DNA of 64,000 nt. Source: Massilia litorea (GTDB lineage: Bacteria > Pseudomonadota > Gammaproteobacteria > Burkholderiales > Burkholderiaceae_D). Of this stretch, positions 1 through 64,000 are shown in pieces (position 1 is the first letter of the stretch; each line of letters begins with the position of its first letter). The position numbers and the translations under genes were made by a program. The notes beneath the pieces are model-generated. The model did no database searches and was not told the DNA's origin. It worked only from the letters and a program-made list of their open reading frames with translations. Location of the stretch: positions 1,984,001 through 2,048,000 of the forward strand of contig NZ_CP062941.1 of assembly GCF_015101885.1 (NCBI RefSeq). The letters run 5' to 3'.

Positions 1-45
1 CAGGATGATGCCGACGTTGGGGCGGAACCCTTCCCGATCGAGCAT
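1..45 (-). CDS. rppH: RNA pyrophosphohydrolase RppH, N-terminal fragment (cut by window edge)
   Basis: Read on the minus strand from the ATG at 45-43, the first 15 codons give MLDREGFRPNVGIIL. This is the highly conserved N-terminus of the Nudix enzyme RppH (NudH), which removes pyrophosphate from the 5' end of mRNAs to start their decay. The rest of the gene lies outside the window. It is divergent from proS across about 200 bases, an arrangement common in Burkholderiales. Only the N-terminus is visible, so the Nudix box itself cannot be checked. Confidence 0.85.
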   Translation of the reverse strand, partial: MLDREGFRPNVGIIL

Positions 46-249
46 AAAACACCTCGAAACTTTCTGCCAGCCTTTGTGTCTCTTACATTTTTACCTACAA
101 ATCCACACGTCAGCTTCCCTCGTGCACGACGAAAACGGCGGACGCTGCGTGTTCCGGACCCATTTGTACAAAGATTGGACGCATCAGCCAGCTAATCCTT
201 TAAAATTAGGTCGATTATAACTCTCTCTTTTTAAAAAGAATTCATCGAT

Positions 250-1980
250 ATGCGCGCCTCACGATTTTTTATTTCTACGCTTAAAGAAGCGCCATCCGAC
301 GCCGAGATCGTCAGCCACCAGCTCATGATGCGCGCCGGCATGATCAAGCGCCTGGGTTCGGGCATCTATACGTACATGCCGACCGGCCTGCGCGTGATCC
401 GCAAGGTCGAGGCCATCATCCGTGAAGAAATGAACAAGTCAGGCGCCCTCGAACTCCTGATGCCGCTGGTGCAGCCAGCCGAGCTGTGGCAGGAAACCGG
501 CCGCTGGGACAAGATGGGTCCTGAACTCATGCGCGTCAAGGACCGCCACGGCCGCGAGTACGCCATCCAGCCGACCTCGGAAGAAGTCATCACCGACGTC
601 GTGCGCAGCGAAATCAAATCCTATCGCCAGCTGCCGCTGAATTTTTATCACATCCAGACCAAGTTCCGCGACGAGCGCCGTCCGCGCTTCGGCCTGATGC
701 GCGGCCGCGAATTCACGATGAAGGACGCGTATTCGTTCGACCGCGACGTCGAGGGCATGCAGAAGTCCTACGGGATCATGTTCGATGCCTATGTCCGCAT
801 TTTTAACCGTTTTGGTTTGAAATTCCGCGCGGTGGCGGCGGATAACGGGGCGATTGGCGGCACCGGCTCGCACGAATTCCACGTCATCGCCTCGACCGGC
901 GAAGACGCGCTGGTCTACTGCCCGGACTCGGATTTCGCGGCCAACATGGAAGCGGCCGAGGCGCTGGCCATCGGCGAGCGCGGCGCGGCCTCCGAACAAA
1001 TGACCAAGGTGCCGACGCCAGGTAAAACCAAGTGCGAAAGCGTGGCCGAGCTGCTGAACCTGCCGCTGTCGCGCACCGTCAAGACCATTGCGCTGACGGT
1101 CGAAAAGGAAGAAGAGGGCAAGGTTTCCAAACAATACTTCATGCTGCTGCTGCGCGGCGACCATGAACTGAACGAGGTAAAAGTCGGCAAGGTCGCGGGC
1201 CTGGCGAACCACCGCTTCTCGACCGAAGCGGAAATCCAGGAAGTCTACGGCACCGCGCCGGGCTACCTGGGTCCAGTCTCGCCAAAAATGCCGGTGACCA
1301 TCGTTGCCGACCGCACGGTCGCCAACATGAGCGACTTCGTCTGCGGTGCCAACGAGCTTGATTACCACCTGACGGGTGTGAACTGGGGCCGCGACCTGCC
1401 GGAACCGATCGTTGCCGACCTGCGCAACGTGGTCGAGGGCGACGCTTCGCCGGACGGTAAAGGTGTGCTCGCCATCGAGCGCGGCATCGAAGTGGGCCAC
1501 GTGTTCCAGCTCGGCACGGCGTACTCCGAAAAGATGGGCGCAACTTACCTCGACGAAAACGGCAAGCCGGCCCCGCTGCAGATGGGCTGCTACGGCATCG
1601 GCGTGACGCGCATCCTGGGCGCGGCGATCGAGCAGAATTTCGATGACAAGGGCATCGTCTGGCCGGACGCGCTGGCGCCGTTCCAGCTCGTGCTGTGCCC
1701 GATGGGCATGGACCGCAGCGAGATGGTCAAGGCGCAGGTCGAGCAGCTGTACGCCGACCTGCAAGCTGCCGGCGTGGACGTGATCGTCGACGACCGCGGC
1801 CTGCGTCCGGGCGCGATGTTCGCCGACTGGGAACTGATCGGCGTGCCGCACCGCGTCGTCATCGGCGAGCGCGGACTGAAGGAAGGCAACCTGGAATACC
1901 AGGGCCGCCGCGACACCGAGGCAACCGCCGTGCCGGTGGCGGAGATGGTCGCCTTCATCAAGGGCAAGCTGGGCCAGTGA
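250..1980 (+). CDS. proS: Prolyl-tRNA synthetase (bacterial type with editing domain)
   Basis: Cytosolic class II aminoacyl-tRNA synthetase charging tRNA-Pro. The 576-aa product matches the roughly 570 aa of bacterial-type ProRS. Visible are class II motif 2 ([16 protein letters not shown], about residues 140-155), an inserted YbaK-like editing domain (about 225-400), motif 3 ([12 protein letters not shown], from residue 447) and a C-terminal anticodon-binding domain. The start ATG at 250 gives the family-standard N-terminus MRASRFF; the ribosome site is weak (AAAAAGAA). The stop overlaps the start of the next gene (TGATG), so the lytic transglycosylase is probably translationally coupled. 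Confidence 0.97.
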
Positions 1981-2627
1981 TGCGGCAGGGTTTCCACGGC
2001 CGGGCCACGGCCTGGCTGGGCGGCCTTGCGTTCGCGGCACTTCTGGCCGCGGGCGGGAGTGCGCACGCCGGCAACCAGAAGGAAGAGGAGATGGCCGATT
2101 CGGTGCGCCTGGCGCTGTCGAACGCCATCGCCGACACCCGCCCGCCGAAACCCGCCTTTCGCGACGAGGCGGCACGGGTGCGCTACCAGCAGTGGTTCAC
2201 CGAGATGTCGGCGCGCCTGAAAAAACGCCTGCCCGACGAGCTCTCGCGCACCGAATTCCTGGAGTCGGCCTGGTACGAAGCGACCCGCGCCGGGCTCGAT
2301 CCGGGCCTGGTGCTGGGCCTGATCCAGGTCGAATCGGCCTACCGCAAATACGCCGTCTCGATCGCCGGCGCGCGCGGCTACATGCAGGTGATGCCGTTCT
2401 GGACCAAGGTCATCGGCGACAACGACCGCCGCAAACTCTTCCACATGCAGACGAACCTGCGCTACGGCTGCTCGATCCTGCGCATGTACATCGACATGGA
2501 GCGCGGCGACCTGTACCTCGCCCTGGGCCGCTACAACGGCAGCCGCGGCAGGCCGCAGTATCCGAATGCGGTGCTGGCGGCGTGGAAGAAGTGGGAGTTC
2601 AATCCGGTGGCGGTGGCGTCGCGCTAA
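1980..2627 (+). CDS. Secreted lytic transglycosylase (SLT domain)
   Basis: A 215-aa periplasmic enzyme predicted to cleave the MurNAc-GlcNAc bond of peptidoglycan. Residues 1-30 form a signal peptide ending AHA. The SLT core begins near residue 95 with the catalytic glutamate in GLIQVESAYRK (E118), followed by the AGARGYMQVMP block and the GRYNGSRG motif expected in this lysozyme-like fold. The ATG at 1980 overlaps the proS stop. No LysM or other wall-binding domain is present, so it is a minimal SLT protein. Assignment to a numbered Mlt family is not possible from the sequence alone. Confidence 0.9.
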   Translation: MRQGFHGRATAWLGGLAFAALLAAGGSAHAGNQKEEEMADSVRLALSNAIADTRPPKPAFRDEAARVRYQQWFTEMSARLKKRLPDELSRTEFLESAWYEATRAGLDPGLVLGLIQVESAYRKYAVSIAGARGYMQVMPFWTKVIGDNDRRKLFHMQTNLRYGCSILRMYIDMERGDLYLALGRYNGSRGRPQYPNAVLAAWKKWEFNPVAVASR

Positions 2628-2693
2628 GCCGATTTTGCCGGGGTCTGCCGGTTGCGGTATACACTCATCGTTTTCCCGCTACGACACCTCATC

Positions 2694-4124
2694 ATGCGAA
2701 TCAACACCCTTGCCGCCGCGGTCACGCTGGCGGCGCTTGCCGGCTGCGCCGCAACCGGCCCGGCCGCGACCACGCCGCGTCCCGCGGTCGCCGGACAAGC
2801 GAAAAACGTCATCTTCTTCCTCGGCGACGGCATGGGCATCAACACCCTCACCGCCGCCCGCATCTACGCCGTCGGCGAAGCCGGCGAGCTGACGATCGAC
2901 ACGCTGCCCGAATCGGCTTTCATTAAAACCTTCTCGAACGACGCACAGGTCACCGACAGCGCCGCCTCGATGTCGGCCTACATGACCGGCGTAAAACAGA
3001 ACAACGGCGTGATCTCGATGTCGACCGAGACCCGGGCGCTCTCGCCGACGCTCGAGGGCAAGCGCACGGTCAGCCGCTGCAACAACGGTAAGGCGGTGCC
3101 GACCCTGGCCGAACTGGCCAAGGCGCGCGGCATGGCCGCCGGCGTCGTCACGACCACCAGCGTCACCGATGCGACCCCTGCCGCGACCTATGCCCACGCC
3201 TGCCACCGCAAGCTCGAAGAAGACATTGCCGCGGCCCTGGTGCCGGGCGGCGCCGGCTACAACAAGGCTTTGGGCAGCGGCGGCCTCGATCTCGTCTTCG
3301 GCGGCGGACTGCAGCAGTTCATGCCCGTGGACGCCGGCGGCAAGCGCGCCGACGGCCGCAACCTGATCGGAGAATTGCAACATCAAGGCTGGCGCGTCGC
3401 ATCGACTACGGCGCAGTTGCAGGCGCTGGCGGCGAACAGCCAGCCGGCCATCGGCCTGTTCGCCCAGAACCACTTTGCGTATGAAGCGGCGCGCGACCCG
3501 GTCAAGCAGCCTCTCTTGAGCGACATGACGGCCAAGGCGATCGACATCCTGTCCACCAACCCGAACGGTTTTTTCCTCGTCGTGGAGGGCGGCCTGATCG
3601 ACCACGCGCTGCACGCGACCCTCGCCAAGCGCGCCTTGCAGGAAACGGTCGGCTACAACGCCGCCATCAAGACCGCGCTCGATAAAATGAACCGGCTCGA
3701 TCCGGGTCTGAAGAACACGCTGATCGTCGCCACGGCCGACCATGACCACACCCTCTTGATCAACGGCTACTCGCCGCGCACCGGCAAGACGACGCTGGCG
3801 AATCCGGGCATTCTCGGCCTGGTGCGCAGCCTCCCGGACGGCAAGGTCCGCCTCGACAAGGACGGCGCGCCGTTCACGATTCTCGGCTTCGGCACCGGCG
3901 AACACCGGGTTGCCGGCAGCCGCAAGGACGTCAAGCTCACCGACGAGATCGCGGCCGGCGACGACTACCACCAGGAAGCCGTGGTGCGCACCAGGGCGGG
4001 CAGCGAGACGCATGGCGGCACCGACGTCTACCTCGGCGCGGCCGGCGCCAACGCCGAGCTGTTCCGCGGCACCATCGACAACACCCGTGTGTTCGACCTG
4101 ATCAAGAACGCGGCGGGCCTGTGA
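2694..4124 (+). CDS. Alkaline phosphatase, PhoA type, predicted lipoprotein
   Basis: A 476-aa phosphomonoesterase of the PhoA superfamily. The ATG at 2694 gives a short signal with a lipobox, LAALAGC (Cys18), so the enzyme is probably membrane-anchored. An upstream TTG in frame (2652) was rejected because it spoils the signal. Metal and catalytic elements are in order: FFLGDGMG (first metal Asp), TDSAAS with nucleophile Ser89, VVEGGLIDHALH (Glu and His ligands), TADHDH, and ETHGGTD near the C-terminus. The next gene is a second PhoA-type enzyme 23 bases downstream. No Pho box was recognised upstream. Confidence 0.93.
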   Translation: MRINTLAAAVTLAALAGCAATGPAATTPRPAVAGQAKNVIFFLGDGMGINTLTAARIYAVGEAGELTIDTLPESAFIKTFSNDAQVTDSAASMSAYMTGVKQNNGVISMSTETRALSPTLEGKRTVSRCNNGKAVPTLAELAKARGMAAGVVTTTSVTDATPAATYAHACHRKLEEDIAAALVPGGAGYNKALGSGGLDLVFGGGLQQFMPVDAGGKRADGRNLIGELQHQGWRVASTTAQLQALAANSQPAIGLFAQNHFAYEAARDPVKQPLLSDMTAKAIDILSTNPNGFFLVVEGGLIDHALHATLAKRALQETVGYNAAIKTALDKMNRLDPGLKNTLIVATADHDHTLLINGYSPRTGKTTLANPGILGLVRSLPDGKVRLDKDGAPFTILGFGTGEHRVAGSRKDVKLTDEIAAGDDYHQEAVVRTRAGSETHGGTDVYLGAAGANAELFRGTIDNTRVFDLIKNAAGL

Positions 4125-4147
4125 GCCCGGCCGCCAGAAAGCATCCG

Positions 4148-5536
4148 ATGACCAGAACTCTCCTCTCCACGCTGCTGCTGGCAGCATGCTGCACCATGAG
4201 CGCGCAGGCCGCAGCACCGGCTGCCAGGCCGCAGGCGAAAAACATCCTCTTCTTCCTCGGCGACGGCATGGGCCCGACCACCATCACGGCCGCGCGCATC
4301 TTCAAGGAAGGCGAAGACGGCCTCCTGAACTTCGAACGCCTCGACCGCACCGCGCGCATCAAGACCTACTCGGCGGACGCGCAGGTGACCGACAGCGCGC
4401 CCTCGATGGGCGCCTACATGACGGGCGTGAAGATCAACAACGACGTGATCTCGATGAAGGATGCGAAACCGGTCGCTCCCGGCAAGGACGGCAACGGCAT
4501 CGCCTCCATCGACCGCTGCGGCGCCGGCAACGGCAGTTCTCCGATGACGATCCTGGAACTGGCCAAGGCCGCCGGCAAGTCGGTCGGCGCCGTCACGACG
4601 ACCGAACTGACGCACGCCACGCCGGCATCGACCTTCTCCCACGTCTGCGACCGCGACATGGCCTACACGATCGCCCAGCAGCTCGTCCCGGGCGGCGCGG
4701 GCTACAACACGCGTTTGAAAGACGGCGTCGACGTGCTGATGGGAGGAGGGCGCAACCACTTCACGCCGTTCGACGCGAAGCGCAACCCGAAGGGCCGCGG
4801 CGATGGGCGCGACCTGGTGGAGGAGCTGGAAAAACAGGGGTATGCGGTCGCGAACACGCGCGCCGACATGGCCTCGAGCCGGCCCGGTAAAAAATTCCTC
4901 GGCCTGTACAGCGCCGAGAGCCATCTCGACTACGCTTCGAAGCGCTCGCCGACCCAGCCGACGCTGGCCGAGATGACGGCCAAGTCGATCGAGCTTTTAT
5001 CGGGTAATCCGAACGGCTTCTTCCTGATGGTCGAAGGCGGCAAGATCGACCACGCGCTGCATGACACGAACGCGCGCAACGCGCTGATCGAAACGGTCGC
5101 TTTCGACGAGGCGATCCAGACCGCGCTGGAGCGCATGCGCGCCATCGACCCGGGCCTCGACAACACCCTGGTCGTCGTCACCGCCGACCATGACCACACG
5201 ATGGTCCTGAACGGCTACCCGAAGCGCGGCAACCCGGTGCTCGACATCGTGCGCGGTTATACGGACGGCGAACCGACCCGCGACGCCGACGGCAAGACGT
5301 TTACGACGCTGGTCTTCGGCAACGGCCCGAACCGGCCCGACGTGCGCGTCGACGTCGACAGCGCCCAGGCGCTGGCGCCGGACTATCACCAGGAGACGGG
5401 CGTGAAATGGTCGAGCGAGTCGCACGGCGGCGGCGACGTCAAGCTGTACGCGGCAGGGGCGGGCTCGGCGCCGTTCAGGGGGACGATGGAGAATACCCAC
5501 GTGTTCGACCTGATGAAGGCCGCGGCAGGCTTGTAA
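4148..5536 (+). CDS. Alkaline phosphatase, PhoA type, periplasmic paralogue
   Basis: A 462-aa paralogue of the preceding gene with the same motif order: FFLGDGMG, TDSAPS (nucleophile Ser83), MVEGGKIDHALH, TADHDH and ESHGGGD. The signal peptide MTRTLLSTLLLAACCTMSAQA ends in an AQA-type signal peptidase I site, so this copy should be soluble in the periplasm, unlike its lipoprotein neighbour. A GTG at 4121 overlaps the previous stop and could couple translation, but the ATG at 4148 gives the cleaner signal. The pair looks like a tandem duplication with divided location; substrates cannot be told from sequence. Confidence 0.92.
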   Translation: MTRTLLSTLLLAACCTMSAQAAAPAARPQAKNILFFLGDGMGPTTITAARIFKEGEDGLLNFERLDRTARIKTYSADAQVTDSAPSMGAYMTGVKINNDVISMKDAKPVAPGKDGNGIASIDRCGAGNGSSPMTILELAKAAGKSVGAVTTTELTHATPASTFSHVCDRDMAYTIAQQLVPGGAGYNTRLKDGVDVLMGGGRNHFTPFDAKRNPKGRGDGRDLVEELEKQGYAVANTRADMASSRPGKKFLGLYSAESHLDYASKRSPTQPTLAEMTAKSIELLSGNPNGFFLMVEGGKIDHALHDTNARNALIETVAFDEAIQTALERMRAIDPGLDNTLVVVTADHDHTMVLNGYPKRGNPVLDIVRGYTDGEPTRDADGKTFTTLVFGNGPNRPDVRVDVDSAQALAPDYHQETGVKWSSESHGGGDVKLYAAGAGSAPFRGTMENTHVFDLMKAAAGL

Positions 5537-5561
5537 TCGTCCGTAACGCTATTAGCAACCC

Positions 5562-5673
5562 GTAGGGTGGGCGGGTCTCCCGCCCACGCGGTGATAGTCA
5601 GCTGTAAGATCACCGAACACGATAACGGAGCCGATAACGATCACCGCGTGGGCGGGGAACCCGCCCACCCTAC
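5562..5673. repeat. REP pair (BIME-like), two inverted GTAG palindromes
   Basis: Two 34-base arms face each other (5562-5595 and 5640-5673). They are reverse complements except at two bases in the loop. Each starts from the outside with GTAGGGTGGGC and is itself a hairpin (GTGGGCGGG, 3-base loop, CCCGCCCAC) followed by GCGGTGAT. A 5' GTAG next to a palindrome is the mark of REP elements processed by RAYT (TnpA-REP) transposases. The same arm sequence recurs at 35806 and 52481. Confidence 0.85.
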
Positions 5674-5680
5674 AAAACAA

Positions 5681-5710
5681 AAAGCCCCGCTCTCGCGAGC
5701 GGGGCTTTTT
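5681..5710. terminator. Bidirectional intrinsic terminator between alkaline phosphatase and SWIB genes
   Basis: A 12-bp stem (AAAGCCCCGCTC with GAGCGGGGCTTT), a TCGC loop, a T run on the plus side and a matching A run upstream that serves the minus strand. It lies between two convergent genes and can end both transcripts. Confidence 0.9.
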
Positions 5711-5738
5711 AATATCCGGCTGGGCAGGCCAGGTATTC

Positions 5739-6152
5739 TTATTTCAGGTGATTCGAAATGAGTTTGGTCATTTCGAACATCGAGACCTGGGCCTTGCCAC
5801 CGAAGACGGCTTTCAGCTTGTCGTCGGCGTTGATCATCTGGCGGTTGTCTGCAGCTTGCAGGTCCGCTTTCTTGATGTATTCCCAGACTTTCTTCGTCAC
5901 TTCGGTACGTGGCAGCGGCTTGTTGCCGACCACTGCAGCCAGTTCCGCCGATGGGGTCAGTTCTTTCATGAACGCGGCGTTTGGCTTGCGCGCTGCGGCC
6001 GGTTTCTTGGCTGCTGCCGCTTTCGGTGCTGCTTCCTTTGCAGGAGCTGCTGCCTTCTTCGCTGCAGGCTTGGCCGCGGCGGCCGTGGCGGACGTCTTTG
6101 CAGACGTCCCCTTCTTTGCAGGCGCTGCTGGGGATTTCTTGGCTGTTGCCAT
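5739..6152 (-). CDS. SWIB/MDM2-domain protein with basic Ala/Lys/Pro tail
   Basis: A 137-aa protein. Residues 1-58 are a low-complexity Lys/Ala/Pro tail of histone H1 type; residues about 60-137 form a SWIB domain (from LTPSAELAAVVG through EYIKKADLQ to the C-terminus SNHLK). SWIB domains occur in eukaryotic chromatin remodellers and in several bacterial groups, where a role in DNA compaction or topology is suspected but not settled. The start is fixed by GGAGG eight bases before the ATG at 6152; an in-frame upstream ATG at 6194 lacks a site. It is a single-gene unit ending at the 5681-5710 terminator. Confidence 0.88.
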   Translation of the reverse strand: MATAKKSPAAPAKKGTSAKTSATAAAAKPAAKKAAAPAKEAAPKAAAAKKPAAARKPNAAFMKELTPSAELAAVVGNKPLPRTEVTKKVWEYIKKADLQAADNRQMINADDKLKAVFGGKAQVSMFEMTKLISNHLK

Positions 6153-6325
6153 CTTCGAGCCTCCTAATATGAGAAATTGCGCAATACATCGCACGGCTTA
6201 TATTGGTGGCGTTTTACTGTTCCTGCAAGTCTTTTTCACCATTTTTTCACTCTGATAAGCCCAAAAAACAGGGTTTATTCGCAACTCGTCCTCATAGAGT
6301 GAAAAACTGCAGCAAAACGCATAAA

Positions 6326-6360
6326 AAACGCCGCGCCGGGAGGGAGCCGGGCGCGGCGTT
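6326..6360 (-). terminator. Intrinsic terminator of ffh
   Basis: Read on the minus strand, an 11-bp G+C-rich stem (AACGCCGCGCC with GGCGCGGCGTT) is followed by a T run (TTTTTTAT). It sits about 40 bases past the ffh stop codon. Confidence 0.85.
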
Positions 6361-6401
6361 TGAAGAGGGCAAAAGCGTCCGGAAACGCTAAAGAAAGCCT
6401 G

Positions 6402-7769
6402 TTAACGCATGCCCGGCATCATGCCTTTCATCCCGCGCATCATCTTCATCAGGCCGCCGCCCTTCAGTTTTTTCATCATCGTCTGCATCTGGTCGTACTG
6501 ATTCAGCATGCGATTGACTTCCTGCACCTGCACGCCGGCGCCGGCCGCGATGCGGCGCTTGCGGTTCGCCTTGATCAGCTCCGGCTTGGCGCGCTCGAGC
6601 GGCGTCATGGAATCGATGATGCCGCACATGCGTTTCACCTGCTTCTCGGCCTGGTCCATGTTGGCGCCCGCTGCCGCTTGCTGGAACTGCGCCGGCAGTT
6701 TATCGAGCAGGCCCGACATGCCGCCCATCTTCTTCATCTGCGTCAGCTGCGCCTTGAAGTCGTTCATGTCGAAGCGTCCGCCGGCTTTGATCTTGTTGGC
6801 CATGTCGGTGGCCGCCTTCTCGTCGACGCCTTTGCGGGCTTCTTCGACCAGCGCCATGATGTCGCCCATGCCCAGCACGCGGCTCGCCATGCGGGTCGGG
6901 TCGAAGGCTTCCAGGCCGTCCAGCTTTTCCGAGACGCCGGCGAACTTGATCGGTTTGCCGGTGACGTGGCGCACCGAGAGGGCCGCACCGCCGCGCGAAT
7001 CGCCATCGAGCTTGGTCAGCACGATACCGGTCAGCGGCAGCGCATCATTGAAGGCTTTTGCCGTGTTGATCGCATCCTGGCCGAGCATGGCGTCGACCAC
7101 GAACAGGGTCTCGATCGGTTTGACGGCGCCGTGGACGGCGGCGATTTCCTGCATCATCGCTTCGTCGATACCGAGACGGCCGGCGGTGTCGATGATCAGG
7201 ACGTCGTGGTAGTGCTTCTTCGCCCAGTCCAGCGCATTGAGGGCGATGTCGACCGGCTTGTCGGTGGACGTCGACGGGAAGAAGTCGGCGCCGACCTGCT
7301 TCGTCACCGATTCGAGCTGGGCGATTGCGGCGGGACGATACACGTCGGCCGAAACGGTCAGCACCTTTTTCTTCTTCTGTTCCTTCAGGTACTTGGCGAG
7401 CTTGCCGACGGTCGTGGTTTTACCCACACCCTGCAGGCCGGCCATCAGGATGATCGCGGGCGGCTGCTGCGCGAACGAGAGCTGGGTCGCGTCGGGGCCG
7501 AGGTCGGCGCCCATCAGGGCGGCCAGCTCGCGCTGCACCACGCCGACCAGGGCCTGGCCGGGGCTGAGCGAGCCGATGACTTCTTCGCCCAGCGCTTTTT
7601 CCTTGACCTTGGCGATGAATTCGCGCACCGCCGGCAGCGCCACGTCGGCCTCGAGCAGGGCCAGGCGCACTTCGCGCAGCATCTCGGCAGTGTTCGCCTC
7701 GGTCAGACGCGCCTCGCCGCGCATCGTCTTGACGACCTTGGCAAGGCGTTGGGTAAGGTTATCTAGCAT
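6402..7769 (-). CDS. ffh: Signal recognition particle protein Ffh
   Basis: A 455-aa GTPase that, with 4.5S RNA, binds signal sequences of nascent membrane proteins and delivers ribosomes to FtsY (E. coli Ffh is 453 aa). The helical N domain covers residues 1-85. The G domain has its P-loop at GLQGVGKTTT (111-120), with DTAGRLGIDE and TKLDGDSRGG further on. The C-terminal M domain is methionine-rich and ends in GGLMKMMRGMKGMMPGMR. The ATG at 7769 is the standard start. The 4.5S RNA gene itself is not in this window. Confidence 0.98.
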   Translation of the reverse strand: MLDNLTQRLAKVVKTMRGEARLTEANTAEMLREVRLALLEADVALPAVREFIAKVKEKALGEEVIGSLSPGQALVGVVQRELAALMGADLGPDATQLSFAQQPPAIILMAGLQGVGKTTTVGKLAKYLKEQKKKKVLTVSADVYRPAAIAQLESVTKQVGADFFPSTSTDKPVDIALNALDWAKKHYHDVLIIDTAGRLGIDEAMMQEIAAVHGAVKPIETLFVVDAMLGQDAINTAKAFNDALPLTGIVLTKLDGDSRGGAALSVRHVTGKPIKFAGVSEKLDGLEAFDPTRMASRVLGMGDIMALVEEARKGVDEKAATDMANKIKAGGRFDMNDFKAQLTQMKKMGGMSGLLDKLPAQFQQAAAGANMDQAEKQVKRMCGIIDSMTPLERAKPELIKANRKRRIAAGAGVQVQEVNRMLNQYDQMQTMMKKLKGGGLMKMMRGMKGMMPGMR

Positions 7770-8130
7770 TTTCTACCTGACTATATATATGAGAGCGAAC
7801 CCCGATAAACCTACTGCGCGTCGGATCGTCGGCCTGCGATGCTCGCTGTACGTCCGTACAGCTGCGCTTCTCGGCCAACGCTCCTTCCGCTCGCTACGGT
7901 TTCTCGTGGTTCTGAGAATCCGTCATTTTACCCTGCGCAACGGCGCGCCGCCCGTCCATGCGCCGTTCATATCGCGAATTTTTGGCCGCAGTTCTGCTGC
8001 TTGTCAAAAGCCGGCTCCGCTTTCTCTGACACATTCTGCAATCGCGGATTGTCGTTTCCTGATGGAATCACTTTGTAGGCAGGAAAGTCCGACCGATCGA
8101 TGTGGAAGCACTGCATAACGGAGAAATGGC
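7770..8130. other. Divergent intergenic region with a perfect short palindrome
   Basis: 361 bases without a gene between ffh (minus) and the ABC transporter operon (plus). It must carry both promoters, but no convincing -35/-10 pair was found. A perfect 8-bp inverted repeat with a two-base loop, GCTGTACG-TC-CGTACAGC, lies at 7845-7862 and could be an operator or a small hairpin. Short open frames here have no ribosome site or recognisable product. Confidence 0.5.
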
Positions 8131-9102
8131 ATGAGGAGAGTATTACGTATGACAAGCCTGGCCGTGCTCGTCCTGTGGGCGAGCGGCGCCCGGGCCGAGG
8201 AAGTGGTCAGGCTGGGGAACCTGAAACTGGCGCATTTCGGCGCCGTCTCCTATATCAAGGAGATCGCGCCCAGCTGCGGTATCCGGGTCGAGGAAAAGGT
8301 GTTCGCCAAGGGCCTGGACGTGATGCAGGCCATCATCGCCGGCGAACTCGATGTCGGCGCGACGGCCTCGGAGGCGGCCATTTCCGGCCGGGCCGGCGGC
8401 GCCCCGGTCGTGGTTGTCGCCGGTTTCGCGCGCGGCGGGGCGCGCCTGGTGGCACGGCCCGACCTGAAGCTGACCGGCATGGCCCAGCTGAAGGGCCGCA
8501 AGGTCGGCGTGACGCGCGGCGCGATCCAGGAGGTGCTGCTGATGGCGGAACTGGCGCGCCACAATCTGACTGCCGATGTCGCGCCCGGCAAGGACGTGCA
8601 GCTGGTCTACTTGCCCTTCGCCGACCTGAACGGGGCGCTGCTGAATAAACAGATCGACGCCATGATGCAGTCCGAGCCGCAATCCTCGCAGGCGATCAAC
8701 CGCGGCTTCGGCGTCGAGGTCATGAAGCCGTATGGCACCCCGATCGGCGAACCGGTGCGCACGCTGGTCATGACCGAACAGTTCTACCGCACCCGCAAGC
8801 CGCTGGCCGAAAAATTCATGCGCTGCTTCGTGCAGGCGACCAAGTCCTTCGTCGACGACAAGGCCCTGGCCTCGAAATATGTGCGCGAGGTCGTCTTCAA
8901 GGGCCAGATCTCGGCGGACGATTTCGACGACGCCATCGCCAATTCTCCCTTTTCCTACGACATCAGCGTACAGCACATCCAGGCCACGACCGACATGATG
9001 GTGAAGACCGGCGTCGGCCGCATGCGTTCGCCGCCGCGTGCGCAGGACTGGGTGCATACCGAGCTGCTTGCCGCGGCCAAGAAAAACCTGCGCATCGACT
9101 GA
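8131..9102 (+). CDS. ABC transporter substrate-binding protein, NitT/TauT type
   Basis: A 323-aa periplasmic solute receptor of the NMT1/SsuA-like fold. Residues 1-22 are a signal peptide (MRRVLRMTSLAVLVLWASGARA). The mature protein shows the family pattern: an early ligand loop (about residues 30-40), AIIAGELDVGATASEAAI, the LKGRKVGVTRG segment and a second lobe. The start is set by GGAGA before ATG 8131; ATG 8149 is possible but would shorten the signal. First gene of a three-gene importer. Nitrate, sulfonates, taurine and pyrimidine precursors are all transported by this family and cannot be told apart here. Confidence 0.88.
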   Translation: MRRVLRMTSLAVLVLWASGARAEEVVRLGNLKLAHFGAVSYIKEIAPSCGIRVEEKVFAKGLDVMQAIIAGELDVGATASEAAISGRAGGAPVVVVAGFARGGARLVARPDLKLTGMAQLKGRKVGVTRGAIQEVLLMAELARHNLTADVAPGKDVQLVYLPFADLNGALLNKQIDAMMQSEPQSSQAINRGFGVEVMKPYGTPIGEPVRTLVMTEQFYRTRKPLAEKFMRCFVQATKSFVDDKALASKYVREVVFKGQISADDFDDAIANSPFSYDISVQHIQATTDMMVKTGVGRMRSPPRAQDWVHTELLAAAKKNLRID

Positions 9103-9111
9103 GGAGACGCG

Positions 9112-9930
9112 ATGAAAACATGGAACCTGCGTGAACTGGGCATCGGCATGGTGGTGCCGCTGCTGGCCATCGCGCTCTGGCAATGGGTGGCCTGGGCGGG
9201 TCTGGTCAATCCCCAGGTGCTGCCGGCGCCGCTCGACGTCGGGCGCAAATGGGTCGAATACCTGCTGCCGCTGGCGCCCGCGGCGGACGAGGGCGGCTGG
9301 TTGAAATGGGCGCTGTCGGGCGAACTGGTGGTCGATACGATCGCCAGCCTGTACCGGGTGGTGGTGGGTTTCGCCATCGGCGCGGGTCTCGCGCTGCCGC
9401 TCGGACTGGCGATGGGCGCCAGTCCCGCCGTGTATGCCTGGTTCAATCCGCTGGTGCAGATCCTGCGCCCGATCCCGCCGATCGCCTACATCCCGCTGGC
9501 GATCCTGTGGTTCGGCCTGGGCAATCCGCCGGCCGTGTTCCTGATCGCGCTGGGCGCCTTCTTCCCGGTCCTGATGAACACGATCGCCGGCGTGCGCCAG
9601 GTCGACGGCATTTATCTGCGCGCCGCGCGCAGCCTGGGCGCCGGCCGCACCACGATGTTCGTGCGCGTGATCCTGCCGGCCGCCGTGCCCTACATCCTGT
9701 CGGGCGTAAGGATCGGCATCGGCACCGCCTTCATCGTCGTCATCGTCTCCGAGATGATCGCGGTGAACAACGGGCTCGGCTACCGCATCCTGGAAGCGCG
9801 CGAATATTTTTGGTCCGACAAGATCATCGCCGGCATGATCAGCATCGGCTTGCTGGGCCTGGCGATCGACATCGGCGTGAATCGGCTCAACAACTATCTG
9901 CTGCGCTGGCACCGCGGCCTGGAGCACTGA
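9112..9930 (+). CDS. ABC transporter permease, NitT/TauT type
   Basis: A 272-aa inner-membrane permease with about six hydrophobic segments. The EAA-type cytoplasmic loop that contacts the ATPase is visible as RAARSLGAGRTTMFVRVILP. The segment LRPIPPIAYIPLAILWFGLG is the family's typical sequence before the loop. It starts at ATG 9112 behind GAGGAG, nine bases after the binding-protein stop, and ends one base before the ATPase start, so the three genes form a tight operon. Confidence 0.92.
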   Translation: MKTWNLRELGIGMVVPLLAIALWQWVAWAGLVNPQVLPAPLDVGRKWVEYLLPLAPAADEGGWLKWALSGELVVDTIASLYRVVVGFAIGAGLALPLGLAMGASPAVYAWFNPLVQILRPIPPIAYIPLAILWFGLGNPPAVFLIALGAFFPVLMNTIAGVRQVDGIYLRAARSLGAGRTTMFVRVILPAAVPYILSGVRIGIGTAFIVVIVSEMIAVNNGLGYRILEAREYFWSDKIIAGMISIGLLGLAIDIGVNRLNNYLLRWHRGLEH

Positions 9931-9931
9931 C

Positions 9932-10744
9932 ATGAAGATGGACACGAGAAGCGCATCCCATATCCGCATCGACGGCGTCAACAAGGAGTTCGTCAGCGGC
10001 CGGCGCCAGGTGGTGGCGCTGCAGGACATCCGGCTCGACATCCCGCAAGGCCAGTTCACCTGCCTGCTCGGCCCCTCGGGCTGCGGCAAGTCGACCCTGC
10101 TCAACGCGGTGGCCGGTTTTTCGCATCCGACCAGCGGCACGATCACGGTCGACGGCGTGCCGGTGGCGGGACCGGGGCCGCAGCGCGGCATGGTATTCCA
10201 GGAATACGCGCTCTTTCCCTGGATGACGGTCGAGAAGAACATCGCCTTCGGTCTCGAGATCAGGCGGATGCCGAAGGAGCGCATCGCCGCCACCGTGGAG
10301 CAGTTATTGGGCATGCTGGCGCTGACGGAGTTCCGGGCGCGCTATCCGAAAGACCTGTCCGGCGGCATGCGCCAGCGGGTGGCGATCGCGCGCGTGCTGG
10401 CGCTCGATTCGCCGATCATGCTGATGGACGAGCCCTTCGGCGCCCTCGACGCGCTGACCCGCCGTAACCTGCAGGACGAGCTGCTGCGCATCTGGATGGA
10501 AACGAAGAAAACCATCCTGTTCGTCACCCACAGCATCGAGGAAGCGATCTACCTGGCCGACCGTATCGTCGTCATGACTTACCGGCCGGGCACGGTCAAG
10601 CGTGACCTCATCGTCGACTTGCCGCGCCTGCGCGACCCGGCTTCCGCCGCGTTCAACGACCTGAAACGCGAACTCGGGCAGCTCGTCATGGAAGAGCAGC
10701 AGCGCCATCACATCGATGAGCGGCGCATGGCGATCGTGGACTGA
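9932..10744 (+). CDS. ABC transporter ATP-binding protein, NitT/TauT type
   Basis: A 270-aa ATPase energising the importer encoded by the two genes before it. Walker A GPSGCGKST starts at residue 47, the signature LSGGMRQRV is at 142-150, Walker B IMLMDEP at 162-168 and the H-loop His at about 200. The Q-loop reads VFQEYALFPWMTV. The last 50 residues are a short extension typical of SsuB/TauB-like subunits, with no regulatory domain. The operon ends here, 65 bases before ypjD. Confidence 0.94.
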   Translation: MKMDTRSASHIRIDGVNKEFVSGRRQVVALQDIRLDIPQGQFTCLLGPSGCGKSTLLNAVAGFSHPTSGTITVDGVPVAGPGPQRGMVFQEYALFPWMTVEKNIAFGLEIRRMPKERIAATVEQLLGMLALTEFRARYPKDLSGGMRQRVAIARVLALDSPIMLMDEPFGALDALTRRNLQDELLRIWMETKKTILFVTHSIEEAIYLADRIVVMTYRPGTVKRDLIVDLPRLRDPASAAFNDLKRELGQLVMEEQQRHHIDERRMAIVD

Positions 10745-10809
10745 GCCGCAGCCTGGCAGGCCGGGCAGGGGCCTGCCACTCGCGTGCCTTGATGGTGTAG
10801 ACTCGCGCT

Positions 10810-11619
10810 ATGCACAACACCCTCTTTTTCGCCGCGGCCATCCTGTACGCGGCCTGCGCCCTGCTGGCCTCAAACCGGGGCGCCGTCATCTCCGGCGTCA
10901 CCGCGCTGGCCTGGGCGGTGCACGGCGCCGCCCTGTGGAGCGACGCGTTCGCACCCGGCGGCCTGCGCATCGGTTTTGCCATCATGCTCTCGGCCGCGCT
11001 GTGGGTGTCGGTGGGCGCCTACTGGATCGAGAACCGGAATTTCGCCCTCGACGGCCTGCGCCGCCTGGTCATGCCCTGCGCCTGCGCCGCGGCTTTGCTG
11101 CCGCTGGTCTTCCCGGGCGCGATCATGCCGCTGCAGAACCAGTCGAGCGCCTTCGGCTGGCATGTGGCGGTCGCGGTGCTGGCCTACAGTACGCTGACGA
11201 TTGCCGCCTTCCACGCGGTCCTGATGGCCTTGCAGGAAACCCGCCTGCATGCGCGCACGGTGACGGCCGGCGGCGGCTGGCTCGGCGGCGCGCTCGACCA
11301 GCTGCCGGCCTTGCTGACCATGGAAAAGCTGCTGTTCCGCCTGATCTGGATCGGTTTCGTGCTGCTCAGTCTCACGGTGCTGTCGGGCGTCGTGTTCTCG
11401 GAACAGCTGTTTGGCCGGGCGCTGCGCTGGGACCACAAGAATGTCTTCGCGCTGCTGTCGTGGATGCTGTTCGCAGCCTTGCTCGCCGGACGCTACCTGC
11501 GCGGCTGGCGCGGCAAGACGGCGCTGCGCTTCACGCTGGCCGGCTTCGCCACGCTGGCGCTGGCCTATGTCGGCAGCCGCTTCGTGCTCGAAGTCGTGCT
11601 GCATCGGGGGATCGCATGA
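10810..11619 (+). CDS. ypjD: CcsA/YpjD-family inner-membrane protein
   Basis: A 269-aa multi-span membrane protein (about eight hydrophobic helices) of the cytochrome c assembly/HemX family. Conserved histidines sit in the helix containing SAFGWHVAVAVLAYS and in LRWDHKNVFALLSW, the region resembling the haem-handling part of CcsA. In many proteobacteria the gene lies next to ffh and its exact role is unclear. Here it is separated from ffh by the ABC importer. It overlaps the next gene by four bases (ATGA). Confidence 0.85.
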   Translation: MHNTLFFAAAILYAACALLASNRGAVISGVTALAWAVHGAALWSDAFAPGGLRIGFAIMLSAALWVSVGAYWIENRNFALDGLRRLVMPCACAAALLPLVFPGAIMPLQNQSSAFGWHVAVAVLAYSTLTIAAFHAVLMALQETRLHARTVTAGGGWLGGALDQLPALLTMEKLLFRLIWIGFVLLSLTVLSGVVFSEQLFGRALRWDHKNVFALLSWMLFAALLAGRYLRGWRGKTALRFTLAGFATLALAYVGSRFVLEVVLHRGIA

Positions 11620-11870
11620 GCCGCCTCGTCTTCTGGATCGCCCTGGCTGTCCTGATCTTCTTCGCCGTGCGCGCGAAGCTGCGCGCAGCCGTGCGCAACC
11701 AGCAGATGCACGTGCCGCCGCAGGGGCGTCCCGCCGCGGCGCCGCCGGCGGCGATCGAAGACATGACCAGCTGCGCGCACTGCGGCCTGCATTTCCCGGT
11801 CTCGGAAGCGGTACGGGCCGACGGCCGCGACTACTGCAGCCCGGCGCACGTGCCGCCTGTTGCGCACTAA
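11616..11870 (+). CDS. PP0621-like small membrane protein with C-terminal zinc ribbon
   Basis: An 84-aa protein with one N-terminal transmembrane helix (LVFWIALAVLIFFAVRAKLR), a Pro/Ala linker and a C-terminal metal-binding motif CAHCGLHFPVSEAV-RADGRDYCSPAH that ligates through CxxC plus a later Cys/His. Proteins of this shape regularly sit between ypjD and the pilS/pilR pair in Burkholderiales. Function unknown. ATGA overlap with ypjD and three bases before pilS suggest co-transcription. Confidence 0.82.
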   Translation: MSRLVFWIALAVLIFFAVRAKLRAAVRNQQMHVPPQGRPAAAPPAAIEDMTSCAHCGLHFPVSEAVRADGRDYCSPAHVPPVAH

Positions 11871-11873
11871 TTG

Positions 11874-13598
11874 ATGACCGGCTGGCAGGTGCTGTCCACG
11901 CAATCGCGCGCGACCTTCTGGCGCTCGCTCGGGGCGCTGACCGTCACGCGCATCGTGATCGCGCTGGTGCTGATCCTGTACCTCGCCTTCGACGTGCGCG
12001 AGGGCAGTGTCCAGGCCTCCCCGGCATACGTGCGCATCTGCCTGTTCTACCTCGGCGCCGCCCTCGTGTTCGGTGCATTGAGCCTGTCCTGGCGGCGCCG
12101 CTTCACGATCCAGCTGGCGTCGCAGATCGCGGTCGACCTGGCCGTGATCTCGCTGTTGTATCTTGCCGCCGGCGGCCTGCGCAGCGGCCTCGGTATCCTG
12201 TACCTGTTCCCGCTGGCGGGCGCGGCGATCCTGGCGCCGCTGGTGCCGGCCCTGTTTTCGGCTGCGCTGGCGACCCTGTTCGTCCTGTTCGAGGCGGCCT
12301 GGCAGATGGTCAGGCGCGAAGGCGAACCGGCGCTGATGCAGGCGGGGATGTACGGCATCGCCTTTTTCGCCGTGGTCTGGCTGGTCAACCGGCTGGCGGC
12401 GCGCCTGATCGGGCAGGAAGAACTGGCGGCGCAGCGCGGCGTCGACCTGCAGGTGCAGCAGGCAATCAACGAGATCGTGATCGCGGACGTGGGCGATGGC
12501 GTGCTCGTGGTCGGGGCCGATGGACGCATCCACACGGCCAATCCCGCGGCGCGCCGCATGCTCGGCATGGACGCCGCGGCCGGCTTGCTGCTCGACGAAT
12601 TGCCGGGACTCGAACCGGTGGCGCAGGCCTTCGCCACCTGGATGGGAACGGCAGCGACCCCCGCCCTGGCCGCGGTCGAGCCGGTGTCGGGGGAAGCGGG
12701 GCCGGATGCGGCCTGGGTGATCCTGAAACCCTACCAGGAAATGGCGGTTGGGGAGGCGGGCCTGCGGGCGCGGCGCGACCAGCCGGCGCACCTGAAACTG
12801 CGCTTTGCCAGCGTCGCGGCCGGCGGCGCGCTGCCGGGGCGCAGCGTGATCTTCCTGCAGGACGTCAGCGCCATCGAAAACCAGGCGCAGCAACTGAAAC
12901 TGGCCTCGATGGGCCGCCTGACGGCCAGCATCGCGCACGAAGTGCGCAACCCCCTGTCGGCGATCGGCCACGCCACGGCCCTGCTGGCCGAAGACCTGCA
13001 TGGCAAGGCCGAGCTGCGCTTGTTAAAGATCATCGGCGACAACGTGGCGCGCGTGAACCGCATGGTCGAGGACATCCTGCAGCTCTCGCGCAAGGCCCAG
13101 CCGTATGCGGAACCGGTGCAGCTGGCGCCGTTCCTGCTGGAGCTGAAAAACGAGTTCTGCGAAACCCAGGGCCTGCTCGATGAGATGGTCTGGCTGGGCG
13201 GCGCCGGTGCGATTGAGGTACGCTTCGACGCCCTGCACCTGAGGGAAGTGCTGGTCAATTTGCTGGGCAATGCGATCCGCTACGCCAGCCGCAAGCCGGC
13301 CAGCATCCGCATCTGGCCCGAGCTCGACGCCTTCGGCACGCTGGAGTTGCACGTGCAGGACGACGGTCCGGGCATCACGCCCGAGGTGCGCGCCCACCTG
13401 TTCGAACCGTTTTATACGACCTCCAGCAAGGGCACCGGCCTGGGGCTGTACCTGGCGCGCGAGCTGTGCCTGAACAATGGCGCTAAACTCGATTACGAGT
13501 CGCGGTTCGACACGGCGGCGCTGGGCCCGCGCAAGGCCAGCGGCCGTTTCGTCATCACCTTCGCCCAGCCGCAAGCGGCCGGCGCGAGCGCTGAGTAA
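11874..13598 (+). CDS. pilS: Sensor histidine kinase PilS
   Basis: A 574-aa inner-membrane kinase of the PilS/PilR system that controls type IV pilin transcription with sigma-54. About six N-terminal transmembrane helices (residues 20-190) are followed by a PAS-like region (about 195-330). The dimerisation helix carries the phospho-accepting His355 in SIAHEVRNPLSAIGHA. The ATPase domain has NLLGNAIRYA, DDGPGI and GTGLGLYLARE. The ATG at 11874 follows the previous stop; a TTG three bases upstream is in frame. pilR follows after 11 bases. Confidence 0.92.
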   Translation: MTGWQVLSTQSRATFWRSLGALTVTRIVIALVLILYLAFDVREGSVQASPAYVRICLFYLGAALVFGALSLSWRRRFTIQLASQIAVDLAVISLLYLAAGGLRSGLGILYLFPLAGAAILAPLVPALFSAALATLFVLFEAAWQMVRREGEPALMQAGMYGIAFFAVVWLVNRLAARLIGQEELAAQRGVDLQVQQAINEIVIADVGDGVLVVGADGRIHTANPAARRMLGMDAAAGLLLDELPGLEPVAQAFATWMGTAATPALAAVEPVSGEAGPDAAWVILKPYQEMAVGEAGLRARRDQPAHLKLRFASVAAGGALPGRSVIFLQDVSAIENQAQQLKLASMGRLTASIAHEVRNPLSAIGHATALLAEDLHGKAELRLLKIIGDNVARVNRMVEDILQLSRKAQPYAEPVQLAPFLLELKNEFCETQGLLDEMVWLGGAGAIEVRFDALHLREVLVNLLGNAIRYASRKPASIRIWPELDAFGTLELHVQDDGPGITPEVRAHLFEPFYTTSSKGTGLGLYLARELCLNNGAKLDYESRFDTAALGPRKASGRFVITFAQPQAAGASAE

Positions 13599-13609
13599 AA
13601 GAGGAAAGC

Positions 13610-15049
13610 ATGACATCACCCCGCATCCTGGTCGTCGACGACGAAGCGGACCTGCGCGAACTGCTGGAGATCACGCTCCTGAAAATGGGCCTGGACGTCG
13701 ATTGCGCGGCCACGCTGCGCGAAGCCCGGCGCCTGGTCGAGGACAACCAGTACCAGCTGGTGCTGACCGACATGCGCCTGCCCGACGGGCTCGGACTGGA
13801 ACTGGTGCGCGAAGTGTCGGCTAGCTCGAAGACGCCGATCGCCGTGATCACCGCCTTCGGCAGCGCCGAAAACGCGGTGGTGGCCCTGAAAGCCGGCGCT
13901 TTTGATTACGTGTCGAAACCGGTAGTGCTCGATGAGCTGCGCGTGATGGTGCGTTCGGCGCTGAAGCTGTCCGACGGTAGCGCCGCGGCTGGGGCGGGCG
14001 AGGGCACGGGCTCGCGCCTGATCGGCAATTCGCAGGCGATGCAGGCGCTGCGGGCCCAGATCGGGCGCCTGGCGCGCTCGATGGCGCCGATTGCGATCAC
14101 CGGCGAGTCCGGCGCCGGCAAGGAACTGGCCGCGCGCGAAATCCACGCCCAGAGTTCGCGCGCTGCGAAACCGTTCGTGGCGGTGAACTGCGGCGCGATT
14201 CCCGAAAACCTGATGGAGTCCGAATTCTTCGGACACCGCAAGGGCGCGTTCACCGGGGCCGGGGAGGAGCGCGACGGCTTCTTCCAGGCGGCCAATGGCG
14301 GCACCCTGATGCTGGACGAGGTGGCCGATTTGCCGCTGGCGATGCAGGTCAAACTGCTGCGCGCGATCCAGGAGCGGCGCGTGCGCAAGATCGGCGCCAC
14401 CAATGAGGAGCCGGTCGACGTGCGCATCATCAGCGCCACCCACAAGGACCTCGCCCGATGCGTCGAGACGGGCGTCTTCCGCCAGGATTTGTTCTATCGC
14501 CTGAACGTGATCGAGCTGGCGCTGCCGCCGCTGCGCGAGCGGCTCGACGATTTACCGGTGCTGGCCAACGGCATCCTGGCGCGCCTGGCCGGGCCTGGCG
14601 GGGCCTCGCTCGGGCCCGGCGTGCTCGATGCCTTGCGCGCCTACTCCTTCCCGGGCAACGTGCGCGAACTGGAGAACGTGCTGGAACGGGCGCTTGCCTT
14701 CGCCAATCATGGCGTGATCGAGGTCGGCGATTTATCCCTGAAAGCCGCGCGCCTGGCCGACGTGGCGCGGGTGGAACCATTGCCGGTCGTCGCCACGCCG
14801 CCGTCCCCGGCCGCGGCGCCGCCCATGCCGGCGGCCGCGCCGCTTGCGCAGGAAGTGCAGGGCCTCGGTCCGGCTTCGCTGCCGAGCAACCTGCCGGCTT
14901 ACCTGGAACAGGTGGAACGCGACATCATCCAGCGCGCCCTCCAGCAGACCCAGTTCAACCGCACCAGGACCGCCAGCCTGCTCGGCATCAGCGTGCGCCA
15001 GCTGCGGTATCAAATGCAGAAGCTCGATATCCAGGCGCCGGAAAACTGA
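13610..15049 (+). CDS. pilR: Sigma-54 response regulator PilR
   Basis: A 479-aa NtrC-family activator paired with PilS. Receiver domain 1-120 has phospho-acceptor Asp54 in [11 protein letters not shown]. The AAA+ domain has Walker A GESGAGKE (165-172), the sigma-54 contact loop GAFTGA (212-217) and Walker [10 protein letters not shown]. The Fis-type helix-turn-helix at the end reads [21 protein letters not shown] Pro/Ala-rich linker (about 385-420) joins the last two domains. GAGGAAAG precedes the ATG at 13610. The pilin genes it would control lie outside the window. Confidence 0.94.
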
Positions 15050-15271
15050 ACTTTGTGTCATCGCACAACTCCGGCTTGTCAAAAAGCGTTGCCTTTTCGC
15101 CAGTGCAAAATGGTGCGCGCTGCACTGCGTTTGGGCACTGCCTTCACGCGCTGAACAAGCATTAAGCAGCAGGTTAGTGCTCACTTACCGGCCAGCGCGC
15201 ATTCGAAGTCCAGCGCTCCGATGTCAAGAGTCCGGGACATAAAAAACACCTGAATTTGAAAATTTATTCAC

Positions 15272-15334
15272 TTGCGGCTTGCGCCGGCCAAGTACTACAA
15301 TTAGTCCAATGTCAAACCACGGCACTAGATCTAG
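15272..15334 (+). promoter_or_regulatory. Candidate nrdA promoter with two NrdR-like boxes
   Basis: A -35 like TTGCGG (15272-15277), an 18-base spacer and a -10 of TACAAT (15296-15301). The -10 is embedded in a palindrome CTACAATTAG (15295-15304). A second palindrome, CTAGATCTAG, follows at 15325-15334, 30 bases away, about three helical turns. Both resemble the NrdR box core CWATATATWG, and NrdR is known to repress ribonucleotide reductase operons from paired boxes. The match is by eye and the flanks are imperfect. Confidence 0.5.
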
Positions 15335-15451
15335 TAGTAGCAGGCTCAAGTGTCAAAGACCTTTTGTGTAGCAGTGGCAACAATGGCATAGTGTGCGTCT
15401 TGTTGTTCGAATTTGCTCCAAGCAAGATAAATCCATCCGCAGCAACGTTGT

Positions 15452-15473
15452 CCAGCCTGGTTACTCAGGCTGG
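15452..15473 (+). other. Hairpin in the nrdA leader
   Basis: A perfect 8-bp stem CCAGCCTG / CAGGCTGG with a 6-base loop GTTACT, about 105 bases before the nrdA start. No immediate T run follows, so it is not called a terminator. It may stabilise or pause the leader transcript. Confidence 0.4.
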
Positions 15474-15578
15474 CCGGGGTTCGTTTTGCTTCGTATTTTT
15501 TAGTTAATTTTTGGCTGCCCGTGATGCGGGTGATCGATAAACATAGGCGGCAGCCCGACTGCCCTTCCTGGAGGCCCC

Positions 15579-18494
<2,916 letters not shown>

Positions 18495-18529
18495 GTTGCC
18501 AATAAGCGGTCTTTAACTAATTAATCCAC

Positions 18530-18548
18530 GCCCGGCCGAGTGCCGGGC
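18530..18548 (+). other. Intercistronic hairpin between nrdA and nrdB
   Basis: A 7-bp stem GCCCGGC / GCCGGGC with loop CGAGT, 35 bases after the nrdA stop and not followed by a T run. It may protect the upstream message or tune the NrdA:NrdB ratio rather than end transcription. Confidence 0.4.
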
Positions 18549-18580
18549 GCAGTTGTCACAGAATTCAAGAGGAACAAATC

Positions 18581-19687
18581 ATGCTGTCATGGGACGATGA
18601 ACCAACGAGCGCCGCGCGCGCACCGCAAGCTGCTGGCCTGCCGGAAACCGTCGACGCCGCCCTGGTCGCCACCCGCGTGAACGCCGACGACAAGCGCATC
18701 ATCAACGGCAAGACCGACGTCAACCAGCTGGTGCCCTTCAAATACAAGTGGGCCTGGGACAAGTACCTGGCCGGCTGCGCGAACCACTGGATGCCGCAGG
18801 AAGTGAACATGCAGCGCGACATCGAGCTCTGGAAGAGCCCGAACGGCCTGTCGGAGGACGAGCGCCGCCTGGTCAAGCGCAACCTGGGCTTTTTCGTGAC
18901 GGCCGACTCGCTGGCCGCGAACAACATCGTGCTGGGTACCTACCGCCACATCACGGCCCCGGAATGCCGCCAGTACCTGCTGCGCCAGGCCTTCGAGGAG
19001 GCGATCCACACCCACGCCTACCAGTACATCGTCGAGTCGCTGGGACTGGATGAAAAAGAGATCTTCAACGCCTACAACGAGATCGCGTCGATCCACGACA
19101 AGGACCAGTTCCTGATTCCGTATATCAACGTGCTGACCGACCCTGATTTCAAAACCGGCACGCTGGAAGCGGACCAGACGCTACTGAAGTCGATCATCGT
19201 CTTCGCCTGCATGATGGAAGGCCTGTTCTTCTACGTCGGCTTCACCCAGATCCTGGCGCTGGGCCGCCAGAACAAGATGACCGGCGCCGCCGAGCAGTAC
19301 CAGTACATCCTGCGCGACGAGTCGATGCACGTGAACTTCGGCATCGACCTGATCAACACGATCAAGATGGAAAACCCGCTGCTGTGGACCCCGGCCTTCC
19401 GCGACGAGATCAAGGCCCTGTTCCTGGAAGCGGTAGAACTCGAATACCGCTACGCCGAAGACACCATGCCGCGCGGCGTGCTGGGCCTGAACGCGACCAT
19501 GTTCAAGGGCTACCTGCGCTTCATCGCCAACCGCCGCGCCGTGCAGATCGGGCTCGATCCGCTGTTCCCGGCCGAAGAGAATCCATTCCCATGGATGAGC
19601 GAGATGATCGACCTGAAGAAGGAACGTAACTTCTTCGAGACCCGCGTGACGGAGTACCAGACGGGTGGGGCGCTGAACTGGGATTGA
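18581..19687 (+). CDS. nrdB: Ribonucleoside-diphosphate reductase beta subunit, class Ia
   Basis: A 368-aa diiron-tyrosyl radical subunit that supplies the radical to NrdA. Ligand and radical residues are clear: Asp109 ([10 protein letters not shown]), Glu140, His143 and Tyr147 in EEAIHTHAY (equivalent to E115, H118 and Y122 of E. coli), and the later helix [15 protein letters not shown] with a Glu and a His. The C-terminal tail [10 protein letters not shown] is the part that docks on NrdA. AAGAGGAAC precedes the ATG. Its last 342 bases, terminator and linker are repeated three more times downstream (19781-20789). Confidence 0.97.
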
Positions 19688-19712
19688 TTCCAGCTGCTCT
19701 ATATAGATGTCG

Positions 19713-19744
19713 AAAGCCCGATGAGGAATCATCGGGCTTTTTTT
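19713..19744 (+). terminator. nrdB terminator (native)
   Basis: A 12-bp stem AAAGCCCGATGA / TCATCGGGCTTT with a GGAA tetraloop and a T7 run, 25 bases after the nrdB stop. Confidence 0.92.
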
Positions 19745-19780
19745 ATGCGCTAACCTAGACCGAACCTGACTCCACGTAGC

Positions 19781-19949
19781 GACCTGATCAACACGATCAA
19801 GATGAAAAACTCGCTGCCATGAACTCCGGCCTCCCGGGACAAGATCAAGCCCCTGTTCCTGGCTGCTCTATATAGATGTCGAAAGCCCGATGAGGAATCA
19901 TCGGGCTTTTTTTATGCGCTAACCTAGACCGAACCTGACTCCACGTAGC
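19781..19949 (+). pseudogene. nrdB 3' fragment, unit 2 (internally deleted)
   Basis: About 80 bases matching the DLINTIK part of nrdB, joined directly to the sequence just after the nrdB stop; 266 bases (native 19428-19693) are missing. It carries the same substitutions as unit 3 (TCGCTGCCATGAA), so it probably derives from that lineage. It cannot encode a useful protein. Its terminator is intact (19882-19913). Confidence 0.85.
19882..19913 (+). terminator. Duplicated nrdB terminator, unit 2
   Basis: Same stem, GGAA loop and T7 run as the native nrdB terminator. Confidence 0.85.
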
Positions 19950-20290
19950 GACCTGATCAACACGATCAAGATGGAAAACTCGCTGCCATGAACCCCGGCC
20001 TCCCGGGACAAGATCAAGACCCTGTTCCTGGAAGCCGTCAACTTCCATACCGCTACGCCGAAGACACCATGCCGCGCGGCGTGCTGGGCCTGAACGCGAC
20101 CATGTTCAAGGGCTACCTGCGCTTCATCGCCAACCGCCGCGCCGTGCAGATCGGGCTCGATCCGCTGTTCCCGGCCGAAGACAATCCATTCCCATGGATG
20201 AGCGAGATGATCGACCTGAAGAAGGAACGTAACTTCTTCGAGACCCGCGTGACGGAGTACCAGACGGGTGGGGCGCTGAACTGGGATTGA
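19950..20290 (+). pseudogene. nrdB 3' fragment, unit 3 (frameshifted)
   Basis: A copy of the last 342 bases of nrdB with a one-base deletion where the native gene reads GCGGTAGAACTCGAATACC and the copy reads GCCGTCAACTTCCATACC. An open frame of about 80 NrdB-like residues from YRYAEDT to the stop remains, differing from NrdB only by Glu to Asp in the AEENPF segment. There is no ribosome site or full catalytic core, so translation into a working product is unlikely. Confidence 0.88.
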
Positions 20291-20317
20291 TTCCAGCTGC
20301 TCTATATAGATGTCGAG

Positions 20318-20348
20318 AAGCCCGGTGAAAAATCATCGGGCTTTTTTT
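20318..20348 (+). terminator. Duplicated nrdB terminator, unit 3 (G-U intermediate)
   Basis: Stem AAGCCCGGTGA / TCATCGGGCTT with an AAAA loop and T run. One arm has changed relative to the native stem, leaving a G-U pair. Confidence 0.85.
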
Positions 20349-20384
20349 ATGCGCTAACCTAGACCGAACCTGACTCCACGTAGC

Positions 20385-20725
20385 GACTTGATCAACACGA
20401 TCAAGATGGATAACCCGCTGCTGTGGCCCCCGGCCTTCCGGGACAAGATCAAGACCCTGTTCCTGGAAGCCGTCAACTTCCATACCGCTACGCCGAAGAC
20501 ACCAAGCCGCGCGGCCTGCTGGGCCTGAACGCGACCATGTTCAAGGGCTACCTGCGCTTCATCGCGAATCGCCGCGCCGTGCAGATCGGGCTCGATCCGC
20601 TGTTCCCGGCCGAAGAGAATCCATTCCCATGGATGAGCGAGATGATCGACCTGAAGAAGGAACGTAGCTTCTTCGAGACGCGCGTGACGGAGTACCAGAC
20701 GGGTGGGGCGCTGAACTGGGATTGA
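20385..20725 (+). pseudogene. nrdB 3' fragment, unit 4 (frameshifted)
   Basis: It carries the same one-base deletion as unit 3, but its first 70 bases are closer to native nrdB (MDNPLLWPPAFRD). The distal part encodes the NrdB C-terminus with Met to Lys (ATG to AAG), Val to Leu and Asn to Ser changes plus silent ones; the end [10 protein letters not shown] is unchanged. Non-functional as a subunit because the first two thirds of the protein are absent. Confidence 0.88.
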
Positions 20726-20751
20726 TTCCAGCTGCTCTATATAGATGTCGA

Positions 20752-20783
20752 GAAGCCCGGTGAAAAATCACCGGGCTTTTTTT
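20752..20783 (+). terminator. Duplicated nrdB terminator, unit 4 (compensated pair)
   Basis: Stem AAGCCCGGTGA / TCACCGGGCTT with an AAAA loop and T7 run. Both arms are changed relative to the native stem, restoring a Watson-Crick pair. Confidence 0.87.
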
Positions 20784-20789
20784 ATGCGC

Positions 20790-21515
20790 GTGCGCCGTCG
20801 GGGCGCGTCACGATGCCGAATGTCTGGCGTCCGTGACGGTCAAAGCAGATAAATCGTCTCGACTTGGCGCGCGTCCTTCGTTGGCCGGCCGAAGCAGGTC
20901 CATTTCAAGGGAGGCCTGATGGAATCAGGCGCGCTTTGAAATGAAGCGGCGCGGCGCGCGCTGAAGTTCCCGCACGGGGTTTGTTGTAGTCGTAGCGAAG
21001 AAGTGAATTTACGCGTGCGCGGGTTGCGGAGTGACAAGGTTTTCGTGTACTTTACGTGATTGAATTTGTCAAAACGTGAACATGGCCTTTTTCGCATGCT
21101 CGCAGGCAGACAAAACCGATTGAAAAAGGGAGTCGAAACAGCCTCGGCAAGCGCAGCAAATGCGGCGCGAAATGAGCTTCGAGACTTCCGTAATGGGACG
21201 CTGATTCAAGCCAGCATGCACATAAGCGTAACGAAAAGAACAAGCCGCACTGCCTGATCCTTTTCAGGCAAGGCGGCTTTTTCTTTTCGTGCTCGTAAGG
21301 GCAGCGATGTGAAAGCGCAGCTAAGTAATGGATGGGTGTCCCGACGTCGTTGGCTGAAGCGCTGCAATTGTGAGGAGTTGCAGCAGTTCAGCTGGTGCCG
21401 GATTCATTGGCAGTAACCCAAACGGTTTATGCCGATGAATAACCCGCCCGGCCATCCGGACGGACGGGTTTCAACCTTGTAGCGTATTTTCTCATCGCAG
21501 AGAAGGAGAACTAAA
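20790..21515. other. Gene-poor region before the H1-like gene; possible small RNA
   Basis: 726 bases without a convincing protein gene. Short frames exist (a TTG-started 65-codon frame at 21060-21257 and an antisense 85-codon frame) but lack ribosome sites and family resemblance. A strong terminator at 21242-21287 nevertheless ends something transcribed on the plus strand, so a small RNA or short leader transcript between about 21000 and 21287 is possible. The last 60 bases hold the ribosome site of the next gene (GAAGGAGAAC). Confidence 0.45.
21242..21287 (+). terminator. Strong intrinsic terminator with no assigned gene
   Basis: A two-part stem: outer AAGCCGC / GCGGCTT and inner TGCCTG / CAGGCA around an 8-base loop, followed by a T-rich tail (TTTTTCTTTTC). 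No protein gene precedes it on this strand since the nrdB array. Confidence 0.8.
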
Positions 21516-23081
21516 ATGGCAACAGCAGCGAAGAAACCAGCAGCAAAACCGGCAGCGAAATCGGCCGCCGCAGAGAAACCAGCCGCCAAGTCGGCAGCGA
21601 AGACGACGGCCAAAGCGGCCGCCAAGCCTGCTGCCAAACCGGCAGCAAAAGCTGCATCGAAGACTCCGGCAAAAGCTGCCGCAAAACCAGCGGCGAAGGC
21701 CGCTGCAAAGCCAGCAGCAAAACCAGCAGCGAAGAAAGCCGCCGCCAAGCCGGCAGCCAAGCCGGCTGCAAAGAAAGCCGCCGCTAAACCGGCAGCCAAG
21801 CCAGCTGCCAAGAAAGCCGCTGCCAAGCCGGCAGCCAAGCCGGCTGCAAAGAAAGCCGCCGCTAAACCGGCAGCCAAGCCAGCTGCCAAGAAAGCCGCTG
21901 CTAAATCCGCCGCCAAGCCAGTAGCAAAAGCAGCTGCCACCAAGTCGGCAGCCAAGCCAGCGGCCAAGAAGACCGCTACCAAAGCCGTAGCCAAGCCTGC
22001 CGCCAAGACCGCAGCCAAGTCGGCAGCCAAGCCGGCAGCGAAGAAGACCGCGACCAAAGCCGCGGCCAAGCCAGCTGCCAAGAAAACCGCGACCAAAGCA
22101 GCAGCCAAGCCTGCCGCCAAGACCGCAACCAAGTCGGCAGCCAAGCCAGCAGCGAAGAAGACCGCAACCAAAGCAGCAGCCAAGCCAGCAGCCAAAAAGA
22201 CTGCAGCCGCCAAGCCGGTAGCAAAAGCAGCAGCGACCAAGTCGGCAGCCAAGGGGGCGTCTGCAAAGACGTCCGCGAAGAGCGCAGCCAAGGCACCGGC
22301 GAAGACCGCTGCCAAGGCGCCAGCCAAGTCCGCAGCGAAGACCGCTGCCAAAGCACCAGCCAAGTCGGCATCGAAGGGTCCGGCCAAGGCACCGGCGAAG
22401 ACCGTCGCCAAGACCGCAGCCAAGGCACCAGCCAAGACTGCAGCCAAAGCATCAGCCAAGAGCGCTGCCAAGGGGACGGCTGCGAAGCCGTCCGCGAAAG
22501 CCGCTGCCACGAAGGCGCCGGTCAAGTCAGCCGCTAAGACTGCCACCCCAGCTCCAGCCAAGGCTGCTGCTACCAAGACCGCCGCTACCAAGACCGCAGC
22601 GCCAGCTCCGGCCAAAGCAGCAGCGACCAAGCCAGCCGCTACCAAGACCGCAGCATCCGCTCCGGCCAAAGCAGCAGCGACCAAGCCAGCCGCTACCAAG
22701 ACCGCAGCATCCGCTCCGGCCAAAGCAGCAGCGACCAAGCCAGCCGCCAAGCCAGCTGCCAAAGCTGAAGCCAAGCCCGAAGCCATGAAGGCCGAAGCCA
22801 AGCCGGAAGCAGCGAAAGCCGAAGCCAAGCCGGAAGCAGCCAAGGCCGAAGCCAAGCCGGAAGCCGCCGCAGCACCTGCGGTGAAGGCGGAAGCCAAGCC
22901 GGAAGCGGCAGCCAAGCCAGCAGCCAAGAAAGCGGCAGCCAAGAAGCCGGCGGCCAAGGAAACGGAAGCCAAGCCAGCCCAGGCAGCAGGCGAAGCCAAG
23001 CCGGCCGCACCGGCACCAGCGGCGAAGACCGTGCTGGCACCGGCAGCCGCCTGGCCGTTCCCGACCAGCAGCCGTCCGTAA
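21516..23081 (+). CDS. Histone H1-like Ala/Lys/Pro-rich repeat protein
   Basis: A 521-aa, very basic, low-complexity protein built from AAK, KPAAK and TKTAA repeats, like eukaryotic histone H1 tails and AlgP/Hc1-type bacterial proteins. Residues 1-420 are Lys/Ala/Pro; about residues 417-465 switch to KAEAKPEAA repeats with acidic residues; the end AAAWPFPTSSRP is aromatic and non-repetitive. Likely role is DNA binding and compaction, inferred from composition. GAAGGAG sits before ATG 21516. Internal nucleotide repeats (21708-21902 and 22572-22733) make length variation between strains likely. A long antisense frame is a compositional shadow. Confidence 0.85.
   Translation: MATAAKKPAAKPAAKSAAAEKPAAKSAAKTTAKAAAKPAAKPAAKAASKTPAKAAAKPAAKAAAKPAAKPAAKKAAAKPAAKPAAKKAAAKPAAKPAAKKAAAKPAAKPAAKKAAAKPAAKPAAKKAAAKSAAKPVAKAAATKSAAKPAAKKTATKAVAKPAAKTAAKSAAKPAAKKTATKAAAKPAAKKTATKAAAKPAAKTATKSAAKPAAKKTATKAAAKPAAKKTAAAKPVAKAAATKSAAKGASAKTSAKSAAKAPAKTAAKAPAKSAAKTAAKAPAKSASKGPAKAPAKTVAKTAAKAPAKTAAKASAKSAAKGTAAKPSAKAAATKAPVKSAAKTATPAPAKAAATKTAATKTAAPAPAKAAATKPAATKTAASAPAKAAATKPAATKTAASAPAKAAATKPAAKPAAKAEAKPEAMKAEAKPEAAKAEAKPEAAKAEAKPEAAAAPAVKAEAKPEAAAKPAAKKAAAKKPAAKETEAKPAQAAGEAKPAAPAPAAKTVLAPAAAWPFPTSSRP
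21708..21902 (+). repeat. Five 39-base tandem repeats inside the H1-like gene
   Basis: Units start at 21708, 21747, 21786, 21825 and 21864, each encoding KPAAKPAAKKAAA. Units 2 and 4 are identical at the DNA level and 3 and 5 nearly so, which points to a two-unit (78-base) duplication step. Confidence 0.9.
22572..22733 (+). repeat. Three 54-base tandem repeats inside the H1-like gene
   Basis: Units at 22572, 22626 and 22680. The last two are identical and encode TKPAATKTAASAPAKAAA; the first differs at a few bases. Confidence 0.88.
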
Positions 23082-23111
23082 TCCCGGGTCTGGCCCGCTT
23101 TAGGGCAAAAT

Positions 23112-23147
23112 ACCGCTGTGTGAACCGTTCACACAGCGGTTTTTTTA
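23112..23147 (+). terminator. Terminator after the H1-like gene
   Basis: A 12-bp stem ACCGCTGTGTGA / TCACACAGCGGT with a 5-base loop and T7 run. It sits only about 15 bases before the yggT start, so yggT may rely on read-through or its own promoter within this short space. Confidence 0.88.
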
Positions 23148-23162
23148 TTTCAAGGAGTTCTC

Positions 23163-23690
23163 GTGCTGTCCATTCTTCAGTTGATCGTCGATACCATTGC
23201 CACTGTGCTGGGCGGGGTGCTCCTGTTGCGCTTCTGGATGCAGGCCATCCGCGTGCGTCCGCCAGCCTCGGTGGCGCAGTTCACCTTCACGCTGAGCGAC
23301 TGGCTCGTGAAACCCCTGCGCCGCATCGTGCCGGGGGCAGGCGGCTACGACTGGGCAAGCCTGATCGGCGCCTTCCTGGTGGTGCTGCTGGCGACCTCGA
23401 TCCTGTTCATCGTGGGGGCGTCGGCCGAGCAGGTGCTGCTGCTGGCGCTGGGGCGCTTCGTGAAGTGGATCATCTACGGGTTCATCGCGCTCCTGATCAT
23501 CGAGGCGATCTTCAGCTGGGTCAATCCGCATGCGCCGCTGGCGCCGTTCGTGCATGCGCTGAACGATCCGCTGCTGCGGCCGATCCGCAAGGTGGTGCCG
23601 CCGATCGGCGGGCTGGATTTGTCGGTGCTGGTGGCGGTGCTGCTGCTGCAGATTGCGCTGTATTTGCTGAGGACTGTGGTGCCGATTTGA
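23163..23690 (+). CDS. yggT: YggT family inner-membrane protein
   Basis: A 175-aa protein with two repeated YGGT modules (about residues 1-80 and 95-175), each with hydrophobic helices flanking a short polar segment (LVKPLRRIVPGAGGYDWASL in the first, LLRPIRKVVPPIGGLDLSVL in the second). YggT proteins are linked to osmotic stress and membrane organisation, but the biochemical role is unsettled. The start is a GTG at 23163 behind CAAGGAG. It stands alone between two terminators. Confidence 0.9.
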   Translation: MLSILQLIVDTIATVLGGVLLLRFWMQAIRVRPPASVAQFTFTLSDWLVKPLRRIVPGAGGYDWASLIGAFLVVLLATSILFIVGASAEQVLLLALGRFVKWIIYGFIALLIIEAIFSWVNPHAPLAPFVHALNDPLLRPIRKVVPPIGGLDLSVLVAVLLLQIALYLLRTVVPI

Positions 23691-23708
23691 TTGGGTAGTA
23701 CGGATGTG

Positions 23709-23739
23709 AAAACGGGCAGCCTGGCTGCCCGTTTTTTTT
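23709..23739 (+). terminator. yggT terminator
   Basis: A 12-bp stem AAAACGGGCAGC / GCTGCCCGTTTT with a 3-base loop CTG and a T run, 18 bases after the stop. Confidence 0.92.
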
Positions 23740-23758
23740 GTGGCTTCGCTTGAGGTGC

Positions 23759-23824
23759 GTAACGCGTGGGCTCGGGGAGCCCGGTGAACCCGTCATTGAG
23801 GACATTGTCCTCAATGACCCCTAC
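23759..23824 (-). repeat. REP-like chimeric palindrome
   Basis: On the minus strand it starts with GTAGGG (complement of 23819-23824), runs through a perfect 12-bp hairpin (GTCATTGAGGAC around a 3-base loop, 23792-23818) and ends with GAGCCCACGCGTTACG. That tail matches the REP arm at 52481. It looks like a GTAG element whose usual short stem was replaced or interrupted by a different hairpin. It lies between convergent genes. Confidence 0.6.
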
Positions 23825-23870
23825 GGTGCGCATCCGCCAACAGTGTATGCCGGCGGTTGTACCCTTTTAA

Positions 23871-24812
23871 TTATTTGAAGCGGTAGCCGAAGGCGGCTTC
23901 GAATTTATTGGCGATCTCGGCCGGAGTAAAACTGTGGTTCTGGCCGCCCTGGTGGGCGATCTTGATGGAGCCGAGCAGGCTGGCGATGCGGCCGGTGGTC
24001 GGCCAGTCGTAGCCTTGCGCGATGCCGTACAGGAGGCCGGCGCGGTATGCGTCGCCGCAGCCGGTCGGGTCGACCACGGCGGTGGCCGGCACGGCCGGGA
24101 TGTCGTGGCGCTCGCCGCCGGCGTAGATCTCGGAACCCTTTTCGCCGCGGGTGACGATCAGCGCCTCCAGGCGCGCGGCGATCTGTTCGAGCGAGAGGCC
24201 GGTGCGGTCCATCACCATCTCGAATTCGTAGTCGTTCGCGGCCAGGTAGGTGGCCTGCTCGATGAAGGTCAGCAGTTCTTCGCCGCTGAACATCGGCAGC
24301 TGCTGGCCCGGGTCGAACATGAAAGGTACGCCCTGGGCGGCGCAGTCGCGCGCGTGCTTGAGCATGCCGTCGCGGCCGTCCGGGGCGATGATCGCCACGC
24401 GCAGCGGGCCCTGGTCGGCGACGTTGTTCTCGTGCGAGAACTGCATCGCGCCCGGGTGGAAGGCGTTGATCTGGTTGTTGTCCTGGTCGGCGGTGACGAA
24501 GCACTGGGCCGTGTAGGCGTCCTGGATCGTCTTGATGGCGCGCGTCTTGATGCCGAAGTTGCGCAGGCGCTCGAGGTAGTCGGCGCCGTCCTGGCCGAGG
24601 GTGGCCATGATCAGGGGCTCGCCGCCGAGCAGCTTGAGGTTATAGGCGATGTTCGCCGAGCAGCCGCCGTATTCGGTGCGCAGGGTCGGTACCAGGAAGG
24701 AGACGTTCACGCGGTGCAGCTGGTCGGCCAGCAGGGTCTCGGCGAAACGGCCGTGGTATTGCATGATCTTGTCGAATGCGAGCGATCCGCAGATCAGGGT
24801 AGCTTGGGTCAT
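23871..24812 (-). CDS. PfkB-family carbohydrate kinase, probable adenosine kinase
   Basis: A 313-aa ribokinase-fold enzyme. The N-terminal family signature is visible at RTEYGGCSANIAYNLKLLGG and the C-terminal anion-hole signature at VDPTGCGDAYRAGLLYGIA, with the catalytic Asp in GCGD. Within PfkB enzymes the N-terminus (ICGSLAFDKIM) and the pattern of changes resemble the adenosine kinases of proteobacteria, which phosphorylate adenosine to AMP. Substrate cannot be proven by sequence. It is the last gene of the minus-strand run that starts before accB. Confidence 0.85.
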   Translation of the reverse strand: MTQATLICGSLAFDKIMQYHGRFAETLLADQLHRVNVSFLVPTLRTEYGGCSANIAYNLKLLGGEPLIMATLGQDGADYLERLRNFGIKTRAIKTIQDAYTAQCFVTADQDNNQINAFHPGAMQFSHENNVADQGPLRVAIIAPDGRDGMLKHARDCAAQGVPFMFDPGQQLPMFSGEELLTFIEQATYLAANDYEFEMVMDRTGLSLEQIAARLEALIVTRGEKGSEIYAGGERHDIPAVPATAVVDPTGCGDAYRAGLLYGIAQGYDWPTTGRIASLLGSIKIAHQGGQNHSFTPAEIANKFEAAFGYRFK

Positions 24813-24830
24813 GTGAGGTCCAACGTCAAT

Positions 24831-26336
24831 TCAGGGGTAGAAGACGGCAATGTGGTAGCCGGAAGGTTTCAGGTCCTCCACGCGGAAGTGGAGTTTGATC
24901 GCGTGTTCGGCGCGCGGCGCGATGCCGTTCGCGGCCGGGGTGTCGGCGGCAAGATAATCCCTGGGGCCGAATACGCGGCGCACCAGCGGCTTGTCGTTGG
25001 CGTCGGTCAGCGCCAGTTCCAGGCTCGGCCAGGCCTGGGCCGTGGTGCCGGCGTTGCGCAGCTCGGTGGTGAAGGAATAGACGCCGCCGCCGAGCGTGGT
25101 CAGTTCGCCCGTTTCGATGGCGAGGTTGTCGATCTGGGCCGGCAGTTCGACGCGGCAGCCGAAGACAGCGCAGCCGGAGACGAGGGCCGGTTTCGCGGCC
25201 GGGAAGCGGGCGGCGAGGGCGTTGCGGAAGTTCAGTACCCCTTGCGCGAACAGGAGGATCAACAGGGCGATGGCGCCGGCGACCAGCGCGATCTTGCGCG
25301 CGCGCCCGTTCTGCTCCTGCTGGCGGCCGCGCTTGACGAACTCCGGCTCGTCGATCTCGGCCGCGCGCAGTTTCGGTTGCGCTTCGATGCGGGTGGGCGT
25401 GAGCTTCGAGCGGCGCGCGGCGGCCTTTTCGGCACGCTTGGCGGCCGGCGTGCGCGCAATCGGCGGCACATGGGCGGCGGCGGGCGGCGTGACCACGCTG
25501 GCGGTCGATTCGCGCATCAGCAGCGGCGGCGCGTCGTCGGCGGGAACGTTGGCGCGTGGCGCGGGCGCAGCCGGTTCCAGTTCCGGTTCGTGGCCGGGCA
25601 GGGGCGCGGCGACCAGTTCTTCGTCGACCGGCAGGCCGAAGGCGGGCTCGATGCGGCCGGCGTGCTGCGGGACGAGCGGCTCAGGCTCCGCTTGCGCTTC
25701 GAGGACGGGTTCGGCCGCGTCGTCGGGCTGCGGCGCAAGGGCGGCCGGCTCCGGCGCGGCGGGCGGTGTCGCCTCCGCAACCGGCTCCGGGTTCTTCAAC
25801 AGCTGCGACCAGGGCGGCATGGCCGGCTGGACGGGCTCCTCGTCGATCACGGGTTCTTCGGCTGCGGACCCGGACGCCTCGACCGCGACCGCTTCGGGCA
25901 GGGGCGTTTCCACTTCAGGCGCCGCGGGTGCATCGACTTTCGGCAGGATCCCGAACGGATCGAAGGTATGGTCGAAGTCGAGCGTGTAGACCGGCTGGTC
26001 CTCGAAACGCGGCAGCTCGACCGTCATGTCGAGCGGCGCGAGCGCTTCGTCGTCAGCCAGGGACGCCTCCTCAAGGGCAGGCGCAGGCTCGGGTTCGGGT
26101 TCGGATATGGGGGCGGGTTCGACGACGGCAGCGGGCGCCGCGTCGGGAGAGGGCAGATCAGGCTTGGCAGCCACCGGCGCCTTGGCCGGCAGCGCATCGA
26201 GGTCCACCAGGGTGGCGCTGCCGTCGAAGATCTCCTGGCAGGAGCCGCAACGCACAATGCCCCCACGCAGCTTGAGTTGGTCCGAGGCGACCCGGAACAT
26301 CGTGCCGCAATGGGGGCATTGGGTGGCAAGCGCCAT
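24831..26336 (-). CDS. Zinc-ribbon membrane protein with DUF3426 domain
   Basis: A 501-aa single-span protein. The N-terminal MJ0042-type zinc ribbon has Cys7, Cys10, Cys30 and Cys33 (CPHC and CGSC). A long Pro/Glu/Ala-rich, probably disordered stretch (about 45-340) follows, then one transmembrane helix (IALVAGAIALLILLFAQ, near 345) and a C-terminal DUF3426 domain that would face the periplasm. The start at 26336 is chosen for its TAAGGAG ribosome site; a longer frame upstream would run into prmA. The gene neighbours prmA in many Betaproteobacteria. Function unknown. Confidence 0.85.
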   Translation of the reverse strand: MALATQCPHCGTMFRVASDQLKLRGGIVRCGSCQEIFDGSATLVDLDALPAKAPVAAKPDLPSPDAAPAAVVEPAPISEPEPEPAPALEEASLADDEALAPLDMTVELPRFEDQPVYTLDFDHTFDPFGILPKVDAPAAPEVETPLPEAVAVEASGSAAEEPVIDEEPVQPAMPPWSQLLKNPEPVAEATPPAAPEPAALAPQPDDAAEPVLEAQAEPEPLVPQHAGRIEPAFGLPVDEELVAAPLPGHEPELEPAAPAPRANVPADDAPPLLMRESTASVVTPPAAAHVPPIARTPAAKRAEKAAARRSKLTPTRIEAQPKLRAAEIDEPEFVKRGRQQEQNGRARKIALVAGAIALLILLFAQGVLNFRNALAARFPAAKPALVSGCAVFGCRVELPAQIDNLAIETGELTTLGGGVYSFTTELRNAGTTAQAWPSLELALTDANDKPLVRRVFGPRDYLAADTPAANGIAPRAEHAIKLHFRVEDLKPSGYHIAVFYP

Positions 26337-26346
26337 GCCGGGCTCC

Positions 26347-27303
26347 TTAACCGTTGGTAGTGGAGCGCGCGGCCGGTACCGTATCCTGGCCGAGCGTCCC
26401 GTGAAGGGCAACCCAGCCGTCCTGCTCGGCCCAGACGCCCAGCTTGATGAAAGGTGCGTAGGCGGCGGCCACTTCGTCGGCCTGGCGCGCCAGCACGCCC
26501 GAGAGCACCAGCGAACCGCCAGGCGCCACGCGGCCCGACAACATCGGCGCCATCAGCTTCAATGGGCTCGACAGGATGTTGGCCACGACGATGTCGAACT
26601 TGCCATTTGCATGGCGCTCGTTCGACGAGGCGGCAAATGCGTCCGGCACGTAGAAATCGATTTCGCAGTTGTTACGCTCGGCATTCGCACGCGCCGATTC
26701 GATCGCCTGCGGATCGATGTCGACCCCGGCCACGTCGCCGGCGGCCAGCTTCTTGGCGACCATCGCCAGGATGCCGGAACCGCAGCCGTAGTCCAGGACG
26801 CTCTTGCCCGGTGCCGGATGGGCTTCCAGCCACTCCATGCACAGGCGGGTGGTCGGATGGCTGCCGGTGCCAAACGCCAGGCCCGGATCGAGTTCGAGAA
26901 TGAGCCCGTTCGGGTCCGGCGCTTCGTGCCAGCTCGGCACGACCCAGATGTTGGTGCCGATGTGGATCGGTTCGAATTGCGACTGCGTCAGGCGTACCCA
27001 GTCGGCATCGGCCACCGCGCGGGTGGAAAACGCCGGCACGGTAGTGAGCCCGATGGCGGCGGCCGCTTCCGCGACGATGGCCTGTTGGTCAGCGTCGATG
27101 TCAGTCAGGGCCACGACACGGCTGTGATCCCAGGCCGCCTCGGTCGGCTCCATGCCAGGTTCGCCGAACAGCGGCTTTTCCTGGTCGGTGCCTTCGTCGG
27201 CATCTTCCACCGAAACCGACAGCGCGCCCGCTTCCATCAAGGCGTCGGACAGGCCTTCCGCGTGCTCGCGTGCGATTTCGATGATGACTTCGGTCCAGCT
27301 CAT
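26347..27303 (-). CDS. prmA: Ribosomal protein L11 methyltransferase
   Basis: A 318-aa SAM-dependent enzyme that trimethylates ribosomal protein L11. An N-terminal substrate-recognition domain (1-110) leads into the methyltransferase fold with [14 protein letters not shown], motif [12 protein letters not shown] and motif [12 protein letters not shown]. It is about 25 residues longer than E. coli PrmA (293 aa), mostly in the acidic insert near residues 33-50. Its start overlaps the accC stop by four bases, so it is co-transcribed with acetyl-CoA carboxylase. Confidence 0.96.
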
Positions 27304-28688
27304 GCGTCAGCCTTGTTTTCCGGGGCCACGACCACTTTCGTGTCAGGGCGATTCGCCAGCTTCTGCTCCAGGTAATGGATGTTGGTGCCGCCTTCGATGA
27401 AGCGGGCATCGACCATCAGTTCGCGGTGCAGCTGGATGTTGGTCAAAATACCCTCAACCACCATTTCCGACAACGCAATTTGCATGCGGCGGATTGCTTG
27501 CTCACGAGTAGCACCGTAGGAAATTACCTTGCCGATCATCGAGTCGTAATGAGGTGGCACATAGTAGCCCGCATACGAGTGCGAATCGACACGGATGCCG
27601 GGACCGCCCGGCGGGTGCCAGCCGGTGATGCGGCCAGGGGACGGCGTAAACTTGAATGGGTCTTCCGCATTGATGCGGCATTCGATCGCGTGGCCGGCCA
27701 GCATGATGTCGCGCTGGCGGAAGCGCAGCTTCTCGCCGCAGGCGATGCGGATCTGTTCCTGCACGATGTCGATGCCGGTGATCATTTCCGTGACCGGGTG
27801 TTCGACCTGGACGCGTGTGTTCATTTCGATGAAATAGAACTCGCCGTTTTCATACAGGAATTCGAAGGTACCGGCGCCGCGGTAGCCGATCTTGCGGCAG
27901 GCTTCGGCGCAGCGGTCGCCGATCTTCTCGATCAGCTTGCGCGGGATGCCCGGTGCCGGCGCTTCCTCGATCACCTTCTGGTGGCGGCGCTGCATCGAGC
28001 AGTCGCGTTCGCCCAGCCAGACGGCGTTTTTGTGTTCGTCGGCGAGGATCTGGATTTCCACGTGGCGCGGATTCTCCAGGTACTTCTCCATATAGACTTC
28101 CGGATTGCCGAAGGCGGTACCGGCTTCGGTCTTGGTCATCGCCACGGCGTTGAGCAGGGCCGCTTCGGTGTGGACCACGCGCATGCCGCGCCCGCCGCCG
28201 CCGCCGGCAGCCTTGATGATGACCGGATAGCCAACCTTGCGGGCGGTCTGGATGATTTCCTTCGGATCGTCAGGCAGGGCGCCATCCGAACCCGGCACGC
28301 AAGGCACGCCGGCGCGGATCATCGCCTGCTTGGCCGAGACCTTGTCGCCCATCAGGCGGATCGAATCGGAACGCGGGCCGATGAAGACGAAGCCCGATTT
28401 TTCCACGCGCTCGGCGAAGTCGGCGTTTTCCGACAGGAAGCCGTAGCCCGGGTGGATCGCTTCGGCGTCCGTCACTTCGGCGGCGCTGATAATCGCCGGC
28501 ATGTTCAGGTAGCTCAGCGCGGACTGGGCCGGGCCGATGCAGACGGACTCGTCGGCCAGCTTCACATACTTGGCGTCCTTGTCGGCTTCGGAGTGGACGA
28601 CCACCGTCTTGATGCCCATTTCGCGGCATGCGCGCTGGATACGCAGCGCGATTTCACCACGATTGGCGATAAGAATTTTTTCAAACAT
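27300..28688 (-). CDS. accC: Biotin carboxylase, acetyl-CoA carboxylase subunit
   Basis: A 462-aa ATP-grasp enzyme that carboxylates the biotin on AccB, the first step of fatty-acid synthesis. The N-terminus [17 protein letters not shown], the glycine-rich ATP loop [11 protein letters not shown], the active-site stretch [12 protein letters not shown] and [14 protein letters not shown] are all present. E. coli AccC is 449 aa; the additional residues are at the C-terminus. It sits 105 bases after accB, with a small hairpin (GCCGGCG / CGCCGGC) in the gap. Confidence 0.98.
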
Positions 28689-28793
28689 GGTTAGCTTCGG
28701 AGTGTGAGAGAGCCGGCGTCGTGCGCCGGCCTGGGTTCGGGATCATGCGGCCGGAACGATGTCACGGCCGGGCGGCGCAGCGAAAGCCGAAAC

Positions 28794-29258
28794 TTAGCCG
28801 ATCACGAACAGTGGCTGGCCGAATTCGACCGGCTGGCCATTTTCCACCAGGATCTTGGTCACCACGCCGGAGACATCGGCGTCGATTTCGTTCAGGAGTT
28901 TCATTGCCTCGATGATGCAGAGGGTGTCGCCTTCCTTGATGTTGGTGCCGACTTCGACGAACGCAGCGGCGCCCGGAGCGGACGAACGGTAGAAGGTGCC
29001 GACCATCGGCGACTTGACGACGTGACCAGTTTCAACGGCAACGGCCGGTGCTGCAGGCGCGGCCGGGGCAGCAGGAGCGGCGGCTGGGGCGGGCGCCGAA
29101 TATTGCTGCATGCCGGACGGCATCATGACCATCTGGCCTTGGGGCGCGGCGGACGACTTGACGATGCGAACCTTGCTTTCGCCTTCGGTCACTTCGAGTT
29201 CAGCGATGTCCGATTCGGCGACGAGGTCGATCAAAGTCTTGAGTTTACGTAGATCCAT
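28794..29258 (-). CDS. accB: Biotin carboxyl carrier protein of acetyl-CoA carboxylase
   Basis: A 154-aa carrier. The C-terminal biotinyl domain has the biotinylated lysine Lys120 in EAMKLLNE and a short thumb region before it ([12 protein letters not shown]). An Ala/Pro-rich linker (about 55-75) separates it from the N-terminal segment that binds AccC. First gene of accB-accC-prmA. AAGGGG lies upstream of the ATG at 29258. Confidence 0.97.
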
Positions 29259-29357
29259 GTGAAACCCCTTGGAATTATTGTGGTATTAAGAGAGTAAAAC
29301 AGCGCGCCAAAAGAGGGCGCAGCCGAAGATGATGCATGAAGTTACTTGAGATTAACG

Positions 29358-29789
29358 CTATTTGAGCGCGAAGTCGATGGCATACCGGTATCCGTCGATG
29401 CCGAGCCCGCAGATGGTGCCGCGGGCCAGCGCCGACAGGTAGGAATGGTGGCGGAATTCTTCGCGCTGATAAATATTTGAGATATGGACCTCAATGAACG
29501 GGATCGCCACCGCAGCAAACGCATCGCGCAAGGCCACGCTCGTGTGGGTCAGCCCGCCAGGATTGATGACGATCGCGTCCACGCCTTCGCTACGGGCGGC
29601 GTGGATGCGGTCGATCAGCGCACCTTCGTGGTTGCTCTGAAAGCAGGAAAGCGACCCGCCCGCTGCGATGGCCTGGGCCGTCGCAGCGCTTTCGATGTCG
29701 GCCAGCGTTGCCGCGCCATACACCGCAGGCTCGCGGGTTCCCAATAAATTCAGGTTGGGACCGTTGAGCAGCAGTAGCTTTTTCGCCAT
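29358..29789 (-). CDS. aroQ: 3-dehydroquinate dehydratase, type II
   Basis: A 143-aa enzyme of the shikimate pathway. The type II fold is marked by [17 protein letters not shown], catalytic Tyr24 in [20 protein letters not shown] and [17 protein letters not shown], which holds the catalytic His region. The start at 29789 gives the family N-terminus; an in-frame upstream extension of 15 codons is ignored. aroE lies about 7 kb away on the other strand. Confidence 0.97.
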
Positions 29790-29918
29790 TATTTTGTAGA
29801 GTCTATGCTCGAAAGTGACGCATTTTGCCGCCAACGTCAGCTATTGGCAAGCGATAAAATTCTCCGTGGATAACAACCACTTGCGCGGAGATCGGAAAAG
29901 AACGACCGTTCGCGAGCT

Positions 29919-30491
29919 CTACAGTGCCGCGAGGTCGGCCTTCAACTCGTCGAATTTCAGCTTGCCGAGGTAGGTCTTCCTTACCTGGCCGTCCGCGCCG
30001 ATGAGTACCGTGAAGGGCAGGCCGCCATTCGTATTGCCGAAGGCGCGCGACAGTTCCGTGCCGCCCATGCCGCCTACATACAGCGGGTACTTGATGTTGT
30101 GCTTGGCCGCAAATTCGCTCATGGCCGAGGGCGAATCGATGCCGAGGCCGATGACATTGAAGCGCTTGCCGGCCTCTTCGTTGGCGAGGGCCGACAGCTC
30201 GGGCATTTCCTGGACGCAGGGTCCGCACCAGGTGGCCCAGAAGTTGACGAGCAGGGGTTTGCCTTTCCACTGCGACAGGGACTGCGGCTTGCCCGACAGG
30301 TCGTTCAGGGTTTGCGCATATAAGTGAGTGGAGGCGGTGTGCGCTGGGCCGCCGCCGTCCGGCGTACCGGCCGGGGCGATGCTGGTCGTCAGCGGAGCTG
30401 GCACCGGCTTCGTTTTGCTGCCGAACACAACGCCAAGGGCGCAAAAAATCGCTGCCACGGCCGCCACGGCGGCCATCTTTTTATTCTTCAT
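29919..30491 (-). CDS. TlpA-type thioredoxin-like disulfide reductase
   Basis: A 190-aa protein with an N-terminal hydrophobic anchor (residues 6-24) that places the thioredoxin fold in the periplasm. The active site is WCGPC (Cys89, Cys92) in VNFWATWCGPCVQEMPEL, with the cis-Pro in GGLPFTVLIG. This is the TlpA/ResA subfamily, which keeps cytochrome c or copper-site thiols reduced; the target here is unknown. Its start overlaps the stop of the gene at 30488-31117 by four bases (ATGA), so the two are coupled. Confidence 0.92.
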   Translation of the reverse strand: MKNKKMAAVAAVAAIFCALGVVFGSKTKPVPAPLTTSIAPAGTPDGGGPAHTASTHLYAQTLNDLSGKPQSLSQWKGKPLLVNFWATWCGPCVQEMPELSALANEEAGKRFNVIGLGIDSPSAMSEFAAKHNIKYPLYVGGMGGTELSRAFGNTNGGLPFTVLIGADGQVRKTYLGKLKFDELKADLAAL

Positions 30492-31117
30492 TCGTCCTGT
30501 TCCAGGGATTCGTCGGTAGACATCAGGGCGCGCAGGCCGGCCGCGTCGACACGCTGCAGGCGGCCATCGCCCCGGGGTTTCAGTGCGCCGCGCAGATCGT
30601 GAAAATCGTAGAGCTCGGCATGCACCGCTTCCTTATGCCACAGGAAGCTCACCGTTTCAACGGGATCGTGTCTGGCGCCCTTGAAGTGGGGCGTTTCCGA
30701 GATATCTATATTGACGTTGCGGTTCAACAGATAAATCTCGACCTCTTTCGCGCTGTCGGCGAACAGTTGCAGGTGGATGTCGTCGTGCTCGCCGGCCGTG
30801 CCGTTCAGCACGGCCCCCGTCAGGTAAGGGCGGAATTCGGCCAGCGCATCCATCACTTGCAAGGCCGTTTCGCGCAGCGCCTGCAGGCGTTCGGCGTGGG
30901 CCGCGCCGCCGAACAGGGTCAAATAGCGCCGTACTTCCTCTTCGATCTCGCCGTTGTCCGGCATCAGGTTCGGCTGGGGCTGGTCCACACCCAGCACTTG
31001 CCGGGCGGCCTTTTTGCGTGCCGTGGGGTAGTCGGCGCCGTCTTGCGCGATCATGCGCGCAGCCGTCGCGGCGATCTGCGCACGCAGCTGCTGAAGGTCA
31101 TTATTCTGGGTTGGCAT
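30488..31117 (-). CDS. Conserved hypothetical protein upstream of tlpA, divergent from mpl
   Basis: A 209-aa soluble protein, not recognised. It begins MPTQNNDLQQLRAQIAATAA and is mostly helical in appearance, with conserved-looking segments AARMIAQDGADYPTARKKAA and EVRRYLTLFGGAAHAERLQA and a C-terminal part rich in charged residues. The start ATG at 31117 has GAGG five bases upstream; an adjacent ATG at 31120 is possible. It overlaps the tlpA start by four bases and is divergent from mpl. In my recollection, similar proteins sit beside mpl in other Burkholderiales. No catalytic motif was seen. Confidence 0.72.
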   Translation of the reverse strand: MPTQNNDLQQLRAQIAATAARMIAQDGADYPTARKKAARQVLGVDQPQPNLMPDNGEIEEEVRRYLTLFGGAAHAERLQALRETALQVMDALAEFRPYLTGAVLNGTAGEHDDIHLQLFADSAKEVEIYLLNRNVNIDISETPHFKGARHDPVETVSFLWHKEAVHAELYDFHDLRGALKPRGDGRLQRVDAAGLRALMSTDESLEQDE

Positions 31118-31196
31118 CATGACCTCGATCATACTCTTGAACGGAAAATGGCATCGCGTCGGGTAGAATCGCGTATTCGCTTTATTCCTTACCATC

Positions 31197-32567
31197 ATGC
31201 ACATTCACATCCTCGGCATTTGCGGCACCTTCATGGGCGGCCTGGCGGTCCTGGCGAAAGAGGCCGGCCACCGCGTTACCGGTTGCGACGCCAACGTCTA
31301 TCCCCCGATGAGTACCCAGCTCGAGGCCCAGGGTATCGAACTGATCCAGGGCTATGGCCCGGAACAGGTGTCGCTCAATCCCGACCTGTATGTGGTGGGT
31401 AATGTGATGACGCGCGGTAATCCGCTGATCGAGGAAATCCTGAACCGCGGCCTGCCGTATGTGTCGGGTCCGCAGTGGATCGGCGAACATATTCTGCGCG
31501 AAAAATGGGTGCTGGCCGTGGCCGGCACCCACGGCAAGACGACGACCTCGTCGATGCTGGCCTGGATCCTGGAAGACGCGGGCTATGCGCCGGGCTTCCT
31601 GATCGGCGGCGTGCCGATGAATTTCGGTATTTCGGCGCGCCTGCAGGGCGCCACCGAATCGGACTTCTTCGTCATCGAAGCGGACGAATACGACACCGCC
31701 TTTTTCGACAAGCGCAGCAAGTTCGTGCACTACCACGCGAAGACGGCCGTGCTGAACAACCTCGAATTCGACCACGCCGACATCTTCCCGGACATCGGCG
31801 CCATCGAGACCCAGTTCCACCACCTGGTGCGTACCGTGCCGGGCGTCGGACGCCTGGTCGTGAACGGCGACGAAGCCTCGCTGGCGCGCGTGATCAAGCG
31901 CGGCTGCTGGAGCGAGAAGGAAACGTTTGGTTCGTCCGACGGCGTGAACTGGGCAATGGTCGAGCATCCGGGCGGCGCCAGCTTCGACGTCATGTTCAAT
32001 GGCGAGAACCAGGGCACTGTGCACTGGGAACTGACCGGCAAGCACAACCGCTCGAACGCGCTGGCCGCGATTGCCGCTGCCCGCCACGTCGGCGTGCCGG
32101 TGGCGCAGGCCGTCGATTCGCTGTCTCGCTTCCAGAGCGTCAAGCGCCGCATGGAAGTACGCGGCGTGGTGAACAACGTCACCGTCTACGACGATTTCGC
32201 GCACCATCCAACCGCGATCGCGACCACGGTCGGCGGCCTGCGCCAGCGCATCGGCAGCGCGGGGCGCATCCTGGCCGTGCTGGAGCCCCGCTCGAACACG
32301 ATGAAGCTGGGCGCCATGAAGGATGCGCTGCCGGGCAGTCTCAAGGATGCGGACCTCGTGTTCGGCTTCGGCAGCCAGCAGGCGCTGGGCTGGTCGCTGG
32401 CCGATGCCTTGAAGCCGCTGGGCACGATCGCGCACAGCTTCGACCAGATCGACTACATGGTGCAGGCCATCGTGCAGGCGGCCCAGCCGGGCGACCACAT
32501 CCTCGTGATGAGCAATGGCGGCTTCGGCGGCGTGCACCAGAAGCTGCTCGAGGCGCTGGCGACATGA
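31197..32567 (+). CDS. mpl: UDP-MurNAc:L-Ala-gamma-D-Glu-meso-DAP ligase
   Basis: A 456-aa Mur ligase-family enzyme that joins recycled murein tripeptide to UDP-MurNAc (E. coli Mpl is 457 aa). The N-terminal Rossmann segment HIHILGICGTFMGGLAVLA is Mpl-like. The ATP loop is VAGTHGKTTTSS (108-119), with FVIEADEYDTAFFDKRSK as the Mur ligase central motif and DDFAHHPTAI in the C-terminal domain. The upstream TAGAAT at 31164 is a possible -10 without a good -35. The stop overlaps yqiA by four bases. Confidence 0.95.
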   Translation: MHIHILGICGTFMGGLAVLAKEAGHRVTGCDANVYPPMSTQLEAQGIELIQGYGPEQVSLNPDLYVVGNVMTRGNPLIEEILNRGLPYVSGPQWIGEHILREKWVLAVAGTHGKTTTSSMLAWILEDAGYAPGFLIGGVPMNFGISARLQGATESDFFVIEADEYDTAFFDKRSKFVHYHAKTAVLNNLEFDHADIFPDIGAIETQFHHLVRTVPGVGRLVVNGDEASLARVIKRGCWSEKETFGSSDGVNWAMVEHPGGASFDVMFNGENQGTVHWELTGKHNRSNALAAIAAARHVGVPVAQAVDSLSRFQSVKRRMEVRGVVNNVTVYDDFAHHPTAIATTVGGLRQRIGSAGRILAVLEPRSNTMKLGAMKDALPGSLKDADLVFGFGSQQALGWSLADALKPLGTIAHSFDQIDYMVQAIVQAAQPGDHILVMSNGGFGGVHQKLLEALAT

Positions 32568-33169
32568 TTTTGTACTTGCACGGCTTCCGCTCGTCGCCGC
32601 GTTCCTTTAAAGCGCGGGTGATGCAGGAACGCATGGCGGCGGCCGGCCGCGCGGGCGACCTGATCTGTCCGCAGCTGCCGGCGTCGCCGAAAGCGGCGAT
32701 GGAACTGGCGCTGCTGCTGGCGGAACGCCATGCGCCGCACAACCTGTCCATCGTCGGTTCCTCGCTGGGCGGCTTTTATGCCACCTGGCTCGCCGAGCGG
32801 CTGGACGTACCGGCCGTGGTATTGAATCCCTCGGTCGATCCCCTGAAAAACCTGGAGCACCACGTCGGCGTGACGACGAACTGGCACTCAAGCGAACCTT
32901 TCGAATTCCGGCGCGAATACATCGATGAACTGGCCGCGCTGAAAGTGGCGCGCATCACCAGGCCGGAACGCTATTTCCTGATTGCCGCGACCGGCGACGA
33001 AGTGCTGGATTACCGCGACATGGTGAATCACTATGCCGGTGCGCGCCAGCACGTGATCGAGGGCAGCGACCACGCGATTTCCGAATTCCCGCAGTATGTG
33101 GATGAGGTGCTGGGCTTTTGCCAACCGCACGCGGACTGGTCGCCAGGGCGGGAGGGCGCGCCCCGGTGA
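32564..33169 (+). CDS. yqiA: YqiA-type esterase (alpha/beta hydrolase)
   Basis: A 201-aa hydrolase of the UPF0227/YqiA family. It opens with MILYLHGFRSSPRSFKA, has nucleophile Ser67 in GSSLGG, an acidic residue in TGDEVLDYRD and the catalytic His in EGSDHAISEF. The family shows esterase activity on short acyl esters; the cell substrate is not known. It is sandwiched with ATGA/GTGA overlaps between mpl and ubiC, a strong sign of one transcript. Confidence 0.9.
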   Translation: MILYLHGFRSSPRSFKARVMQERMAAAGRAGDLICPQLPASPKAAMELALLLAERHAPHNLSIVGSSLGGFYATWLAERLDVPAVVLNPSVDPLKNLEHHVGVTTNWHSSEPFEFRREYIDELAALKVARITRPERYFLIAATGDEVLDYRDMVNHYAGARQHVIEGSDHAISEFPQYVDEVLGFCQPHADWSPGREGAPR

Positions 33170-33750
33170 GGGGACAATCGCTGCGCCTGGCGAAGTGGCA
33201 TCGCAGGGCCGCCGCCGTCGGCGCCGAGGGGTCCATGCGCGGCTGGCTTGAAACGAAGGGTTCGCTGACGGCGCGCCTGGTGGCGCACAGCGCGGCGTTT
33301 CGCGTGCGGCGCCTGCACCAGGAGGTGGCGCTCTGTTCGCTGGAGGAGGCGGTGCCGATCGGCCTGCCGCGCCGCGAGCGCGTCTGGGAGCGCGAGGTTG
33401 TATTGTGCTGCGATGGCGTGCCGGTGGTCTTCGGCCACACCGTCGTACCGATGTCGGCCACGGCGAACGACTGGCCGCTGTTTTCGGCGCTGGGCGAGCA
33501 GTCGCTCGGCTCCACCCTGTTTTACGACCCCAAGGTCGTGCGCGGGTCGCTCAAATTTGCCCGGCTGCGCGCTGGCCACCCGCTGCTGGCGCGCGTGCGC
33601 GCAGCGCTTGGAGCTGACCTGGGTAGCAAGGATTTCCATGCGCGGCGCTGTGTTTACCGCCGTCATCAAGGCCTGTTGATGGTCACCGAAGTATTCTTGC
33701 CGGCTGTATTGGAGCTGACGGCAGCTGCAACAATAAAGATAGCGAAATAA
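33166..33750 (+). CDS. ubiC: Chorismate lyase
   Basis: A 194-aa enzyme that splits chorismate into 4-hydroxybenzoate and pyruvate, the entry to ubiquinone synthesis. The family blocks WEREVVLCCDGVPVVFGHTV, LGSTLFYDPKVVRGSLKFA and LLMVTEVFLPAVLEL match UbiC, including the Glu near the C-terminus. The start chosen is GTG at 33166, overlapping the yqiA stop (GTGA) with GGGAGGG upstream; a TTG at 33118 would add 16 residues. It is slightly longer than E. coli UbiC (165 aa). Confidence 0.88.
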   Translation: MRGQSLRLAKWHRRAAAVGAEGSMRGWLETKGSLTARLVAHSAAFRVRRLHQEVALCSLEEAVPIGLPRRERVWEREVVLCCDGVPVVFGHTVVPMSATANDWPLFSALGEQSLGSTLFYDPKVVRGSLKFARLRAGHPLLARVRAALGADLGSKDFHARRCVYRRHQGLLMVTEVFLPAVLELTAAATIKIAK

Positions 33751-33751
33751 C

Positions 33752-35785
33752 ATGAACGTATTTTTTGAAGAATCGGGCGACTTCAAGGTCGGCACGGTGT
33801 TGTCGACGGCTGGCGAAGCCTATCAGGTCGAACTGTCGAGCGGCAAACGGTCCAAGGTCAAGACCAAGGACGTCTTGCTCCAGTTCGAGAAACCGGCGCC
33901 CGAAGTGCTGCTGGACGAAGCCAGGGGGATCGCCGCCGAGGTCGACCTCGACTTCCTGTGGGAGGTGGCGGGGCAGGAAGAATTCGGCTTTGCCGAGCTG
34001 GGCGCCGAGTACTTCGGCCACGCCCCGTTGCCCGCGGAGGCCGCGGGCCTGGTGCTGGCCCTGCACAACGCCCCGATCTATTTCTATAAAAAGGGCCGTG
34101 GACGCTACAAGGCTGCGCCCGAGCAGTCGCTGCGCGCGGCCCAGGCCGGCATCGAAAAGAAAAAGCAGCAGGCACTGATCCAGGCCGGCTATGTCGAGGA
34201 ACTCAAGGCGGGCACGCTGCCGGCCACGATGCAGCCGATCGTCGCCCAGTTGCTGTTCAAGCCGGACAAGAACACGATCGAATACAAGGCGCTGGAAGCC
34301 GCGGCCGACGAGCTGCAGACCACCGCGCCACGGCTGATGCTGGCCACCAAAGGCTTCGCCTCGCCCAAAGACCTGCACATGGGACGTTTCCTGTTCGAGA
34401 ACTTCCCGCGTGGCGCCGGCTTCCCATCGGTCGCCGTGCCGAGCGCGCCGACTGCGCTGCCTGTCGCCAGGGTCGCCGCCTTCTCGATCGACGACGTCAC
34501 CACCACCGAGATCGATGACGCCTTCTCGGTCGAGCACCTGGACGACGGCACCGTGCGCGTCGGCGTCCACATCGCCGCGCCGGGCCTGGCCATCAAGCCG
34601 GACGACGAGATCGACAAGATCGCCCGTGCGCGCATGTCGACCGTCTATATGCCGGGCGACAAGATCACGATGCTGCCGGACGAAGTCGTCAACGCCTTCA
34701 CCCTGGCCGAGGGCACGACCTGCCCGGCACTGTCGCTGTACGCGGTCCTCGATCCGGCCGACTGGTCGACGATCTCGACCACGACGCGCGCCGAACTGGT
34801 GCCGATCCAGAGCAACCTGCGCCACAACGACCTCGACGAGCTGGTCAACGAAGAGACGCTGGAAAACGGGGCGGGCGAGTATCCGCACAAAATGGAATTG
34901 GCCCTGCTGTGGAAATGGGCGCTGAAACTCGAAGCGGGCCGTATGCAGAAGCGCGAAGCCTTCGGTTTGAAGCCGGAGCAGGCGAACCGGGTCGACTTCA
35001 ATTTCTATGTCGAGGACGACGTGGTCTCGATCGTGCGCCGCAAGCGCGGCGCGCCGCTGGATAAAATCGTCGCCGAACTGATGATTTTCGCGAACAGCAC
35101 CTGGGGCAAGCTGCTGCACGACTCCGGCGTGCCGGGCATCTACCGTTCGCAGGGCGCCGGCAGCGGCGCCGGCTGGGCGGCGAAGATGCAGGTGCGCATG
35201 GTCACCCATGCGGCCCCGCACCAGGGCCTGGGCGTCGATCAATACGCCTGGAGCACGTCGCCGCTGCGCCGCTACACGGACCTGGTGAACCAGTGGCAGA
35301 TCATCGCCTGCGCCGAGCACGGCGTGACCGCGCCGCTGGTCGCCCCCTTCAAGCCACGCGATGCGACGCTGTTCTCGATCGTCTCCGCTTTCGATGCGGC
35401 GTATGCGTCCTACAACGACTTCCAGCAGACGATGGAACGCTACTGGTGCCTGCGCTGGCTGGGCCAGGAGGGCGTCAAGCAGGCCGAGGCCGTCGTGCTG
35501 AAGGACGACGTGCTGCGCCTGACGGACGTGCCGCTGGTGATCCGCCTGGCCGGCATGCCGCAGGTGGCGCGCGGCGCGCAAGTCAAACTCGATATCGTGC
35601 GCTGGGACGAGGTCGACCTGTCGCTCGAGGCGAGATTGCTCGAAGTGGCGGCGGCACCGGGCGAGGAGATCGCGTTCGAGGAAGAAGAGGGCGATAGCGG
35701 AGAAGCGGCGGTCGAAGAGGCAGTCGAAGCCGAAGGTGCGGTGGCAGTGGTCAGCACCGATGACCCTGCGCCAGCAGAATCGTAA
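33752..35785 (+). CDS. RNB-domain exoribonuclease (RNase II/R family)
   Basis: A 677-aa 3'-5' exoribonuclease. The catalytic RNB domain begins near residue 245 with VAAFSIDDVTTTEIDDAFSV, which supplies the metal-binding aspartates, and includes the STSPLRRYTDLVNQW motif near 506 that contacts RNA. The N-terminal 230 residues are not a typical cold-shock pair. The C-terminus ends in an acidic tail (EEEEGDSGEAAVEEAVEAEG). It is closer to the smaller RNase II-like proteins of Betaproteobacteria than to RNase R, so no symbol is given. It follows ubiC by one base. Confidence 0.9.
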   Translation: MNVFFEESGDFKVGTVLSTAGEAYQVELSSGKRSKVKTKDVLLQFEKPAPEVLLDEARGIAAEVDLDFLWEVAGQEEFGFAELGAEYFGHAPLPAEAAGLVLALHNAPIYFYKKGRGRYKAAPEQSLRAAQAGIEKKKQQALIQAGYVEELKAGTLPATMQPIVAQLLFKPDKNTIEYKALEAAADELQTTAPRLMLATKGFASPKDLHMGRFLFENFPRGAGFPSVAVPSAPTALPVARVAAFSIDDVTTTEIDDAFSVEHLDDGTVRVGVHIAAPGLAIKPDDEIDKIARARMSTVYMPGDKITMLPDEVVNAFTLAEGTTCPALSLYAVLDPADWSTISTTTRAELVPIQSNLRHNDLDELVNEETLENGAGEYPHKMELALLWKWALKLEAGRMQKREAFGLKPEQANRVDFNFYVEDDVVSIVRRKRGAPLDKIVAELMIFANSTWGKLLHDSGVPGIYRSQGAGSGAGWAAKMQVRMVTHAAPHQGLGVDQYAWSTSPLRRYTDLVNQWQIIACAEHGVTAPLVAPFKPRDATLFSIVSAFDAAYASYNDFQQTMERYWCLRWLGQEGVKQAEAVVLKDDVLRLTDVPLVIRLAGMPQVARGAQVKLDIVRWDEVDLSLEARLLEVAAAPGEEIAFEEEEGDSGEAAVEEAVEAEGAVAVVSTDDPAPAES

Positions 35786-35805
35786 GCCGTTAGCAGTCGT
35801 GTAAC

Positions 35806-35911
35806 GTAGGGTGGGCTCCTGAGCCCACGCGGTGATACCTAGCTCCGAGATCAACGCGCACGAACGCGCAGCCGGTGCATATCACCGCGTGGGCACAAGT
35901 GCCCACCCTAC
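35806..35911. repeat. REP pair (BIME-like), two inverted GTAG palindromes
   Basis: Arms 35806-35836 and 35881-35911 are inverted copies that start from the outside with GTAGGGTGGGC, contain a short stem (TGGGCTC/GAGCCCA in one, GGGCAC/GTGCCC in the other) and continue as CGCGGTGAT. The 44-base spacer is unrelated to the spacer of the 5562 element, while the arms are conserved, as expected for REP doublets. Confidence 0.85.
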
Positions 35912-36026
35912 GGTAGTGGTAACGATGTTGCCGTGCTGCCACCCAGCCCGCATCGGCAACCCACACGGCCGCTGCGCACGGTAGAATGCCTGCATTCCCA
36001 GATTCAACAGCCGTCCGGCTCCCCGC

Positions 36027-36908
36027 GTGAAGTATTCCCGAGAAAACCGTCCCCTCATGATTGCCCTGGCCGCTTCGGTGGCGGCGCATGCGGTCCTGCT
36101 CGCCATCCGTTTCGTGGCGCCCGATGCCTTGCGCTTCGAGCCGGCCGATCCGGGCCTGGAAGTCATCCTCGTCAACGCGAAACATGCCAAGGCCCCGAGT
36201 AAAGCCGAGGCGCTGGCCCAGGCCAACCTCGAAGGCGGCGGCACGGCCGATGCCGGGCGTTCGAAATCGCCGCTGCCCGACCTGCGCAAGAACGAAAACG
36301 GCGACAGCATCAAGGCCCTGCAGAAGCGCATCGTCGAACTCGAGCAGCTGCAGCAGAACGTGCTCACGCGCGCGCAACAGTCGCCGTTCACCGCCGCGCC
36401 CGTCACCGACAAGGACAAGCCCGATCCGACCCGTACCGGCGCCGACGAGGTCGACACGACAAAACAGATCGCGCGCATGACGGCGGAAATCACGCAGACC
36501 ATCGAGGACCAGAATAAACGTCCGAAGCGCACCCATATTTCGCCGAGCACGCGCCAGGTCGGCTATGCGCTGTATTACAAGGCCATGCAAAAGCAGGTGG
36601 AAGAGGTCGGCACGCTGAACTTCCCCCAGCAGAACGGCAAGAAACTCTACGGCGAGCTGGTGGTGTCGATTCCCGTGTTCCAGGACGGCAGCCTGTACCA
36701 GAAGGAAGGCGGACCGCGCATCGAGCGTTCGTCCGGCAATCCGGCGCTCGACAAGGCGGCCCTGGAAATCGTGCGCCGCGCGGCTCCCTTCGGCGCCTTC
36801 CCGCAGAACATGCGCACCGCCGGCAAGGATGACCTGTGGATCGTGATCACGCGTTTTACTTTTACACGCGAAGAAAAAGTGAAAGCCGAACTCCAGGAGC
36901 AGGTATGA
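36027..36908 (+). CDS. TonB-like energy-transducing protein
   Basis: A 293-aa single-span protein. A short cytoplasmic start and transmembrane helix (MIALAASVAAHAVLLAIRFV) lead into the FEPADPGLEVILVNAK segment typical of TonB/TolA-like proteins in this order, then a helical and Pro-poor periplasmic stretch (70-180) and a C-terminal TonB-type domain (about 200-285) with GYALYYKAMQKQVEEVGTLN. The start is GTG 36027; ATG 36057 would remove ten residues. No exbB/exbD genes are nearby. It overlaps aroE by four bases. Confidence 0.83.
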   Translation: MKYSRENRPLMIALAASVAAHAVLLAIRFVAPDALRFEPADPGLEVILVNAKHAKAPSKAEALAQANLEGGGTADAGRSKSPLPDLRKNENGDSIKALQKRIVELEQLQQNVLTRAQQSPFTAAPVTDKDKPDPTRTGADEVDTTKQIARMTAEITQTIEDQNKRPKRTHISPSTRQVGYALYYKAMQKQVEEVGTLNFPQQNGKKLYGELVVSIPVFQDGSLYQKEGGPRIERSSGNPALDKAALEIVRRAAPFGAFPQNMRTAGKDDLWIVITRFTFTREEKVKAELQEQV

Positions 36909-37714
36909 CCGACCAATACTGCGTGATCGGCAATCCGATCGCCCACAGCAAGTCGCCCGAGATCCACCCCGTGTTCGCCGCCCAGACCGGACAGGACATC
37001 GCTTACGGACGCTGCCTGGCGCCGCTCGACGGTTTTACGGAGACGGTGCGCCAGCTGGTCGCCCAGGGCTATCGCGGCGCGAACGTCACCGTGCCCTTCA
37101 AGATCGAGGCGGTGGCGGTGGCCACCCGGCTGACCGGGCGCGCGCGCGCCGCCGGCGCCGTGAATACCCTCAGCTTCGAGGACGGAGAGATCGTCGGCGA
37201 CAACACCGACGGCCCCGGCCTGGTGGCCGACATCGTGCGGAATGCCGGCGTCGCGCTGGCTGGTCAACGCATCCTGCTGCTCGGCGCGGGCGGCGCGGCG
37301 CGCGGGGTCATGCTGCCGTTTATCGAGCAACAACCGGCATCGATCCTGGTGGCCAACCGCACCCGCGCCACGGCCGACAGCCTGGTCGCCAACTTTGCCG
37401 GGCACGGCGTTCCACTGGCCGCCTGCGGCTTCGACGAGATCGAAGGATCCTTCGACATCGTCGTCAACGCCACCTCGAGCAGCCTGGGCGGAACGATGCC
37501 GCCAGTGCCGGCCTCGGCTTTTGCCGAAGGCAGCCTGGCCTTGGATATGATGTACGGCAGCGCGCCGTCGCCGTTCATGGACTTCGCGCGCGCGCAGGGC
37601 GCCGTCACGCGCGACGGCCTCGGCATGCTGGTCGAACAGGCCGCCGAAGCGTTTATGGTCTGGCGCGGCGTGCGGCCCGACACGAGCGCTGTCTTCAAAC
37701 AATTACGCACCTAA
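36905..37714 (+). CDS. aroE: Shikimate dehydrogenase
   Basis: A 269-aa NADPH-dependent enzyme that reduces 3-dehydroshikimate. Substrate-binding SKSPEIHP (residues 15-22), catalytic Lys66 (NVTVPFK) and Asp102 (NTDG) are present, as is the dinucleotide loop LLGAGGAARGV. The ATG at 36905 overlaps the TonB-like stop. Ten bases separate it from mtgA. Confidence 0.96.
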   Translation: MTDQYCVIGNPIAHSKSPEIHPVFAAQTGQDIAYGRCLAPLDGFTETVRQLVAQGYRGANVTVPFKIEAVAVATRLTGRARAAGAVNTLSFEDGEIVGDNTDGPGLVADIVRNAGVALAGQRILLLGAGGAARGVMLPFIEQQPASILVANRTRATADSLVANFAGHGVPLAACGFDEIEGSFDIVVNATSSSLGGTMPPVPASAFAEGSLALDMMYGSAPSPFMDFARAQGAVTRDGLGMLVEQAAEAFMVWRGVRPDTSAVFKQLRT

Positions 37715-37724
37715 AAAAACGATA

Positions 37725-38450
37725 ATGGCAAAACGAGGCAATGCGGCGGGGACAGGCAAGGGCGGACGGCGCTGGATCAAGTGGATTTTTCTCGGGCCGA
37801 TCCTGGCCGTCTTTTTACTCCAGCTGTATTTCTTCGTGCAGGTCTGCTGGTTCGCCCGGTTCAATCCCGGTTCGACCAGTTTCATGCGTGAGCAACTGTC
37901 GGCGCTGCGCGAAACGAATCCGAATGCCCAGCTGAAGTACCAGTGGGTTCCTTACGAGCGCATTTCGGATAATCTGAAACGCGCCGTGGTCGCCTCGGAA
38001 GACGCGAATTTCGCCGACCACCCGGGCGTCGACTTCGACGCCCTCGAACGCGCCTACAACCGCAACAACCGCAAGCACAAGGTCGTCGGCGGCGGCTCGA
38101 CCATCACGCAGCAGCTGGCCAAGAATTTATTCCTGTCGGGCTCGCGCAACTACCTGCGCAAGGGCCAAGAGATGATCATCGCCTTCATGCTGGAAACGGT
38201 GATGAGCAAGCGCCGCATCCTGGAGATCTATCTCAACGTCGTCGAGTTCGGGCGCGGCGTGTTCGGCGCCGAAGCGGCCGCGCGCTATTACTTCAAGACG
38301 CCGGCAGCCAACCTGGCGCCGTTCCAGGCGGCGCGCCTGGCCGTGATGCTGCCCAATCCGCGCTACTACGATGTTCATCGCAGCACGAATTATCTGGTCA
38401 AGCGCACCGGACTGATCCAGCGCCGCATGGCCTCCGCCGAAGTCCCATAA
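37725..38450 (+). CDS. mtgA: Monofunctional biosynthetic peptidoglycan glycosyltransferase
   Basis: A 241-aa GT51 enzyme that polymerises lipid II into glycan strands. It has one N-terminal transmembrane helix (IKWIFLGPILAVFLLQLYFF) and the GT51 motifs: catalytic Glu92 in VASEDANFADHPG, GGGSTITQQLAKNLFLS, KGQEMIIAFMLETVMSKRRI and LNVVEFGRGVFGAEAA. There is no transpeptidase domain. The order aroE-mtgA is widespread in Betaproteobacteria. Confidence 0.96.
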   Translation: MAKRGNAAGTGKGGRRWIKWIFLGPILAVFLLQLYFFVQVCWFARFNPGSTSFMREQLSALRETNPNAQLKYQWVPYERISDNLKRAVVASEDANFADHPGVDFDALERAYNRNNRKHKVVGGGSTITQQLAKNLFLSGSRNYLRKGQEMIIAFMLETVMSKRRILEIYLNVVEFGRGVFGAEAAARYYFKTPAANLAPFQAARLAVMLPNPRYYDVHRSTNYLVKRTGLIQRRMASAEVP

Positions 38451-38572
38451 CACTCGCTTCTTGATTTCGCTGAAAAACAGCCTAATGCGGGGCAAAAGTG
38501 TTGTTTCGGGGTGGCCGGGCTCGGGGCTAACGGGTACACTTGCGTCAGTTTTGATTCCGGCCGAGAAAGCGC

Positions 38573-39547
38573 ATGATCAACGTATTTGTCCTACAAAATG
38601 GCCGACTGAACCAGGTGCCCATCGCGTCGCGCGCGGACCTGGAGAATGCCACGCCTGTCTGGGTCGACCTCACCGATCCGGATGACGACGAACGCGCGTG
38701 GGTCAAGGCGATTTATGGCGTCACCCTGCCGGGCGAAGACGAAGTCTCGGACATCGAAGCCTCGGCCCGCTATTACGAAGCGGAAAATGGCGACCTGCAC
38801 CTGCGCACCGACTTCCTGCTCGAGGAAGAAGACGGCCCGTCGCGGGTGGTGACGGTTGCCTTCATCCTGTCGGGCAAGCGCCTGTTCTCGGTCCACTCGG
38901 ACGATTTGCCCGTGTTTCGCCTGGTGCGCATGCGCGCCCGTTCGCGTCCCGGTTCGATCGCCGACTACATGGACGTGCTGCTCGACTTGTACGCAACCGA
39001 TGCCGAGTATTCGGCGGACGCGCTCGAGGGCATTTACGAGAGCCTGGAAGAAGTCAGCCAGCGCGTGCTGCAGAAGGAATTCACCGACCAGGATGCGGCC
39101 GCGGCGCTGAACGCGATCGCCCACGAGGAAGATTTGAATGGCCGCATCCGCCGCAACATGATGGATACCCGGCGCGCCGTCAGTTTCCTGATGCGCGGGC
39201 GATTACTGAACTCGGAACAGTTCGACGAAGCGCGCCAGATTTTGCGCGACATTGAATCGCTGGACGGCCACACCTCTTTCCTTTTCGACAAGGTCAACTT
39301 CCTGATGGATGCGACCGTCGGCTTCATTAACATTAACCAGAACAAGATCATCAAGATCTTCTCGGTAGCCTCGGTCGCCTTCATGCCGCCGACGCTGATC
39401 GCCAGCATCTACGGCATGAACTTCCAGAAGTGGTTCCCGGAGTTGAGCTGGACCTTCGGCTATCCATTCGCGCTCAGCCTGATGGTGGCGAGCGCGATTG
39501 CGCCGTTATGGTATTTCAGAAGGCGTGGCTGGCTGAAGCTGGCATAA
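38573..39547 (+). CDS. corA: Magnesium/cobalt transporter CorA
   Basis: A 324-aa divalent cation channel. A large cytoplasmic domain precedes two C-terminal transmembrane helices. The signature YGMNF is at the end of the first (about residue 281), and the last residues (FRRRGWLKLA) are basic, as in the family. The start ATG at 38573 is 122 bases after mtgA, with room for its own promoter. It ends 10 bases from the convergent gene at 39558. Confidence 0.95.
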   Translation: MINVFVLQNGRLNQVPIASRADLENATPVWVDLTDPDDDERAWVKAIYGVTLPGEDEVSDIEASARYYEAENGDLHLRTDFLLEEEDGPSRVVTVAFILSGKRLFSVHSDDLPVFRLVRMRARSRPGSIADYMDVLLDLYATDAEYSADALEGIYESLEEVSQRVLQKEFTDQDAAAALNAIAHEEDLNGRIRRNMMDTRRAVSFLMRGRLLNSEQFDEARQILRDIESLDGHTSFLFDKVNFLMDATVGFININQNKIIKIFSVASVAFMPPTLIASIYGMNFQKWFPELSWTFGYPFALSLMVASAIAPLWYFRRRGWLKLA

Positions 39548-39557
39548 CGAACGACGT

Positions 39558-40043
39558 TTATTTCGCGGCCACTGCGCTCACAGGCTCGCGAAACCCTTCG
39601 CCGCCATCCTCGCAGCGCATCCTGCTGAGCACCTTCCCACGCCGCGCGACGATCACCCCGTCCTCGAACTCCGGACTCGATCCGTCCGCGCCGCGCGCCA
39701 CCTTGCTGTAGACGGTATACGTATAGGCGCCGCGCTGGAACGCGACCGTCGTCTCGCCGCCGCCGACCAGCGGCGTGGATTTGACGGTGAAGGCGGCACT
39801 CGCCTGGCGGCCGGGATCGGGGTAGGACAACTCGACACCGTCCGGCCGCCCGAAGCGGTAGCTCAGCATGCCGCGGTCGCCGCTCGGGCGGCACAGCGAG
39901 ACCAGCTTGGTGCCCACGTGGCAGGCGAACACGACTGGCTCGTCGGCAGCGCACAGCGACGCGGCCGATGCGCACGGCGCAACGCAGCAGCAGGCCGCTG
40001 CGACGATGAGCTCAGATACCGAGTACTTTCTTGATGCTCGCAA
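39558..40043 (-). CDS. Secreted small hypothetical protein, TTG start overlapping the chitinase gene
   Basis: A 161-aa protein with a signal-like N-terminus (LIVAAACCCVAPCASA). The mature part has paired cysteines in FACHVGTKLVSLC and a later MRCEDG, and a β-rich look (LSYRFGRPDGVELSYPDPG, TTVAFQRGAYTYTVYS). I recognise the pattern as a small periplasmic family without assigned function. The only start that keeps the signal is TTG at 40043, inside the end of the upstream GH19 gene (32-base overlap). It could act in the periplasm beside that enzyme, but this is a guess from position. Confidence 0.65.
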   Translation of the reverse strand: MRASRKYSVSELIVAAACCCVAPCASAASLCAADEPVVFACHVGTKLVSLCRPSGDRGMLSYRFGRPDGVELSYPDPGRQASAAFTVKSTPLVGGGETTVAFQRGAYTYTVYSKVARGADGSSPEFEDGVIVARRGKVLSRMRCEDGGEGFREPVSAVAAK

Positions 40044-40812
40044 GGCGTGCTCCGCGATCTTCCAGTCCGTTCAGGCCGCCATTAACGGCGCGGGTGACTT
40101 GCTCGAGGTCGTCCAGGTCGGCAAGCGGATTCACTGTACGCGCATCCCAGTAATAGAAAGCCGATTCGATGGCGTATTTGAGCTCGCTCATGATGAGGTC
40201 GGGTTGCGCCACGAAATCGCGCGGATCGGCCGCATTGCGGGCGTTATGCGCCGTCGTAAAAGCGGCGTAATTGTCCTTGCCTGTCAGCTGGATCAGGCCG
40301 CGTCCGCGGTAGCGGTAGCCGTCGCCGGAGGCTTCGTCGCCGTTGCCGAGGCGGTTCGCGTATACATAGGACAGCAGGCGCTGCGGGTTGCCGGCATAGC
40401 TGTCCGCTTCCAGCCACAGCTTCGGGCGCAGGCGGTCGGGCTGGCCCTCGGCATTCAGGCGGCAGTCGTCGAGTGCGCGGTCGTAGCGGGCCGGGCCGCC
40501 ACGGCATCCAAAAATCTCGTGCATGCGCGGCACCGAATAACGGCCGCTTTCCTCCGTCGCCCGAAACCCGCTTTCATGCCCGATCTGGGCCAGGAAGTGG
40601 GACAGGCGCAGCGGCGTATTCACTTCGTAGCGGCGCGCGTAGTCGTTCAGGATGTCGACCAGGCCGGCGGAATAACTGTCGGGATTGGTCGCATCGGCCG
40701 CGCGCAGCAGGGCGAGCGTGACCGTGGCCTGCGCGGCCTGGGGCAGGGCCTGCTGCGAGCGCGGCACCCGTGAACGGGGCGCGCCGGGAGGAGAACGTCG
40801 GAGTCGTGCCAT
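40012..40812 (-). CDS. GH19 chitinase-like/endolysin-like glycoside hydrolase
   Basis: A 266-aa enzyme of glycoside hydrolase family 19. The first catalytic Glu is E80 in SHFLAQIGHESGFRATEE and the second acid is likely in the following EES. The conserved GYRYRGRGLIQLTGKDNY block and the late DLEQVTRAVNGGLNG match the family, which includes phage endolysins and bacterial chitinases. No signal peptide is evident; the first 30 residues are basic and Pro-rich. The start could also be ATG 40839. It is not surrounded by phage genes, and export would need another route. Confidence 0.85.
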   Translation of the reverse strand: MARLRRSPPGAPRSRVPRSQQALPQAAQATVTLALLRAADATNPDSYSAGLVDILNDYARRYEVNTPLRLSHFLAQIGHESGFRATEESGRYSVPRMHEIFGCRGGPARYDRALDDCRLNAEGQPDRLRPKLWLEADSYAGNPQRLLSYVYANRLGNGDEASGDGYRYRGRGLIQLTGKDNYAAFTTAHNARNAADPRDFVAQPDLIMSELKYAIESAFYYWDARTVNPLADLDDLEQVTRAVNGGLNGLEDRGARLASIKKVLGI

Positions 40813-40895
40813 GATCAACCCAACCGGAATTGGATCCATGATGGCACAAGCGTTGGCGGGCGCCGCGCGCGCGACAGCGCCCCGTTTGCTCTGCC

Positions 40896-42194
40896 TTAAG
40901 CGATGCGGGCGAAGACTTTCCGGGCGGCTGAAATCGTTTCCGCGATGACCGCATCGTCGTGCGCAGCGGACACGAAGCCCGCTTCGAACATGGCCGGGGC
41001 GAAATACACGCCTTCCTCCAGCATGCCGTGGAAGAAGGCATTGAAGCGCGCCTTGTCGCCCGCCATCATCTGGCCGTAGGTCGACGGTACCGACTCGCTG
41101 AAATAGAAGCCGAACATGCCGCCCACCGAGTCGCCGCAGAAGGCGATGCCCGCTTCCCTGGCCGCCGCGGTGAGGCCTTGCACCAGCTTCTCGCCGGCGG
41201 CAGTCAGTTTCTCGTAGAAGCCCGGCTCCTGCACGATTTTCAGGGTCGTCATGCCGGCGGCGACCGCGACCGGATTGCCCGACAGCGTGCCGGCCTGGTA
41301 CACGGGGCCGATCGGCGCCATCTTCTGCATCAGTTCGCGCTTGCCGCCAAAGGCCGCCACCGGCAGGCCGCCGCCGATGACTTTACCCAGGGCGGTGAGG
41401 TCCGGGGTGATGCCGTACATTTCCTGGGCGCCGCCGAGGCCGACGCGGAAGCCGCACATGACTTCGTCGAAAATCAGCACGGCGCCGTGCTCGGTGCACA
41501 GTTCGCGCATGCGTCCCAGGAATTCGGGCGTGGCGCGGATCAGGTTCATGTTGCCGGCAACCGGCTCGACGATCACGCAGGCAATCGTGTCGCCCATCGT
41601 TTTAAACGCGTCTTCCAGCTGGGCGACGTTGTTGTAGTCGAGGACCAGGGTGTGCTTGACGAAGTCTTCCGGCACGCCGGCCGAGGTCGGGTTGCCGAAG
41701 GTCAGCAGGCCGGAGCCGGCTTTCACCAGCAGCGAATCGGCGTGGCCGTGGTAGCAGCCTTCGAACTTCACGATCTTGTCGCGGCCGGTGGCGCCGCGCG
41801 CCAGGCGCAGGGCGCTCATGGTCGCCTCGGTGCCCGAGGAGACCAGGCGCACCTGCTCGATCGACGGCACCAGCTTGCAAATCTCTTCCGCGATCTCGAT
41901 CTCGCCTTCGGTCGGCGCGCCGAACGACAGCCCATTCGCCGCCGCATCCTGCACCGCCTTGATCACTTTCGGGTGGGCGTGGCCGACGATGGCCGGGCCC
42001 CAGGAGCCGATGTAGTCGATATAGCGCTTGCCGTCGGCGTCCCAGAAATACGGTCCCTCGGCGCGGGTGATGAAGCGCGGGGTGCCGCCGACCGAGCGGA
42101 AGGCGCGCACCGGCGAATTCACGCCGCCGGGGGTGGTTTCCTGGGCGCGGGCGAACAGGGTGTCGTTGCGGGATGCGGATTGGTCAGTCGTCAT
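40896..42194 (-). CDS. hemL: Glutamate-1-semialdehyde 2,1-aminomutase
   Basis: A 432-aa PLP enzyme that makes 5-aminolevulinate for haem. The PLP lysine is Lys271 in [48 protein letters not shown] and [12 protein letters not shown] are standard. Length is close to E. coli HemL (426 aa). Its start overlaps the thiD stop by four bases, so hemL and thiD are one unit, as seen in other Betaproteobacteria. Confidence 0.97.
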
Positions 42195-43030
42195 GTCTTG
42201 GATGCTTTCGTGCTGCCGGCCTGCGGCAGGATGCGGTAGAAACGGTTGGGAACGAGCTTGCCCATGCCGAAGCGCTGGGCGTGCAGGAGGGCGCCATAGG
42301 TGTAGTCCTGGGCGGCGCGCAGGGCCTCGATGGCGTCCATCCCGCGCGCCATCAATGCGGCGATCGCGCCCGAGAGAGTGGTGCCGGCGCCCACGAAATG
42401 GCCGGGCAGGTGCTGCCAGTCGATGATGGTGACGCCGTCGTCGCGGTCGAACAGGGTGTTGGCGCGTTTATGCCCCTCGCTCGAGGTGCCGGTGACGAGC
42501 ACGTACTGGCAGCCGCGCGCGGTCAGCTCGGCGACGTCCGTCTCCAGGGACCCCTCTACTCCGGCTTCGCGCCAGAGTTCGGCCATGCGTCCGAGTTCCG
42601 ATTGCGACAGTTGTAATACCGTCGCCTGCGGTGCCAGGATCTGGCGGATCGAGGCGACGATGTCCTCGTCCGACATGCCGGAGTCGGGCAGGGCGGAGAG
42701 AAACGGGTCGACGATCAGCGGCACCTCGGCGTAATCGGAAACGATTTCGGCGATCGCCGCGGCCTGCTCGATGCTGGCAATCGCCCCGATTTTCACTGCG
42801 GCGATCGGCATGTCCTCGAGCACCTGGCGCGCCTGGTCGGCCATGACGCCGGTGTCGACTTCATGCCATTCTTCGACGCGCGCGCTGTCGGACACCAGCA
42901 GCGCGGTGGTGATGGAGAGGGCGTGGCAGCCATGGGCGGCGAAGGTGGCGACATCTGCCTGCACGCCAAGTGCCCCGACCGGGTCGGACACCCCAAATGT
43001 GAGAATCAGCGGAGACGGTTGGTTTTGCAC
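42191..43030 (-). CDS. thiD: Hydroxymethylpyrimidine (phosphate) kinase
   Basis: A 279-aa ribokinase-fold enzyme of thiamine synthesis. Features are the N-terminal [19 protein letters not shown] (family form is SDSGGGAGIQAD, so the Gly-rich turn is altered), [10 protein letters not shown] and the ATP site [19 protein letters not shown] in place of the usual GTGCTLSSA. Because both signature turns deviate, activity on HMP-P is likely but less certain than in a standard ThiD. The start is GTG 43030, divergent from rubredoxin. Confidence 0.82.
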
Positions 43031-43085
43031 GACGGGTAGATTAAGATACCTGATTCCCCATTTTACTAGATCGAAGGAACTACAC

Positions 43086-43277
43086 GTGAGTAACGAGACG
43101 ACCGCAACCGCCTACCAGACCTGGATGTGCCTGATCTGCGGATGGGTCTACGACGAAGAAGCGGGCGCCCCGGAAGACGGGATTGCTCCCGGTACCCGCT
43201 GGGCCGATGTGCCGATGAACTGGACCTGCCCGGAATGCGGCGCCCGGAAAGACGATTTTGAGATGACCGCGATCTAA
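43086..43277 (+). CDS. Rubredoxin
   Basis: A 63-aa one-iron electron carrier. The iron ligands are Cys15, Cys18, Cys48 and Cys51 (CLICGW and CPECGA), with the conserved YDEEAGAPEDGIAPGTRW between them. GTG start at 43086 behind GAAGGA. It lies just before the Chp cluster, as rubredoxin does in many Burkholderiales, but is separated from it by 241 bases and a palindrome. The partner reductase is not in the window. Confidence 0.95.
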   Translation: MSNETTATAYQTWMCLICGWVYDEEAGAPEDGIAPGTRWADVPMNWTCPECGARKDDFEMTAI

Positions 43278-43286
43278 GTTTTTGCA

Positions 43287-43332
43287 GTTGTAGGGGCATT
43301 GACAGGCCACTGGCCTCGATTACCCCTACAAC
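43287..43332. repeat. REP-like palindrome with GTAGGGG ends
   Basis: GTTGTAGGGG (43287-43296) is inverted at CCCCTACAAC (43323-43332), with an inner AGGCCA / TGGCCT stem. The GTAG start and hairpin resemble a second REP subtype. A T run on the 5' side (TTTTTGCA) could also let it work as a terminator for a minus-strand transcript. Confidence 0.6.
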
Positions 43333-43518
43333 ATCGGCGTTTCCGATGCCAATTTTGCAATCAAGTTATCAATCCCACCCCACCCGATAACGTAATTTCT
43401 AGCCCTTCCAACAAGCTTTTCCCCCTTCCGTTTGCTCCTAGTTGACGCTGTGCAACACTTCACGCACAAGCCCATCGCCCTATGCTATCTTGGCGGTCCA
43501 TGCTGAAGTGAAACGAAA

Positions 43519-43923
43519 ATGACGACATCGCAGCAAGCAAGCAGCCTCACCGTGATGGTGGTCGACGACAGCAACACGATCCGCCGTTCGGCCGAGATTT
43601 TCCTCACCCAGGCCGGCTACCGCGTGGTGCTGGCCGAGGACGGTTTCGATGCGCTCGCCAAGATCAACGACCACCATCCGGCGCTCGTCTTCTGCGACAT
43701 CCTGATGCCGCGCCTGGACGGTTACCAGACCTGTGCGCTGATCAAGAAGAGCGCGCGTTTTCACGCGACGCCGGTGGTCATGCTCTCGTCGAAGGATGGC
43801 CTGTTCGACCGCGCGCGCGGCGCGATGGTCGGCTCGAGCGCCTATCTCACCAAGCCGTTTTCCAAAGATACCCTGCTCGCGGCCGTCCGCGAGCACACGG
43901 CCCCACAGGCCGGAACCCCTTGA
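43519..43923 (+). CDS. pilG: Twitching motility response regulator PilG
   Basis: A 134-aa single-domain receiver. The phospho-acceptor is Asp60 (LVFCDILMPRLDGY), with the acidic pocket at VVDD (14-17) and the switch Lys in LTKPFSKDTL. In the Chp system PilG is phosphorylated by ChpA and promotes pilus extension and cAMP signalling. First gene of pilG-pilH-pilI-pilJ-chpA. Confidence 0.93.
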   Translation: MTTSQQASSLTVMVVDDSNTIRRSAEIFLTQAGYRVVLAEDGFDALAKINDHHPALVFCDILMPRLDGYQTCALIKKSARFHATPVVMLSSKDGLFDRARGAMVGSSAYLTKPFSKDTLLAAVREHTAPQAGTP

Positions 43924-43937
43924 TTTGCGGAGCCCCC

Positions 43938-44306
43938 GTGGCCATACACAAGATCCTGATCGTCGACGACTCACCGACGGAACGCTACTACCTGACCGAC
44001 ATCCTGGTCAAAAACGGCTTTGCCGTCTCCACTGCCGACAACGGCGAGGAAGCGCTGGTCAAAATGCGTGCCGACCGGCCCGAGCTGATCCTGATGGACG
44101 TCGTCATGCCTGGCGCGAACGGCTTCCAGGTGACGCGTTCGATCGCGCGCGACCCCGAGCTGGCCGCCGTGCCGGTCATCATCTGCAGCAGCAAGAACCA
44201 GGAAACCGACCGCATCTGGGGCATGCGCCAGGGCGCCAGGGATTATTTCGTCAAGCCGGTCGATCCGACCCAGCTGCTGGCGCGCATCGCCGCCCTGGGC
44301 GCCTGA
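43938..44306 (+). CDS. pilH: Twitching motility response regulator PilH
   Basis: A 122-aa receiver with phospho-acceptor Asp54 (LILMDVVMPGANGF) and Lys in FVKPVDPTQLL. It is the second single-domain regulator of the Chp system, thought to counter PilG. The start is GTG 43938 with GCGGAG upstream; a TTG at 43920 would extend it. Its stop overlaps the pilI start. Confidence 0.92.
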   Translation: MAIHKILIVDDSPTERYYLTDILVKNGFAVSTADNGEEALVKMRADRPELILMDVVMPGANGFQVTRSIARDPELAAVPVIICSSKNQETDRIWGMRQGARDYFVKPVDPTQLLARIAALGA

Positions 44307-44842
44307 TGAACGCCGGCGTGAACGGCAGCGCGCTCGCCCCGGCGGCGGCCCGCCGCACCCGCCTGCGCGACTACCAGGCGCAGTTGCTGGCCCGGATGCA
44401 GGCCGCGCAAAGCGGCGCCGCAGAGGCGCAGCACCAGCTGGGCGTGGACATCGGCGGCGCGCGTTATTTATTGGAGCTGACCGAAGCCGGAGAAATCGTG
44501 GCGCCGCCGCCCCTGGCCGGCGTGCCGCTGACCCAGCCCTGGTACCTGGGGCTGGCCAACGTGCGCGGCAGCCTGCTGGGCGTGATCGACCTGGCGCGCT
44601 ATCTCGACCCCAAGGCCGCGGCCAGCGGGCCGGAGGCGCGCCTGGTCTCGCTGGCGCCGCGCCTCGGCTTCAATTGCGCGCTGCTCGTCACGCGCGTGTA
44701 CGGCCTGCGTCGCCGCAGTGCGATGCAGGCCGAGGGCGCCGTGCTGCGCGACGCCGACGGCCATGCATGGACGCCCTTGTCGCTGGCGGCACTGGTGCGG
44801 GAAGAACGCTTCCTGCACGTCGCCCTCCAGCCCCGCCAATAA
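44306..44842 (+). CDS. pilI: CheW-like adaptor PilI
   Basis: A 178-aa adaptor with one CheW domain (about 55-170). The family's conserved [15 protein letters not shown] and the C-terminal hydrophobic FLHVAL are visible. It bridges PilJ and ChpA. The first 45 residues are a variable, Ala/Arg-rich lead. ATG overlaps the pilH stop by one base. Confidence 0.9.
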
Positions 44843-44867
44843 AAACACCGCAGCACCAGGAGCCGCA

Positions 44868-47171
44868 ATGGGAATCGCTTCAAAGATGGGCCTGAATTTC
44901 CTCCCGAAGGGGAAGGGCGAGAACGACACCGTGCTGGCGTCGCCGGACACGCGCTTCGGCGCCGAGCTGATGCCGGAGACGCCGCCCGCCGCTGTGGCGG
45001 CAGGCGGCTCGGCCGAGGAAGCCATGCTGCGGCTCGGGAACGTGATGCGCCGCCGCGCACCGGGTGCCGCCGAAGAGAGCGAGGAAGAGGATAACCTCAG
45101 CCTGCCGCTGATCGGCCACCTGTCGCTGCCGCGCCAGCTGCGCCTGCTGCTGGTCGCCTTCGCCGCCGGCATTTTGCTGACCATCCTCGGGATGTGGCAG
45201 AACGCCGCCGTCAACGCCAAAGTCGCCGCCCAGATCCAGGTCGCCGGCGACATCCTGATGCATACCCAGCGTGCCGGCAAGGCGGCGCCGAACGCGCTCG
45301 CCGGGCGCCCCGATTCCTTCGCCCAGCTCGACGAGAGCCGCGCCGAAGTCGAGCGCAATATGCGCCTGCTGGCCAAGGGCGGCGATCTCGGCGCCGTCAG
45401 CATCCCGGGCGCCAGCGGCCGCCAGGGCGCCCAGCTGGCGCGCGTGCGCAATACCTGGAGCGCCTCCGAGCAGGGCGCGGCCAACATCATCAAGATGAAG
45501 CCGGCGCTGATCGCCTTCGATAAAAGCGTGCGCCAGCTCGACGCCCTCGCGTCCGAAATGCTGACCCTGACCGAAGACCTGATGGCGCAGAACGTCGAAC
45601 GCGGCGCCAGCGCGCGCGAGCTGGCCGCGATCGGCCGCATGATGATGCTGACCCAGCGCCTGGCGCGCGGCGCCAACCAGTTCTTCGCCATCGGCGTGCC
45701 CGGCGACGACGCCGCGGTGCGCATTGGCGCCGACAGTGCCGCCTTCGAACAGGCGCTCGGCGTGCTGCTCGATGGCGGCGCGGCCCAGCGCAACCCGGAT
45801 TTACGCGAGAAGCTGATCCAGGTGCAGACCCGTTTCAATGCCTTCCGCAAGGACTTCGCGCCCTTCCTCGACAACCCGGCGGCGTATTCGAAAGCGCGCG
45901 CCGCCGCACGCACCATCCACCGCGACAACGAAGAAATCAAGAAGGAAGTCAGCGCGCTGCAGGCCGGCTACCGCGAACAGCAATCCACGCAGAACGGCTG
46001 GTTCTGGCTGCTGGTCGTGGCCTCGATCTTCACGCTCGCCACCGCCGGCTCGATCAGCCGCGTTATGCTGCAGGACTCGCGCAACCGCACCCGCGGCGCC
46101 GACGCGCGCCGCCGCGAAGCGGAAAGCCTGCGCCAGCTGGCGCAAGCCCAGGAAGAAGAAGCCAAGGCCACCAACAACCAGAACCAGGCCGCGATTCTGC
46201 GCCTGATGAACGAACTGCAGGAAGTGGCCGACGGAGATTTGACCGTGCACGCCACTGTCTCGGAAGACATCACCGGCGCGATCGCCGACTCGGTCAACTA
46301 CACGGTCGAGGAGCTGCGCACCCTGGTGCAGCGCGTGACCACCACCGCCGAGCAGGTGACGCTGGCCTCGAACGAGGCGCAGACGATTTCCACGGGCCTG
46401 CTGGGCGCGACCGAGCAGCAGTCGCGCGAGATCGAAGAAGCCTCGTCCACGGTCCTGCGCATGGCCGGCGAGATCACCGAGGTGTCGAAGTCGGCCAACG
46501 AATCGGCCGACGTGGCACGGCAGTCGGTAGCGGCGGCGGAGCAGGGCTCGGCGGCAGTGCAGAACGCGATTCTCGGCATGCACGAGATCCGCGAGCAGAT
46601 CCAGGAAACCTCGAAGCGCATCAAGCGCCTGGGCGAATCCTCGCAGGAGATCGGAGAAATCACCGAACTGATTTCCGACATTACCGAGCAGACCAACGTG
46701 CTGGCGCTGAACGCGGCGATCCAGGCGGCGTCGGCCGGCGAAGCGGGACGCGGCTTCTCGGTCGTGGCCGAAGAGGTGCAGCGCCTGGCCGAACGCTCGG
46801 GCGACGCCGCCAAGCAGATCGGCGCCCTGGTGCGGACGATTCAGACGGACACCCACGACGCGGCGGCGGCGATGGAAAAATCGACCCAGGGCGTGGTCGA
46901 GGGCGCGCGCCTGTCGGATGCGGCCGGTGCGGCGCTGGCGGACATCTCGCGCGTCTCGAACCGCCTCGCGGAACTGATCCAGGGGATCTCGTTTGCGACC
47001 GGGTTGCAGGCGACATCGGCCAACGGCGTGGCGCACAATATGCAGCACATCCTCTCCGTGACCGAGCATACCCAGGCCGGCACCGAGCAGACCGCTCAAT
47101 CGATCCGCCAGCTGGCCGTGCTGGCGCAGGAACTGAAAAACTCGGTGTCGCGCTTCCGCGTCGCCGCCTGA
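44868..47171 (+). CDS. pilJ: Methyl-accepting chemotaxis protein PilJ
   Basis: A 767-aa transducer. A cytoplasmic N-terminal stretch of about 88 residues (longer than usual) precedes transmembrane helix 1 (89-110). A periplasmic PilJ-type domain with two helical modules follows, then helix 2 (near 379-400, [17 protein letters not shown]) and the cytoplasmic coiled-coil. The signalling tip reads [20 protein letters not shown] (near 600). CAGGAG precedes ATG 44868. PilJ is the sensor feeding the Chp pathway. Confidence 0.93.
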
Positions 47172-47193
47172 GGCCCCAACCCTGACAACGACG

Positions 47194-52464
<5,271 letters not shown>

Positions 52465-52480
52465 TCGATTTGCCTATGCC

Positions 52481-52507
52481 GTAGGGTGGGCTCTCGAGCC
52501 CACGCGT
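52481..52507 (+). repeat. Single REP element (GTAG palindrome)
   Basis: GTAGGGTGGGCTC followed by the complementary GAGCCCAC and GCG. This is the same arm as in the 5562 and 35806 doublets but unpaired, lying between the convergent chpA and photolyase genes. Confidence 0.8.
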
Positions 52508-52532
52508 TCGTGCCCCTGAACACCCGACGGCA

Positions 52533-53990
52533 TCACCCGCCTTTGACGACGGTAAATCGCTCCAGCGTCCGCTGCCGCGCCTGCGCATGATCGATGATCG
52601 GCTCCGGATAATCCCTCCCCAACACGATCCCGCACGCCGCCAATTCATCCGCCGGCACCAGCCACGGCGCATGAATATCCCGCGCCTCCAGCTTCGCCAG
52701 CTGCGGCAGGTACTGTTTTATAAACTCCCCCTGCCGGTCGAACTTCTGCGACTGCGTCACCGGATTGAAGATGCGGAACCACGGCTGCGCATCGCATCCG
52801 GTCGATGCCGCCCACTGCCAGCCGCCGACGTTCGAGGCCAGGTCGTAGTCGTTCAATTGGCGCGCAAAATAGCGCTCGCCCCAGCGCCAGTCGATCCCGA
52901 GGTCTTTTACTAAAAAGCTGGCCGTTACCATGCGCAGCCGGTTGTGCATGAAGCCGGTCGTGTTCAGCTGGACCATCGCCGCGTCCACCAGCGGATAGCC
53001 GGTGCGGCCTTCGCACCAGGCGGCAAATAAAGCCTGCGCCGGCTCGCCGGCTTCCCATGCGACCGCATCGAAGGCCGGCTTGAACGACTGCTGCGCGATA
53101 TGCGGATGGTGGAACAGGATCATCGCGTAGAACTCGCGCCAGATCAGTTCCGACAGCCACACCGGCGCGCCCGCGCCACCGGCGCCATTGGCCATCATCT
53201 GGCGCAGCGTGCGCACCAGGTGGCGTACCGAGGTAGTGCCGAAGCGCAGGTGAATCGACAGGCGAGACGTTGCGTCCAGCGCCGGGAAGTCGCGCGCCGT
53301 GCCGTAATCAGCCAGGCGTGGCAGGAAGTGTTCGAACAGTTCACTTGCCCCCGCCATTCCGGGCGGAGCGGGCAGGGGACCGTCATCGAACCCGAGCTGC
53401 GCCAGGCGGGGCAGCGCCACCTCGGGCACGGGCGCCAGGGCCCCCGCATGCGGTTCGATCATCCACGGCGCGGCCGCTTCCGGCTGGGCGGCCAGGCGCT
53501 TGAGCCATGCGTTCTTATACGGGGTGAACACGCCGTAGATGCCGCCGGCCAGGGTCAGCACCTCGTTTTTCTCGAAAATCACCTGGTCCTTGAAGCGCAG
53601 CAGACTACGGCCCCCGGCTTCAAGTAGCGCGGCCACGGCCGCGTCGCGGGCGATCGCGTCCGGTTCGTAATCCTCGTTGACGTACACGCTGCGGGCATCG
53701 AGTTCGGCGGCCAGGCGCGGGATCTCGTCCACCGCGGCGCCGTGGCGCACCATCAGCCCGCCGCCGAGTTTGCGCAGCTCGGCGTCGAGTTCGCGCAGGC
53801 TGGCGTGGATGAAGCGCACGCGCCGTTCGTCGCGCGGCAAGCCCTCCAGGATACCGGTGTCGAACACGAAGACGCAGACCACGCTGCCGCCGTATTGGGT
53901 GGCATCGCGCAACGCATGGTGCAGGGCGGCGTGGTCGAAGGCGCGCAAGTCGCGCCGGAACCAGACAACAGACTTGCTTTTCGGAATCAT
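52533..53990 (-). CDS. phrB: Deoxyribodipyrimidine photolyase
   Basis: A 485-aa FAD enzyme that repairs cyclobutane pyrimidine dimers with blue light. The N-terminal antenna domain starts VVWFRRDLRAFDHAAL. The C-terminal FAD domain has EGRTGYPLVDAAMVQLNTTG, NRLRMVTASFLVKDL and the tryptophan-bearing NVGGWQWAASTGCDAQPWF. Start ATG 53990 is chosen (MIPKSKSVVWF); a TTG five codons upstream is in frame. A cryptochrome cannot be fully excluded but the substrate-binding residues look photolyase-like. Confidence 0.93.
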   Translation of the reverse strand: MIPKSKSVVWFRRDLRAFDHAALHHALRDATQYGGSVVCVFVFDTGILEGLPRDERRVRFIHASLRELDAELRKLGGGLMVRHGAAVDEIPRLAAELDARSVYVNEDYEPDAIARDAAVAALLEAGGRSLLRFKDQVIFEKNEVLTLAGGIYGVFTPYKNAWLKRLAAQPEAAAPWMIEPHAGALAPVPEVALPRLAQLGFDDGPLPAPPGMAGASELFEHFLPRLADYGTARDFPALDATSRLSIHLRFGTTSVRHLVRTLRQMMANGAGGAGAPVWLSELIWREFYAMILFHHPHIAQQSFKPAFDAVAWEAGEPAQALFAAWCEGRTGYPLVDAAMVQLNTTGFMHNRLRMVTASFLVKDLGIDWRWGERYFARQLNDYDLASNVGGWQWAASTGCDAQPWFRIFNPVTQSQKFDRQGEFIKQYLPQLAKLEARDIHAPWLVPADELAACGIVLGRDYPEPIIDHAQARQRTLERFTVVKGG

Positions 53991-54169
53991 CGTGTTTTCA
54001 GTCAACAGGGCGAGCCATTTTACGGGCTAGGATCGAACGGTTGCATCACGTTATCGAGTGGTGCTTCGCGCGCGCAACGGCGCTCCGGATGGCTGGTCGC
54101 GCGTTTCAGTGTAAACTATCGAAAAGCCTAATGTTGTAGTCGGGATACTAGCCAACAGAGAGTCAGCGT

Positions 54170-54823
54170 ATGAAGAAGAGCAAAATCGGCACAACTCTGC
54201 CCATGGCCGGCCTGCCGCAGGGAGGCGAAACACTCGGCAATATCGGTCCGGCACCGTCAGGGTTGAATTTGGCCAATCATTTCCTCATCGCCATGCCTTC
54301 CATGGAAGACCCGATCTTCGGCGGCGCGGTGGTGTACATCTGCGAGCATAACGAAAAAGGCGTGCTCGGCGTCGTCATCAACAAGCCGACCGACATGACG
54401 ATGGAGGTGCTGTTCGACCGCATCGACCTGAAAGTGGCCGAAGGCCTGCGCGCGCAGGTAGTCGACGAGCCGATCATGTTCGGCGGTCCGGTCCAGGACG
54501 ACCGCGGCTTCGTGCTGCACAGCCCGAGCGGGCGCTATTCTTCCTCGCTGAACGTGACCGACGACGTCGCCTTCACCACCTCGATCGACGTGCTGGAAGC
54601 CGTCGCCAGCGGTGCCGGACCCGCCCGCATGCTGGTCTCGATCGGCTACGCCGGCTGGAGTCCGGGCCAGCTCGAGGAAGAATTGTCGCGCAACGGCTGG
54701 CTCACCGTGGGCGCCGACGCCCACGTGCTGTTCGACCTGCCTATCGAGGAGCGCTACAACGCCGCCATCAAATTGCTGGGTATCGATCCGATGATGCTCA
54801 CCACCGAGGCCGGCCATGCGTGA
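54170..54823 (+). CDS. yqgE: YqgE/AlgH family protein (UPF0301)
   Basis: A 217-aa cytosolic protein of the YqgE/AlgH family. The core starts near residue 33 with LNLANHFLIAMPSMEDPIFG, followed by YICEHNEKGVLGVVINKP and MFGGPVQDDRGFVLH, all family hallmarks. The first 30 residues are a variable extension. Its biochemical role is not settled; it nearly always precedes ruvX. It starts the run yqgE-ruvX-pyrR-pyrB-pyrC' after a 179-base gap. Confidence 0.93.
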   Translation: MKKSKIGTTLPMAGLPQGGETLGNIGPAPSGLNLANHFLIAMPSMEDPIFGGAVVYICEHNEKGVLGVVINKPTDMTMEVLFDRIDLKVAEGLRAQVVDEPIMFGGPVQDDRGFVLHSPSGRYSSSLNVTDDVAFTTSIDVLEAVASGAGPARMLVSIGYAGWSPGQLEEELSRNGWLTVGADAHVLFDLPIEERYNAAIKLLGIDPMMLTTEAGHA

Positions 54824-54838
54824 GCTTGGTCGAGATTG

Positions 54839-55231
54839 ATGGTTGAGATTGTTTTTGGATTCGACTTCGGCATCAAGCGGATCGGTATCGCGATGGGCAA
54901 TACGCTGACCGGGCAGGCCCAGCCTCTCACGGTCGTGAACGCCATCGACAACGCCACCCGCTTCAAGACCATCGGCGCGCTGATCGACGAGTGGCGCCCG
55001 ACGCGCCTGGTCGTCGGCGAGCCGCGCCATCCGGACGGCGCCGAGCACGACATGACCTTGCGCGCGCGCCGCTTCGCCAACCAGCTGCACGGCCGCTTCG
55101 ACCTGCCCGTCGAGCTGGTCGACGAGCGCTACTCCTCCGTCGTGATCCCCGCCAAGCGCGGCGAGATTATCGACGCCAAGGCTGCCTCCATCATTTTGCA
55201 ACAGTACTTTGACGATCATGCCAACAACTAA
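54839..55231 (+). CDS. ruvX: Putative pre-16S rRNA nuclease YqgF (RuvX)
   Basis: A 130-aa RNase H-fold protein. GFDFGIKRIGIAMGN, VVGEPRHPDGAEHD and LVDERYSS give the acidic cluster of YqgF, which finishes the 5' end of 16S rRNA in E. coli. The ATG at 54839 is used; a TTG directly before it is in frame. It overlaps pyrR by 14 bases. Confidence 0.95.
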   Translation: MVEIVFGFDFGIKRIGIAMGNTLTGQAQPLTVVNAIDNATRFKTIGALIDEWRPTRLVVGEPRHPDGAEHDMTLRARRFANQLHGRFDLPVELVDERYSSVVIPAKRGEIIDAKAASIILQQYFDDHANN

Positions 55232-55748
55232 TCAAGACTTCGATGCCGAGGCGCTGTACCGCGCCCTGCTCGAACAGGTGCGCGCGGGCCTCGCGAACGT
55301 GCCGGACGCCGCCATCGTCGGCATCCATTCGGGCGGCGCCTGGCTGGCCGAGCGCCTCGCCGCCGACCTCGACCTGAAAGGCCGCCTCGGCTTCATCGAC
55401 GTCTCGTTCTACCGCGACGACTATGCCAGGAAGGGCCTGCATCCGGACGTGAAGCCGACCCATATCGGCTTCAACGTCGACGGCGCCACCATCGTGCTGG
55501 TCGACGACGTACTCTACACGGGGCGCACGACGCGCGCCGCGATCAACGTGCTGTTCGACTACGGCCGCCCGGCCTGCATCAAGCTGGCGGCGCTGGCCGA
55601 CCGCGGCGGGCGCGAGCTGCCCGTGGCGCCCGATTTCGTCGGCGTGACCACCACGCTGGCAGGCCGCCAGTCGCTGTCGCTGGCACGCGACGCATCCGGC
55701 CAACTCTCGCTCACGATCGAAGAAGACAATGCCGACTCTGAACAATAA
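55218..55748 (+). CDS. pyrR: Bifunctional PyrR: pyr regulator / uracil phosphoribosyltransferase
   Basis: A 176-aa type I phosphoribosyltransferase. The PRPP loop is [29 protein letters not shown] and [13 protein letters not shown] are PyrR-like. In Gram-positives PyrR binds pyr mRNA to attenuate transcription; in Proteobacteria it can act as UPRTase, and its regulatory role is less clear. No obvious attenuator hairpin precedes pyrB because pyrR and pyrB overlap by 20 bases. Confidence 0.93.
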
Positions 55749-56706
55749 CCCGCAACTGAACAAGAACGGCGAGCTGCAGCACCTGCTCACCATCGAAGGC
55801 CTGCCCAAGGCGATCATCAACCATATCCTCGACACCGCGCAGAGTTTCGTCGGCATCTCCGACCGCGAAGTGAAAAAGGTGCCGCTGATGCGCGGTAAAA
55901 GCGTGTTCAACCTGTTCTTCGAAAACAGCACCCGCACCCGCACCACCTTCGAGATCGCCTCGAAGCGCCTGTCGGCCGACGTCATCAACCTGAACATCCA
56001 GGCCTCTTCGACCACCAAGGGCGAGTCGCTGTTGGATACCATCGACAACCTGGCGGCCATGCACGCCGACATGTTCGTGGTGCGCCACGCGCAGTCGGGC
56101 GCGCCTTACCTGATCGCCAAGCACCTGAACGACAGCGGCCGCAAGGAAATCCACGTCGTCAACGCCGGCGACGGTCGCCATGCGCACCCGACCCAGGGCC
56201 TGCTCGACATGTACACGATCCGCCACTACAAGCAGGATTTTACGAACCTGCGCGTGGCCATCGTCGGCGACATCCTGCACAGCCGGGTGGCGCGTTCGGA
56301 CATTCACGCACTGACCACCCTCGGCGTGCCGGAAGTGCGCGCCATCGGCCCGCAGACCCTGCTGCCGAGCGGCCTGGAACACATGGGCGTGCGCGTGTTC
56401 AACAACATGGATGAAGGTCTGAAAGACGTCGACGTCATCATCATGCTGCGCCTGCAGAACGAGCGCATGTCGGGCGCGCTGCTGCCCTCGGCCCAGGAGT
56501 ATTTCAAGAGCTACGGCCTGACGCCCGAGCGCCTGGCGCTGGCCAGGCCGGACGCGATCGTGATGCACCCGGGGCCGATGAACCGTGGCGTCGAGATCGA
56601 CTCGGCGGTGGCCGACGGCAAGCAGGCCGTCATTCTGCCGCAGGTGACCTTCGGGATCGCGGTACGGATGGCGGTGATGAGTATTTTGGCGGGAGGCAGA
56701 GCTTGA
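55729..56706 (+). CDS. pyrB: Aspartate carbamoyltransferase catalytic subunit
   Basis: A 325-aa ATCase that commits carbamoyl phosphate to pyrimidines. The carbamoyl-phosphate loop is [18 protein letters not shown], and the later [12 protein letters not shown] and [11 protein letters not shown] are standard. It is longer than E. coli PyrB (311 aa) at the N-terminus, like the class A ATCases that assemble with an inactive PyrC'. No pyrI is adjacent. Overlaps pyrR (20 bases) and pyrC' (4 bases). Confidence 0.96.
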
Positions 56707-57998
56707 ACTTCGCACGGATGAAATTACATATCAAGAACGGGCGTGTCATCGACCCGGCGAATAACATTGACCGCGTGACGGACCTGTTCATCGTGGATGG
56801 CAAGGTAGCCGCTGTAGGGGACGCGCCCGCCGGCTTCGTGGCCGACGACACCATCGACGCTTCCAATCTCGTGGTCGCTCCTGGCCTCGTGGATCTGTCG
56901 GCACGCCTGCGCGAGCCGGGCTACGAATACAAGGCGACGCTGGAGTCGGAAATGCGCGCTGCGGTGCAGGGCGGCGTGACGACGCTGGTCTGCCCGCCCG
57001 ACACTGATCCGGTGCTGGACGAGCCGGGCCTGGTCGAAATGCTGAAACACCGCGCCCGCAACCTGGACCTGGCCCAGGTGCACCCGCTGGGTGCGCTGAC
57101 CATGGGCCTGAAGGGAGAAGCGCTGACCGAAATGGCCGAGCTGACCGAGGCCGGCTGCATCGGCTTCGCCCAGGCCGAAGTGCCGATCCTGGACACCAAC
57201 GTCCTGCTGCGCGCCCTGCAGTATGCGAAAACCTTCGGCTATACCGTCTGGCTGCGCCCGCAGGATCCGCACATCGGCCGCGGCGGCGTCGCCCACAGCG
57301 GGCCGCTGGCCTCGCGCCTGGGCCTGTCGGGCGTGCCCGTCATGGCCGAGACGATCGCCCTGCACACCATTTTCGATCTGGTGCGCTCGACCGGCGCCCG
57401 CGTCCACCTGTGCCGCATGTCGTCCGCGGCCGGCCTCGACCTGGTGCGCGCGGCGAAGAAGGAAGGCTTGCCGGTCACCTGCGACGTCGGCGTGCACCAC
57501 CTGCACATGACCGACGCCGACATCGGCTTCTTCGATTCCAACGCGCGCCTGACCCCGCCGGTCCGGAGCGGCCGCGACCGCGACGCCATCACGGCCGCCC
57601 TGCTGGACGGCACCATCGACGCCGTCTGTTCGGACCACACCCCGGTCGACGACGACGAGAAGCTGCTGCCTTTCGCCGAAGCCTCGCCGGGCGCCACCGG
57701 CCTGGAATTGCTGCTGTCGCTGATGCTGAAGTGGGTGGAAGACCAGCGCGGACAGGATGCCCTGCCGCGTGCGCTGGCCAAGATCACCGCCGACGCCGCA
57801 CGCACGGCGGGCCTGGCAGCCGGCGACCTGAAAGTGGGCGCGGCCGCCGACATCGTCGTGTTCGACCCGAACGTCCGCTGGCTGGTCGAAGGCGCGGCGC
57901 TGGCCAGCCAGGGCAAGCACACGCCTTTCCTGGGCTATGAACTGACCGGCCAGGTGCAAGTCACGGTCGTCGGCGGGCGCATCGCCTACCAGCGTTAA
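56703..57998 (+). CDS. Non-catalytic dihydroorotase homologue (PyrC'/PyrX) of the ATCase complex
   Basis: A 431-aa amidohydrolase-fold protein. Where active dihydroorotase has the metal pair HxH (PGLVDLHVHLREPG), this one reads [14 protein letters not shown]: both histidines are gone. The later substrate region keeps [11 protein letters not shown]. Such PyrC' proteins in Pseudomonas assemble with PyrB and are needed for its activity but have no dihydroorotase activity. The TTG at 56703 has GGGAGG six to eight bases upstream and overlaps the pyrB stop; ATG 56718 is the alternative but is too far from that site. A real pyrC must exist elsewhere. Confidence 0.9.
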
Positions 57999-58005
57999 GC
58001 ATTGC

Positions 58006-58023
58006 GCGGGGCTGCGGCCCCGC
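58006..58023 (+). terminator. Possible weak terminator or attenuator after pyrC'
   Basis: A 7-bp G+C-rich stem GCGGGGC / GCCCCGC with a TGCG loop, eight bases past the pyrC' stop, followed by TTCTCTTTTCT. The tail is pyrimidine-rich but not a pure T run, so termination may be partial and the acyltransferase gene could still be read through. Confidence 0.5.
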
Positions 58024-58037
58024 TTCTCTTTTCTACG

Positions 58038-58811
58038 ATGATTCGACTTCGCCTCGCCTGGCGCCTCGCGCGCGTGATCGTCCACCTGCTGGCAGGCCTG
58101 GCGACCTGCGCGCTCGTCTTCCCCTGGGCCGGCCGCCGGCTGCGCGACGCGGCCACGCGGCGCTGGTCGCGCCGCCTGCTGGCGATCTGCAACGTCCGGG
58201 TGGAAGAAGCCCCGGGCGCGCCGGCGCTCGAGCACGCGCTGTTCGTCGCGAACCACGTCTCCTGGCTCGACATCTTCGTCCTCAATTCGCTGCACCCCTG
58301 CCGCTTCGTCGCCAAGGCCGAGATCCGGTCCTGGCCGGTGCTCGGCTGGCTGGCCGCCGCCGCCGGCACGGTGTTTATCGCGCGCGGCAACCGGCGCGAG
58401 CTGCGCCACATTTTCAAAGGGATCGTGTCGGTGCTGAGACAGGGCGAGCGGGTCGCCTTCTTCCCCGAGGGGACCGTCGGCCAGCAGGGTAGCGTGCTGC
58501 CCTTCCACGCCAACCTGTTCGAGGCCGCGATCGACGCCAAAGTCGCGCTGCAGCCCTGCGCGCTGGCCTATCTCGACGAGGCCGGCGCCTGGCACCGCGG
58601 CGTCGACTATGCGGGCGACGTGAGTTTCGTCGACAGCATCGTCACCATCCTCGGCGGCGCGCCGGTGCGGGCACGCGTGGCCTGCCTGGCCCCGATCGCG
58701 GGAGAGGGTGCGCACCGGCGCGAACTGGCGCAGGCGGCGCACGACGCGATCCAGGCGGCGCTGAGGCCCGTGGACGCATCGCCGCTCCTGGCGCAATCGG
58801 GCAGCGTCTAG
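58038..58811 (+). CDS. 1-acyl-sn-glycerol-3-phosphate acyltransferase family (PlsC-like)
   Basis: A 257-aa membrane-associated acyltransferase. An N-terminal hydrophobic segment ([19 protein letters not shown]) precedes the family motifs: the HxxxxD box in [21 protein letters not shown] and the acceptor motif FFPEGT. It could be the phospholipid enzyme or a relative acylating ornithine lipids; the sequence does not decide. Its stop shares a CTAG with the convergent apaH stop. Confidence 0.86.
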
Positions 58812-59659
58812 CCTTTTCCGCTGTGCGGCCGGTATTCCGGGCAGTCGACCTGCAGCAGGCCTCGGTCGTCCAGGCAGACGGCGGTCAGCTTGCCGCCCCA
58901 GACGCAGCCGCTGTCGAGTCCCACCAGGTTCGGGCGCAGGATCAGGCCCAGCGCCGACCAGTGGCCGAACACCACCGTCACGTCCATCGTGCGCCGGCCC
59001 GGCAGGTCGAACCAGGGCAGCAGGCCCGATCCGATCGGTCCGCTCTCGCTTTCCTTGTGCGCGAAATCCATCGTCCCGTCGGGCAGGCACAGGCGCATGC
59101 GGGTGAGGGCGTTGACGATGCAGCGCAGGCGGTCCATGCCGGTCAAGTTGTCGTCCCAGCGGTCGGGCTGGTTGCCGTACATCTGCGCCAGGAAATCGAT
59201 CCAGCCGTCGCCGCGCAGGACCTCCTCGACCTCATTGGCGAGCGCCATCGTCTGCGCCGCGTCCCACTGCGGCGCCACCCCGGCATGCACCAGCAGGTGG
59301 GCGTCGACGAAGATCGCCAGCGGACGCCCGCGCAGCCAGGCCAGCAGTTCGTCGCGGTCGGGGGCGGCGAGGATCTCGTCCAGGGTGTCGGACTTGCTGG
59401 CGCGCTGGGCGCCGGCGGCCACCGCCAGCAGGTGCAGGTCGTGGTTGCCGAGCAGGGCTTCCACGCGGCCGCCGCTCGTTTCGGCCAGCGCCTTCATGCG
59501 CCGCAGGGCCAGCAGCGACTCCGGGCCGCGGTTGATCAGGTCGCCGACAAAGAGGATGCGCGCATGGGTGCCGGCGCCGGCGTCCTGCGCGATTTTTTCC
59601 AGCAGGGCCTCTGCCTCATGGGCGCAACCCTGCAGGTCGCCGATGACATAGGTTTTCAT
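58808..59659 (-). CDS. apaH: Bis(5'-nucleosyl)-tetraphosphatase, symmetrical
   Basis: A 283-aa calcineurin-like phosphoesterase that hydrolyses Ap4A to two ADP and removes Np4 caps from RNA. Metal motifs are GDLQGC near the N-terminus, [21 protein letters not shown] and HAGVAPQW, with GHWSALG near the C-terminus. Length is as in E. coli ApaH (280 aa). Together with RppH at the window's start it makes two 5'-end RNA decapping enzymes in this segment. Stop overlaps the acyltransferase stop. Confidence 0.96.
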
Positions 59660-59820
59660 AATCTGACTTCCTGGCCGCCGCGGCGGATATTCTTGTTGGA
59701 TAATGCCGCCAACGCAGCGATGCGGACGGATGAATGGCTGTGGAGGGCATACTAAATGATTTTGCCGGGGTGCGCAGTCTTGCGGACCGGGCGGTTCGAA
59801 TACTCAGGACAGGGGACGGC

Positions 59821-60720
59821 ATGAGCAGCATGCACAGGGCGCGCAAGGGAATCATCCTGGCGGGCGGATCGGGTTCGCGCCTGTATCCGATGACGACGGC
59901 TATCTCGAAGCAAATGCTGCCGGTGTACGACAAGCCGATGATTTATTATCCGCTAACGACGCTGATGCAGGCGGGAATACGCGAAATCCTGATTATCTCG
60001 ACCGAACAGGATTTGCCGCGCTTCCAGCAATTGCTGGGCGATGGAGGGCAATGGGGATTGGCCCTGCATTATGCCGTCCAGCCCGCGCCCGAGGGAATCG
60101 CGCAAGCCTACCTGATCGGCCGCGCATTTCTGGCCGGTGGTCCCGCGGCATTGGTCCTGGGCGATAATATCTTTTATGGCCATGGCCTGGAGCAGACACT
60201 GCAGGCGGCCAGCGCGCGCAACGAGGGCGCGACCGTATTTGCCTACCATGTGAACGATCCGCAGCGTTACGGCGTGATCGAATTCGACCGCGGCGGCAAG
60301 GCCTTGTCGATCGAGGAAAAACCGCAGGTGCTGAAATCGAATTATGCGGTGACCGGACTGTATTTCCACGATGGCGGAGTCTGCGATATCGCGGCCGGCC
60401 TGCGTCCCTCGGCACGGGGCGAACTGGAAATCACCGATATTAACCAGGCTTATCTGTCGGCAGGGCGATTGCGGGTCGAGCTGATGGGGCGTGGGATGGC
60501 CTGGCTCGATACCGGCACCCATGAATCCCTGCTCGATGCCTCGCAATTCATCGCCACCATCGAAAAACGCCAGGGCCTGAAAGTGGCGGTGCCCGAAGAA
60601 ACGGCATTTCGGATGGGCTATATCGATGCCGCGCAACTGCACGCCCTGGCCGCGCCCATATCCGGTACCGGATATGGGCAGTACCTGCTGCAATTGCTCA
60701 GGGAAGGCGTGCTGAAATAA
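59821..60720 (+). CDS. rmlA: Glucose-1-phosphate thymidylyltransferase
   Basis: A 299-aa nucleotidyltransferase making dTDP-glucose, the first step to dTDP-L-rhamnose. The signature [20 protein letters not shown] and [12 protein letters not shown] are RmlA-type, as are [12 protein letters not shown] and the C-terminal [13 protein letters not shown]. The ATG at 59821 has AGGGGA upstream; an ATG at 59734 would add an unlikely 29-residue lead. rmlB, rmlC and rmlD are not in the window. Confidence 0.95.
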
Positions 60721-60980
60721 GCGCCTGGCGCGCGCTGCTGTCTTCCGGCAAGCTCGATCGCCGCCACCGAATTGCGTTTTCGATACATCCTCGCACCCGG
60801 TCTGGCGCAATTCCAACACTACTCACGCGGTACACGGGCCTGCCCGCGTTGAGGGCGCTTATCCGGTTAGAATAGATTTGACTCCTTTGCAAGCACGCGA
60901 GGTGGACGTTTCTCGTGCGCCTTTCGCCGCCCCGGCGTCCAGAGCGGCTGCCCGTTGCGCTTTAAAACCGCGGAAACGCC

Positions 60981-62081
60981 ATGTTTTCATTCTTCGTCAG
61001 CTTCGTCTGCTCGGCCCTGCTGACCCTGCTTGTGATCAAGCACGCGAGACTGCGCAGGCTGGCGCTCGACACCGACTTCAAGGGGGTGCAGCGCGCGCAT
61101 ACGCACCTGGTGGCCCGGATTGGCGGGCTGCCGATCTACCTGTCGGTGGTGCTGGCCGCCGCGATCTCGATCGCGCGCCAGCCGACGTCCTTGCAAGCGC
61201 TGCCGCCGCTGCTGCTGTGCGCCTTCGTCGCCTTCCTCGGCGGCGTGCTCGAAGACTATACCGGGGCGGTGCGGCCTTCGCGCCGGCTGCTGTTGACGAT
61301 GACCGGCGCCATGCTGGCCTATCTGCTGCTCGACGCGGCCATCGGACGCATCGACCTGCCGTTCGGAATGGTGATTTTTGTCGCGGGCTGGGTGGCGCTG
61401 CCGCTGACGGTATTGGCGGTGGCGGGGATTGCGAACGCGGTGAATATCATCGACGGCTTCAATGGCCTGGCAAGCATGGTCACGATCTGCATGCTGCTGT
61501 CGCTGGCCTATGTAGCCTTGCAAGTGAACGACATGTTCATCCTGATTACCGCCCTGATGGTCGCCGGTGCGACCGCCGGGTTCCTGATCTGGAATTATCC
61601 GGTGGGCCTGATATTCCTCGGCGATGGCGGCGCCTATTTCATTGGATTCATGCTTGGCGAACTGGCCCTGTTGCTGGTAATGCGCAACCCGCAAGTGTCG
61701 ACCTGGTACGCGGCATTGCTGCTCATTTATCCCGCATTCGAAACCCTTTTCTCCGCTTACCGCCGTATGTTTGTGCGCGGAAAATCGCCTGGGGTACCCG
61801 ACGGTATTCACTTGCACAGCCTTATTTTCAGGCGTATTGTCAGGTGGACTGTCGGTAATAAAGAGGCCAGGGCGCTGCTCCAGCGTAATGCTCGTACCTC
61901 GCCTTATTTGTGGTTATTTTCACTCATGGCCGTCATCCCTGCCACATTGTTCTGGCAAAATACAATCGTCTTGATAGTATTCTGTTTATTGTTCGTTATC
62001 AGCTACCTGTGGCTGTATGCGCGTATTGTTCGATTCAAATCGCCGAGATGGCTGATTTCGCGCAAGAAGGACTGGCAATAA
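60981..62081 (+). CDS. WecA/MraY-like polyprenyl-phosphate sugar-1-phosphate transferase
   Basis: A 366-aa multi-span membrane protein (about ten helices) of the glycosyltransferase 4 family. It starts a surface glycan on undecaprenyl phosphate with GlcNAc-1-P or a related sugar. Motifs are an early HTHLVARIGGLPIY, NAVNIIDGFNGLA with the catalytic Asp, and IFLGDGGAYFIGFMLGELA. A His-containing loop GVPDGIHLHSLIFRR agrees with WecA-like enzymes. The last 15 residues are very basic. The donor sugar is not determinable. Confidence 0.9.
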   Translation: MFSFFVSFVCSALLTLLVIKHARLRRLALDTDFKGVQRAHTHLVARIGGLPIYLSVVLAAAISIARQPTSLQALPPLLLCAFVAFLGGVLEDYTGAVRPSRRLLLTMTGAMLAYLLLDAAIGRIDLPFGMVIFVAGWVALPLTVLAVAGIANAVNIIDGFNGLASMVTICMLLSLAYVALQVNDMFILITALMVAGATAGFLIWNYPVGLIFLGDGGAYFIGFMLGELALLLVMRNPQVSTWYAALLLIYPAFETLFSAYRRMFVRGKSPGVPDGIHLHSLIFRRIVRWTVGNKEARALLQRNARTSPYLWLFSLMAVIPATLFWQNTIVLIVFCLLFVISYLWLYARIVRFKSPRWLISRKKDWQ

Positions 62082-62157
62082 ATTGCCAATGTAGTATATT
62101 GCGACATTTGGTGAGATTTCACCTGAATTGGATTAACCCAACTTTCGAGGAACGATG

Positions 62158-62469
62158 ATGGATCTGTCAAATATGTCGGTTGGCGATTTGCGCAACCTGC
62201 AGGAGCAAATCAAGCAGGAAATGAAACAGCGCGAGCACCAGGAAGTGCAGCAGGCACGCGAGCAGATCCTGGCTATCGCTCAAAAGGTAGGCGTACCGCT
62301 GAAAGACCTGATGACCACGCCTGCACGTGGAACCAAAACTGGTACGGTCGCTGTGCGTTATCGCCACCCGGACAATTCGTCGCAGCAGTGGACCGGCCGC
62401 GGCCGCCAGCCTAAATGGGTCAAGGAATGGGTCGAAGGCGGTAAGTCGCTCGATAAACTGCGCGTTTAA
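62158..62469 (+). CDS. H-NS family nucleoid-associated protein
   Basis: A 103-aa DNA-binding silencer. An N-terminal coiled-coil oligomerisation region (residues 1-45, QEQIKQEMKQREHQEVQQAR) is joined to the C-terminal AT-hook-like motif YRHP...WTGRGRQPKW seen in H-NS proteins of Betaproteobacteria. Two tandem ATGs occur (62155, 62158); the second is better spaced from AGGA. It lies between two polysaccharide genes. Its base composition does not stand out from its neighbours. Confidence 0.93.
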   Translation: MDLSNMSVGDLRNLQEQIKQEMKQREHQEVQQAREQILAIAQKVGVPLKDLMTTPARGTKTGTVAVRYRHPDNSSQQWTGRGRQPKWVKEWVEGGKSLDKLRV

Positions 62470-62667
62470 ATCCTTCCCCCGTTACCGGCGCTCGCCGCTA
62501 ACGTACTTCTGCACCTCAGCCGGCCATCCGTTTCCACGGTGGCCGCGCTTGCCGCTACAATACCCCCTGTTTTGTCATCCTCTCATCATTGGCGCTGGCC
62601 GCTTTCCGTGCTGTTCATATGCACCCACCGGGCAGGCATCGCGGCGCCCGACTCTTCAAGGTAGAAC

Positions 62668-64000
62668 ATGGTTGCTCTCTCAAAAACGATTTTCAAGGCG
62701 TATGACATTCGCGGCGTGATCGACAGCACGCTCGACGCGGGCGTGGCACGCAGCATTGGCCAGGCCTTTGGCCAGGCGGCGCTTGCCAAGGGGGAGCGCA
62801 GCGTCGTGATCGGCCGCGACGGCCGTTTGTCGGGCCCGGCGCTGTCCGCAGCCCTGGCCGAAGGCCTGCAGGCCGCCGGCGTCGACGTCATCGACCTCGG
62901 CATGGTCGCCACGCCCATGGTCTATTTCGCCACCAATGTGCTCGAGGGTACGCGCTCGGGCATCATGGTCACGGGCAGCCACAATCCGCCCGACTACAAC
63001 GGTTTCAAAATGGTGCTCGCGGGCGAGGCGATCTACGGCGACGCGATCACGGCCTTGTACGACAGCATTCAGGCGCACGACGGCAGCAGCGCCGCCGACA
63101 AGGGCAGCTACCGCACCCACGACATCCGCGCCGCCTACCTCGAGCGCATCATCGGCGACGTCAAGATTGCGCGTCCGATCAAGATCGCGGTCGACTGCGG
63201 CAACGGCGTGGCCGGCGCCTTCGCGGGCGACCTGTACCGCGGCATGGGCTGCGAAGTCATCGAGCTGTTCTGCGAAGTCGACGGCCACTTCCCGAACCAC
63301 CACCCGGACCCGGCGCACCCGGAAAACCTGCAGGACCTGATCCGCGCGCTGCAAACGAGCGACGCCGAGATCGGCCTGGCCTTCGACGGCGACGGCGACC
63401 GCCTGGGCATCGTCACCAAGGACGGCCACATCATCTATCCGGACCGCCAGATGATGCTGTTTGCGGCCGATGTCCTGTCGCGCAATCCGGGTGCCGAAAT
63501 CCTGTACGACGTCAAATGCACGCGCCACCTGGCACCGTACATCGAGCAGCACGGCGGCCGTCCGCTGATGTACAAGACCGGCCACTCGCTGGTGAAGGCC
63601 AAGCTGAAGGAAACCGGGTCCCCGCTGGGCGGCGAGATGAGCGGCCACGTCTTCTTCAAGGACCGTTGGTACGGCTTCGACGACGGCCTGTATGCGGGCG
63701 CGCGCATGCTCGAATTGCTGACCAAAGTCGACGATCCGTCGGCGCTGCTGAACGCGCTGCCGATGGCGATCAGCACGCCCGAGCTGCACCTGCACCTGGA
63801 CGAGGGCGAGAACGTTGCGCTGATCGACAAGCTGCGTACCGACGCCACCTTCCCGACTTCGGAAAAAATCAACGACATCGACGGCCTGCGCGTCGAGTAC
63901 CCGGACGGTTTTGGCCTGGCCCGTTCGTCGAACACGACCCCGGTCGTGGTGCTGCGCTTCGAGGGCGAGAACCCGGAAGCGCTGGCGCGCATCCAGGACG
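62668..64000 (+). CDS. Phosphomannomutase/phosphoglucomutase (cut by window edge)
   Basis: The first 444 residues of an AlgC/ManB-type alpha-D-phosphohexomutase; the 3' end lies beyond the window. The phosphoserine is Ser104 in VTGSHNPPDYNG. The metal loop is FDGDGDRLG, the sugar-recognition motif is GGEMSGH, and the C-terminal phosphate-binding domain begins with EKINDIDGLRVEYPDG. It interconverts mannose or glucose 6- and 1-phosphates, feeding the rhamnose and other nucleotide sugars of the neighbouring genes. AAGG precedes the ATG. Confidence 0.94.
   Translation, partial: MVALSKTIFKAYDIRGVIDSTLDAGVARSIGQAFGQAALAKGERSVVIGRDGRLSGPALSAALAEGLQAAGVDVIDLGMVATPMVYFATNVLEGTRSGIMVTGSHNPPDYNGFKMVLAGEAIYGDAITALYDSIQAHDGSSAADKGSYRTHDIRAAYLERIIGDVKIARPIKIAVDCGNGVAGAFAGDLYRGMGCEVIELFCEVDGHFPNHHPDPAHPENLQDLIRALQTSDAEIGLAFDGDGDRLGIVTKDGHIIYPDRQMMLFAADVLSRNPGAEILYDVKCTRHLAPYIEQHGGRPLMYKTGHSLVKAKLKETGSPLGGEMSGHVFFKDRWYGFDDGLYAGARMLELLTKVDDPSALLNALPMAISTPELHLHLDEGENVALIDKLRTDATFPTSEKINDIDGLRVEYPDGFGLARSSNTTPVVVLRFEGENPEALARIQD

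Follow-up and report, generated by a model that had tools for sequence, protein, structure and literature searches.

A probably non-functional, decayed tandem duplication of the nrdB 3′ end in Massilia litorea

Introduction

Why should an intact essential gene be followed by three further partial copies of its own 3′ end? This question is raised by nrdB in a 64,000-nucleotide stretch of the Massilia litorea genome (NZ_CP062941.1, positions 1,984,001 to 2,048,000), referred to here as the window. The original prediction for this locus offered several possible roles for the copies (a reservoir for gene conversion of the NrdB tail, a source of 3′-derived RNA, or reinforced termination), or equally a decaying duplication. 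Judged from the sequence, we put a probability of roughly 70% on the array being a tandem duplication of the nrdB 3′ end that has no function, has decayed, has been partly refreshed and is so far confined to this genome.

Results

Four units and an identical linker

The coordinates and unit lengths first given for the array (435, 169, 435 and 405 bp) proved exact (Table 1). Counted with its linker, unit 1 spans 19346-19780 and consists of 342 coding nt including the stop codon, 63 nt of 3′UTR and terminator and the 30-nt linker (435 in all); units 2 and 3 with their linkers span 19781-19949 (169 bp) and 19950-20384 (435 bp), and unit 4 (20385-20789, 405 bp) has none. The 30-bp linker sequence is identical at its three positions. 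The one-base deletion said to be common to units 3 and 4 is present at unit position 90, and the same two units also share a one-base insertion in the 3′UTR (position 368), which offsets the deletion and leaves the unit length unchanged.

Table 1. Features of the nrdB 3′-end array and its surroundings (positions in the window)
Feature	Position	Strand	Evidence or remark
Native nrdB, 368 aa, intact	18581..19687	+	ORF; its last 342 nt are the coding part of unit 1
Native 3′UTR with intrinsic-terminator-like hairpin Ta	19688..19750	+	Fold -22 kcal/mol, z -2.6
30-bp linker, copy 1	19751..19780	+	29 bp of it (19751-19779) sought in 61 other genus genomes
Unit 2: first 82 nt of the tail, then terminator	19781..19919	+	TRF period 169, 98%
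Linker, copy 2	19920..19949	+	Linker comparison
Unit 3: pseudo-tail (W-to-stop, 1-nt deletion), last 240 coding nt near-native, terminator Tb	19950..20354	+	Unit comparison
Linker, copy 3	20355..20384	+	Linker comparison
Unit 4: pseudo-tail, missense at invariant sites, 1-nt deletion as in unit 3, terminator Tc	20385..20789	+	Unit comparison, folding
Flank up to histone H1-like gene (21516-23081)	20790..21515	+	Relatives homologous from about 20900 (BLAST)

Unit 2 had been taken for a repeat of the 435-base unit; its length stands, its origin does not. At 19693-20031 TRF reports a tandem duplication of its own, with a period of 169 bp (2.0 copies, 98% identity), the duplicated piece being 3′UTR, terminator, linker and the first 82 nt of the next unit. 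Unit 2 is thus better read as a later, separate small tandem duplication of the junction than as an internally deleted 435-bp unit.

The TRF scores of 657 and 1716, with identities of 94-98%, exclude chance as the origin of the array. The assembly consists of two contigs (5,188,430 and 158,663 bp), and units 1, 3 and 4 differ from one another at 16-23 positions, which argues against a stuttering artefact of assembly. The array occurs at one place in its own genome, as head-to-tail copies at a single locus; repeats of 100 bp or more within 2.5 kb were seen in 7 stretches besides the window, in a background set of 59 stretches that total 1.224 Mb together with the window, or some 23% of the genome.

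One genome carries the array, at a variable locus

The comparison across related genomes that the original prediction had proposed placed the full array in one of 62 genus genomes (6 candidates scored per genome; one genome per species, the species itself being represented by this genome only). Local self-comparison of 62 nrdB loci from 59 other genus genomes found no further array. Of 80 named loci, 77 extend 300 bp or more past nrdB, and in none of these was a second tail found within the up to 5 kb compared. The nrdB genes of relatives are up to 92% identical to the native one. G034 and G032 are the two genomes closest to this one; in both, a single nrdB terminator is followed by sequence that aligns to the window from about 20900-20910. 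BLAST homology begins at flank base 111 and 121, respectively, i.e. 110-120 bp behind unit 4, and apart from a short shared motif at 20838, the first 110 bp or so behind unit 4 do not align. The extra units are therefore added material.

One way to add such material is displacement: incoming DNA would recombine homologously within nrdB and join illegitimately downstream, so that a new working tail stands in front and the old one is pushed back, once or repeatedly. We regard this as possible, if somewhat less probable than its opposite, and it could itself be the first step of the duplication we favour. The resumption of homology within about 110 bp behind unit 4 supports it, as does the absence of the linker from relatives (29 bp of it, 19751-19779, had no match with 3 or fewer mismatches in 61 other genus genomes); against it, these 30 bp are the only cargo left. 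The linker had no exact match in viral_contigs and only chance-level matches in the loci compared. That no linker source was found, and no intermediate array stage among the genomes compared, counts against the duplication we favour. Phage DNA gave no match to array-like sequence, and 36 plasmid records matched the array, with 18 of the 20 records listed annotated as nrdB.

The chromosome stretch behind nrdB varies strongly in gene content between relatives. Where the flank was matched (48 of 62 genus loci), it lies 238 bp to 12.4 kb from nrdB, at most 302 bp in four loci and at least 1.4 kb in the rest; these distances are approximate, as the matches begin at differing points in the flank and a match of 66 bp underlies the longest (G016). 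ORFs in these intervals gave Pfam matches in 77 of 169 cases, of mixed kinds (glycosyltransferases, regulators, glycoside hydrolases, T6SS-related and antitoxin families).

The copies have decayed

Compared to the native tail, unit 3 carries W-to-stop, P-to-S and F-to-S changes, and unit 4 carries E-to-K, T-to-P, M-to-K, V-to-L and N-to-S. The native residue at the sites of amino-acid change is invariant in 128 of 128 NrdB tails (these residues include P, L, W, T, F, M, V and N, at unit positions 31, 38, 42, 43, 53, 122, 133 and 284, respectively), except at the E-to-K site, where 125 tails have E, 3 have D and none has K. Of these 128 ungapped tails, 62 are from genus loci and 66 from the set of 80 named loci; tails with gaps were dropped, and some genomes stand in both sets.

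The window copies show 13 nucleotide changes giving 7 amino-acid changes, and 10 giving 7. Under simulated random substitution (assuming 67% transitions), 9.0 amino-acid changes are expected between units 1 and 4 (P=0.16) and 7.0 between units 1 and 3 (P=0.63). The changes fit neutral decay with no apparent purifying selection, the small number of changes making this a weak test. Units 3 and 4 have decayed as pseudogenes, and the suggestion of a decaying duplication is borne out by the stop, the frameshift, the changes at invariant residues, the near-neutral amino-acid change and the restriction to one genus genome. For displacement, a synonymous pattern left by once-functional tails would be expected, and the neutral-looking changes speak against it, although later decay could mask such a pattern.

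A 100-aa frame is kept in both unit 3 (19988-20290) and unit 4 (20423-20725), each ending in the native NrdB C-terminus and giving a weak Pfam Ribonuc_red_sm match. The NrdB C-terminus docks on NrdA. The retention of these frames sits awkwardly with a non-functional array and would suit a decoy peptide, or copies that serve as a gene-conversion reservoir of tail variants. We hold both roles to be extremely improbable: substitution looks neutral, no promoter-like site was found in the array by sequence scan, and the native-like part of unit 3 differs by a single residue and so offers no variation. The copies contain no intact tail variants, and, as described below, the mosaic reads as flow from the gene into the copies.

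Mosaic identity points to overwriting of unit 3 by nrdB

Coding differences between units 1 and 3 are concentrated at the 5′ end (14 in the first 106 nt vs. 1 in the next 240; Fisher 3.8e-7), with a lesser skew between units 1 and 4 (12 vs. 6; Fisher 0.0013), the 106/240 boundary having been chosen after inspecting the data. The last 240 coding nt of unit 3 were probably copied in from the working nrdB gene by recombination; we prefer this direction because flow from unit 3 into nrdB would damage an essential gene. The unit 3 terminator lies outside the refreshed tract, with 4 differences from unit 1 and 1 from unit 4, and that it was not refreshed although the coding tail was is a point against our preferred reading.

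The 3′ coding parts of units 3 and 4 are 99.6% and 97.5% identical to the native gene, vs. 96.2% and 94.4% for the best other nrdB compared. This best match to the native gene weighs against displacement, though conversion could explain it. The 5′ parts, of about 106 nt, behave differently: 93 and 95 of 107 nt are identical to nrdB of two other genus species (G032 and G048), tying with the native gene, whose own 5′ part is 94-95% identical to theirs. That these parts are equally close to other species' nrdB favours displacement and counts against a purely local duplication; the diverged sequence itself is compatible with an older copy having decayed and with foreign DNA as its source. Displacement also gains from the synonymous states of unit 4 at unit positions 183 and 297, which occur in 12 and 44 of the 62 genus loci, respectively.

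Terminators and candidate RNAs

Three hairpin types occur in the array, Ta in units 1 and 2, Tb in unit 3 and Tc in unit 4, and all fold well (Tb -20.8 and Tc -23.4 kcal/mol, z -2.4 and -3.3; Ta in Table 1). The stem of the unit 4 terminator is altered on both sides with folding retained, which could mean that this terminator is selected, a point against a non-functional array. On these grounds reinforced termination, one of the roles first proposed, is possible but unproven; it would require that the extra terminators shield the downstream H1-like gene from read-through. We judge this highly improbable, since the coding part of each unit is superfluous for termination, none of the 59 other genus genomes examined has such an array behind nrdB, and a simple consensus terminator scan lists none of the three hairpins.

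A role as a source of 3′-derived RNA finds little support either, as the array contains no promoter-like site and no Rfam match at gathering score. A sub-threshold match to RF02278 (Betaproteobacteria toxic sRNA; 25.2 bits, cut-off 50, E 0.075) lies at 19860-19914, over the unit 2 terminator, and tells to that extent against our preferred reading. Beyond this match, function is hinted at only by the two-sided stem change in unit 4 and by the 100-aa frames left open.

Two non-coding blocks further on, upstream of the H1-like gene, are possible candidate RNAs: 21020-21085 is covered in 33-42 and 21192-21300 in 43-45 of 48 matching genus loci, the latter with a strong hairpin and T-run; the blocks have no Rfam match at gathering score.

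nrdB remnants and integrases in other genus genomes

Remnants of nrdB were found behind nrdB in three other genus genomes. G013 has a tail piece at +9022, a terminator piece at +9105 and a flank match from +9360 (L121, about 4100-4300). G045 has a partial nrdB copy (nt 122-845), split by about 1 kb containing an HTH-domain ORF that we take for a transposase, with the flank at +5666 (L116, 3495-5295), and in G001 the last 25 nt or so of nrdB lie at +5942, the flank not being found (L171). Apart from one in G041, described below, further repeats in the self-comparison of genus nrdB loci were at chance level. The three cases fit insertions anchored by nrdB homology with illegitimate joining further on, comparable to the homology-facilitated illegitimate recombination proposed for orphan immunity-gene arrays of the Vibrio cholerae T6SS (Kirchberger 2017, PMC5361080), and both these remnants and the published proposal lend support to displacement.

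A 29-bp repeat in G041 (<1e-4) was not kept as an nrdB remnant, since the match resembles a terminator and falls within the conserved flank. Stray decayed nrdB pieces also occur away from the nrdB locus in G042 (L118, 3905-4177) and G017 (L119, 3987-4085).

In G025 an integrase ORF lies just behind an nrdB tail (L123, 1-917), and in G026 (L187, 25-2214) a second, open nrdB (residues 25-368 matched) is followed by a 219-aa integrase-domain protein. Such neighbours would be expected if the nrdB 3′ end were the attachment site of a tyrosine-recombinase element carrying a replacement tail, with the array as its footprint. We think this very unlikely. The G026 counterpart of the G025 arrangement sits on a 457-kb plasmid with its own nrdB, for which reason the integrase was dropped as the cause of the array. 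The G025-type integrase is found in 10 of 245 family genomes at E 1e-30, the genome studied here not among them, and no integrase is encoded by the eight small ORFs of 19845-21257 or appears among the 25 commonest of the 47 Pfam families in the nrdB-flank intervals.

The nrdB pieces of G025 itself, on contigs C5, C29, C43 and C55, comprise two starts and two ends, with no middle found, and look as if two identical middles had collapsed in assembly. An integrative and conjugative element (ICE) of Acidithiobacillus caldus has been reported to carry nrdB (PMC3826726).

An independent nrdB tail array in another family

G368 belongs to a different family of the order. Behind its nrdB the last 21 codons of the gene recur twice at intervals of 155 bp (L277, 1691-2065), with a hairpin-bearing linker of about 90 bp behind the first and second tails. 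Two congeners, G446 (L299) and G509 (L300), share this linker, behind which comes a second tail piece; two others (G324 and G409) gave no match to the linker, and four further congeners no match at all. Among the three G368 tails there are 11, 8 and 13 nt differences but only 0, 1 and 1 amino-acid changes (7.2, 5.4 and 8.3 expected). Differences that are almost only synonymous suggest that each tail was part of a working nrdB after separating from the others, and hence that the array consists of successively displaced working tails. This pattern favours displacement, and it is not seen in the window copies.

Across the order, 327 of 399 genomes match an 84-aa tail query, a survey that covered nrdB tails only and would miss very short ones. 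Nine have more than one match, and among these only G368, besides the genome studied here, has tails in an adjacent array; two long nrdB frames are present in each of G072, G303 and G502, the second match of G343 is distant (41%), and those of G359, G429 and G445 are short pieces. Protein searches gave 1520 and 2045 matches, of which the best 120 of each were listed; one metagenome protein (P0110, on a 17,316-bp contig) continues in the same frame from one NrdB tail into a second, which is partial and decayed, the two being identical at 26 of 32 residues. It alone shows tail after tail among 10 sequences examined, and no other of the matches listed covers more than 60% of it.

It is tempting to see the nrdB 3′ end as a recurrent displacement site in the order, its arrays recording a succession of nrdB alleles, with selected tails in G368 and congeners and a late, decaying and re-amplified array in the window. 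We consider this broader reading unlikely, though not negligible.

Discussion

The array in the window is most likely a non-functional scar, which a first event began and which was amplified in tandem, decayed and was partly overwritten with sequence of the gene. We propose that an insertion or illegitimate duplication at the end of nrdB left a second tail and terminator, now unit 4, behind the 30-bp linker. The 435-bp unit would then have been duplicated to give unit 3 and the 169-bp piece duplicated again to give unit 2, as the structure suggests. The copies decayed as pseudogenes, as their sequence shows, and, if we read the direction of the mosaic correctly, recombination with the intact gene replaced the last 240 coding nt of unit 3 and perhaps part of unit 4. 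We found no signs of selection for the array here, and roles as an RNA source, terminator bank, decoy or reservoir appear unsupported.

Ordinary bacterial tandem duplication with gene conversion yields head-to-tail units of mosaic identity. The window array resembles it in both respects and in its second, smaller duplication, and differs in that the unit is part of an essential gene plus terminator, which is unusual, and in that no source was found for the linker.

The statement that no such case was known needs some qualification. Among published titles and abstract openings we found no paper on nrdB tail arrays, but G368 has an nrdB array of its own, and 3′-end arrays of T6SS and Rhs genes have been described (PMC5361080). 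In the V. cholerae T6SS arrays of that account, too, a new 3′ module stands in front with older 3′ ends displaced downstream, but these retain different immunity genes, whereas the copies in the window are decaying and all match the end of one housekeeping gene. Orphan Rhs 3′ regions, which occur in strings (PMC5361080), are likewise displaced ends behind an intact gene; they are ends of variable toxin genes, and such variation was not seen in the window. Genomic islands in gene 3′ ends, e.g. trmE or tDNA (PMC8409611, PMC4383910), leave a displaced end that marks the far side of the insert; unlike these, the array has no cargo, and no integrase was found with it.

The recurrent tail duplication of the G368 type is a more interesting lead than the window array itself. 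In the window, an essential gene has near-identical sequence in adjoining broken copies, with signs of recombination, beside variable gene content. If displacement is the true reading, such arrays would preserve a readable history of exchange at a core gene.
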